Source of the DNA: Pseudomonadales bacterium
GTDB taxonomy: Bacteria > Pseudomonadota > Gammaproteobacteria > Pseudomonadales > Natronospirillaceae
Direction: 5' to 3'
NCBI GenBank assembly: GCA_022968985.1
Contig: JALJPK010000028.1
Coordinates: 1 to 45,200, forward strand
DNA length: 45,200 nucleotides
Shown here one piece after another: positions 1 to 45,200 of this stretch. The notes beneath the pieces are model-generated. The model had not been told where the DNA came from, searched no databases, and worked only from the letters and a program-made list of their open reading frames with translations. The number at the start of each line of letters is the position of its first letter. Position 1 is the stretch's first letter. The position numbers and the translations under genes are program-made.

Positions 1-42
1 TTATTTAATTATAAATTTAAATAAATTATTAGAGGAAAAATC

Positions 43-1713
43 ATGTTAAGTAAACTGAGTTTAAAATTTAAAATTATTGCATTGAGTTTAATAATGTCAT
101 TTGCACTGATTTCGTTAGGATTAGCGGCAGTATCACAAATGAGTAAATTTAATATAACTGTGAATGAAGGAATTGATCGAATAAACAGTGAAGTCATCAT
201 TTTATCAGATATCACCATTGCTCACGTACACTTCAAAAGCCAAATACAAGAATGGAAAAATATATTAATTCGAGGTAATAACCAAGATAAATATGATGAA
301 CATTTAAAACAATTTAATGAAGAATCAAATACAGTTCAAAATTATTTAAATAAAGCAATCACACATTTAAGTGAACTTGACGGAGACACTAATGCATTAA
401 GCGAAGTTAAAAAACATCATTTATCATTAAAAAAAATATATATTGAAGGGCTACAATCTTTTAATGTTTCAGATGAATTAACAGGTAAAGCTGTTGATAA
501 ACTTGTAAAAGGGATTGGCAGAGATGCCAGTGACGAATTAGCAAAAATAGCAGATGATACAGAAATAAGTTTTGAAGAATTAATAAAACATACAAGTGAT
601 AATATGCATGAGAGTTATGCTGCAGCCAAACAAACTTTCATTATTATTATGTTGGTTAGTACCGCAGTAGTAATTTCACTAATGCTGTTAGTATTTTTAG
701 ATTTATTTAAATTATTAGGTGCTGAACCTGCTTATGCTGCGAAAATTGTTGAAGAAGTTTCAAATGGTAATTTGAATATTGACATTATTACAAAACCTAA
801 TGATAAAACTTCTTTAATTGCTCGTATCAGTACCATGCGAGAGCAACTCAATACGATTATTGGCGAAGTGAGAACCTCTGCAGACGCATTGTCATCTGCA
901 TCTGAAGAAGTGAATTCAACTGCTCAATCGTTATCAAAAGCAGCCACTGTTCAAGCAGCAAGTGTGGAAGAAACCTCTTCGGCGATGGAGCAGATGTCAT
1001 CTTCTATTGAGCAAAATAATGAAAATGCTCGAATAACTGACGGCATGGCTCAAAAAGCAGCCAAAGAAGCCAGTGCTGGCGGTGAAGCGGTATTTAAAAC
1101 AGTAGAAGCCATGCAAAAAATTGCAGAGCGTATTACTGTGATTGATGAAATCGCTTATCAAACTAATTTATTAGCACTGAACGCTGCAATTGAAGCGGGT
1201 CGTGCAGGTGAGCATGGCAGAGGTTTTGCAGTGGTGGCATCAGAAGTGAGAAAACTTGCTGAAAGAAGCCAAGTTGCCGCCCAAGAAATTGGTGAGCTGG
1301 CAAAAGAAAGTGTTAAACGAGCCGATATTGCTGGTAAGTCATTAGAAGAAATGGTGCCTTCTATTCGTAAAACAGCCGAATTAGTTCAAGAAATATCAGC
1401 TTCCTCAACTGAGCAAACAACAGGTGTTAATCAAATTAATGCAGCAATCACACAAGTTAATGAAACGATGCAGCAAAATGCAGCATCATCAGAAGAGCTC
1501 AGTTCAACGTCAGAACAAATGAGTAGCCAAGCGGTGCAATTACAACAAACGGTTAATTATTTTCAATTAGCAGCCAGTAATGACAGAAGAGCACCCACTG
1601 CCATTAAGAAACAAAACAATTCTAAAGCAAAGTTAAAATCATCATTATCTGAAAGCCCTGCTAATCACAACAACGATAATGACGATGATGACCGTCATTT
1701 TGTGAATTACTAA
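43..1713 (+). CDS. Methyl-accepting chemotaxis protein
   Basis: Transmembrane chemoreceptor that senses a periplasmic or membrane signal and controls CheA kinase activity. A first membrane segment lies near residues 10-32, a roughly 160-residue periplasmic sensor region follows, and the second segment is near 197-220. A HAMP linker and a long methylated helical hairpin come next; the conserved tip reads [20 protein letters not shown] followed by [18 protein letters not shown], which is the signature of the family. The C-terminal tail is Asp-rich and ends RHFVNY, without an NWETF-type CheR/CheB docking pentapeptide. The start follows a good Shine-Dalgarno (AGAGGAA). cheR begins 3 bases after the stop, so the two are probably co-transcribed. 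The ligand is unknown. CheA and CheW are not in the window and may lie to the left of base 1. Confidence 0.95.
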
Positions 1714-1716
1714 ATA

Positions 1717-2535
1717 ATGGGTATATTAATTCATTGGACCGATGATGAATTTAAATTTTTTCAAATTTTAGTAAAAGAAAAAATTGGAATTCATCTCGCT
1801 CCACATAAAAAAGCATTATTAACTAGCCGCCTGAACAAGCGGCTAATTAAATTAAATTTAGAATCCTATTACGCGTATTATAAATTCATTACTAATAAAG
1901 AAAATGCTGAAGAATTAAAATTAGCCATTGAGTTAATCACCACCAATGAAACCTACTTTTTTAGAGAAGAAAAACACTTTATTTTTTTAACCGAACAATT
2001 AGCCTTACAGACATCTAATAGTGATGAAATATCGATATGGAGTGCTGCAAGTTCCTATGGACACGAAGCATATAGTACTGCGATGTTACTTGATGATAAA
2101 TGCAAAGTGAATTGGAAAATATTAGCCTCAGATGTTAATGATAAAGTGTTAACAGCAGGCAGAAAAGGCATTTTCCCTAATGAACGACTTGAATTAATAC
2201 CCGATAAATATTTTAAAAAATATTGCAAAAAGGGCACAGGGCCATTTGATGATAAAATAAGAATCGTAGGCGAATTAAGAAAACGCATCGAATTTAGAAA
2301 TATAAATTTAATTAATTCTTTTTCAGAATTAGGCCCTTTTGATATTATTTTTTTAAGAAATGTAATGATCTATTTCGACGATAAAACAAAAAAAGATTTA
2401 ATTAATAGAATGTATGATGTGCTTAAACCAGGCGGATTTATATTTGTTGGGCACTCAGAATCGTTACATGGTTTTGAAAGTAAACTGGATAGAATTCAAT
2501 CTGCCATTTATCAAAGGAATTACAATGCCGATTAA
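1717..2535 (+). CDS. cheR: CheR chemoreceptor glutamate methyltransferase
   Basis: Transfers a methyl group from S-adenosylmethionine to glutamates of chemoreceptors for adaptation. At 272 aa it has the usual CheR length. The N-terminal alpha-helical domain carries the [10 protein letters not shown] motif. The Rossmann domain has [15 protein letters not shown], where the family usually reads WSAACSTGEEPYS; the Glu of the SAM loop is kept. [12 protein letters not shown] and [13 protein letters not shown] are typical C-terminal motifs. The gene starts 3 bases after the MCP stop with no clear ribosome-binding site of its own, suggesting translational coupling. Its last 11 bases overlap cheB. Identity is secure; that it acts on the adjacent receptor is inferred from position. 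Confidence 0.95.
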
Positions 2536-3571
2536 AGTACTCATTGTTGATGACTCAGCCGTTGTTCGCCAAGTTATGTCTCAAATTCTAAATTCATCCA
2601 GTCAGATAGAAGTTTACGATACTGCGCAAGACCCTATTTACGCAGAACAAAAAATGAATAAAATTTGGCCTGATGTCATTGTCTTAGATATTGAAATGCC
2701 ACGTATGGACGGGATCACATTTTTACGAAAAATAATGAAAGAACATCCTACACCAGTAGTTATTTGCTCCTCGTTAACAGGTAAAGGTACAGAATTGGCG
2801 CTAACTGCCATGCATGCTGGTGCAATAGATATTGTCACAAAACCTGAACTTGGGGTAAAAGATTTTATACTTGATTATAAAAATAAATTTTGTGAAATAA
2901 TCATATCTGCAAATCAAGCTAAATTTAATAAATTTAAGCATAAAAACATCCCTAAAAAACAGTTATTAAATTTAGCGAAAAAAGATTTAACAAGCATCAC
3001 CAATACAACCGATAGAATTATAGCCATTGGTACATCAACAGGTGGCACCACTGCTTTAGAATCTGTTTTGCTGAACCTTAATCGAACAGTACCTGGTATT
3101 GCAGTTGTACAACATATGCCTGAAAAATTTACTGCCGCTTTTGCAAAAAGATTAAATTCAATATGTGATTTAAATGTTAAAGAAGCCGAAAGCGGAGATC
3201 GTTTAATTAACGGTACTGTACTTATTGCCCCTGGCGGTAAACATATGGAAGTACAAAGATCTGGCGCGCAATATATTGTACAAGTGTTCAGTGCACCGCC
3301 AGTAAATAGGCACTGCCCATCTGTTGATGTGTTATTTAGGTCGGTTGCGAAAAATGTTAAGAAAAATGCTCTTGGTATAATCATGACAGGTATGGGTGAT
3401 GACGGTGCCAGAGGGCTGTTAGACATGAAACAAAACGGCGCAACTACCATTGCGCAAGACGAAAAAAGCAGCATTGTTTTTGGTATGCCTAAAATTGCAA
3501 TTGAAATGAATGCCGTCGATCATATAATTGGGTTAGATGATATTCCTAATTACATACTCAATAACTCATAA
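2525..3571 (+). CDS. cheB: CheB protein-glutamate methylesterase/deamidase
   Basis: Response regulator that removes receptor methyl groups when phosphorylated by CheA. The receiver domain has DD at residues 9-10 and phospho-acceptor Asp55 in [12 protein letters not shown] linker leads to the methylesterase domain with the nucleophile in [11 protein letters not shown] (Ser171), the His of [14 protein letters not shown], and the Asp-containing [12 protein letters not shown], so the catalytic triad looks intact. I place the start at the ATG at 2525 ([10 protein letters not shown]). The frame is open upstream to 2414, but that extension lies inside cheR and has no family counterpart. The resulting 348 aa is normal for CheB. 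It overlaps cheR by 11 bases, consistent with one operon. Confidence 0.95.
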
Positions 3572-3604
3572 ATTACAGCTATGAATAAGAATTAAGGTCT
3601 ATGT

Positions 3605-4825
3605 ATGAATAATTTAAATCCACATATTTTAGTTGTCGATGACAGTAATGTTCAGCGTGATTACACAATTAGCCTTTGTAAAAATTGTAATTTATTTAAT
3701 ATCAATAGCGCTGTTAATGGTGTTGATGCATTACATAAACTAAAAACCGATCACTTTGATTTAGCCTTTATAGATCTAGAAATGCCTGAAATGGATGGCG
3801 TAGAATTACTTCGCCAAATTGCTAAATTAGAAACCCCTCCCCATATAATCATTTTAAGTTCTTTAGATTCGTCTTTAATTATCAGCTTAAAAACAATGGC
3901 TCAGGTAGATGGGTTATCTGTTTTAGGAAGTTTTAAAAAACCCATAACTATTGAGTCTATTAAACATAGTTTAGAATTATTCAAAACGAAAAAACAGGGA
4001 CTCAATAAACAATGGAACAGTAAAAAAGTGCCATTTGAGCAGATTCAATTAGCAATTCATGAAAATAAAATAGAGTTACACTATCAACCAAAACTTTCCA
4101 TAAAGGGTTTAATTTTAAACAGTGTTGAAGCCCTTGCAAGATGGGAAATTACTCCTGGCGTATTCATACCTCCGTCCGATTTCATATTAGTCGCAGAAGA
4201 ATCAGGGTTAATCCATCAATTAACAATGAACCTTTACACAAAATCTCTTATCCAAAAAAAGCTTTGGGAGAAAAAAGGCGCTTTATTTTCTTTAGCGGTG
4301 AATATCTCACCGTTTATGTTAAGTGATCCATTATTGCCTGATCAATTAATTGAAATCACTAAAAAGCATCACATCCAACCAAATAGTATTATATTTGAAA
4401 TAACCGAAAATGCTCTTAGCCAAGATCAATCAACGGCTATAGCGTCATTGGCTAAACTTAGGATGTTAGGTTTTGGTATATCAATCGATGACTTCGGTGC
4501 GGGGTTTGCAAATATTCAACAGCTATCACGGATTCCCGCAACGGAGTTGAAAATTGACAGATGCCTTATAGAGAACATACATACTGATCCACATCGTCAA
4601 TCAATATTGCAATCCGCAGTAAAACTAGCAAAAGATTTAAAATTAAAAATAGTTGCAGAAGGTGTAGAAATTCACGAAGAATTTATATTTTTAACAGATT
4701 TAAATATTGATTTGGTTCAAGGCTATTATTTTGCAAAACCTATGGATAGTAATAAGTTAAGCCAATGGATTACACAAGATTTAGCTCCATTACGTAATAA
4801 AATAATACAAACATCAAAAAAGTAA
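3605..4825 (+). CDS. Response regulator with EAL c-di-GMP phosphodiesterase domain
   Basis: Two-domain protein: a receiver (residues about 7-125; DD at 12-13, phospho-acceptor Asp57 in FIDLEMPEMDG) followed by an EAL domain (about 145-390). The EAL domain carries all the residues known to be needed for c-di-GMP hydrolysis: EALARW, the Asn of AVNIS, FEITENAL, DDFGAG, LKIDR, AEGVE and QGYYFAKPM. An active phosphodiesterase is therefore predicted. It starts 33 bases after cheB in the same direction, so chemosensory phosphorylation probably feeds into c-di-GMP turnover. The cognate kinase is unknown; a CheA outside the window is the obvious candidate but is not shown here. Confidence 0.93.
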   Translation: MNNLNPHILVVDDSNVQRDYTISLCKNCNLFNINSAVNGVDALHKLKTDHFDLAFIDLEMPEMDGVELLRQIAKLETPPHIIILSSLDSSLIISLKTMAQVDGLSVLGSFKKPITIESIKHSLELFKTKKQGLNKQWNSKKVPFEQIQLAIHENKIELHYQPKLSIKGLILNSVEALARWEITPGVFIPPSDFILVAEESGLIHQLTMNLYTKSLIQKKLWEKKGALFSLAVNISPFMLSDPLLPDQLIEITKKHHIQPNSIIFEITENALSQDQSTAIASLAKLRMLGFGISIDDFGAGFANIQQLSRIPATELKIDRCLIENIHTDPHRQSILQSAVKLAKDLKLKIVAEGVEIHEEFIFLTDLNIDLVQGYYFAKPMDSNKLSQWITQDLAPLRNKIIQTSKK

Positions 4826-5284
4826 AATATTATACCCAATTAATAGCAAGAGAATACCACGTAAAACTTAGTCTTACTTTTCAAGGCTAACACCATTGTT
4901 TTACCTATAAATACACTAAAAAAACAAGGTAGTTAATTCAATATTGAAACAGGATGAATATAGCTAAACACACAATTCCTTTCATTATTATAAGCTTCAG
5001 ATTAACCCAACCCTTCAATATTATCGTAACAAAGATCACTATTAGCCGTGCCAATTTTTTGAAATCTATGCATAATGTTTATACCCGATTTTAACCTCTA
5101 CTGAATTTTTTCAACAAAGGCATGTATATTGTGCAGTTATTAGTATTTACATTAATGGCGTGAGACAGTTGTAAAGATAAAGATAAAGATAAAGATAAAG
5201 ATAAAAATAAATAGCAAACGTAAAATTACAATTTTAAAATTTAACTCTCATTTTTATGTATTAAAAAATAAAATGATTTAATTA
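4826..5284. other. Intergenic stretch with no recognised gene
   Basis: A 459-base AT-rich gap between the chemotaxis module and a leftward gene. No ORF with family resemblance, no RNA gene and no strong intrinsic terminator was seen. It holds the hexamer repeat listed separately. Confidence 0.5.
5173..5202. repeat. Tandem hexamer AAAGAT, five copies
   Basis: Five perfect AAAGAT units run head to tail, followed by a degenerate AAAAAT unit. The array is outside any gene. Such short arrays can vary in length by replication slippage; no functional link to a neighbour is visible. Confidence 0.85.
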
Positions 5285-5668
5285 TTAAAATAACCAATCA
5301 TTCAACAAACGCCCAGGACCCAAAGTAAAACTTCCCGCAATAAGAAGGCCTCCCACATATAAACCAATCATACTTAGTTTGTGTTTTTTAATATTGCCGT
5401 TTTTAACTGCTATATAAGCGTTAGGCACTGTATATAAAACAGCAAAACTGAATAAATGGATATAACCAAAGTGGTTAAACAGCGCAGGACCAAGTTGCGC
5501 CGACATAAACAACGTAATTAGCGCGGTGCTTAACATTAATAACATGTATATTTTGCCTAACAACTTATGTATAGGGCTACCTTTACGGCTAAACAATAAG
5601 TATGTACCTAATATAAATGCGGGTAAAATTGTAGACAGATGTAGATAAGTTAATAACGAATAACTCAT
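5285..5668 (-). CDS. Small DUF2306-like four-helix membrane protein
   Basis: A 127-aa hydrophobic protein with about four membrane helices. The pattern of a GSPIHKLLGKIYM motif between helices 1 and 2, a His-containing third helix (FNHFGYIHLFS) and NIKKHKLSMIGLYVGG before the last helix resembles the DUF2306 family, whose function is not established. A good ribosome-binding site (AAAGGAAAAG) precedes the ATG. The next gene upstream on this strand is another small membrane protein. Assignment to DUF2306 is by remembered pattern and is moderately sure; the inner-membrane location is well supported. Confidence 0.7.
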   Translation of the reverse strand: MSYSLLTYLHLSTILPAFILGTYLLFSRKGSPIHKLLGKIYMLLMLSTALITLFMSAQLGPALFNHFGYIHLFSFAVLYTVPNAYIAVKNGNIKKHKLSMIGLYVGGLLIAGSFTLGPGRLLNDWLF

Positions 5669-5711
5669 TTTACTTTTCCTTTAGTAGTTAATTTAGTTGT
5701 TGATGTAGATA

Positions 5712-5921
5712 TTAATAGATTTCAAAAGTTTTTAAAATAAATACAACAAAACAGCATATGATAAAACCAACGAATATAACAAATCCTCGCGAATTATTTC
5801 TGACAACTAATAAAGATCGATCCACTTTTGCAGGATATTTCCCAAAAGTAATCCCTTTTAAAAATATCCAACCAGTAAAATAGAAAAGAATCAATACCAT
5901 ATCCAATGAAATAAATTGCAA
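5712..5921 (-). CDS. Small two-helix membrane protein, unknown function
   Basis: A 69-aa protein with one hydrophobic helix at the N-terminus (residues 8-24), a basic loop with GKYPAKVDRSLLVVRNNSRG, and a second helix (47-65). The start is a TTG with a well-spaced AAAGGA ribosome-binding site six bases upstream. An ATG seven bases upstream of that TTG is in another frame and stops quickly. It lies just upstream of the DUF2306-like gene on the same strand and may share its transcript. No family recognised. Confidence 0.6.
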   Translation of the reverse strand: MQFISLDMVLILFYFTGWIFLKGITFGKYPAKVDRSLLVVRNNSRGFVIFVGFIICCFVVFILKTFEIY

Positions 5922-6150
5922 AACATATCCTTTCTTTAATTAATAAAACAGAGTCGATGAATGATCAACAACTCTGTATCTATTTTTTATCTTTATTATT
6001 TAATTTTTTAATTAAGGTCTGTAATTGTTTATAACTGCCTTTATAACTGAAATCAATATAGAGATTATATTTATCTTTATATTTCAATTTAAAATAATGA
6101 AAAATCTAAATTAGATTATAATTAAATCGATCACTTACCCTGTGACTATT

Positions 6151-6666
6151 CTAATCGATTTTAGTAAATACCTGTGTTTTACATGAAATACACGACAACA
6201 TCGGACTCATTGCCAAGGGGTTTTTACAATACAGACATAAAGTTAAATCCACGGGTGTGATATTTTTACGCAGCTGTTCTTTAGAGGGTAATTTATTGTG
6301 TTTAAACGCCCAATAAACAGAAAGTAAAAAGAATAAAACAGATAGAATTTTAACAATCAAACCATATTCTAAGGTATCTATAGTGCCGGGCTGAAACATC
6401 ACTAACACCAATAAAAACAGCACTATTGAAATAAATATTTTACGAACAAAGCCAGTTTTATATCGAGCATTCGCGTCTTGATCACATAACGTACACATCC
6501 AATTAGAACGATAACCGATTGGAATAAGTGGAATCCAAAAAACATGAATCCAATTAAACCATCGCCACTTTTCAACCACGGCTTCTTGTTCACAAGCGTT
6601 ACAATGATCTTTTGCATAACCTATTTTCTTTTTGGTTAATTTTTTTATACCGTAAAAAATAAACAT
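6151..6666 (-). CDS. Membrane protein with N- and C-terminal zinc ribbons
   Basis: A 171-aa protein. A CNAC pair (residues 22-25) and a CTLC pair (about 59-62) bracket a Trp-rich segment (KWRWFNWIHVFWIPLIPIG), typical of a membrane-associated zinc-ribbon family. Two membrane helices follow (about 75-94 and 103-121). The C-terminus carries a second ribbon, CLYC and CISC. The eight cysteines could bind two zinc ions on the cytoplasmic side. The function is unknown. It starts at ATG 6666 after an AGGAG-like site. It is not clearly in an operon with either neighbour. Confidence 0.75.
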   Translation of the reverse strand: MFIFYGIKKLTKKKIGYAKDHCNACEQEAVVEKWRWFNWIHVFWIPLIPIGYRSNWMCTLCDQDANARYKTGFVRKIFISIVLFLLVLVMFQPGTIDTLEYGLIVKILSVLFFLLSVYWAFKHNKLPSKEQLRKNITPVDLTLCLYCKNPLAMSPMLSCISCKTQVFTKID

Positions 6667-6858
6667 AATTACTCCTAACTAATTAATTTTAAGTGAATGT
6701 TCTGATTGTTTAATGGGTGATTTGAGGCAGGTTAAATTGAATGTTGAGTATCATTTATGCAATTAACTCAACTAAGCACAGTGTTTTTTCACAAAATGAC
6801 AATCAAACTTAAACCTAACTTTCAAAACTCCACTATCTAGTGTTTTGTTTTAATATTC

Positions 6859-6887
6859 AATCTTAGGGCCAACAAGACCCTAAGATT
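6859..6887 (-). terminator. Probable terminator of the GH6 gene
   Basis: A perfect 10-bp stem (AATCTTAGGG / CCCTAAGATT) with a 9-base loop lies 14 bases past the GH6 stop on the minus strand. The run after the stem is AT-rich rather than a clean U tract, so termination strength is uncertain. Confidence 0.6.
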
Positions 6888-6900
6888 AATAATCATTTTT

Positions 6901-9357
6901 CTATTCGTAATCACTTTCACCTAATTTTGGATAAGCGTTTTCAATTAACATTATAAATTGTTTATGGAACCAAACCCCTTTATGAGGTGCCATTTCTGGA
7001 ACAACATTAGTCATTTTACCTTCGATATTTTCACCAGGAATACACATAGGATCAAAAAATCTGCGATTTAGTGGGGAATAGAAGGCCTGCATAACCACAT
7101 CCTTTTCAACTGAATCTAATCGATCATATGATGAGGTGCCAATATGGAAATCATTTACATGAAACGAAATTCCATCAGAAGACCCAGGTGTAGTCATCCA
7201 ATAAAAAGCGTCTAAGTGCTCTCTAGTTGAATCGGGGTCAGCCTTAGGTGTTTCACCAATACCTGCATTATTTACGTTACACCAGTGATTACGATGTGTT
7301 CTTGTATCAACACGTTTATCAGGATTTACCCCTTTAACTCCTTCACCTGGTTTAGGCCGACTATCACCTAATTCCCCCCAGCCATTTCGTGACGTATCAA
7401 TAATAAACCCAATGTCTTCGAATTTTTGAGTCCCAAAATAACCTGTAAGATCGGCTGTTGTAAAATACGTGTTTAAATAATCAATGTATGTCATTTCATC
7501 AACAGACGGGTTGTATTCGTAGAAAGCTTCTAATTCTTTTGAATCTAGATAAGTCATCGAGTTGCTAATAAGAGGCTCCTCTGTAGGTGTATAACCTCTA
7601 ATATTTGAAGCAAAACCACGAATCCAGTCCAAACCTTCACCATCTAATTTACCATCGGCCCCATCAATTAATTGTTTGAAATAACGCACACTACGTTTCA
7701 TGGTCGATTGTAAATAATCGGGTATACCATCTTTATATTCTGGATGTTCATAACCATAGTATTCCTCTGTTACATCATTTGCTGCATCTTGACCTAATAA
7801 ATTTGCCTGTCCAATATCTAAATAGGTATAGATATTATTATTGATTAAAGAAACATCGTGTATTTCTTTAATGGCTAAGCGTAATGCACCTGCGTATAAA
7901 CCAAGATTCGGGTTGTTGGTATTACCTTCGCCTACAACAGCGGGCATAATTGTTTCATTATTAAAGTTTAGAATTTCGTCACAATATCCGTTGCTATCTA
8001 ATGCCGCTGGAAATGGGTTAAACGGGGAGTCAGTTGTGTGATACGCTTCATTTGTATTAATGATCATATTCACAAACGAATTGGGTTCCAAAATAGTGAC
8101 TATTCGCAAACTTTTGTATTTGTCATCACTTAATATTTGTGCGATGGGTTTGATGTATTCATCACGATATTTTGCGTAACCAAATCCTTGCACACCTTCT
8201 GAATATGCAGATTGATCTTGACCTACTTGAATTAATTTCCCATTTGGTATATATGCCGTGCAATCTCTGTCTGGCATATTATAAATACCTAACACAATGG
8301 TCATTGGCGCAATTATTTTATCAATATCTAATGTTTGTAAATATTGTTGCTGTAATAACGCTGCGTCTAAATGATCGGTTAAGCCAAAAGGTGGGGTGTA
8401 TATTTCACCAGTAATATCATCAATTGAATTTAACCAAATAGCAGTAGGCTGTTGTTTTATGTATTTCATTTTATTTATAAGTGGGGTGTCACTTGTATTT
8501 TCAATTGAATAATCAATACTATTACTCATTTGATAATTGACATACATGTTGGAATTTGAAAATGGATTATTGATGGTTTGTAATTCAACACCAGCTAGAC
8601 CTTTTTCAATTAATTGGATGTCACCATCGTATTGGCTTAACAGTTTAATTGCAGGGTTGTTTAAATCAATCTCGGGTTCGGCTGGTGCAAACTGTACAGT
8701 TACCTCGTCTGTATCGAATAATACTCCATCAAATACTGTCAGTGTGACAATATTTTCTCCTGTAAATTCATCCGATACATCCGCTAAAGTCAGTATTTTG
8801 TTTGTTTCAATTGTTGTACCGACGATTGACCAAAAGTAAAAAAGTTCATCATCATTTTCGTCTGACGCAAAAGGAGTTATATGAGTGTCTGAAACAAGAA
8901 TGGAATGAATGACCGGGGCAACATTTACGGGTGCTATAATCAGTACCCCAAAATCAACATCTAACTCTTTTGTAGTAACGTCAGTGCCATCAGATACAGT
9001 TAAGGTGACAGTTTGCAACCCACTTACACCTGTTACAGATTCCAATAAAACAAGTTGACCTGACCCAATTTCAATTCCATCAATTGACCATGAATAACTT
9101 AATTGTCCACCTTCAACATCAGAGGCAAAACCGGTTATATAAGTGGCACTGGCATTGACTGAAATAATGCTCGGTGGAGTATTTTCTGTTGTTGCTGTAT
9201 CTGTAGTTGTTGCTGTAGATGTCTGTGTTGACGTTATCGCGGTGGAAGTTTCGGGTGCGGTAGGTGTACCTGTTAACTCTTTGTTTTCAGCTATACAACT
9301 TGTTAATAAGCAAACTGGAATTACTCCTAGAGCCAAGGTCCATTTTTTGAATAGCAA
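6901..9357 (-). CDS. Lipoprotein glycoside hydrolase family 6 (cellulase-like)
   Basis: An exported lipoprotein of 818 aa. The signal peptide ends in the lipobox LTSC (Cys21). A Thr/Ser-rich linker (to about 60) and two Ig/PKD-like domains (about 61-137 and 144-225) follow. The C-terminal ~560 residues match GH6, which cleaves beta-1,4-glucan with inversion: MPDRDCTAY (Asp365, Cys366), ILEPNSF, YLDIGQANLLG, WCNVNNAGIG and TPGSSDGIS (Asp728). In characterised GH6 enzymes the Asp of the E-P/I-D-S motif is the catalytic acid. Here that codon is AAT (Asn426), so activity is in doubt. No cellulose-binding module is evident. The gene is monocistronic with a terminator. The GH6 call is firm; the substrate is inferred. 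Confidence 0.9.
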   Translation of the reverse strand: MLFKKWTLALGVIPVCLLTSCIAENKELTGTPTAPETSTAITSTQTSTATTTDTATTENTPPSIISVNASATYITGFASDVEGGQLSYSWSIDGIEIGSGQLVLLESVTGVSGLQTVTLTVSDGTDVTTKELDVDFGVLIIAPVNVAPVIHSILVSDTHITPFASDENDDELFYFWSIVGTTIETNKILTLADVSDEFTGENIVTLTVFDGVLFDTDEVTVQFAPAEPEIDLNNPAIKLLSQYDGDIQLIEKGLAGVELQTINNPFSNSNMYVNYQMSNSIDYSIENTSDTPLINKMKYIKQQPTAIWLNSIDDITGEIYTPPFGLTDHLDAALLQQQYLQTLDIDKIIAPMTIVLGIYNMPDRDCTAYIPNGKLIQVGQDQSAYSEGVQGFGYAKYRDEYIKPIAQILSDDKYKSLRIVTILEPNSFVNMIINTNEAYHTTDSPFNPFPAALDSNGYCDEILNFNNETIMPAVVGEGNTNNPNLGLYAGALRLAIKEIHDVSLINNNIYTYLDIGQANLLGQDAANDVTEEYYGYEHPEYKDGIPDYLQSTMKRSVRYFKQLIDGADGKLDGEGLDWIRGFASNIRGYTPTEEPLISNSMTYLDSKELEAFYEYNPSVDEMTYIDYLNTYFTTADLTGYFGTQKFEDIGFIIDTSRNGWGELGDSRPKPGEGVKGVNPDKRVDTRTHRNHWCNVNNAGIGETPKADPDSTREHLDAFYWMTTPGSSDGISFHVNDFHIGTSSYDRLDSVEKDVVMQAFYSPLNRRFFDPMCIPGENIEGKMTNVVPEMAPHKGVWFHKQFIMLIENAYPKLGESDYE

Positions 9358-9750
9358 AGTATTCTCCTTTAAACGAAAATATTAAGTCAATCTTAACGAT
9401 TAGTTATACAGCAGAGCTGTTGGTTTTAGTGGACTTAAATTACACCAAAGCCTAATTGAAAAGAGAAAATTTTATCATTAAATAACAGAATGTACTGTGT
9501 GCTAGGTTAGATTTGGTTTAACAGGCTATTAAATAACCAAGGCGGTCTAGATGGTTTTGTATGTCTTGTTTGTATTGTGTAAAAAAGTGCATATAACGAG
9601 TTATAAACCAAAAAATGGGGGTGAGTGGCTGCAGTGTAAGTTGTTGAAAACAGTTAAATCGGTGGATATTACAAAGAATCAGTCTGCTTAAACTTGACTG
9701 ACTAATTAACCTACCCGCATAATCGACTTAACTTTTAAAGGTTAGTTATC
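9358..9750. other. Divergent intergenic region, no gene recognised
   Basis: A 393-base gap between the leftward GH6 gene and the rightward alpha/beta hydrolase. It must hold both promoters, but I could not pick convincing -35/-10 pairs or an operator. No small ORF with family features was seen. Confidence 0.5.
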
Positions 9751-10767
9751 ATGTCGATATTTGCAAAAACAATGAAAAAAATACTCATATCATTATGTGT
9801 GTCTTGTATCATCTATTTATCAATCGCATTAGTGCTCATTTCTTTACCTATTAAACGGATTTACCCTGAAGAGAGTTTAGATTTTACAGTATTAAAAATT
9901 TCTGACGTATCAAACGTACCTGTTAAGGAATCAACTTTTACCGCCCGTGATAACAGTGACTTATTTTATCGATCGATTGCAGGGGATACAGATATTACCC
10001 TTGTTTTATTACATGGTTCAGGCGCTGAAGGGAAGTATCTTATCTCGCTTGCTGCCAAGTTAAATACTGCTTTAAATATTACAGTGGTGATTCCTGATCT
10101 ACGTGGTCATGGTGAATCGTCTTTATCTAATAAGGGGGATGTCAGTTATTTGGGGCAGTTTGAACATGATTTAGAAGATTTATATAACCATCTGGTATTA
10201 AAATATTCAAATCCAAAAATGATTCTAGGTGGGCATTCTTCAGGTGGTGGGTTGGCGCTAAAATATGGTGGTAATATATCAGCACAATTTGATGCTTATA
10301 TTCTGTTGGCACCTTATCTTGGATATAAAGCGCCTACAGTACGGCCAAATAGTGGGGGCTGGGTGCAAGTAGCAAAACGACGTTATGCAGGTTTGGTCAT
10401 GTTAAATAACATTACTGTCACAATGTTTAATGATTTACCGGTTCTATTTTTTAATCGCCCGAAAAATATAGAAAACCCATTACATGCTGATAATTATAGT
10501 TATCGTTTAAATGAGTCTTATTCACCACAGGATTATGTTGTAAATTTACAAAATAATAAGAAACCTATTTTGTTATTGGTTGGACAAAACGATGAAGCTT
10601 TTTATGCTGATAAATTTGCGACCATTTTTAATGAATATGCAAAACAAACTGAAACAACTATTATTTCTGGATTAAAACATCTAGATTTAATCAGTGATCA
10701 GATTGCAGCTGAGTTAATCAGTGCTTGGATAGATAAAACTTTTATCCACATCAATAACAACCAATAG
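9751..10767 (+). CDS. Membrane-anchored alpha/beta hydrolase
   Basis: A 338-aa serine hydrolase with an N-terminal membrane anchor (about 10-32). The alpha/beta fold is marked by LLHGSGAEG (oxyanion strand), DLRGHGES, the nucleophile elbow GGHSSGGG, an acid in LLVGQNDEAF and the catalytic His in GLKHLDL, so all triad residues are present. It resembles lysophospholipase-like hydrolases; the substrate cannot be read from sequence. The start follows AAAGG nine to ten bases upstream. A second Met at residue 8 is possible. The neighbouring GH6 gene is transcribed away from it, so no operon link is implied. Confidence 0.85.
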   Translation: MSIFAKTMKKILISLCVSCIIYLSIALVLISLPIKRIYPEESLDFTVLKISDVSNVPVKESTFTARDNSDLFYRSIAGDTDITLVLLHGSGAEGKYLISLAAKLNTALNITVVIPDLRGHGESSLSNKGDVSYLGQFEHDLEDLYNHLVLKYSNPKMILGGHSSGGGLALKYGGNISAQFDAYILLAPYLGYKAPTVRPNSGGWVQVAKRRYAGLVMLNNITVTMFNDLPVLFFNRPKNIENPLHADNYSYRLNESYSPQDYVVNLQNNKKPILLLVGQNDEAFYADKFATIFNEYAKQTETTIISGLKHLDLISDQIAAELISAWIDKTFIHINNNQ

Positions 10768-10848
10768 AATTAGTAATTTTTACTGTATTCTATTAAAAAT
10801 TGTAGCGCCTAAAATAAATTGATTCCTTAAACAATACGGAGAAGATAG

Positions 10849-12360
10849 ATGAAAAAATGGATGATTTTAGCAAGTGTTATTGCGATATTTTTATTGATTT
10901 TTATAATAAAAAATAACAAACAAGAAAAGATATCGAATGATAGTTTATATAAAGAAATAGTGACTCAAGATACTCAACCGATTATCCAGCTTAAAGAAAA
11001 TATTGAGATTATAAGTGTCAAACCAAAAAAAGAAATAAACATATTACCTGTTGTTAATACAAAACCCTCTGAGCAGCGCTGTATTATAAATAAAGGCATA
11101 ACAATTACTCAAGCCTGCTCGAAATTTAAAAATATAGATAAAATGGATTTTAAAAAATACACTAATTTAATTCTGCATGATGATATTAAAACGATGTTTA
11201 ATTATGGATTACAAATTAGTTCGAAATATCCTGATTTAACTCTATTGGAATTAGGGCAATCAGATCAAGGTAAAGTCTATCAAATATTATTATTTTTTAT
11301 TATGGCTGATATTGATAGTTCGCAGTACTTTTTTGAAAGTAAATTAGATAATGCAGCGTGGATTGTAAGTGATTCAGAAATGGAATTTATAGAAAATACA
11401 ACAAAAACTGGATACAGATTAATTGATCTTGATTTTAATGATGATAGGCCTATATTGAGTTTTATTAAATTAGACGGCGAACTTAAAATTCTTAATTGTT
11501 TCCATGAAAATCAATTAAAATTTTATGAAGAAAATGATTTAAGTCTTAATATAACAAAAACCTGTGTAGATTTTCCGGAGCTTGAATTGTCTACTTATAG
11601 AATGAAAAATATTGTTGTTGATGGTGGAGGTTTTCTTCTTAATGATAATGTGATTCGTCAGTGTTTAGATGGTGTAGTTGATATTTTTGGTTTAGGAATT
11701 GAAATTAATCCAATGACGATCACTAATATAGAATGTGATTCACTAAAAGGCGCAAATATAGAGGTTTTAAAACAATTTGTTAATGTTAAATCTTTCCAAG
11801 TTACTAGGCTTGATAATGATTTGAGTTTTATTAAAGAGTATAAAAATTTAGAGTCATTAATTATATCCGAAAATATTGATTTTGATATCAATTGGTTAAC
11901 TGGAATGAGTCAATTAAAAAAGTTATATCTATCAACTGTAAATATTTCAAATTTAGAAAATTTTGATTATAACTCTATACAGTTAAAACAACTTAGTATT
12001 AAAAATTCAATAGTTGATAATATTGATTTCTTAAGTTTTCAATATGAATTAACTAAAATAGATCTAACAAATACACAATTAACTGTTATGCCTTTACTTG
12101 GTAATAATTCCAATCTTAATGAACTTATTTTAAAGAATAATAATATTAAACATATTAATGATTTTGATCAATTCGTAAATCTTGAAATACTGAATGTCAG
12201 TAAAAATGAAATTGAATACATGTCTAATTTAGATTTGAATAATTCAAAACTTAAATCGGTTAATATCACGTTTAATCCTTTAGATTGTACAGACCCTTAT
12301 TTAAATTATTCGCCTATTGTAAAAAGCTCGTGTAATAGGAAATTAAAATTAAACTTGTAG
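10849..12360 (+). CDS. Leucine-rich-repeat protein with N-terminal membrane anchor
   Basis: A 503-aa protein with one N-terminal membrane helix (about 5-22) and a basic start, so probably an inner-membrane anchor with the rest in the periplasm. Residues about 300-480 are leucine-rich repeats of the 22-residue bacterial type: NLESLIISEN, QLKKLYLSTVNIS, QLKQLSIKNSIVDN, NLNELILKNNNIKHI and NLEILNVSKNEIEYM. Two Cys near the C-terminus (LDCTDPY, KSSCNRK) may cap the solenoid. The middle region is unrecognised. The gene looks even richer in A and T than its neighbours. An AGGAG-like site (CGGAGAAG) precedes the ATG. LRRs normally bind proteins; the partner is unknown. Confidence 0.8.
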   Translation: MKKWMILASVIAIFLLIFIIKNNKQEKISNDSLYKEIVTQDTQPIIQLKENIEIISVKPKKEINILPVVNTKPSEQRCIINKGITITQACSKFKNIDKMDFKKYTNLILHDDIKTMFNYGLQISSKYPDLTLLELGQSDQGKVYQILLFFIMADIDSSQYFFESKLDNAAWIVSDSEMEFIENTTKTGYRLIDLDFNDDRPILSFIKLDGELKILNCFHENQLKFYEENDLSLNITKTCVDFPELELSTYRMKNIVVDGGGFLLNDNVIRQCLDGVVDIFGLGIEINPMTITNIECDSLKGANIEVLKQFVNVKSFQVTRLDNDLSFIKEYKNLESLIISENIDFDINWLTGMSQLKKLYLSTVNISNLENFDYNSIQLKQLSIKNSIVDNIDFLSFQYELTKIDLTNTQLTVMPLLGNNSNLNELILKNNNIKHINDFDQFVNLEILNVSKNEIEYMSNLDLNNSKLKSVNITFNPLDCTDPYLNYSPIVKSSCNRKLKLNL

Positions 12361-12430
12361 AATAGGTATTGTGTATCAAAACTCTAGAGCGATTTTATAT
12401 TGTAATAATAACCAAAAAAGGAACGAGATA

Positions 12431-12793
12431 ATGAATAAACTTTTAACTTGCCATTGTGGTGCGGTAGAAATGGATGTGTTGTTAGACGGTGGTGAGCTGA
12501 AAAATATTCGCCGTTGTGCTTGTAGTTTGTGTAGTAGAAAAGGTTATATTATGGCCAGTGTGCCGATAGATAACCTTAAGGTCACTAAAGGAGTAGAGTC
12601 GTTAAGTGTGTATAAATGGGGCACTCAATCAGCAGCACATTATTTTTGTAATCAGTGTGGAGTGTATACTCATCATAAAAGGAAAAGTAACCCGAATGAA
12701 TTGGGTATTAACATCGCCTGTTTCGATTTTGTCGATGTTGATACTATTAAAGATATCCCTTATGGTAATGGTGATATTTGTTTGATGGTTTAA
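12431..12793 (+). CDS. GFA/CENP-V family zinc protein
   Basis: A 120-aa protein of the GFA family (glutathione-dependent formaldehyde-activating enzyme-like). The zinc-binding cysteines are seen in LTCHCGAVEM, RRCACSLCSRKG and YFCNQCGVYTHHK, in the order and spacing of the family. Many GFA relatives have no proven formaldehyde activity, so the reaction is left open. The frame is open back to 12371, but the ATG at 12431 is preferred: it follows AAAGGAACGAG and begins MNKLLTCHCG exactly where family members begin. It lies 70 bases after the LRR gene in the same direction. Confidence 0.85.
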   Translation: MNKLLTCHCGAVEMDVLLDGGELKNIRRCACSLCSRKGYIMASVPIDNLKVTKGVESLSVYKWGTQSAAHYFCNQCGVYTHHKRKSNPNELGINIACFDFVDVDTIKDIPYGNGDICLMV

Positions 12794-12895
12794 TTAATGA
12801 ATAATAGAAAACATAATTAAGAGTTGTACGTAATTGAATGTGTTAATGCTTAATGTTTCTAATAGCTATGATTATTACCTGTCTTTTTTTAGTTT

Positions 12896-13035
12896 TTGAT
12901 ATAAATATCAACCTTACGATTACAGATATTATTTATCGTAGGTTCGATATTTATATCGAAAGGATAATGTTTGATTATTTGATATGAATATTAACCCGAT
13001 ACAGATGTTATTTATCGTAGGTTCGATATCCATAG
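12896..13035. repeat. REPIN-like palindromic repeat cluster
   Basis: Two adjacent imperfect palindromes. The first (12896-12960) begins TTGATATAAATATCAACC and ends with the near complement GGTTCGATATTTATATCGAA. The second (12979-13035) is a diverged copy that shares ATTTATCGTAGGTTCGATAT. Each could fold into a long hairpin. The cluster sits between the converging GFA and barrel genes. Related units lie at 20776 and 28912. It may act as a bidirectional terminator or a REP-type element; no transposase is near. Confidence 0.8.
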
Positions 13036-13141
13036 AAAAATTATTACCCCAATAACAAAATAAGGTCTTGATTAATATAGGATTAAAAATCAAGACACTT
13101 ATACTTACTACCTAAAGATGACTATCTTAAAGCTTAAAATT

Positions 13142-13830
13142 TTACCAAGAACTCGTTAGCAACAGCGTATAAGTTTGTTGAGCTTCTAAGTTAAATTCTT
13201 TTATGGCACCTTGATGTTGTAACATAAACATTGATTGCCATTGATTAAAATCAATTGTGTATTGCATTGCAAAAGTAGGGGCAAGTTGAACCGCTGTATT
13301 ATTTTCCTCTGTAATATTTTCTAAGTCGGAGTCTAAATTATGTTCATTGTTAATCCAATCATTTGATTGTAGATGAAAGCCTACTTCTGCTCCCAGCATT
13401 CCCACACCAATTGGATACTGTGTTCCAACGGTTGTATCAAATTGCCAACTCTTTAATGGATCAACCAATCTTGAATCGGTGCTTACTGTAAATCGTAATG
13501 GTCCCCAGTGATATTGCGAATCTACTTTGGCCAAAAAACCACGGCTTGTATCGTCAAATAACTCATGATAATCAAGGCCTAAACCCGCCTGCCAATGCAT
13601 TGCATCAATATCCCCGGTTAACAATAACGCCATAGGTGAAATAGAATAAGAATTCGTTTTATAACTAATCCACGGTAATAATATAGGTGACCATTCATCT
13701 TGGTAAGTTAAATTGCTAACCAAACCCGCTGACCATTTACCCTGTTTTTTTCTGCAATAGCAATTGTCATTACTGTGCCTAATAATAGGGTTAGAGTTGT
13801 TTTAATGATTGTGGTTGTTAAAGTTTTCAT
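13142..13830 (-). pseudogene. Outer-membrane barrel gene (MipA/OmpV-like), frameshifted
   Basis: Two reading frames together make one protein. The first, from ATG 13830, encodes a signal peptide (MKTLTTTIIKTTLTLLLGTV, then ending AIAE) and soon stops. The second, to 13142, encodes a beta-barrel that starts KWSAGLVSNLTYQDEW and ends in TYTLLLTSSW, with the terminal aromatic residue typical of barrels assembled by the Bam machinery. A single extra A in the coding-strand run of seven (13745-13751) would join them as AEKKQGKWSAGL. The joined length is about 229 aa. Resemblance to MipA/OmpV is moderate. It lies downstream of the TAP-like hydrolase on the same strand. Real frameshift, slippage and sequencing error cannot be told apart here. 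Confidence 0.75.
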
Positions 13831-13874
13831 TATTTTTTAATTCCTGTAGTTGTATTGAATAAATGTAATTTAGC

Positions 13875-15416
13875 TCAAAGTACTAATGCGATCACGATGA
13901 TTAAAGCTGAGATTAAAAGCCCTATCACTCCCCAAAAAGCATAAATAATTAAGGACAGTGAAAATTTAGCTTTAAAGTCAAAAGCAGTGCCGAATGTTTG
14001 TTGGGTTGTATGTGTGCCTGTTTGTAAAAAATTTAGCATGTGTTTTTCTAATTGCGGGCCACCGGCAAACATATGATCTGGAGCATGTCCGGCACCAACA
14101 ACATTAAGCAACGAGCCGTTTTTAATAAACGGCATCCAAAGTTTTTGGATGCGCTCGATGGGGGTTGCTAGATCAATGTCGGAGCCAAATATCAAAGTAG
14201 GTGTATTTGTATTGTGGTTTTGCAGGGGCTGATACTCTCGGCTTTTCCAGCCCTTAGTGATACCACCATATAACAGCTCTGATAGTGGTGAATTTAATAC
14301 AGTTGTGGATGCAGTTTGCTCTAGGGTTAATTCAAAGGTTGTTCGTTGTGTTAAGTCGATAGAACCTGCACTGAGGAATGTGCCCCATACCCAATCTTTT
14401 TTGGCAAATGGATTGGGATATTTTTGCATGGCAACTAGGCCACTGTAGTTACCTTGGCTGGCTTTACTGTACGCATCAATCACCATCGGTATTGAATCTT
14501 TACTGTATAACATCATAAAAGTGACGAGTCGGATTTGATCGGCATCTAAAAATACCCCCCATGCTTTATCAGGTAAATTTGTCAAAACAGACTTGATGGT
14601 TTGGCTTAAATTAGGTAATTTGCTTTGACAATAATCATCTTGATCACATAAACCTTCGAGTGTTAATAATTGCAATTGGGTGTAATAAGGATCAAAGAAA
14701 AATCCACCATCTGGGTTGCCGCTCATTATGAGGCTGCGATCAACAACCCCTGGTTTTAATTGATCAAAATACCAAGCGATACGAGTCCCATAACTGACTG
14801 ATAATAAATTGATTTTGTCGAAACCGAGCATTTTGCGAACTTGGTCAATATCTTCGACCACTTCATAAATACCGTAGGCTTGAGTATTGATGCCTTTATT
14901 TCCCCAATTTTGCTGACAGCTCTCTACTTTTTGTGACAACCGAGCCAAAGTGATGGTCGACAAAAAATCATCATCTCTGTTTTTGCTTTCAAATTTGAAT
15001 TGTTGACGTAATTTGGGGCAATCTAAACGAGGAGACCCGTCGATTCCACGATAACCCACTGCTAATACATCAAAGTGCTCCCATACCCAATCGGGCATAG
15101 GGGGATTGAGATTACTTCTGCCTGGGCCACCCATTAGCCAAACAATTGGGTAAGGATTTAATCGCTCGCCAGTGGCTTGCCAATATTGTATGTCTATGGA
15201 AACCATTTGATGAGATTGTTTTGTTTCGGGTAATTCAGCGCGATAACAAGTGGCATTTTTTGCTTCACAGTTGGCCAGTTTTGTAATGGATGGGGTTATT
15301 TTGGATGAGGCTATTGAGGATGGAGCTAAAATGGATGAGTCTATGGCATGGCTAAATGGCGCAACTGCAATAAGCAGTACAATCATGATAGATAAGAAGA
15401 GTTGTGATGTTTTCAT
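13875..15416 (-). CDS. Secreted TAP-like alpha/beta hydrolase with C-terminal membrane anchor
   Basis: A 513-aa exported protein with a signal peptide (cleavage near SHA-ID, residue 24). The alpha/beta hydrolase core has VWLMGGPGRSN (oxyanion), GYRGIDGSPR, the nucleophile motif LLSVSYGTR, the acid in FGSDIDLATP and the His in GAGHAPDHM. This layout resembles tripeptidyl/proline aminopeptidases of the S33/TAP group. The C-terminus carries a hydrophobic helix (about 487-512), so the enzyme may stay attached to the membrane. It lies between a membrane AraC gene and the broken barrel gene, all leftward, possibly an operon. Whether it is a peptidase or an esterase is not decided by sequence. Confidence 0.85.
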   Translation of the reverse strand: MKTSQLFLSIMIVLLIAVAPFSHAIDSSILAPSSIASSKITPSITKLANCEAKNATCYRAELPETKQSHQMVSIDIQYWQATGERLNPYPIVWLMGGPGRSNLNPPMPDWVWEHFDVLAVGYRGIDGSPRLDCPKLRQQFKFESKNRDDDFLSTITLARLSQKVESCQQNWGNKGINTQAYGIYEVVEDIDQVRKMLGFDKINLLSVSYGTRIAWYFDQLKPGVVDRSLIMSGNPDGGFFFDPYYTQLQLLTLEGLCDQDDYCQSKLPNLSQTIKSVLTNLPDKAWGVFLDADQIRLVTFMMLYSKDSIPMVIDAYSKASQGNYSGLVAMQKYPNPFAKKDWVWGTFLSAGSIDLTQRTTFELTLEQTASTTVLNSPLSELLYGGITKGWKSREYQPLQNHNTNTPTLIFGSDIDLATPIERIQKLWMPFIKNGSLLNVVGAGHAPDHMFAGGPQLEKHMLNFLQTGTHTTQQTFGTAFDFKAKFSLSLIIYAFWGVIGLLISALIIVIALVL

Positions 15417-15541
15417 TTGTTTAACCTTTGAGTAGATTCGATGAACATAGAATCGTGCAAAAGCTAATCAAAAGCGCCCCAAGTTAAAAGTATGAACGTT
15501 CGAGATTAGAAATCTGAACGTTTAAAGGGGTTTAAAACCAA

Positions 15542-16642
15542 TTAATCAGTGCTTGTTTGTTTGCGAAAAGCGGAGGGTGTTTGGCCTGAGGCCTGCTTAA
15601 ATAGGGTGTTGAAGGTACTTTTGGCTTGAAATCCTGAGGCTAACATAACTGCAAGTACTGGCATGGTGGGTTTTTCAAGTAATAAACGTTTAGCTTCGTT
15701 TATGCGTAGCTCATTAACTAATTCATTAAAGTTTTGCGAGCGACAATCGTTAATAACCTGAGATACCAAATGAATTTGGAACCCAGTTTTAGCGGCTAAG
15801 TCGGCGATACGTAATTCGGGATTGGTAAATAAACGTTCGCCTTTTAACTGTTGCTCAAGCTCCAACCAAATTTGGTCTTGGATGTCGCTGTCGAGTCGTT
15901 GGCCTTCGTATTTTTCTTTTTCCTTTTTATTGTCCTTTAAGCTTTCTGGAATCTCACTCAGAGTTTTTGCACGTTCAGAAAATAAGGCTTTATAACCCAA
16001 TACATAAATCATCAGGCTCACTAAAATATACGGTGCACCATTGATTTTATATGGTGTAAACAGATTCAATATTACAAAACCCCATATTACTAACTGAAAG
16101 ATGGACATAATCCACACCCAGTCGATCCAATGTGAACGAATGCCAATTTTACGATCGTTGCGTAACCGCACAATTGCAGCCACCACAAAAACAAATGAAC
16201 TGAGCATAAGGATGGTGCCGATAATAAATGTGATCGGCATGTCATCCACTTTTAAGGTTTCAACTAAACGCGATTTTTCAATGCCTGATAACAGCAGGAT
16301 TTGCATATTCATTAAATAACATAAAATAGGTGCTGTAAAAAACAGGATTATTTTCCAGCGCCATAACGTAGCAGGGCGTAATAATTGATTCACATACAGG
16401 TAAAATAGAGGGCCATAAAACGCAGGGAAAAACATAGTTAAACCCAATAAATGCGGGAAACTATTATGTAATCCTCCCCAAAACAATAACTGCGACAAGG
16501 TATCTAGGCTAAGTAAACCAATCAGCCAGATAAGAAATTTGTGTGCAGAATGCTGTTTGCGCAGCGGTAATAAAGCAGCACAAAGCATCAAACCTTGTAA
16601 TCCACCTATTAAAAAGATAAAAGCCGTGATATCAGAAATCAT
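15542..16642 (-). CDS. Membrane-embedded AraC-family regulator (leftward)
   Basis: A 366-aa protein whose first ~240 residues form about seven membrane helices. The C-terminus is an AraC-type double helix-turn-helix: RLFTNPELRIADLAAKTGF, then NFNELVNELRINEAKRLL, then LASGFQAKSTFNTLFKQASG. The membrane part probably senses a signal and the DNA-binding part would act at the inner face of the membrane. It is divergent from a second gene of the same architecture at 17185. Its ribosome-binding site is weak. The TAP-like hydrolase follows it at 126 bases and is a likely target, by position only. Confidence 0.88.
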   Translation of the reverse strand: MISDITAFIFLIGGLQGLMLCAALLPLRKQHSAHKFLIWLIGLLSLDTLSQLLFWGGLHNSFPHLLGLTMFFPAFYGPLFYLYVNQLLRPATLWRWKIILFFTAPILCYLMNMQILLLSGIEKSRLVETLKVDDMPITFIIGTILMLSSFVFVVAAIVRLRNDRKIGIRSHWIDWVWIMSIFQLVIWGFVILNLFTPYKINGAPYILVSLMIYVLGYKALFSERAKTLSEIPESLKDNKKEKEKYEGQRLDSDIQDQIWLELEQQLKGERLFTNPELRIADLAAKTGFQIHLVSQVINDCRSQNFNELVNELRINEAKRLLLEKPTMPVLAVMLASGFQAKSTFNTLFKQASGQTPSAFRKQTSTD

Positions 16643-17184
16643 AGAAATTCAGTTAGAGTAAATGTTAATTTTATTGGATTGAGTATAACGTTTATTGGAT
16701 TGTCATTTAATGGTTTTAAGCTAATTTTTGGCTATGTTTTACATTGTTGTTGCAGCTTGATATCGTCCCATTCTGTTTAGTGCTAAAAAGCAGCTATTAC
16801 AGCCTCTGTTTCGGTTTTATTTGACAGCAAACCTAATAACAAAATGTGATTAAATTCAAATAGTTAGAAATACAACAACACAAATTTAAAACATAACCAT
16901 AAGAAAGCTGTGCATAACCTCTGATACCATTAAATCGACATAAGAGTCTTATGTGCTCAGTGTGTTTAAGTCCATTCATACTGCCCGCGAGTGACTTGAA
17001 ACCTGTGTAACCTTAAGTAATACCTGAAAATCACTGAAATCATAATTGTAATTAGTAGATGGATTTGGCTCAGGGGGGCTAAATGCAATAAAGTGAACAC
17101 TTACTTTGTTTATCTAAGCTGCATTGTCTCTTTTAAAATTTTTATGTACTGTACTGACTTATTTTAAGCAAAAGTCCTGTCAGT
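16643..17184. other. Divergent region between two membrane AraC genes
   Basis: A 542-base gap without recognisable genes. It must hold the promoters of both regulator genes and contains the inverted-repeat element at 16730-16898. No convincing promoter or operator was picked. Confidence 0.5.
16730..16898. mobile_element. Short terminal-inverted-repeat element, copy A
   Basis: The left end reads GGCTATGTTTTACATTG and the right end, reverse-complemented, reads GGTTATGTTTTAAATTTG. The two match over about 25 bases, allowing gaps. The interior (about 115 bases) encodes nothing. A second copy with the same ends lies at 32474-32575. The form is that of a MITE; no transposase or clear target duplication was seen, so mobility is inferred. 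Confidence 0.5.
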
Positions 17185-18186
17185 ATGGCCATACTCAACA
17201 CATTCATTATCGGTTTTTCAATTTTCAGCGCTTTGATGTTGTTTATCACCTATGTATTGTTTTTAAAGCATATCAATAAATCTTGGATAACAATTGTTAT
17301 TTGTGCGGCTTTGTTGAGTGTTTTGGCGTTAATACAATATCAACATTTTGAGTTTTATTCGTTAAGCGCCGAACCCTTAACTACACCTTTTTATCGATTT
17401 TTGATTTTGTGTGCGCCACCTTTGTTCTTTTTATTAGGTCGTGCCATTTTATTTGTGGATCGTAAGCAAACTCCATGGTTATTACTGCATTTATTACCCA
17501 TTACACTGGCTTTTATAACACCAAAAGAAATTAGCATACCAGTGGCGTTTTTATTGGGAACAGCTTATAGCTTATGGTTGTCTCAAGTTATTTATCAACT
17601 AAAAAACACACGTAAACAATTTGATTTAGCATTGGTGTTTTTGCTGTTATTTAGTGTGATTGCCGTCATTGTTTTATTGTTAGCTGTGTTTGTCACCCAA
17701 ATTGAATCGAGTTATTTCTATCATTTTTATACATTAGGCATAGGGCTGAGTTTTATGTTTATTTGTGCTGCTCTTATTGTTGCACCTAATGCATTAATTG
17801 AGCTGGGTGAATTGGTACGTTTAAATTACGTTAAATCGACCTTAGATAATATTGATATTAAGCAGACTAAAAAACAGTTAAAACACTTAATGGACTCGTC
17901 TAAAATGTACCAAAATGAAAGTTTGAGTTTATTGGTATTAGCGAAAGAATTACAGATTTCTAGTCATCAGTTATCAGAGTTTATTAATACACAGTTTGAA
18001 ATGAATTTCTCTAATTACATTCGTTTCCAGCGCGTAGAGGCGTCAAAAGTATTACTAAAAAAGCAAGCTCAGTCTTCTATTTTATCGATCAGTATGGAGG
18101 TTGGATTTAAATCGCAATCTAACTTTTATGTCGCTTTTAAATCAATTACTGGATTGTCACCAGGGCAATACCGTAAATCAGACTAA
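17185..18186 (+). CDS. Membrane-embedded AraC-family regulator (rightward)
   Basis: A 333-aa protein with about seven membrane helices in its first ~215 residues and a C-terminal AraC DNA-binding domain: ESLSLLVLAKELQISSHQLS, NFSNYIRFQRVEASKVLL and SMEVGFKSQSNFYVAFKSIT, ending GLSPGQYRK. The architecture matches the divergent gene at 15542, and the pair may be old paralogues. The ribosome-binding site before ATG 17185 is poor. A 30-base palindrome follows 31 bases after the stop. Targets are unknown; the small-gene cluster downstream is a candidate by position. Confidence 0.87.
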   Translation: MAILNTFIIGFSIFSALMLFITYVLFLKHINKSWITIVICAALLSVLALIQYQHFEFYSLSAEPLTTPFYRFLILCAPPLFFLLGRAILFVDRKQTPWLLLHLLPITLAFITPKEISIPVAFLLGTAYSLWLSQVIYQLKNTRKQFDLALVFLLLFSVIAVIVLLLAVFVTQIESSYFYHFYTLGIGLSFMFICAALIVAPNALIELGELVRLNYVKSTLDNIDIKQTKKQLKHLMDSSKMYQNESLSLLVLAKELQISSHQLSEFINTQFEMNFSNYIRFQRVEASKVLLKKQAQSSILSISMEVGFKSQSNFYVAFKSITGLSPGQYRKSD

Positions 18187-18217
18187 ACCTTATTAACTTT
18201 GATCTGCTTAAACAAAT

Positions 18218-18247
18218 AAGTATCCATAATGATCATTCTGGATACTT
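18218..18247. terminator. 30-base near-perfect palindrome after the AraC gene
   Basis: Arms AAGTATCCA and TGGATACTT enclose AATGATCATT; the whole 30 bases is a palindrome with one mismatched pair. It lies 31 bases past the stop and could be a terminator, though no U tract follows, or an operator for the genes downstream. Confidence 0.45.
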
Positions 18248-18442
18248 GTAAGTTATTGATTTTAATGGATTTTATATTTTTATGTTCAAGGATGATCAAA
18301 CAGGAATCCCCAACCTAATTTTGTGTTTATTATTTGTATCACCTGCTGATCTTCATTGCCTAAGTCTTTTTTTAGAAGGCTTATAAGTGATATTGGAGTC
18401 AATGAGGCCACTTTAATAATTTTAAAACACAGGAAGAAAACC

Positions 18443-18790
18443 ATGATCGTTAGTACCTATATAGCTTACCTTTTTATCAGTATTGCCATGACCATTTGGG
18501 TGGCCAGAACACTGAGTAAAAATGGACGTGTTTTTTTAGTCGACAGTTTTGTAGGCAACGAAGTGCTGGCCGATTCAGTAAATCATCTTTTAGTTGTTGG
18601 TTTTTATTTGATCAATATGGGGTTTATTTTATTGTCTTTAAAAAGCCAAAATAACATTGAAGACTTACGAGCCTGTATTGAATTTTTGAGTGTTCAAGTT
18701 GGTTTTGTATTGTTGGTTTTAGGGGCTTTGCATTTTACCAATGTAATGGTCATTGCAAAATGGCGTTATAGCGTAATAAAAAACAAATAA
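18443..18790 (+). CDS. Small membrane protein of unknown function
   Basis: A 115-aa protein with three to four hydrophobic helices (about 3-20, 48-68, 83-103). The frame is open to 18356, but I prefer the ATG at 18443 because AGGAAG lies six to seven bases upstream and the extension adds only a charged, non-hydrophobic stretch. No family is recognised. It is followed at 34 bases by a DCC-family gene and a methyltransferase gene, forming what looks like a short operon. Confidence 0.7.
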   Translation: MIVSTYIAYLFISIAMTIWVARTLSKNGRVFLVDSFVGNEVLADSVNHLLVVGFYLINMGFILLSLKSQNNIEDLRACIEFLSVQVGFVLLVLGALHFTNVMVIAKWRYSVIKNK

Positions 18791-18824
18791 GCAGTCGTTT
18801 ATATCCAGAACAGGAGCGCTCACA

Positions 18825-19268
18825 ATGCAGCCATTAATAAACAAATCAGAGCCATCACAACACAAATTAACAAAATCGATTGAAGTACATTTTAATGGTG
18901 CTTGTCCTGTTTGCCTTCTTGGGTTGGAATATCAAAAAAATAGAATGCAGTCTTGTCCATTAATATGGCATGACATCAGTTTGTCTCAGCCTTTGCTGAA
19001 AAACGAACGGGTTGTTAGTAAAACAAAACACGATGTATCACACATTGATATTAAATCATTAAGAAAAAAGATACATGTCACAACTCAAAGCGGAGAAATT
19101 ATGGTGGGAATGGATGCTGTTATTGCAATATGGCAGGCCTCGCCAAAAGATCATTGGAAAGCCAAAATAACAAGTTTTCCAGCAATACGGCTGTTTGCAC
19201 ATTTGACATATAACGCAATGGCGTTTGTTTTGTATCAATTTAATAAAATTATGGGGAATCACAAATGA
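18825..19268 (+). CDS. DCC/DUF393-family thiol-disulfide oxidoreductase-like protein
   Basis: A 147-aa protein. EVHFNGACPVCLLGLEYQ near residues 21-38 matches the family opening DGxCPxC, with a thioredoxin-like CxxC. LIWHDIS and a C-terminal region with GMDAVIAIW and FAHLTYNAMA fit the DUF393/DCC pattern. The redox partner and substrate are unknown. An AGGAGCG site precedes the ATG. The stop overlaps the start of the methyltransferase gene by four bases (ATGA), so the two are translationally coupled. Confidence 0.8.
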   Translation: MQPLINKSEPSQHKLTKSIEVHFNGACPVCLLGLEYQKNRMQSCPLIWHDISLSQPLLKNERVVSKTKHDVSHIDIKSLRKKIHVTTQSGEIMVGMDAVIAIWQASPKDHWKAKITSFPAIRLFAHLTYNAMAFVLYQFNKIMGNHK

Positions 19269-19945
19269 GTAATCAAATTATTTCAAATGCGCAGGTTTAT
19301 TTTAATCCAATACTATTAGGTTGTTACGACTTTACAGTCTATCGATTTGTTAGCCGTTTTATATGGGGTTGCAAAAATGAAATATTATTACAACGTTATC
19401 GACAGTTTGTGCAAACTAAGCATTTAGAAGTGGGAGTAGGCACAGGTTATTTAATTGAAAAAAGCATTAAAGGGTATCAAAAAGAAAATATGCGATTAAC
19501 ACTGATGGACTTAAGTGTGGCCTGTTTAGATAAAGCCAGTAAACGTTTAGAAAAATTTAACCCATCTAAAATTCGGCACAATATTTTAGAAGCACCTATT
19601 AAAAAAGGTCAACAAGAAGAAGAAAAACAATTTAACTCAATTGGTATAAATTACGTACTGCATTGTGTGAATGGCGACTTTAAAGAAAAGGGCATCGCGT
19701 TTGGTAATCTAAAAAAATTACTTAACGAAAACGGTGTATTGTTTGGATCAACAGTCATTGCCAATAAACAGTCTTTAATTGTCGCCAAACTTTTTATACG
19801 GGTTTTGAATGTGATTGGATTATTTAATAATAACAATGACAAGGTAAACGATTTAGAAGTGGCTTTGAATACACATTTTAAATTCGTAAAAGTGCAAGTG
19901 GTATCATCTGTGGTGATGTTTGTAGCTTCAGATTGTGAGGTGTAG
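19265..19945 (+). CDS. Class I SAM-dependent methyltransferase
   Basis: A 226-aa protein with a Rossmann-type SAM-binding site: HLEVGVGTGYLIEK (motif I), LTLMDLSVACLDKASKRL (motif II) and GINYVLHCVNGDF (motif IV), then a GVLFGSTV strand. The methyl acceptor cannot be read from sequence; YNALTH-type small-molecule and lipid enzymes share this fold. It overlaps the DCC-family gene by ATGA. The frame ends close to a small membrane protein gene that follows. Confidence 0.85.
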   Translation: MSNQIISNAQVYFNPILLGCYDFTVYRFVSRFIWGCKNEILLQRYRQFVQTKHLEVGVGTGYLIEKSIKGYQKENMRLTLMDLSVACLDKASKRLEKFNPSKIRHNILEAPIKKGQQEEEKQFNSIGINYVLHCVNGDFKEKGIAFGNLKKLLNENGVLFGSTVIANKQSLIVAKLFIRVLNVIGLFNNNNDKVNDLEVALNTHFKFVKVQVVSSVVMFVASDCEV

Positions 19946-20015
19946 GGTTTTAAAAATCGAACCAGAAGTTAAATCAGTCATGAGTTCTGTGGTTGTTTTG
20001 AAAAGGAGTGTAGTT

Positions 20016-20456
20016 TTGAATATATTTAGAAATATTAGTTTTGCAATTTTAGTAATGGAAGGTCTATTTTTATTGGGTTTTTTAGTGATGGGTATTCTAT
20101 ATAGTTTAATTATTTTATCAGAGCTATCATTTGGTGGGTATTTCATTAATACCTTATTTGAAATTTTATCTTCTTTAGCGTTCTTGTATTGTTTAATATC
20201 TGTTTTTTTAGCTTTTATTTGGGTAATCAATAAAAAGCCACAGCATGGAAATGATATTAAATTAATATGGTGGGTTGGTATTTGGTTAGGAATAGGATTA
20301 TCAATTTTATCTATAATCGCATTAAGTTTTAATTTAGGTACAGACCTTATAATTGTGATGTTTTTTTCTGTAGGACCTCTTTTTGCAATAACATTCATTC
20401 ATACTTTTGTCGAATATAAGTTACAAAAAATAGAATGGGAGAGGGGATTAATATGA
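20016..20456 (+). CDS. Four-helix membrane protein, unknown function
   Basis: About 146 aa with four hydrophobic helices separated by short loops and a basic C-terminus (EYKLQKIEWERGLI). The open frame reaches back to 19935. I choose the TTG at 20016 because AAGGAG lies seven bases upstream (20003-20008) and the preceding residues are not hydrophobic; an ATG at 19980 is the alternative. The stop overlaps the next gene by four bases (ATGA). No family recognised. Confidence 0.6.
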   Translation: MNIFRNISFAILVMEGLFLLGFLVMGILYSLIILSELSFGGYFINTLFEILSSLAFLYCLISVFLAFIWVINKKPQHGNDIKLIWWVGIWLGIGLSILSIIALSFNLGTDLIIVMFFSVGPLFAITFIHTFVEYKLQKIEWERGLI

Positions 20457-20697
20457 ATGAAATAATGGATTATATTTTTAGAATTTCAGCTTATTTAGTT
20501 ATCAATACAAATATAGTTTTTGTTATTATTTTTATTGGTTTGCTTCCATTATATGTATTTTTATTGATTTTCTAAAATATAAACTTGTGATTAAATCGAT
20601 AAAAACAGCTTTATACTTAATGTGTGTTTTTCTACTTAGTCTTTTAATATCACTTGTTTTTATTATTACAGAAATTGTGTTGAGTGCTTGGGGTTAG
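20453..20697 (+). pseudogene. Small membrane protein gene with one-base frameshift
   Basis: The ATG overlaps the previous stop (ATGA). The first frame gives MNEIMDYIFRISAYLVINTN and a hydrophobic helix, then stops at residue 41. A second frame continues KYKLVIKSIKTALYLMCV with another hydrophobic helix to a TAG at 20695. One extra T in the five-T run at 20558-20562 would join them into an 81-aa two- to three-helix protein. Either the gene is broken or the run is miscounted; alternatively the 40-aa product is functional alone. Confidence 0.5.
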
Positions 20698-21223
20698 ATT
20701 TTATTGACACAATAAGTAAGAATAACCAGTAAAGTGCTCTCCAAATTATTGATTGTGCTGATACTAGGATGTAAATTGATATAAATATCAACCTTACGAT
20801 TAGAAATCATTGATACATTAAAGTGATCACTAGTGTTTCATTGAATTCCCTAGGTATCAGGCAATAATAAAAACCATCAAACAACAACTGCTCAAATAAA
20901 AGTTCGATTGAATCTCCCTATTACCCCTTATCTATTAACAAAAACATCGACGAATCGACCCTTTTCACAATTTGGCTGCACCTAGCTGTCATCCATCCAA
21001 ATTAATCAAGCCCATTTTAAAATCATGTCTATACTCAAAATTACCTAGCTGTCTTTGTTACAAAATGTAACTCGAATTAATTGTCTTTTATACAAGTACG
21101 GTTTTTTAACAAAGATAGAGCTGATATTAATGCGAATGTGGATAACTATTTTATTTGCCTTTTATTAATTAAATTCAAGCATGCAGTCGACTATTTTAGG
21201 TTCAACAATTTTAAGGTTTTATT
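20698..21223. other. Gap before the cytochrome oxidase operon
   Basis: 526 bases without a recognisable gene. It holds one solo repeat unit (20776-20800) and should hold the cox operon promoter, which I could not locate with confidence. Confidence 0.5.
20776..20800. repeat. Solo TTGATAT-type palindromic repeat
   Basis: The 25 bases begin TTGATATAAATATCAACC and continue TTACGAT, identical to the left half of the first unit at 12896. The 7-bp arms TTGATAT/ATATCAA are perfect with a 2-base spacer. Confidence 0.75.
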
Positions 21224-22432
21224 ATGATTAGATCATTGATGTTAAGTGTTTTCTTGTTTGCTGTCAGCAGTATGAGTATGGCTGGAGTGTCTGCATTTAA
21301 TATGCGCAAAGGTGTAACAGATACAAGCCACCAAGTTTATAACTTACATATGATTATTTTTCTAGTGTGTTGTTTGATTGCCGTTGTTGTTTTTGGATTT
21401 ATGTTTTGGGCATTGTTAAAACATAGAAAATCCAAAGGAGCCAAAGCGGCTAATTTTCATGAAAGTACCAAAATTGAAATTTTATGGACAATCGCACCCA
21501 TCTTAATTTTGGTTTTAATGGCTATTCCAGCCACTAAGGTTTTGATTTCGATGGAAGATAATTCTGAGGCGCAGATGACTATTATGGTCACGGGGTCACA
21601 ATGGAAATGGCATTACCGTTATATAGAAGACGATATTTCTTTTTATTCATTATTAAAAACCAGTGATGATGAAATTGATAACAAAGTCGAAAAACAAGAG
21701 CATTATTTATTAGATGTTGATAAACCGTTAGTGATTCCTATTCATACCAAAATTAAATTTTTACTGACCTCTGATGACGTGATTCATTCTTGGTGGGTGC
21801 CTGATTTTTCTTTGAAAAAAGATGCAGTTCCCGGATTCATTAACGAGATTTGGACCAATGTAAATGACGCCGGAACCTACCGTGGACAGTGTGCAGAGTT
21901 ATGTGGTGTGGCCCATGGGTTTATGCCGATTGTAGTGGTAGCACTGGAACAAGATGAATATAAAACATGGTTAGCGGATCAATTAAAACAAAAAGCAATA
22001 TTAATCGAAAAAGAAAAACAATCCGTTGGCGAAACGTTGAGCCTAGAACAATTAATGGCAATAGGTGAACAGGTGTATGTTGAACGCTGTGCCGCTTGTC
22101 ATCAAGCAGATGGTAAGGGTATGTCTGGTATTTTTCCAGCATTAGCAGGCAGTAAAATTGCCAATGTGGCGGGTGATTATAAAACACATATCGACATTGT
22201 TTTAAACGGAAAAAGTGGCACAGCGATGCAGGCATTTAAAAACCAATTAAGTTTAGTTGAGCTCGCTGGTGTGATTACTTACGAGCGTAATGCATTTGGT
22301 AATACTACCGGTGATGTTATTCAAGCAGAAGTTATTCAGCTCATCTTAAATCCAGTTCAGCAAGACTCACAATCTTCTGTTCAATCGACTGATCAAATGC
22401 CTGAGCAATCAAAAGAAGGAGTAAAACAATGA
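21224..22432 (+). CDS. coxB: Cytochrome c oxidase subunit II with fused cytochrome c
   Basis: A 402-aa CuA-containing subunit of a heme-copper oxidase. A signal peptide (to about SMA-G) is followed by two membrane helices and a periplasmic cupredoxin domain. The CuA ligands are seen in the [14 protein letters not shown] motif (Cys223, Cys227, His, Met). A C-terminal cytochrome c domain carries CAACH (Cys289-His293) and a likely distal Met335 (GTAMQAF). The fusion is the caa3 arrangement, in which electrons enter through the attached cytochrome. It is the first gene of the oxidase operon and overlaps coxA by four bases. Confidence 0.95.
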
Positions 22433-23991
22433 ATCAACATACCTCAATAAAAGCCGCAACGGGTTGGAGACGTTGGGTATATACAACCAATCATAAAGAT
22501 ATTGGTACGTTATATTTATGGTTTTCGTTAATCATGTTTTTTACCGGTGGTTTGATGGCAATGATCATCAGAGCGGAGTTATTTCAGCCGGGTTTACAAT
22601 TAGTGGAACCCAACTTTTTTAATCAAATGACAACCGTACATGGGTTAATTATGGTATTTGGTGCAGTAATGCCAGCCTTTACGGGATTAGCCAATTGGAT
22701 GGTGCCGTTAATGATTGGTGCACCAGATATGGCTTTACCACGTATGAATAATTGGTCGTTTTGGATATTGCCTTTTGCTTTTTTAATTTTATTATCTTCT
22801 TTATTTATGCCAGGTGGTGGCCCCAATTTTGGTTGGACATTTTACGCGCCGTTATCGACCACTTACAGCAATGATAATACTGCATTTTTTGTATTTGCTA
22901 TTCATATAATGGGTATATCTTCAATTATGGGTGCAATTAATGTGATTGTGACTATCACTAATATGCGTGCGCCAGGTATGACATGGATGAAATTGCCGAT
23001 GTTTGTTTGGACCATGTTGATCACCGCGTTTTTATTAATTATGGTGATGCCAGTATTAGCAGGCACCGTCACCATGGTATTAACCGATAAGTATTTTGGC
23101 ACGTCGTTTTTTGATGCGTCAGGTGGTGGTGATCCTGTGATGTTCCAACATTTATTTTGGTTTTTTGGACACCCAGAAGTGTACATAATGATCTTGCCCG
23201 CATTTGGTATTATTTCTACAATTATTCCAACGTTCTCGCGTAAAAAATTATTTGGTTACCACTCAATGGTTTACGCCACGGTCTCAATTGCGTTTTTATC
23301 TTTTATTGTTTGGGCACATCATATGTTTACCACCGGAATGCCGTTAGCGGGTGAATTATTTTTTATGTACAGCACCATGATAATTTCAGTGCCAACGGGG
23401 GTGAAAGTATTTAATTGGATCGCCACATTATGGCGAGGTTCTATTACTTTTGAAGTGCCGATGTTATTTGCTTTGGCCTTTATTGTATTGTTTACAATTG
23501 GTGGAATGTCAGGATTAATGCTGGCTATTACCCCTGCTGATTTTCAATATCATGATACGTATTTTGTGGTGGCGCATTTTCATTATGTATTAGTAACCGG
23601 CGCCGTATTTTCTATTATGGCGGCCACTTATTATTGGATACCAAAGTGGACAGGTAATATGTTTCATGAAGGATTAGCTAAAACGCATTTTTGGCTGTCA
23701 TTAGTCAGTGTAAATATTTTATTTTTCCCAATGCATTTTGTTGGTTTAGCCGGAATGCCAAGGCGTATCCCTGATTATGCGCTGCAGTTTGCAGACTTTA
23801 ATGCACTCATCAGTATTGGCGGATTTGCTTTTGGGTTATCGCAAATATTATTTGTAGTAGTTATTGTTAAATGTATAAGAGGCGGCAAAAAAGCCAAAGC
23901 GAATGTTTGGGAGGATGCTGAAGGTTTGGAATGGGAAGTACCTTCACCGGCACCGTTACATACTTTTTCTACAGCACCAACAATAAAATAG
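22429..23991 (+). CDS. coxA: Cytochrome c oxidase subunit I
   Basis: The 520-aa, 12-helix catalytic subunit that reduces oxygen and pumps protons. Heme and copper ligands are visible: [10 protein letters not shown] (low-spin heme His), [16 protein letters not shown] (CuB His with cross-linked Tyr), AHHMFTTGM (CuB His pair) and [14 protein letters not shown] (heme a3 and a ligands). The Glu of GHPEVY marks an A1-type oxidase with a D channel. It starts in a four-base overlap with coxB. Confidence 0.97.
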
Positions 23992-24015
23992 ATATCGCAA
24001 TTAATGGAGTGAATT

Positions 24016-24603
24016 ATGAATAATAAAAAACTGACCATTAAATTAATTGCTTTTGCTTTAGCTATGTTGTTATTTGGATTTTCTTTGGTGCCTTTGTATG
24101 GTTTGTTATGTGAGGTGACGGGAATAAACGGTAAAATAATTGGGGCCTCAGAAAAAAATACTAATATAAGAACTAGTACCCAGACATCAGAGCAAGTGGT
24201 GAAACTTCAAATACTAACGCATAACCAAGGTCCGATTCCAATACAGATTAAAACAGACAAAATTGAAATATACGCCAATGTGGGGCAAGAGTATTTGATT
24301 TCTTTTGAAGCCACCAATACGGGTTCAAAAGATATTGTTATTCAAGCAGTGCCGTCTGTAAGTCCAGGATTAACTGCCAAGTATTTACATAAAATAGAGT
24401 GTTTTTGTTTTGCACAACAGGCCATCAAAAAAGGCGAAACTGTGAATCTTAGTTTGAACTTTTATATTGATGAATTAATTGATCCAAAATATAAACAAAT
24501 GAGTTTGTCCTATGCAATTTTTGATATTAGTGATGATATAAAACCCGAAAAATGGCATCAACTTTTTCCTGAAAACATTAAAATAGCCAAAGTGAGTAAA
24601 TGA
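24016..24603 (+). CDS. ctaG: Cytochrome c oxidase assembly protein CtaG (Cox11 type)
   Basis: A 195-aa protein with one N-terminal membrane helix (about 10-30) and a periplasmic beta domain that delivers copper to the CuB site of subunit I. The copper-binding motif appears as KIECFCFAQQ, the Cox11 C-x-C-F signature. The N-terminus keeps the FSLVPLYGLLCEVTG motif. It follows coxA by 24 bases and its stop overlaps coxC. The identification is firm. Confidence 0.93.
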   Translation: MNNKKLTIKLIAFALAMLLFGFSLVPLYGLLCEVTGINGKIIGASEKNTNIRTSTQTSEQVVKLQILTHNQGPIPIQIKTDKIEIYANVGQEYLISFEATNTGSKDIVIQAVPSVSPGLTAKYLHKIECFCFAQQAIKKGETVNLSLNFYIDELIDPKYKQMSLSYAIFDISDDIKPEKWHQLFPENIKIAKVSK

Positions 24604-25478
24604 TGAAAACAGATGAATATTATGTGCCCAGTCAAAGTCATTGGCCAATTGTAGGTGCCATTGCCTTATTTGTGATTGCATTTTCAGCCGGACTATTAGT
24701 GATTGAAATGCACAATGAAAAAGCATCACCAATAGGGCATTACGGTTTAGTAGTAGGTTTTTGTATATTAATTTATATGTTGTATGGCTGGTTTAAAAAC
24801 GTTATTCACGAGTCATTGTCGGGGATGTATTCTGTGCAAATGGATCGCTCATTTAGGCAAGGAATGTTGTGGTTTATTCTTTCTGAATTTATGTTTTTTT
24901 TGATTTTATTTGGTACTTTATTTTACGCCAGAATGCTTTCGGTACCTTGGCTTGCAGGTGAAGGTAATAACGAGATGACAGGGCAGCATTTATGGCCGCA
25001 GTTTAATAATGTTTGGCCGCTGACTCAAACACCAAATGGTGAACAAAATGGATTTATGTCATGGCAGGGTTTGCCACTGATCAATACAGGCATACTTTTA
25101 GTTTCATCTGTTACCTTGTTTAATGCTCACAAAAGTTTAGATAATAATAATATATCGCATACAGTTTTGTTTTTAGTATTAACCATTGTTCTTGCATTTA
25201 TATTTTTAACATTACAATTTAATGAATATCAACATGCCTATCAAGTACTTGGATTAAAACTGGATTCCGGTATTTATGGTAATACGTTTTATATCTTAAC
25301 GGGGTTTCATGGTTTACATGTGACGTTAGGCGCTACGATGATATGTGTTATTTTAATAAGAACAATAAAAGGACATTTTAATAAAGATAATATATTTGCA
25401 TTCCAAGCAGTGTCTTGGTATTGGCATTTTGTTGATGTGATTTGGATTATTCTATTTTTGTTTGTTTATATTATTTAG
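24600..25478 (+). CDS. coxC: Cytochrome c oxidase subunit III
   Basis: A 292-aa protein with seven membrane helices. YYVPSQSHWPIVGAIALF opens as in other proteobacterial subunit III; the Glu-bearing FRQGMLWFILSEFMFF helix, TGFHGLHVTLGA and AVSWYWHFVDVIWIILFLFVYI are conserved. Two adjacent ATG codons (24600, 24603) are both possible starts; the first overlaps the ctaG stop. Confidence 0.96.
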   Translation: MMKTDEYYVPSQSHWPIVGAIALFVIAFSAGLLVIEMHNEKASPIGHYGLVVGFCILIYMLYGWFKNVIHESLSGMYSVQMDRSFRQGMLWFILSEFMFFLILFGTLFYARMLSVPWLAGEGNNEMTGQHLWPQFNNVWPLTQTPNGEQNGFMSWQGLPLINTGILLVSSVTLFNAHKSLDNNNISHTVLFLVLTIVLAFIFLTLQFNEYQHAYQVLGLKLDSGIYGNTFYILTGFHGLHVTLGATMICVILIRTIKGHFNKDNIFAFQAVSWYWHFVDVIWIILFLFVYII

Positions 25479-25487
25479 TTAATAGTC

Positions 25488-26258
25488 ATGACTATTCAAC
25501 AAGGTTTGGCAGGGCCAAAAAAAACGTTTAAATTTAGTTTGATACCTTTTTTATTAACTTTGTTTGTATTGATGTTGTGTATTAGGTTGTCTTATTGGCA
25601 AATACAGCGCGCGGATTCTAAAAAAATAATCATTCAACAAATAACACAAATGGAAAATAAAGGTCTGTTTGATCTTAATCAATTAAATGAGTTAGATGTC
25701 GATTTAAATACAAGTGAGAATGTGAATAAAACAGGCATTAATTTGCAGTTAACAGGAACTATCAACAACAAACAATATTGGTTATTAGATAACTCAATTT
25801 ATCAATCTAAAGTGGGTTATGACGTATTGGTAATATTTAATGACAGCAATAGTAATAAAAACGTATTGGTTAATTTAGGTTGGGTAGCAGCTGGTGTTAA
25901 TAGAGGGGTGTTGCCTGAACTTAATTTTTCAAAGAAAGTTATTAGACTAAAAACGAAAATTCAACAACAAAATATAACTTCATATTATTTATCTAATAAT
26001 TACGATGAATCGGATCAATGGCCAAAAAGAATTCAATCCATTGACTTAGAAAAAATAACCAACAATATACAACATAAAATCGAACCATTTTTATTACATA
26101 ATCAACATGAAATATTTAATATCCAACCACATTACAAGGCTGTTGTTATGCCTGTATCTAAACATTATGGATATGCGCTGCAGTGGTTGTTAATTGGATT
26201 AAGTGCATGTTGTGTCTATTTTTATGCGTCATTCAAAATTTCAAACAATAAACAATAA
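25488..26258 (+). CDS. SURF1 family cytochrome oxidase assembly factor
   Basis: A 256-aa protein with two membrane helices at its ends (about 17-35 and 227-246) and a periplasmic domain between, the SURF1 layout. RLSYWQIQRADSKK near residue 45, KQYWLLDNSIYQSKVGYDVL and VLVNLGWVAAG are family motifs. SURF1 helps heme a insertion into subunit I. It begins 10 bases after coxC. Its last codons and stop lie inside a heptamer tandem repeat that runs on into the gap. Confidence 0.9.
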   Translation: MTIQQGLAGPKKTFKFSLIPFLLTLFVLMLCIRLSYWQIQRADSKKIIIQQITQMENKGLFDLNQLNELDVDLNTSENVNKTGINLQLTGTINNKQYWLLDNSIYQSKVGYDVLVIFNDSNSNKNVLVNLGWVAAGVNRGVLPELNFSKKVIRLKTKIQQQNITSYYLSNNYDESDQWPKRIQSIDLEKITNNIQHKIEPFLLHNQHEIFNIQPHYKAVVMPVSKHYGYALQWLLIGLSACCVYFYASFKISNNKQ

Positions 26259-26307
26259 ACAATAAACAATAAACAATAAACAATAAACAATAAACAATAA
26301 ACAATAA
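26245..26307. repeat. Perfect heptamer tandem repeat, nine copies of ACAATAA
   Basis: Nine uninterrupted copies of ACAATAA cover 63 bases. The array starts inside the last codons of the SURF1 gene, supplies its TAA stop, and continues towards the next cox gene. Because the stop arises in the second unit, changes in copy number would alter only the spacer and not the protein. Confidence 0.95.
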
Positions 26308-26335
26308 AACAGTTAATTAATATAGGGGAATAATT

Positions 26336-26872
26336 ATGCTTAATATTAAAAAAAATTGGGTGGGTTATCTATTTGTACTCAGCTTTATATTACCTTTGCT
26401 TTTAGCATATGTAGTATTAAAAACAGGTTGGTATCAAGCGGGTGTTAATAACAACGGTTTATTAATGCGCAGTGAAATTTTTTTAGAAGATTGGCGAGAG
26501 TCAAAACATAAGAGTTGGACAGTATTATATGTGCCCTCACAAAATTTAAAAAACAACATTAATCTTACAGACGTAGTGGATTTGGAAAATTCAGTAAGCT
26601 GTAATCAATTTTGTGAAAATACTAAATACGCAATCAATCAAACCTATGCGGCGTTGGGTAAAAAACAAAATAAAGTGGATGTGTTGATTTTAAACGAAAC
26701 GGTGGTTGGTTTAAATCCCACTTCGCTCTACTTAGTTGACCGTTTTGGTTTGGTTGTTTTTGAGTATCCATTACAAATTGAGTTCGAAAATAATTTTGAT
26801 ACGTTAAAAGGCCTGATTAGTGATTTAAAAAAACTACTAAAAAATGCGCGTTCAGAACAAAAAATAAGCTAA
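26336..26872 (+). CDS. Single-helix protein of the oxidase operon
   Basis: A 178-aa protein with one N-terminal membrane helix (about 10-30) and a soluble domain likely in the periplasm. NGLLMRSEIFLEDW and VLYVPSQNL are followed by SCNQFCENT, whose two Cys are four apart. Proteins of this kind often lie between SURF1 and ctaA in marine gammaproteobacterial cox operons; a copper or thiol role in assembly is possible but unproven. SD AGGGGAATAATT precedes the start. Confidence 0.75.
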   Translation: MLNIKKNWVGYLFVLSFILPLLLAYVVLKTGWYQAGVNNNGLLMRSEIFLEDWRESKHKSWTVLYVPSQNLKNNINLTDVVDLENSVSCNQFCENTKYAINQTYAALGKKQNKVDVLILNETVVGLNPTSLYLVDRFGLVVFEYPLQIEFENNFDTLKGLISDLKKLLKNARSEQKIS

Positions 26873-26885
26873 TAAGGGATCTATT

Positions 26886-27965
26886 ATGTTGATGGACGGA
26901 TATAGAAAATTAGTATTGCTGACAATATTGTTGGCTGTAGTGGTTATAGCATTAGGCGCTTATACCAGATTAAGTGATGCCGGATTAGGTTGCCCAGACT
27001 GGCCTGGTTGTTATGGTCAAATTACAGTGCCTTCCACACCTGCTGAGTTGCTGTCGGCCAGTTCACTTTATCCTGAATTAAACCTAGTACCCGAAAAAGC
27101 ATGGAAAGAAATGATTCATCGTTATGCTGCTGCCTCATTGGGCTTATTAATTGCATTCATTTTTATCGTTTCAATATTTAAGAGTTTGCCAACTATGTCT
27201 AGAAAGTTACCATTTTTTCTACTGATGTTGGTGATATTTCAAGCTATATTAGGTTTATTGACAGTCACATTAAAGCTACAACCCGTTATTGTTATGGGGC
27301 ATTTAATGGGTGGATTCGCTACTTTGCTGGGTTTAATTATTTTAAACATTAAATTAAAACAGGCGGTTATCACTACCAATACAAACACAATCGAATTAGC
27401 TAATGACCTGGATTTTAAAACAAAATTTGAAAAGGTTTTAAGTAAAATAAATATCAATCCTCTTTTAATTTTATACGTTGTATTAACTGTGTTAATCATT
27501 CAAATCATGTTGGGTGGTTGGTTAAGTGCTAATTACGCCGCGCCGTATTGTCCTTCTTTTCCTGGCTGTAATGATGCTTCTATTATCAATTTCTCATTTA
27601 AGTCTATTTTTGAATTAAAACAAAATGCAATTAGTTATGAATTTGGTCAATTGGATGCACAGTCGAGAATGTCGATCCATTTGTTACATAGAATTTGGGC
27701 AATGTTGACATTAATTTGTATTGTATTGGCTTTATTGGTTCTGATGTTTAAATATAAAAATCAGCAGGTTAATTTACGATGTTATCTTATTTTTGCTTTA
27801 TTGTTTTTACAAGTCAGTTTGGGAGTGAGTTTAATCGTATTTCAATTCCCATTAAATGTAGCGTTATTACATAATATAATAGCGGTTTTATTATTAAGCA
27901 GTTTGGTGAATTTAATTTGTTATTTTCACTTTAATTATTCAAAAGAGAAAAAGGTGGCGTTATGA
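26886..27965 (+). CDS. ctaA: Heme A synthase (COX15/CtaA)
   Basis: Converts heme O to heme A in the inner membrane. The 359 aa span about eight helices. The conserved His residues appear in MIHRYAAASLG, MGHLMGGFAT, LLHRIWAM and LLHNIIAV. Cys pairs in GLGCPDWPGCYGQ and APYCPSFPGC match the periplasmic loop cysteines of the family. It starts 14 bases after the 178-aa gene and overlaps ctaB by four bases. Confidence 0.94.
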   Translation: MLMDGYRKLVLLTILLAVVVIALGAYTRLSDAGLGCPDWPGCYGQITVPSTPAELLSASSLYPELNLVPEKAWKEMIHRYAAASLGLLIAFIFIVSIFKSLPTMSRKLPFFLLMLVIFQAILGLLTVTLKLQPVIVMGHLMGGFATLLGLIILNIKLKQAVITTNTNTIELANDLDFKTKFEKVLSKININPLLILYVVLTVLIIQIMLGGWLSANYAAPYCPSFPGCNDASIINFSFKSIFELKQNAISYEFGQLDAQSRMSIHLLHRIWAMLTLICIVLALLVLMFKYKNQQVNLRCYLIFALLFLQVSLGVSLIVFQFPLNVALLHNIIAVLLLSSLVNLICYFHFNYSKEKKVAL

Positions 27966-28870
27966 AAACGACTATAAGATTTTCTAATGAACAAAGTTTT
28001 TACTTAAAAATAAAATTAAATGATTATTTAGTATTATCAAAACACAAAGTAGTGTTAATGCTGATGTTAACTGCATGGGTAGGGATGTTATTGGCACCAA
28101 CATCAATAGCTTGGTGGCAACAACTTGTTTGTTTGTGTGGGATTGGTTTTTTATCAGGTGCAGCAGCTGTAATGAATCACATTATTGATTTAAAACATGA
28201 TAAAAAAATGGCAAGAACCAAAAACAGGCCGTTAGTTGCAAAACGAGTGACATTATTTGAGGCTAAGTTGTTAGCGCTTTTTCTTGTATTAAGTGGTGCC
28301 TGTTTAATTCAGTTTTCAAGTAATAGTTTAACCACAATATTAACTTTTTTGTCATTATTTGGTTACGCCATTTTTTATACTGTGATTTTAAAATGGTTAA
28401 CCCCACAAAATATTGTGATAGGTGGGCTTGCCGGAGCGATGCCACCGTTATTAGGTTGGGTGTCTCAAACCGGGCAGATGGACCCGCAAGCTTGGATATT
28501 GGTAATGATTGTATTTACTTGGACACTTCTACTTTTTTGGGCATTAGCCATTTATCGACGAGATGATTATGCGTTAGCCAATGTGCCGATGTTACCGGTG
28601 ACCCATGGTATTGAATACAGTAAAACCTGTGTATTACTTTATTCAATAATATTATTTATAGTCTGTTTGATTCCGTATTTAATTGGAATGTCGGGTGTAT
28701 TGTATTTATTGGGTGCGTTGTTTTTAAATGGTTTATTTGTGTATAAAGCCGTTCGCTTAAAATTCACAAAATCGATTCAAGCCAGTTATGACTTATTTAG
28801 ATATTCAATAATACAATTGTTGTGTTTGTTTTTAGTTTTATTGATAGATAAGTGGGTGGCTTTGATTTAA
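27962..28870 (+). CDS. ctaB: Protoheme IX farnesyltransferase (heme O synthase)
   Basis: A UbiA-superfamily prenyltransferase that adds a farnesyl group to protoheme, making heme O for CtaA. The 302 aa hold about eight membrane helices. The first Asp-rich motif is NHIIDLKHDKKMARTKNRPL and the second is YRRDDYALANVPMLP, both intact. It overlaps ctaA by ATGA and is the last gene of the oxidase operon. A SCO copper chaperone gene, often next, is absent here. Confidence 0.95.
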   Translation: MKTTIRFSNEQSFYLKIKLNDYLVLSKHKVVLMLMLTAWVGMLLAPTSIAWWQQLVCLCGIGFLSGAAAVMNHIIDLKHDKKMARTKNRPLVAKRVTLFEAKLLALFLVLSGACLIQFSSNSLTTILTFLSLFGYAIFYTVILKWLTPQNIVIGGLAGAMPPLLGWVSQTGQMDPQAWILVMIVFTWTLLLFWALAIYRRDDYALANVPMLPVTHGIEYSKTCVLLYSIILFIVCLIPYLIGMSGVLYLLGALFLNGLFVYKAVRLKFTKSIQASYDLFRYSIIQLLCLFLVLLIDKWVALI

Positions 28871-28911
28871 AGCTGGGTATGTTGACGCAGCAATATCAAA
28901 TTACTGTGGGG

Positions 28912-28971
28912 TTGATATTCATATCATATAAATCACGTTTTTAATATTGATATAAATATCAAGCTTACGAT
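28912..28971. repeat. REPIN-like doublet between ctaB and rpiB
   Basis: Two palindromic units: TTGATATTCATATCAT at 28912 and TTGATATAAATATCAA at 28947, the latter followed by GCTTACGAT. Read on the minus strand, the doublet aligns with 12934-13001, including the spacer length. It sits between converging genes. Confidence 0.7.
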
Positions 28972-29008
28972 GTCGAATGATATATTTTATCTCATATTAA
29001 TTTAAGCC

Positions 29009-29035
29009 AAAAAAAGGGATTCAATAAGAATCCCT
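29009..29035 (-). terminator. Intrinsic terminator of rpiB
   Basis: On the minus strand, the stem AGGGATT/AATCCCT with a 7-base loop is followed at once by a run of seven T. It lies 32 bases after the rpiB stop, a textbook rho-independent terminator. Confidence 0.85.
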
Positions 29036-29066
29036 AATCAATAAACATTAATTAAACCGATTAAAA

Positions 29067-29501
29067 TCAGTTAAACATATCAATTCTTGTTTGGTGTCTG
29101 CCGCCTTCAAAGTCATTTTCTAAGAAAGTCTGTGCGATGCTTTTGCCTAAATCAGTGCCCACTACTCGGCCACCCATTACTAATACATTGGCATCGTTAT
29201 GTTGTCTTGTCATTTTAGCCATAAATTCATTTACACATAAAGCCGCTCGAATACCTTTATGTCTATTAGCAGCAATGCTGATACCAATACCCGTACCACA
29301 CATTAATATACCCAAAGCATCTTTATCCGCTAGAATTTTCTTTGCCATTAAGTCTGCATAGTCAGGGTAGTTAACACTTTGAGAGCCGTCACAACCTAAA
29401 TCTTCAACTTCATATCCTAGCTCTTTTACATAAGCAAGAACCACGTCTTTAAGTTCGTTAGCGCCGTGGTCATTTGCGAAATATACTTTTGGTAATGCCA
29501 T
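29067..29501 (-). CDS. rpiB: Ribose 5-phosphate isomerase B
   Basis: Interconverts ribose 5-phosphate and ribulose 5-phosphate in the pentose phosphate pathway; some relatives act on allose or galactose 6-phosphate. The 144 aa carry YFANDHGANELKD, the active-site loop GILMCGTGIGIS with the catalytic Cys, ANRHKGIRAALC, and a C-terminal GGRHQTRI. The start follows a GAGGCTACAA site. It is monocistronic with a clear terminator. Confidence 0.93.
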   Translation of the reverse strand: MALPKVYFANDHGANELKDVVLAYVKELGYEVEDLGCDGSQSVNYPDYADLMAKKILADKDALGILMCGTGIGISIAANRHKGIRAALCVNEFMAKMTRQHNDANVLVMGGRVVGTDLGKSIAQTFLENDFEGGRHQTRIDMFN

Positions 29502-30029
29502 TTGTAGCCTCGTTTGGTAAATTTTAGTTATCTTTTAAGTGCCCCAAAATAGTTTTGGGGTAAATCTAGAATCTTGATCCTATTAATTAGTTGGATCTAT
29601 TTAAGACACTAGTTCTTATAAACGTAATATTAACATACTGATTAGTAAAACTCAGTAAGGACATACTAATGAGATTCGTTTAGCATATTTTAAAGTTACT
29701 GCTTCGGTCACAAATTAATCAAACCCCTAGAAGTAAAGCTGATTTATTGTATTAATGTTGTTTCTTAGCCTGATGATTAAACACTGAGCTCTAAATATGC
29801 TTGTTTACATTTAATGATAATATCCCTTTGATACTTTTTTTTACAAAATAAATGTCTATTTAACGTCGAAAAATCAACAAACATACACTATATATCTGTG
29901 AGTATTTTATTAATTGGTTTATTAATTGAGTGTGAAATTATGTGATTATGATTGTTATCTTTTAAAATATTAATTGTTTTGTTTTGGTTTTATTCGTTAT
30001 CGAATGTTACCAAAACGAAGGAGAGTAAT
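29502..30029. other. Divergent gap between rpiB and the beta-helix gene
   Basis: 528 bases with no recognisable gene. Contains the short hairpin at 29542 and a long AT-rich stretch just before the beta-helix gene. Confidence 0.5.
29542..29560. promoter_or_regulatory. Perfect 8-bp inverted repeat upstream of rpiB
   Basis: CCCCAAAA-TAG-TTTTGGGG lies about 40 bases upstream of the rpiB start. It could be an operator or a hairpin in the 5' leader. No regulator is suggested by the sequence. Confidence 0.4.
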
Positions 30030-30974
30030 TTGAGATTTGTTTTATTGTTATTATTGATTTGGCCTAACTTAGTTTTCTCTGCTGATATTTATAAGATATA
30101 CCTAAGTGCAACAGGTGATGACAATAATGATGGTTTATCGAATGTGTCTGCAATCATCACTTTAAATAGGGCACAACAAATTCTTAAAATTAATAACCCA
30201 AATACAGCGGTAGAAATACACATTAAACAAGGGTTGTATTTAAATCAATCAGTTAACTGGACTTATACAAATGGCCATTTAATAACGTTTACCCCAATCA
30301 ACTTTTCAAAAGCCCGACCAGTGTTTGATGGTAATGCAAAGTTAAATACTTGGTTTACATTTAAAAATACAAGTGGTGCGCCTAGTCATTTAAAATTTAG
30401 GTACATCAAAGTTCAAAACTATAATACGGGGATGTCATTTCAAGGCAATCGTAATAGTGTCAAAAAATGGAATTCAGATAATGAATTATATGGAATGTAT
30501 TTTTATAATATAGGAGGGTTATACAGTGATTTTGACTATTCAACAGCCGCGCTGCGTTTTGTTAATTCTAAAAATAATTCGATAGTCAATTCTCATTTTG
30601 TAAATATACTCAATCAGCCAACAAAATCCGCATTTATTCACGCCATATATTTTGCGCATTATTCGTCAAACAACGAAGTGCGCGGGAATCGATTTCAAAT
30701 GATCAATGGAGATCCGATTCGTACAAGAGATGAATCAAATTATAATTTAATTTTAGGTAATATATTTTTTAAAACAGGGTTTAGTGCTTATTATTCAGAC
30801 TGGTACTGTAGTGCAGAAACTACAAATAAAATCTGTACTAAAAAAACTGGTGAGTGCCCATCCGTTGGTTTTGAGTTTAAAAATAATAATCTTTTTGGAG
30901 GATATAAATCTGACTTAGAAAATATAAAACAATTTGGTGTTGATGATTATTGTGTTGTTACTCAAAATAGCTAA
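30030..30974 (+). CDS. Secreted right-handed beta-helix protein
   Basis: About 314 aa beginning with the signal peptide LRFVLLLLLIWPNLVFSA. YLSATGDDNNDGLS at the mature N-terminus is typical of secreted beta-helix proteins, including polysaccharide lyases. Repeated N-rich turns follow: NSKNNSIVNSHF, SSNNEVRGNRFQ and ESNYNLILGNIF. Three or four Cys near the C-terminus may form disulfides. The TTG start at 30030 is chosen because AAGGAG lies six bases upstream; the frame is open to 29952 but that would put a charged stretch before the signal peptide. Lyase, hydrolase or adhesin cannot be decided. Confidence 0.75.
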   Translation: MRFVLLLLLIWPNLVFSADIYKIYLSATGDDNNDGLSNVSAIITLNRAQQILKINNPNTAVEIHIKQGLYLNQSVNWTYTNGHLITFTPINFSKARPVFDGNAKLNTWFTFKNTSGAPSHLKFRYIKVQNYNTGMSFQGNRNSVKKWNSDNELYGMYFYNIGGLYSDFDYSTAALRFVNSKNNSIVNSHFVNILNQPTKSAFIHAIYFAHYSSNNEVRGNRFQMINGDPIRTRDESNYNLILGNIFFKTGFSAYYSDWYCSAETTNKICTKKTGECPSVGFEFKNNNLFGGYKSDLENIKQFGVDDYCVVTQNS

Positions 30975-31013
30975 GTACTAGTGTCTGGGAATGTAACGCT
31001 TTAATTAATTTGA

Positions 31014-31052
31014 TGTGTCTAGAATATTGATTTTGTTTATATGCTAGACACA
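31014..31052. terminator. Inverted repeat between converging genes
   Basis: Perfect 9-bp arms TGTGTCTAG/CTAGACACA around a 21-base loop, between the beta-helix gene and the helicase gene that converge here. A bidirectional terminator is likely, but there is no clear U tract. Confidence 0.45.
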
Positions 31053-31080
31053 CTGTATTTTAGGGCCTTAATATAAGTGA

Positions 31081-32370
31081 CTACGAATCAGATTTCTTAC
31101 CCCAAATATCTGCATTCACAGGTTCTGTTTTATTACGTTTTTTCTTACCCGAACCTTCAGGTTTGGCCACAGGTTTTAATTCTTCTAATAACTCTTTAAT
31201 GGCTTCTTCGTCCACTTCAAACCCTTTAACCTGTTCACGTTCTAAACGGATTTTATTTTTCTTTTCGATCACTTTAAAGTGATGGTAATCTTCATGATCA
31301 ATTAACGATATAGCTAAACCTACTTCGCCAGCACGGCCCGATCGACCAATACGATGCATGTAATCTGACGGGCTTCTAGGTAAATCAAAGTTGATAACAA
31401 CTGGAAGTTTTTCTACGTCTAAACCACGTGCTGCTATGTCGGTAGCAATTAATACATCAATTTCGCCGGCTTTAAAACCTTGTAATACTTGAGTACGGGC
31501 ACCTTGGCCTTTATCGCCATGAAATACTTGTGCACGAATACCACGTTTGCCAAGTTTGTCTGCTAGATGATTACAGCCATGTTTAGCGTTAACAAAAATA
31601 AGCGCTTGTTGCCATTTGTTCTCTTTAATTAAGTTGGCAAGTACGGCTGTTTTTTCGCCTTGATTCACAGTAAACACACGCTGTACTAACGTACTTGATT
31701 CTGCGTTTTGTAATTGAAGTTCAATCGGGTCGTTTAATAATTCTTGTGTAAAGGTTTTTACTTTTTCAGGAAAAGTGGCTGAAAATAATAACGTTTGTTT
31801 GCTCGAAGGGGTTAATGCCAATAAAGCTGTTAGTTCATCTGTAAAACCACTGCTTAGCATTCTGTCGGCTTCATCTAATACTAAGGTTTTAACTAAATCG
31901 AGTTTAATCGCATTACTTGATATCAAATCCAGTAAACGCCCCGGTGTTGCTACCAAAATATCGCAACCACCACGTAACGCCAGCATTTGAGTATTGGCTG
32001 AAACTCCACCAAACACGACCACTGTTTGAATCGCACCATTTAAATGTGCCGCATAAGATTTAATACTGTTTGCAACCTGTGTGGCTAATTCACGTGTGGG
32101 CACTAATACAAGTGCACTCACATAATTACCTTTGCTTGTGTTTTGTTTAGGCTGCGCTGTAATTTGTTGTAAAAGCGGTAATGCAAAAGTAGCGGTTTTA
32201 CCTGAGCCAGTATTTGCACCTGCAATTAAGTCGCGTCCAGCTAATACACTCGGGATTGCTTGGGCTTGAATAGGAGTCGGTTCGGTGTATTCAAGTTCAG
32301 TTAAACGAGCAATCAAGGGCTCGATTAAGCCAATTTCTTTGAAGTTAGTGGGTATCGCGGAAGAAGTCAT
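31081..32370 (-). CDS. DEAD-box ATP-dependent RNA helicase
   Basis: A 429-aa RNA helicase. Motifs in order: the Q motif region (FKEIGLIEPLIARL, PTPIQAQAIP), motif I ANTGSGKT, PTRELATQ, TPGR, DEAD, SAT, and in the second RecA domain FVNAKHG, ATDIAARGLD and HRIGRSGRAG. The short basic C-terminus (GSGKKKRNKTEP) probably adds RNA affinity. It resembles RhlE-type helicases, but a subfamily symbol is not certain. It remodels RNA in ribosome assembly or decay. The gene is alone on its strand. Confidence 0.93.
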   Translation of the reverse strand: MTSSAIPTNFKEIGLIEPLIARLTELEYTEPTPIQAQAIPSVLAGRDLIAGANTGSGKTATFALPLLQQITAQPKQNTSKGNYVSALVLVPTRELATQVANSIKSYAAHLNGAIQTVVVFGGVSANTQMLALRGGCDILVATPGRLLDLISSNAIKLDLVKTLVLDEADRMLSSGFTDELTALLALTPSSKQTLLFSATFPEKVKTFTQELLNDPIELQLQNAESSTLVQRVFTVNQGEKTAVLANLIKENKWQQALIFVNAKHGCNHLADKLGKRGIRAQVFHGDKGQGARTQVLQGFKAGEIDVLIATDIAARGLDVEKLPVVINFDLPRSPSDYMHRIGRSGRAGEVGLAISLIDHEDYHHFKVIEKKNKIRLEREQVKGFEVDEEAIKELLEELKPVAKPEGSGKKKRNKTEPVNADIWGKKSDS

Positions 32371-32473
32371 TAATATACAGGGCTCAAAGTTAGTTAATTG
32401 TGCCTATTTTAACGTATTTATGTGGCTTTTAGTTAGTAAAGTTATGTGGACTGATTTGATTGGAAGTCACAAT

Positions 32474-32575
32474 GCTATGTTTAACATTGTTGTTGCTGTT
32501 CAATTGTGTACTTAATGACCAATAGAACTCAAAATTTAAAATTCAATAACAGCAACACAAATATTAAACATAACC
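32474..32575. mobile_element. Short terminal-inverted-repeat element, copy B
   Basis: The left end GCTATGTTTAACATTG and the right end (reverse complement GGTTATGTTTAATATTTG) match for about 28 bases, both running on into TGTTGCTGTT. The element is 102 bases, shorter than copy A at 16730 but with the same ends. It lies between the helicase and transporter genes. The MITE reading is inferred. Confidence 0.55.
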
Positions 32576-32764
32576 AATCTAACAAGTGCCATTTTTCGAA
32601 AAAACGGTATTTTGTTTCTTATCTGTGAGAGGAATGGAGTTAAGATGCTGTTATATCCTATATTCTAATAATTCAAAAAACCACTTTAACAAAAACATGT
32701 TATCAATCAATATAGGTATTAATATCAAGTTTTATTTAAACCATCAATTAGTATGGAAAAACCA

Positions 32765-33661
32765 ATGAAATCAATTTATGTATTAAGTCTTTTACTGCTG
32801 GCAGCCATTTGGGGTAGTTCATTTTTGTTTATGCGAGTGGCAGTGGTTGAGTTCGGGCCTTTTGCATTAAATCTCATTCGAGTGGGCTTAGCTGCGTTAA
32901 TTTTATTGCCTATTTGTCTAAGAAAAGACTTTCGACAGGATTTTAAAACACATTGGAAAAGTTTTATGTTATTGGGTGCTAGTAACTATGCGATTCCATT
33001 TACTTTGTTGTCCTATACCAGTTTAACGATAAACTCGGGTACCACGTCATTAATTAACGCAACCACTCCGATTTTTACAGCAATTCTGGGTGTATTGTTT
33101 TTTACTCAAAAAATAACACGGGTGCAATTGATAGGTTTATTTTTTGGTTTTTTTGGGATTTATATTATTTCCCAAAAAACACTGTTGTTAGATTTTAATC
33201 AAGGTTTGTTAGCAATAATAGCTGGGCTAATTGCCTCATGTGGTTATGGTTTAACGATTCTGTATAGCAAAAAATATTTACAAGCAGTCAGCGCGATTAA
33301 CTTAACTGCCGGCGGATTGTTTTTTGGAGCCTTGTATCTTGTTTTTCCAGGAATAGTCTATTGGCCAACACAAATGCCAAGTTTAAATAGTTGGCTGGCA
33401 GCACTGTTGTTAGCTACTTTATGTACTGTAATTGCTTTGATTATATTCTTCCAAATCATCAAAAAAATAGGGGTTTTAACCAGCTCTAGTGTTACGTTTT
33501 TGATTCCTATTTTTGCTATTTTATGGGGAACGTTGTTTTTAAATGAAAAAATTACGTTTAATCTAATTGTAGGGGTCGTAGTTATTATTGTTGGTACGTC
33601 TTTAATTATTTTTAAACCTTTTAAATCCTTTAAGCAAACAACATCTAAAAAAAATCGTTGA
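32765..33661 (+). CDS. EamA/DMT-family transporter
   Basis: A 298-aa inner-membrane protein with about ten helices made of two EamA repeats. AAIWGSSFLFMRVAV opens the first half and SVTFLIPIFAILWGTLFLNE lies in the second, both family hallmarks. Members export amino acids, nucleotides or other small metabolites; the substrate here is not known. ATG 32765 is chosen over the in-frame ATG 12 bases earlier because GGAA lies at the right distance and family members start just before the first helix. It ends in a basic tail (KQTTSKKNR). Confidence 0.85.
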   Translation: MKSIYVLSLLLLAAIWGSSFLFMRVAVVEFGPFALNLIRVGLAALILLPICLRKDFRQDFKTHWKSFMLLGASNYAIPFTLLSYTSLTINSGTTSLINATTPIFTAILGVLFFTQKITRVQLIGLFFGFFGIYIISQKTLLLDFNQGLLAIIAGLIASCGYGLTILYSKKYLQAVSAINLTAGGLFFGALYLVFPGIVYWPTQMPSLNSWLAALLLATLCTVIALIIFFQIIKKIGVLTSSSVTFLIPIFAILWGTLFLNEKITFNLIVGVVVIIVGTSLIIFKPFKSFKQTTSKKNR

Positions 33662-33817
33662 ATTAATACTTCTTAAAATAAAATCCGATAAGTAATGACA
33701 GTATATTAGTATTGTTTAAGCGAGCTAATTGGAACTTAATCGATTTATCTGTTGCGGCAGAAGGTTTTTAAATCAACAGTCTTCTATATCAACATCAGTC
33801 TAAACACTCAATACTTT

Positions 33818-34444
33818 TTAAGCCAATGGATGTATACAAGATGGATTCTTAAAACAGTTAATAAACTTAAACTGTTCGGGTGTGTTTTTAGGTACTAACA
33901 AAAATCTTGTTAGCCTTGAGATAAATAAACGTTCATCGGGATCCATAGAAACAACCCCACTAGCACAAGTTGAATCATTATTTATAGTTAGACCTACTTC
34001 AACTGGATTACCCTCTGGGGTGATTCTGCCATGAATATCTGCAATATTTATAGGACTAAACATACTGTGTCGATTACTGTAAAAAGTATCTGAATACAAT
34101 ACAACTTTTTGAGTCTGCCAATCTACTAATTTAAGTTCATGTTTTCGATACGGATTATCCGTTACAAAATATTGAAATACGTTATTTTGTATTTTATTTT
34201 GTTCTAAAGATAAAAAGGCTGAGTTAAGTTCAAAGCGTTTTGAATTACGTCCATTTTTTTCAGAGCGAAGTTCAATCATACTAATATCTAATTGATCTGA
34301 ATGAAAAATAGAAAATCGGCAGGTATTGATAGAAGGCGAATGTAAACCCTGATAATCATGTGTGTTTTGCTGTAATACTTTATTGCCTAATGAACAGGCA
34401 GTAAGACTTAATACAAACAAACATGGAGGTATTATTTTAAACAT
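33818..34444 (-). CDS. Lipoprotein of unknown function
   Basis: A 208-aa protein with a lipoprotein signal: MFKIIPPCLFVLSLTACSLG, lipobox LTAC. The frame is open to 34480, but ATG 34444 gives a clean signal peptide. The mature part is mostly beta-like and holds four further Cys, including CFKNPSC near the end. No family was recognised. It is divergent from the DUF4139-like gene. Confidence 0.65.
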   Translation of the reverse strand: MFKIIPPCLFVLSLTACSLGNKVLQQNTHDYQGLHSPSINTCRFSIFHSDQLDISMIELRSEKNGRNSKRFELNSAFLSLEQNKIQNNVFQYFVTDNPYRKHELKLVDWQTQKVVLYSDTFYSNRHSMFSPINIADIHGRITPEGNPVEVGLTINNDSTCASGVVSMDPDERLFISRLTRFLLVPKNTPEQFKFINCFKNPSCIHPLA

Positions 34445-34832
34445 GAATTTAAGTGGATTGGGCAAGTGTAGTGAAGTCATAAAATAAACTTATAAAATTA
34501 GCGATACATCATTAATCGTAAGTAATATGAATAAGGGTGAAAATTAATTAATTAAGTTCGATTTAATACTTTTGAATGATTTTTATTAGTTATTTGAAGG
34601 TAACTAGACTTTAATAATGAACTGCTTGACTATATTTATGTCTTGTTAGTAATAACCGATTTGTTGATTTAAAATTTATGTATTTAAAACACAATAATTG
34701 TTATAAATTAAAAATACAGAATAATGAATAGAATATGAACCTATAACAATAAGTTAATATGCAATAGATAAAACATAATTTAGACTGAATTTTTAACGTT
34801 TTTAAACTATAACCTCTTTTTAGGAAAAATTT
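34445..34832. other. Divergent gap, nothing recognised
   Basis: About 390 bases of AT-rich sequence between a leftward lipoprotein gene and a rightward DUF4139-like gene. It must hold two promoters, but no site stands out. Confidence 0.4.
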
Positions 34833-36962
34833 ATGAAATGGCAAGTACACACCGCTCTAGTTGTATTAATGACAAGTTTGAGTAACGTCTCGATTGCAAA
34901 CGAGACAGGTAATTCAGTAGATGATGTGCTTAAACTTGATAAAGTAGTTATTTATCAAAACGGCATCGGTTATTTCGAGAAAAAAGGAGTGGTTTCAGGT
35001 GACTCGTTAACCTTAAATGTTCAAAAAAACCAAATTAATGACTTATTAAAAAGCTTAACGGTTATCGATCAATCTTCAGGTAATGTGTTAAGTATTTCTT
35101 TACCTTTAAAACCTGGTGCTTGGCATAACGCTGCTCAAACTCAGATTAATCGAGGTAAATCAAGCTGGCTTGATATTTTTAAGTCCTTAACAGGTCAAAA
35201 AGTTTCAGTGGAATATGTTTCCGGCGAAGACGATAAAATTCTTACTAAACAGGGTAGGGTTTATATGGTGAATAATTCATTACCCCATAGTAATAAACAA
35301 AATATAACCATCGCCCAACTTACGTTAATAGACGACAATCAATTAAGTGTGATCCCCATAAAAGATATCAACAGTTTTAAGTTGCTTGATGGTGACATGG
35401 CAATGCAAATGAATAGTGCTTTAGATACACAGATGACAAATGATATGTATCAACAAATTGAAGTGGCAATTAATTTTAATGATGACAGTGATCATGATGT
35501 ATTACTAAGTTATGTTGTGACTGCACCAAAGTGGAAACCTACATTTCGAATTATTTTTGATGAAAACAATAACAAACAAGCGTTAATCCAAAGCTGGGCA
35601 GTAGTTGATAATACAAGTGGTGAAGATTGGGACGATATTAAACTGACTCTTTCTTCAGGCATGCCATTTGCTTTTCGTTATGATTTATCAAGTACTGTTA
35701 ACGTTGATCGCCCAGATTTAACCAGAACAACAATACAACCAACCATTGCTTTAGGGACTCAAATTTCAACTAATAGAGTACTGCCTCGTTTTATAGAAAA
35801 TAATTTCTCAAGTGTTATGCAATCATCACCAATGTATGATGACTCTGCTGTGAGTTGGAATTTAAGTGATGATAGGAGTATTCAACCGCAAAAATCGGTA
35901 GTGCAGTCCAACATTCAAGGGGGGCTTAAAGCGAATACTGTATCTACTTCTGTTTCAGGTTTAACTGAATATGAATTAGACGACAGGCGCACTTTACCCA
36001 ACGGTACATCCAGTTTAGTGTCCATTTTTAATCAAACAATTCCTGCTAAACAATTATTTTTATTTGAACCAAATGGTGCGGGTGCCAGTTTTAATACCAA
36101 TCCTTATCGAGTGGTTAGTTTTGAAAATAATACAGATTTTGTTATCGAATCGGGTCCTATTAGTTTTTTTTATGGTGATCATTTTATTGGTGAGGGTATA
36201 ACAAAACGTATTTCAACAGGTAAAACATCAATGATTCCTTTTTCAGTGGAGCCTAAAATACAGGTAATAAAATCAGTTGAAAATATTTCTAGTAACGAGC
36301 AAATTGAAAAAACATCTGGATCGAATATAATTATTTCAGTTAAATCAAAACTCACCACAACGTATAACATAAATAATAACCTGCAAAATGAACAATCAAA
36401 ACTTTTAATCAAACATTTTAAAATTGCTAATGGGTATGAGCTTGTATCTATTCATCCTGATATTGAAGACGAATCTAACTATTGGTTGATTCCGATTGAA
36501 ATAACAAAAGACAAAAGACAAAAAGAAATCAAAGTAATTGAGCAAGTGTTTGTTAGCAGAAGTATGGATGTTTGGAATCAAACAACTCAACAGTATTTAA
36601 AAGACTATTTAATATCTGAATATATTAATGAAAAACTTAAAAAACAAATAAATACCATTCTACAAAAAACAGAAAATGTGAAGGTACTAAATTCAGAAAT
36701 ATCCAGTTTAAAAAACATGATTGCAACTGATGAACGTAATATAAATAGAATCAGAAGTAATTTAACCTCACTGACTAATAACGAAAATTCTAAAGAAATA
36801 ATAAAGATAAAAGAGTCTATGGTGAAAGACTTAAATTCACGATCAAATCAAATACAAAAACGATTAGATGATATTCAAATAAAACAGGACACAATATTAA
36901 AAATAAAAAGTGAAGTGCATTCAATTTTAAATGATTTTAATATCAAATTATTAAATAAATAG
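34833..36962 (+). CDS. Secreted DUF4139-like protein with C-terminal coiled coil
   Basis: A 709-aa exported protein (signal peptide cleaved near SIA-NE, residue 23). An N-terminal domain begins with KVVIYQNGIGYFEKKG. The central region has SYVVTAPKWKPTFRI and a GEDWDDIKLTLSSG motif, which is the most recognisable part of DUF4139 proteins. Residues about 590-700 are rich in Lys, Glu, Asn and Ser with heptad-like spacing and probably form a coiled coil. The function of the family is not established. The gene stands alone, ended by a strong hairpin. Confidence 0.75.
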   Translation: MKWQVHTALVVLMTSLSNVSIANETGNSVDDVLKLDKVVIYQNGIGYFEKKGVVSGDSLTLNVQKNQINDLLKSLTVIDQSSGNVLSISLPLKPGAWHNAAQTQINRGKSSWLDIFKSLTGQKVSVEYVSGEDDKILTKQGRVYMVNNSLPHSNKQNITIAQLTLIDDNQLSVIPIKDINSFKLLDGDMAMQMNSALDTQMTNDMYQQIEVAINFNDDSDHDVLLSYVVTAPKWKPTFRIIFDENNNKQALIQSWAVVDNTSGEDWDDIKLTLSSGMPFAFRYDLSSTVNVDRPDLTRTTIQPTIALGTQISTNRVLPRFIENNFSSVMQSSPMYDDSAVSWNLSDDRSIQPQKSVVQSNIQGGLKANTVSTSVSGLTEYELDDRRTLPNGTSSLVSIFNQTIPAKQLFLFEPNGAGASFNTNPYRVVSFENNTDFVIESGPISFFYGDHFIGEGITKRISTGKTSMIPFSVEPKIQVIKSVENISSNEQIEKTSGSNIIISVKSKLTTTYNINNNLQNEQSKLLIKHFKIANGYELVSIHPDIEDESNYWLIPIEITKDKRQKEIKVIEQVFVSRSMDVWNQTTQQYLKDYLISEYINEKLKKQINTILQKTENVKVLNSEISSLKNMIATDERNINRIRSNLTSLTNNENSKEIIKIKESMVKDLNSRSNQIQKRLDDIQIKQDTILKIKSEVHSILNDFNIKLLNK

Positions 36963-36980
36963 TTGTGTCTAATAAATCGT

Positions 36981-37018
36981 ACACAAAACAAACGTATAAT
37001 CGTAAGTTTGTTTTGTGT
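36981..37018 (+). terminator. Strong hairpin after the DUF4139-like gene
   Basis: A perfect 13-bp stem (ACACAAAACAAAC / GTTTGTTTTGTGT) with a 12-base loop, 19 bases after the stop codon. The stem is T-rich on the 3' side; it is a probable intrinsic terminator. Confidence 0.75.
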
Positions 37019-37193
37019 AAATCTTAATTAAATTGTCATACAACAATAATTGATTATGTGGATTAACACAGTGTATCTGCCAGTATCGAGCTAAACAGGA
37101 TAACAAACAGCACAATCGGCGACATAAAGATGCGTTAAAGTGTCTTTGTCAGTTATAATTCATCAATTTTGCACATAACACATGAGTTCCTCT

Positions 37194-37652
37194 ATGATAA
37201 ATAATGATATTCTGCGCCGTGTCAGTACTATTTTTGATCTAAGCGATGAAAAGATACTAACGATATTTGCACTTGGTCAATGCAAAATGACTGTTACGCA
37301 ATTGAGTGATTTCTATAAAGAAAAAGACGACAAGACATATAAAGAGATTTTAGATGTTGAACTTGCTGGTTTTTTAAACGGTTTAATCATTGAAAAAAGA
37401 GGGCCAAGTGATGGTCCGACACGCGCAAACGAACAAATATTAACGAATAACACTGTTTTTAATAAAGTAAAAATAGCATTGGCTTTAAAAGCAGATGATG
37501 TAACAGAAATTTTAAAAACTTCTGAAATTAACTTAGGTAAACATGAGTTAAGTGCATTATTTAGAAATGCTAATCATAAACATTATAAAGTTTGTACAGA
37601 CGAAACGTTGTCAGGTTTTCTTAAAGGTCTAAAAGAAAAATTTAAAAGTTAA
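37194..37652 (+). CDS. yehS: YehS/DUF1456 family protein
   Basis: A 152-aa protein (156 if ATG 37182 is used). It has the two tandem DUF1456 repeats: NDILRRVSTIFDLSDEKIL and NNTVFNKVKIALALKADDV, each followed by a conserved SDFYKEKDD- or SALFRNANH-type motif and an ending LSGFLKGL. The function is not known. ATG 37194 fits the family start (M-x-N-D-I-L-R). A strong terminator follows directly. Confidence 0.85.
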   Translation: MINNDILRRVSTIFDLSDEKILTIFALGQCKMTVTQLSDFYKEKDDKTYKEILDVELAGFLNGLIIEKRGPSDGPTRANEQILTNNTVFNKVKIALALKADDVTEILKTSEINLGKHELSALFRNANHKHYKVCTDETLSGFLKGLKEKFKS

Positions 37653-37669
37653 GTCAGCCAAAAAACACT

Positions 37670-37709
37670 AAAAACCACATAATATTTTAAATGTTATGTG
37701 GTTTTTTTT
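37670..37709 (+). terminator. Intrinsic terminator after yehS
   Basis: A 13-bp stem (AAAAACCACATAA / TTATGTGGTTTTT) with an 11-base loop and continuing T run, 18 bases after the stop. It separates yehS from the nrdR cluster. Confidence 0.88.
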
Positions 37710-37946
37710 GTGTTGATTTTAGCTTTTTTCTGTTATAAAAATTATAAATTAATACTTTTAAATAATAAAAATAACATAATACCGAGCCTATTATCGTTAG
37801 AATTTCAAGTTTAAAACCTCTGTTTTTACATATAAATACTTACAAAATTCATCGCTTACTTTCCATAAATTACGCTAATCACCTCGCATTTTCGCTTAAT
37901 TTCGGGTAAAATCGCGCTTTTTTAAAAACGCTCTTTAAGGTGACCT

Positions 37947-38420
37947 ATGCTCTGTCCGTTCTGTTCGGCCAAAGATACCAAAGTGATTGATTCACGATTG
38001 GTAGCCGCTGGTGAACAAATTCGCCGTCGCCGTGAGTGTATAGAGTGCCTTGAACGTTTTACTACCTTCGAAAGTGCCGAACTGGTCCTGCCTAAACTTA
38101 TCAAACAAAACGGGGCTCGAGAGCCTTTTAACGAAGACAAACTTCGAAACGGCATGATGCGCGCTTTAGAGCGCCGTCCGGTGAGTGTTGATGAGGTGGA
38201 GTCTTCAATTGTTCGTATTATGGCCAAACTTCGTGCTACGGGTGAACGTGAAGTACCTGCATTAGATGTGGGTGAATATGTAATGAGCGAGCTTAAAAAA
38301 CTGGATCAAGTTGCTTTTGTTCGTTTTGCTTCGGTATATCGTCGTTTTGAGGACGTTGAACAATTCACCGCAGAAATCAAAAACCTAAACCTAAACCAAA
38401 GTCAAAAACAAGATGACTAA
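37947..38420 (+). CDS. nrdR: Transcriptional repressor NrdR
   Basis: A 157-aa zinc-ribbon and ATP-cone repressor of ribonucleotide reductase operons. The ribbon has MLCPFC (Cys3, Cys6) and CIEC (Cys31, Cys34). The ATP-cone follows ([20 protein letters not shown] through [15 protein letters not shown]). The RBS AAGGTG precedes the ATG at the right distance. It overlaps ribD by eight bases. Its usual targets, the nrd genes, are outside the window. Confidence 0.97.
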
Positions 38421-39543
38421 TTCTCAGTCAGATTTTACTGCTAAGGATCATCATTGGATGTCGCTTGCTTTGCAGGCTGCAACAACTGCGCGTTTTTGGG
38501 CAAAACCCAATCCAAACGTTGGCTGTGTTATCGTTAAAAATAATCGACTTTTGACCACAGGTTGTACGCAGCCCCCTGGGGAAGCACATGCTGAAATCAA
38601 CGCATTGGATCAAATCAATCATCAAGCAGACGGCGCCACCTGTTATGTCACTTTAGAGCCTTGTGCTCATACTGGCAGAACGGGCCCTTGCGCTGATGCA
38701 TAAGTAAAATCAGGCATTAAAAAAGTAGTGATTGCTTGTTTAGACCCTAATCCTTTAGTTGCTGGAAAAGGGGTTAAAATCTTAGGAGATGCGGGTGTTG
38801 AGGTTGTAAATGGACTGTTAGAGTCACAAGTACAAATTCAACTTGCCGGTTTTTTAACTCGTATGCAAACAGGCAAACCTAAAACCACATTAAAACTGGG
38901 TTGCTCGTTAGATGGTAATATTGCTTTAAAAAATGGGGAGTCTAAATGGATTACCTCAAGCGATAGCCGAAAAGACGTACAAATTCATCGAGCGTTAAGT
39001 GGTGCAATTTTAACTTCAAGTAATACAGTTATTGCTGATAATCCATCGATGACTGTACGCCAAGAAGAATGGCCACTTGCAGAAAACTTTGCAACACAGC
39101 CTTTAAAAGCCGTATTAGATAAATCATTAAGCACGTCACCCAACTCTAAAATATATCAAGACAACTCAATCGTTTTTTACAATCAAGATTCAGCACCTAA
39201 AAATAAACAACAAGCTTTTATAGATAAAGGTGTTGAGCTGATCCCTATTTCGTTAAAAGACGATACGTTAGGCAATAATTTAGACATCAATGAGGTTTTA
39301 ATTGAGTTAGGTAAACGTGAAATTAACGATGTTTGGATTGAGTGCGGCGCAAAATTAGCTGGGCATCTATTAGCAAATAAACACATTAATACACTTATTT
39401 TGTATCAAGCGCCTATATTGTTAGGAGCGAACAGCATTAATAGCATGGGTTTTATCATTAACTCGATGCAAGATGCGGTTAAATTACATCGAACTGAAAT
39501 ACGTCAAATTGGTTGTGATACCAAAATGACCTATCTCTTATAA
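38413..39543 (+). pseudogene. ribD: ribD with in-frame TAA at codon 97
   Basis: Encodes the bifunctional deaminase/reductase for the second and third steps of riboflavin synthesis. The deaminase domain has the zinc ligands HAE (His59), Cys84 and Cys93. At 38701 codon 97 is TAA, in the middle of PCADA-stop-VKSGIKKVVI, which aligns without a gap with intact RibD (PCxDALxxxGVxRVV). The frame then runs open to 39543, with the reductase motifs KLGCSLDGN, SKWITSSDSR, VWIECGAKLAGHLL and ILLGAN intact. Only a single base separates TAA from TTA (Leu). The downstream part could start at GTG 38728, but no ribosome-binding site is visible. Either a nonsense mutation or a base error. Confidence 0.85.
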
Positions 39544-39561
39544 GTGGATTAAGTGAATAAC

Positions 39562-40698
39562 ATGCAATTACACTCTATAGAAGAAATCATCGAAGACATT
39601 CGCCAAGGTAAAATGGTGATATTAATGGATGATGAAGATCGTGAAAACGAAGGTGACTTAATTGTAGCTGCGCAAAAAGTCACACCCGAAATAATTAATT
39701 TTATGGCATCAAAAGCACGTGGTTTAATTTGCTTAACCTTAAGCGGTGAGCGCTGTGACTTTTTAGGTTTAAACGCCATGGTGTCTTCAAATAACGCACA
39801 GTATTCAACGCCTTTTACTGTTTCGATTGAAGCGGCTCAAGGTGTGACCACCGGTATTTCGGCAGCGGATCGAGCTAGAACGATTCAAGTGGCGGTTGAT
39901 CCAAATTCAAAACAAGAAGACATTGTACAACCAGGCCATATATTTCCATTACGTGCGCAACCTGGTGGTGTATTAAGTCGAGCAGGACACACTGAAGCGG
40001 GTTGTGATTTAGCGCGCCTAGCTGGTTTAAGCAGCGCTGCTGCAATTGTAGAAATTATGAATGAAGACGGCACAATGGCGCGCCGCCCCGATTTAGAAAT
40101 TTTTGCAAAAGAACATAATTTAAAAATTGGAACCATTGCCGATTTAATTCATTACCGCATCATGCACGAACAAACAACACAAGCGGTTGAATCACAAAAT
40201 GTTGAAACACGTTATGGTGATTTTATATTAACTGTTTTTGAAGACTCAATAGAAGGTGGTACTCATATCGCACTTAGCAAAGGTGAGATTAAAAGTGACG
40301 AACCTTGTTTGGTTCGAGTGCATGTCGCGCAAACACTACGTGATATAATTGCTGTTAAAAACGAAGAAAAACCAGGTTGGTCTATTGGGCATTCACTTGA
40401 AAAAATAGCGCAGGCAGATGCGGGTGTAGTTGTATTATTAAATACAAATGATGGCAGTAACGTACAGCGTGAATTAGATTTTTTGATGAATCGAAACAAG
40501 AATAAACGACAGCCCAATTTAAATAAGTCGGGCACATACACAACCATAGGTACAGGTTCACAAATTTTACGCCACTTAAATGTGGGTAAAATGCGTTTAT
40601 TAAGTAGTCCAATGAAGTTTGGTGGTATTGGCGGGTTTGGCTTAGAAGTGGTTGAGTATTTACCGTTTGGTGAGCAGGCTATTAAGGTCTCATTGTAG
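39562..40698 (+). CDS. ribB: 3,4-dihydroxy-2-butanone-4-phosphate synthase (RibBX type)
   Basis: The N-terminal half (to about residue 205) is a DHBP synthase that makes the four-carbon unit of riboflavin: LMDDEDRENEGDL, GHTEAGCDLARLAGL and IMNEDGTMARRPDL are intact. The C-terminal half has the GTP cyclohydrolase II fold but lacks its zinc site: where RibA reads a C-x8-10-C-D-C pattern, this protein has VHVAQTLRDIIAVKNEE. Such hybrids are known in proteobacteria as RibBX, with a non-catalytic second half. GTP cyclohydrolase must then come from another gene. The start may be ATG 39562 or GTG 39553. The stop TAG lies inside a REP-like repeat. Confidence 0.92.
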   Translation: MQLHSIEEIIEDIRQGKMVILMDDEDRENEGDLIVAAQKVTPEIINFMASKARGLICLTLSGERCDFLGLNAMVSSNNAQYSTPFTVSIEAAQGVTTGISAADRARTIQVAVDPNSKQEDIVQPGHIFPLRAQPGGVLSRAGHTEAGCDLARLAGLSSAAAIVEIMNEDGTMARRPDLEIFAKEHNLKIGTIADLIHYRIMHEQTTQAVESQNVETRYGDFILTVFEDSIEGGTHIALSKGEIKSDEPCLVRVHVAQTLRDIIAVKNEEKPGWSIGHSLEKIAQADAGVVVLLNTNDGSNVQRELDFLMNRNKNKRQPNLNKSGTYTTIGTGSQILRHLNVGKMRLLSSPMKFGGIGGFGLEVVEYLPFGEQAIKVSL

Positions 40699-40723
40699 GT
40701 CGACCTTTAGGTCGTCTTTATAA
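40695..40723. repeat. REP-like hairpin 1 (overlaps ribB stop)
   Basis: GTAGGTCGACCTTTAGGTCG followed by TCTTTATAA; stem CGACC/GGTCG with loop TTTA. The ribB TAG stop is the TAG of this repeat. Identical over 29 bases to the unit at 40841. Confidence 0.8.
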
Positions 40724-40744
40724 TGATCGACTACATAAATTATA

Positions 40745-40824
40745 GCTCTTTAAGTTTAATTTTATAAAAAGATTAAAATTAAACGCTTTGGCTTTATTCT
40801 GTTGGAGGGAAACCCTTCTTGAAT
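40745..40824. repeat. 80-bp two-hairpin block, copy 1
   Basis: Begins GCTCTTTAAG. Hairpin one has arms GTTTAATTTT/AAAATTAAAC and an 11-base loop; hairpin two has TTTATTC/GAATAAA enclosing AGGG-AAA-CCCT. It is about 85 percent identical to copy 2 at 40984; most differences fall in the loops. Confidence 0.8.
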
Positions 40825-40840
40825 AAACCGACGCAAAAAT

Positions 40841-40869
40841 GTAGGTCGACCTTTAGGTCGTCTTTATAA
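40841..40869. repeat. REP-like hairpin 2
   Basis: Exact 29-base copy of the unit at 40695 with the same CGACC/GGTCG stem. Confidence 0.8.
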
Positions 40870-40906
40870 ACAGATCGGCTAAAGCCGAACTTGAATATAC
40901 ATCGCT

Positions 40907-40930
40907 GTAGGTCGTGGCTTGCCGCGTCAA
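40907..40930. repeat. REP-like hairpin 3
   Basis: GTAGGTCGTGGCTTGCCGCG, the same GTAGGTYG head with a different stem (GTGGC-TT-GCCGC). Same family, diverged stem. Confidence 0.65.
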
Positions 40931-40940
40931 TACGATTTTA

Positions 40941-40983
40941 ATAATAAATGAGAAACACTATGAGCATTAAAACTATTGAAGGT
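40941..40983 (+). repeat. 43-bp duplicate of the ribH start region
   Basis: An exact copy of 41113-41155, which holds the ribH ribosome-binding site, start codon and first eight codons. Here the frame runs into copy 2 of the hairpin block and stops after [10 protein letters not shown] (40960-40992). Confidence 0.95.
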
Positions 40984-41064
40984 GCTCTTTAAGTTTAATT
41001 TTTCGAAAATATAAAAAATTAAACGCTTTAGCTTTATTCTGGCGAAGGGAAACCCTTCTTGAAT
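40984..41064. repeat. 80-bp two-hairpin block, copy 2
   Basis: Begins GCTCTTTAAG directly after the ribH fragment. Hairpin one has 11-bp arms (GTTTAATTTTT/AAAAATTAAAC) around a 10-base loop that differs from copy 1; hairpin two has AAGGG-AAA-CCCTT. Confidence 0.8.
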
Positions 41065-41076
41065 ACGCATCGCAAC

Positions 41077-41099
41077 GTAGGTTTGGAATTTATTCCAAA
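41077..41099. repeat. REP-like hairpin 4
   Basis: GTAGG head followed by the perfect 8-bp stem TTTGGAAT-TT-ATTCCAAA. Ends 32 bases before the ribH start. Confidence 0.65.
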
Positions 41100-41131
41100 A
41101 AATTTAATCAAGATAATAAATGAGAAACACT

Positions 41132-41602
41132 ATGAGCATTAAAACTATTGAAGGTAACCTTGTTGCCAATGATAAAAAATTCGCCATTGTTGTGGGTCGT
41201 TGGAACTCGTTTGTGGTTGAAGATTTATTAGTAGGTGCATTAGATTGTTTAAAGCGTCACGGCATTAAAGAAGATCAAATTACTATCATACGTGCCCCAG
41301 GTGCGTTTGAAATCCCATTGGTAGTTAAGAGAGTCGCACAAAAGCAAAAGCCTGATGCAATCATCACTTTAGGTGCAGTTATTCGAGGCGGTACACCGCA
41401 TTTTGAATACGTATCAGGGGCATGCACAAACGGCATTGCAAGTTTAAATTTAGAATTAGATATTCCTGTCACATTCGGAGTTTTGACGGTTGATTCAATC
41501 GAACAAGCAGTCGAACGTGCAGGTTGTAAAGCAGGTAATAAAGGTGAAGAAGCCGCAATTACTGCACTAGAAATGGTTAACCTAATGTCGCAATTAGGTT
41601 AA
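41132..41602 (+). CDS. ribH: 6,7-dimethyl-8-ribityllumazine synthase
   Basis: Condenses the RibB product with the ribityl-amino-pyrimidine to give lumazine, the second-last step of riboflavin synthesis. The 156 aa carry [38 protein letters not shown] with the active-site His region, [19 protein letters not shown] and [16 protein letters not shown] choose ATG 41132 (MSIKTIEGN) over ATG 41120 because TGAGA lies seven bases before it. A 43-bp duplicate of this start lies 172 bases upstream. Structured repeats fill the leader. Confidence 0.95.
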
Positions 41603-41690
41603 AAAAACACTAAGCAAGTTACGTTTTGATTTAAACAATCTAAACGAAATTTGAATGACACAAATAAATAGAAATCTTATAGAGAAGAAA

Positions 41691-42149
41691 ATGACTGATC
41701 AACAACAAAAACCAAAAAAGCCAAGCATTAACCAACGTAAACGTGCACGTACAATGTGTGTTCAAGCGTTATATAAAATGGCATTTACTGGCGCAAGCAG
41801 TTCAGAAGTAGAAGCTGAATTTGCTGTCGACCAAGACATGGGGAAAATTGATAACGAATATTTCACACAAATGTTTCGCGCAATTGCTAATAATTGCGAT
41901 GAATTAGACGCTGCGTTTGAAAAATTATTGGATCGTAACATAAGTGATATGACACCCATTGAATTATCAATTTTACGCCAAGGTACATTCGAATTAATGC
42001 ACCGCCCAGACGTACCTTATAAAGTAGTGATCAACGAAAACGTTGAATTAGCGAAATCATTTGGTGCCACCGATGGTCATAAATACATAAATAGTATTTT
42101 AGACAAATTGGCTCAAAGAATCCGTTTGGTAGAAATTCGCGGAAAATGA
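41691..42149 (+). CDS. nusB: Transcription antitermination factor NusB
   Basis: An RNA-binding protein that works with NusE/S10 in rRNA antitermination. The 152 aa open with INQRKRARTMCVQALYKMAF, the family start, and keep DRNISDMTPIELSILRQGTFELM and VVINENVELAKSFGATDGHKYINSIL. The frame is open to 41655, but ATG 41691 after AGAGAAG fits the family start better. It ends in a four-base overlap with thiL. Confidence 0.94.
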   Translation: MTDQQQKPKKPSINQRKRARTMCVQALYKMAFTGASSSEVEAEFAVDQDMGKIDNEYFTQMFRAIANNCDELDAAFEKLLDRNISDMTPIELSILRQGTFELMHRPDVPYKVVINENVELAKSFGATDGHKYINSILDKLAQRIRLVEIRGK

Positions 42150-43117
42150 GCAATAGTCCAAACCAATCGGGTGAGTATGATTTAATCGCCCGATACTTTC
42201 AAAATTGGCCAAAATATTCAAACACTCAAATCAAAACCATTGTTCCAAATGGTGATGATTGTCTTGTTATTCAAAGCTCGTGCCCGATTGCAATCTCTGT
42301 TGATAGTATTGTTGAAAATGTACATTTTTTAACAAGTAGTCCAGCACATGGGGTAGGTTATCGTGCGCTCGCAACTGCGGTAAGTGACTTGGTGGCAATG
42401 GGTGCAACCCCCAGTTTTTTTACGTTAGCGTTAACCTTTAACAAAGATGAAGCATGGCTAAAATTATTTAGTGAGGGTTTAAAACAAGCGGCTAACGATT
42501 TTAAAATTGATTTACAAGGTGGTGATACCACACGTTGTAAAAAAACATCAAAAAATACCAGTGTGATTACAGTACAAGTACATGGTGAATGTTTGAATCC
42601 TATCAAACGAAGCACAGCCAAAGTCGGTGACTTAATATGTGTGACAGGTAATTTAGGTGACGCGGCGGCGGCAGTTTTATTATTAGAAACTGAACATATT
42701 AATGCAATACAACAAACTTTATTAAATGCATTTTATTATCCAAAACCACCTATTCATTTAAGTAAACAACTTTCTACAAAAGCCCATAGCGCTATTGATA
42801 TTTCGGATGGATTACTTGCCGATTTAATGCACATTTGTAAAAAAAGTCAGCTCCAGGCCAAAATCGATCGCACAAAAATACCATTAAGTGTCGCGCTCAA
42901 ACAAACAAATACTGCTGCACAAGCGTTAACGTTTGCATTAACCGGTGGTGATGATTATCAAGTCTGTTTTACAATAGATCGATCACAACTGGATTGGATT
43001 AAACAAAATAATATTTTTGTGATTGGTGAAATGTTTAACGGTGTTGTTGATATATTGGATGAGCATAATCAATCATTTACAAAACATTATGCAACTTTGG
43101 GTTATCAGCATTTTTAA
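42146..43117 (+). CDS. thiL: Thiamine-monophosphate kinase
   Basis: Phosphorylates thiamine monophosphate to the diphosphate cofactor. The 323 aa show GEYDLIARYF at the start, PNGDDCLVI, the ISVDSIVENVHF metal motif, YRALATAVSDLVAMGA, LQGGDTTR, VTGNLGDAAAAV, AIDISDGLLADL and FALTGGDDYQVCF, all typical. Overlaps nusB by ATGA. The usual next gene in this order, pgpA, is absent here. Confidence 0.95.
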   Translation: MSNSPNQSGEYDLIARYFQNWPKYSNTQIKTIVPNGDDCLVIQSSCPIAISVDSIVENVHFLTSSPAHGVGYRALATAVSDLVAMGATPSFFTLALTFNKDEAWLKLFSEGLKQAANDFKIDLQGGDTTRCKKTSKNTSVITVQVHGECLNPIKRSTAKVGDLICVTGNLGDAAAAVLLLETEHINAIQQTLLNAFYYPKPPIHLSKQLSTKAHSAIDISDGLLADLMHICKKSQLQAKIDRTKIPLSVALKQTNTAAQALTFALTGGDDYQVCFTIDRSQLDWIKQNNIFVIGEMFNGVVDILDEHNQSFTKHYATLGYQHF

Positions 43118-43286
43118 AAATTATTAAAATAATATGGCAGTCCAATCAAGTGCTACATAACTTACATTGATTGATAACCCTATATTCAATAATCAAGTGC
43201 ACCACTCTATAATAACTGCAGTTTAACTCTTTAATTTAATAACCCTATAAGTAGATCACTCGACACTTCCAGTATTCAATAATAAA

Positions 43287-43311
43287 AATAAGGTTATGTT
43301 ATGGCCTTATT
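43287..43311. terminator. Weak hairpin between thiL and the broken binding-protein gene
   Basis: A 7-bp stem AATAAGG/CCTTATT with an 11-base loop between converging genes. A weak bidirectional terminator is possible. Confidence 0.35.
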
Positions 43312-43352
43312 GTTAGATTATTAAAAAAATGAAGTGTTTGTCGAGAATAAAC

Positions 43353-44069
43353 TTAGAATGACTCGTTAATATTATCGGTTATCGTTTTTAAACGACCATC
43401 GGCTCGCATAAGTTCAATTTGGTCGCTCACTAGTGTAATAATTGCACCATGTTTTTTATGCATATAACTATAGATAGGGGTTTCACTCACTACATAATTT
43501 AATTCAATATCACTAAAATGTGTATTATTTTTTATAAGATTTCCAACACTTCTTTTCTCAGCAATAACTATATCTACACGCCCTTTAAGCAGCATGTTTA
43601 ATGCTTGTTCGTCACTTTTAACTGCAAAAAACTGATCCGGACTCATCAGTTGCTTTAACATTTGCTCTACATTTTTACGCCCAAGATAAAAAGCCACTTT
43701 TTTTGTTTTTATATCATCTAACTCTGTAATTTTTTCTTTGTTTTCTAGAGTAAACGCACCTAACCAAACTGTTAATATTTCGCTGTCAATTCGGATTAAA
43801 TTAGGATATTTACCATCACTTACGCCATGGAAATTTTTAATTCTATGTAATTCTCCGTCAGTTTGACCAGAGTTACTTAATAATAAGGAACGTAAACTTG
43901 GATAATACACGGCATCAAAACCCATATCTAATGCTGAAAAAGCTTCTAATAATACAGCGCTAATGACTGATGGCTGATAATTTTTAAGTGGTTATCCGCC
44001 ACTAAAGATGACGTCTTTAGAAAATAGTATTGAGGGGATTAAAATCAAAAAAATAAGTGTATTTTTCAT
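43353..44069 (-). pseudogene. Periplasmic substrate-binding protein gene with in-frame stop
   Basis: Read from ATG 44069, the gene gives a signal peptide (MKNTLIFLILIPSILFSKDV), then IFSGG, a TAA (43992-43994), and continues in the same frame with PLKNYQPSVISAVLLEAFSA to 43353. The remainder shows the two-lobe bacterial solute-binding (PBPb) pattern: LDDIKTKKVAFYLG, SDEQALNMLLKGRVDIVIAE and a C-terminal LMRADGRLKTITDNI. Total 238 codons, normal for the small members often found in Alteromonadales. The downstream part could be read from an internal ATG at 43925 but would lack export. It is a pseudogene or a base error. Confidence 0.75.
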
Positions 44070-44404
44070 AATTAATGTTTCTCAACTAAAAAAATATAAA
44101 AAACTAAAATGGTAAAAGAATTAATTAATAAACAAGAATATAAAGGGCTTTATTGTTTTTGTGAAAATCAATACTGGTATATGATTAGTATAGTAAGTTG
44201 ATGGCGTTTAATAAGTTAGTAGTTGTAATAAGATGCAAATAAGTTTATCAATTTGTAACCAGTAATAATGTGAGTATATGTACGAATTGCCCAGTTATAG
44301 GTAAGTAAGGATAAAATAATTCAGAAAAAATTATGATTACTTCAGAGGTTAAGTAATATAATAAGCCTTAATAGTTAATACTCGAAATCACCTAATTAAA
44401 TTGG
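44070..44404. other. Gap without a recognised gene
   Basis: 335 bases of AT-rich sequence; it presumably holds the promoter of the broken binding-protein gene. No RNA gene or repeat was seen. Confidence 0.4.
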
Positions 44405-44767
44405 TTATTTAAACGATAATATTAAAAGTGTTAGAACAGCAATGGCGCGATCAAATATAACAAATGTTGCGATCAGCATACCGCTATATGCCAAAAGTTT
44501 GGACTGGCTATTTTTTATGTTTTTTATTAATACAAATAAACTAAGAATACTGACTAAAACTATAAGTGGCACAAAAATCGATAGGTTATTAATAATGGCA
44601 TTGGTACCTGAATATTCAGCAATAGCTAAACTAACAATTATCAAAACAAGATAAGGCAAACAAAAGAATAACCAGAAAGCGTAGCTGAAATCTTGTGAAC
44701 CTTTAAATAAACCAGAAACACCGCCTTTTTTATCCCAATCAGACTGAGTTAATACATAATTTTCCAT
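44405..44767 (-). CDS. Three-helix membrane protein, unknown function
   Basis: About 120 aa with three hydrophobic helices (about 31-51, 62-84, 95-117 in this numbering) and a polar N-terminus (MENYVLTQSDWDKKGGVSGL). ATG 44767 is chosen because AGGA lies nine bases upstream; ATG 44773 and 44800 are in frame and possible. No family recognised and no operon partner in the window. Confidence 0.6.
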   Translation of the reverse strand: MENYVLTQSDWDKKGGVSGLFKGSQDFSYAFWLFFCLPYLVLIIVSLAIAEYSGTNAIINNLSIFVPLIVLVSILSLFVLIKNIKNSQSKLLAYSGMLIATFVIFDRAIAVLTLLILSFK

Positions 44768-45200
44768 AATCATAAATCCTAAAGTAACTTGTTCGAGCAT
44801 AATAACCTATTTCGAAAATATACCAATACCCAAAAAGACTGATTTCTCACAAACTAACTAATGCTATACAAATCAAGCTTATTACTTCGATAATGCAACA
44901 TGACATTAACAATTGAGGTGGGTAAGGAGGAACAATACTTCTAATTTTCAGTATGGTTTTTACTTTTGAGTACTTTTGATATTCAGAATGTTAGTTATTT
45001 AAGCAATTAGTTCTTATGAAATTCACGAAGATACAGTGAAAAAAATGTTCACATTTTATATTTGTATAAACTACATCCAAAATATTTAAAAATAACACGT
45101 TAATATTTAAACGACTTTAATAGTTTATGAATCAAACTAAATGTAAAAATCAGCATTAACCCAATACGTATACTATCAATAATTATCATTCCTAATAACT
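44768..45200. other. Terminal non-coding stretch
   Basis: About 430 bases to the window edge with no recognisable gene on either strand. It probably contains the promoter of the leftward membrane protein and possibly that of a gene beyond the window. Confidence 0.4.
45175..45193. promoter_or_regulatory. Possible Fur box
   Basis: On the minus strand, AGGAATGATAATTATTGAT matches the 19-base Fur consensus at 12 positions, including the AATGATAAT core. In an AT-rich genome this can arise by chance, and the regulated gene would be outside the window. Confidence 0.25.

Follow-up and report, generated by a model that had tools for sequence, protein, structure and literature searches.

Described GH6 enzymes with which the present locus can be compared include wild-type TrCel6A (3cbh), HmCel6A (6k52), CbsA (5xyh) and Exoglucanase A (7cbd), all of which have an aspartate as catalytic acid (D221 in TrCel6A, whose numbering is used below for active-site positions). 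According to the accessible text of PMC7464555, this aspartate is found in 56 out of 58 non-tunicate GH6 members. The D188A mutant of CfCel6B, called inactive by its authors, displayed 0.0080 vs 0.068 per second (PMC7586223, accessible portion), and the D140A mutant of HmCel6A was catalytically deficient and still bound cellohexaose (PMC8940973, likewise). GH6 domains devoid of the D221 aspartate were found in tunicates, namely the CesA-GH6 domain and some GH6-1 proteins, with function given as unknown in the accessible portions of PMC7464555 and PMC10334666. Searches of the PMC literature, which mostly leaves out subscription papers, showed no bacterial set of GH6 pseudoenzymes.

The window analyzed here, a stretch of 45,200 nucleotides, carries a gene whose product matched PF01341 (GH6) at 158.8 bits vs a curated cut-off of 27 (Pfam). 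Judging by this match, the protein is a GH6 family member by descent and belongs to the same family as the four enzymes named above; it nevertheless displayed Thr, Pro, Gln, Leu, Ser and Asn replacements in its active site, including Asn at the position of the acid (Table 1). This residue, N426, aligned on the Asp of the EPDS motif in 7cbd, 6k52 and 5xyh and on D221 of TrCel6A. In 6k55, the structure of the HmCel6A D140A catalytic-acid mutant with cellohexaose bound (PMC8940973, accessible portion), its counterpart was the Ala of EPAS. A sequence-only reading of this DNA had placed the Asn at the acid position, and these alignments confirmed the placement. The DNA motif of the acid site was unremarkable when taken alone (1 found vs 1.14 expected), and Asn426 draws its weight from its place inside a GH6 domain and from a second gene displaying the same change.

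Table 1. Features of the GH6 gene, in window positions; residues in brackets are the TrCel6A equivalents
Feature	Position	Strand	Basis and remarks
GH6 lipoprotein gene	6901..9357	minus	Open frame, 818 codons plus stop, TTG start
AAGGAG, 6 bases 5' of the TTG start	9364..9369	minus	Sequence; presumably ribosome-site-like
Signal sequence with LTSC (residues 18-21, Cys21 last)	9295..9357	minus	Pattern match only; LTSC is taken by us to be a lipobox motif
Stalk, residues about 60-230, PKD/Ig-like by resemblance	8668..9180	minus	Matches to repeat regions of the own genome
GH6 domain, residues 231-818	6904..8667	minus	Pfam and alignments to solved GH6 enzymes
Asn310 replacing D137	8428..8430	minus	Alignment; Asn also in paralogue C209
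Asp365 kept (D175, proposed base)	8263..8265	minus	Alignment
Pro371 replacing S181	8245..8247	minus	Alignment
Asn426 (AAT) replacing catalytic acid D221	8080..8082	minus	Alignment; ATT on the plus strand; motif ILEPNSF
Asp514 kept (D263)	7816..7818	minus	Alignment
Gln517 replacing H266	7807..7809	minus	Alignment
Leu520 replacing W269	7798..7800	minus	Alignment
Gln523 replacing W272	7789..7791	minus	Alignment
Thr722 replacing K395	7192..7194	minus	Alignment
Ser726 replacing E399	7180..7182	minus	Alignment
Asp728 kept (D401)	7174..7176	minus	Alignment

A Thr/Ser-rich linker joined the lipobox-like start to the stalk, and starts of the same kind were encountered in paralogues C209, C27a, C124, C91, C32, C167 and C219; the protein would be placed in the outer membrane. 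In the repeat regions of the own genome that matched the stalk, PKD was called by Pfam; in the window protein itself Pfam called no PKD, GH6 being its sole domain, and NCBIfam had no family for it. The AlphaFold2 model of the GH6 domain, built with four relatives, reached a pLDDT of 43.6, too low for the model to be usable. No carbohydrate cluster was present among the neighboring genes (alpha/beta-hydrolase-like, LRR-like and two small unknowns). A 503-aa leucine-rich-repeat-like protein is encoded at 10849-12360 of the window, and internalin-type models matched it weakly, far below their cut-offs.

The loss of the acid was accompanied by a broader erosion of the cleft. D137, S181, D221, W269, W272, K395 and E399 are positions with roles in the accessible portion of PMC6091422, where S181 is the water-holding serine, D175 the proposed base, and roles are assigned to W269, K395 and E399. 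All seven were changed in the window protein and H266Q came on top of these, whereas W135, Y169, R174, D175, D263, R353, W367 and D401 were retained. Among the substrate contacts (W135, W269, W272, W367, D137, K395 and E399) W135 and W367 alone were kept, and of the base/water pair D175 was present and S181 replaced. Acid, water-holding serine, product-site contacts and two of the four tunnel tryptophans were thus all missing. The sequence-only reading had regarded the other family residues as kept, which held for D365 (D175) and D728 (D401) but not for D137N, S181P, H266Q, W269L, W272Q, K395T and E399S. Its suggestion that the protein may be inactive gained support, this acid-less GH6 protein being probably inactive; that it binds glucan without cutting was weakened by the loss of two of the four tunnel tryptophans together with K395 and E399.

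A PF01341 search of the source genome returned ten GH6 places on nine contigs. Two of them, C167 and C249, are each cut by a contig end and may be halves of one gene, in which case the genes number nine, otherwise ten; both were intact over their readable parts. The whole active site was displayed by C32, C219 and C27b; in C27b the contig ends within the frame, on the upstream side of the domain. Five genes were eroded, namely the window copy, C209, C124, C91 and C27a. C209 displayed D137N, Y169N, D175E, D221N, H266G, W269K, K395S and E399L; the other three kept the acid, with changes D175N, H266Q and W269L in C124, D175N, H266G, W269L and E399V in C91 (S181 masked), and Y169N, R174K, D175S, S181K, H266T, W269N, W272S in C27a. 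H266 and W269 were lost in all five, the proposed base D175 in four of them. The frame of C27a (L027, 3794-10186) encodes 2131 residues, and its GH6 domain is preceded by a very long stretch that contains PKD. On a separate contig and 65% identical to the window copy over the domain, C209 had the same AAT codon; the two Asn copies shared D137N and D221N and differed at 7 of 12 cleft residues. The single G-to-A change invoked earlier falls short as an explanation, Asn426 being one of eight cleft changes in one of five eroded paralogues. Mutants at the D175 equivalent lowered the activity of T. fusca Cel6A by two to three orders, whereas those of TfCel6B lost only about one order on three celluloses and gained slightly on carboxymethyl-cellulose (PMC6091422, accessible portion). 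Because of the mild effect in TfCel6B, the acid-keeping C124, C91 and C27a could, by analogy, retain some activity.

Outside the source genome the acid was nearly always in place. In the order sample, 13 out of 390 genomes, including the source genome, matched the window protein; among the other 12, a PF01341 search found 19 GH6 genes in 11 genomes, the remaining one (G127) being without GH6 and matching through repeats only. The acid position could be read in 17 of the 19 genes (it was masked in two G313 genes) and was Asp in 16 and Gly in one. The same Asn, for which relatives were to be searched according to the earlier reading, thus recurred in paralogue C209 but not in the 17 readable genes of the other genomes. 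L102 (G135:C55:5753-6712, minus strand; same gene in L055) is a distant second GH6 of G135 with IEPGALA, hence Gly at the acid site, as well as Y169F and S181A, and with H266, W269, W272, K395 and E399 retained. Like the window protein it is acid-less, but it represents a distant subfamily with its own separate change. Over the domain, the other GH6 of G135 did not differ from its counterpart in Marinagarivorans algicola (L036), which is why L036 was not counted again; L037, L038 and L039 also carry Asp at this position. In the class sample, GH6 was detected in one out of 369 genomes, namely the source genome, which was also the only one covered by the genus search. The plasmid collection yielded three GH6 records, all distant and actinobacterial.

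Changes were concentrated in the cleft. Twelve named active-site residues were invariant across 22 comparison rows, an invariance that is partly by choice, this set having been named after the table was seen and excluding the five eroded copies, the acid-less and distant G135b, and also C167 and C249, which are truncated. Nineteen of the 22 rows came from other genomes, and the Marinagarivorans and G135a rows were identical over the domain. The window copy changed 7/12 active-site vs 8/59 other invariant columns (one-sided Fisher p 0.002, or 0.006 without D221) and C209 changed 7/12 vs 12/59 (p 0.012, or 0.027 without D221). C124 (2/12, p 0.27), C91 (3/11, p 0.15) and C27a (5/12, p 0.09) were not significant alone; the five copies pooled, which are not independent, displayed 24/59 vs 41/294 changed. 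Each of six relatives matched intact C32 at 12/12 active-site residues, even TrCel6A, which is only 28% identical to it elsewhere. In the six eroded pairs compared (C124 not included), 3-6 of 11-12 were in common, at 50-64% identity over other positions. By Nei-Gojobori, dN/dS was 0.20 between the window copy and C209, a rough value as dS (1.47) was near saturation, and 0.15 for the intact pair C32-C167. These figures argue that constraint is relaxed on the cleft and maintained over the remaining domain.

Trees were built without fifteen active-site columns, and one of them lacks C249. The seven nearest own copies formed a clade (100/100) whose neighbors were the genes of Marinagarivorans and G003. 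The copies C91, C27a, C209 and that of the window (C195w) clustered (92/96), and the window copy is likely, though not firmly, paired with C209 (87/47 and 80/67). In a larger tree C124 grouped with intact C32 (99/94). A single origin of all five erosions was not rejected (AU 0.053 with 29 rows and 0.30 with 15 rows).

The explanation that we consider likely is that of a duplicated set of GH6 lipoproteins, some of which lost their chemistry and persist in a non-catalytic role with the rest of the domain under purifying selection. Duplication would have been specific to the lineage of this cellulolytic marine gammaproteobacterium; several copies would then have lost the acid (the window copy and C209) or the proposed base (four of the five), along with much of the glucan cleft, and purifying selection would hold the remainder of the GH6 domain. 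On the residues lost, the window protein is very probably a lipid-anchored, stalked GH6 pseudoenzyme that does not hydrolyze glucan at a useful rate.

Members are often lost from gene families with many near-copies, and the window copy might be a decaying duplicate that no longer has a task and is on its way to becoming a pseudogene, without any function at present. The replacement residues were unlike between copies at most lost sites, as in an unconstrained cleft; yet the frames of all five eroded genes were open over 818 to 2131 codons, the dN/dS of about 0.2 resembled that of the intact pair, and 51 of the 59 other family-invariant columns were retained in the window copy, which makes such decay unlikely. 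A working or altered glycosidase appears more improbable still. It would employ another acid such as D514, the Asn as an imidic acid, as reportedly occurs in a GH45 enzyme, or an Asp formed by deamidation of Asn-Ser. D365, D514 and D728 were indeed kept, D137N and D221N were common to both Asn copies despite their other cleft differences, so that the Asn may be selected, and the acid mutant of CfCel6B had a residual rate (PMC7586223, accessible portion). However, S181, H266, W269, W272, K395 and E399 were gone along with the acid, by which chain placement and water would be compromised, and no new acidic residue was common to the replacements; the other acid proposed in the sequence-only reading, for which D514 remains available, is unlikely. 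An error of sequencing or assembly at one base, conceivable in a fragmented assembly of 273 contigs, is hardly credible: relatives elsewhere do have Asp, as such an error would have it, but C209 has the same codon on a separate contig and seven further coherent changes accompany it in the window protein.

Under the preferred reading of a retained pseudoenzyme, a non-catalytic head would keep glycan, the particle or enzymes that are its partners close to the cell, via surfaces off the old tunnel. If catalysis is lost, a holding or docking head is the likeliest role, a prediction with about an even chance of being right. Surfaces other than the tunnel are proposed because the tunnel residues differ between the two Asn copies, and with their difference at 7 of 12 cleft residues it is doubtful that both grasp cellulose by way of the old tunnel. 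A chain is still bound by the acid-less HmCel6A D140A, but far more of the tunnel is gone here. More tentatively, and with somewhat less than an even chance, one marine genus might have turned a duplicated cellulase into five stalked non-catalytic surface heads that differ in which cleft residues they have lost. Such heads would attach to cellulose particles, or dock next to those intact GH6 and GH5 lipoproteins that stand on like stalks.

The source genome (4.80 Mb, 273 contigs; window G+C 33.5%) displayed six GH5 places, three GH9 places, one GH45 and many GH6, and no GH10 was found in it. Long lipoprotein-like proteins with PKD repeats and a GH5 domain are encoded at L088 (4051-8190 and 8591-12700, minus strand) and L090 (4395-9236, plus strand). 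In these three of the six GH5 proteins the NEP and GEFG motifs were present and no such erosion was seen. The stalk-plus-cellulase layout is common to the GH6 and GH5 families of this genome. The product of L091 (1902-5825), 1308 aa long, contains PKD repeats, and Pfam called no glycosidase domain in it. The accessible text of PMC11966569 describes MAG ALOHA_DT_13 as 4.8 Mb with a G+C of 34.5%, counts seven secreted GH6 genes in its cellulase repertoire, next to six GH5, two GH9, one GH8, one GH45 and no GH10, and assigns it to the genus of Marinicellulosiphila megalodicopiae, a cellulose degrader that came from a deep-sea ascidian. The close resemblance in size, G+C and GH content (with two secreted GH9 vs three places here) suggests that the source genome may be ALOHA_DT_13. 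Cellulolytic bacteria are rated by gene counts, and, judged by sequence, roughly half of this genome's GH6 copies should fail to function as GH6 enzymes; to count the five eroded copies as cellulases would be misleading, another job being probable.

The intact bacterial relatives (Marinagarivorans algicola L036, L037-L039 and G003) had GH6 domains 47-53% identical to that of the window protein over the four named loci, and L036, L037 and L039 shared its lipoprotein-like start; unlike the window protein, they displayed the full active site throughout. If the proposed role is true, the fold of a bacterial cellulase has been retained in the absence of catalysis. Intact sister genes of the same genome would then serve as controls, and the case would be a tractable counterpart to the GH6 domain, as yet unexplained, of the tunicate cellulose synthase. 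Both are GH6 domains without the acid Asp. Tunicate CesA-GH6, however, is an animal protein fused to a GT2 cellulose synthase, a fusion absent from the window protein according to Pfam, and the latter is, unlike the tunicate proteins, a bacterial lipoprotein present in several copies beside intact ones.
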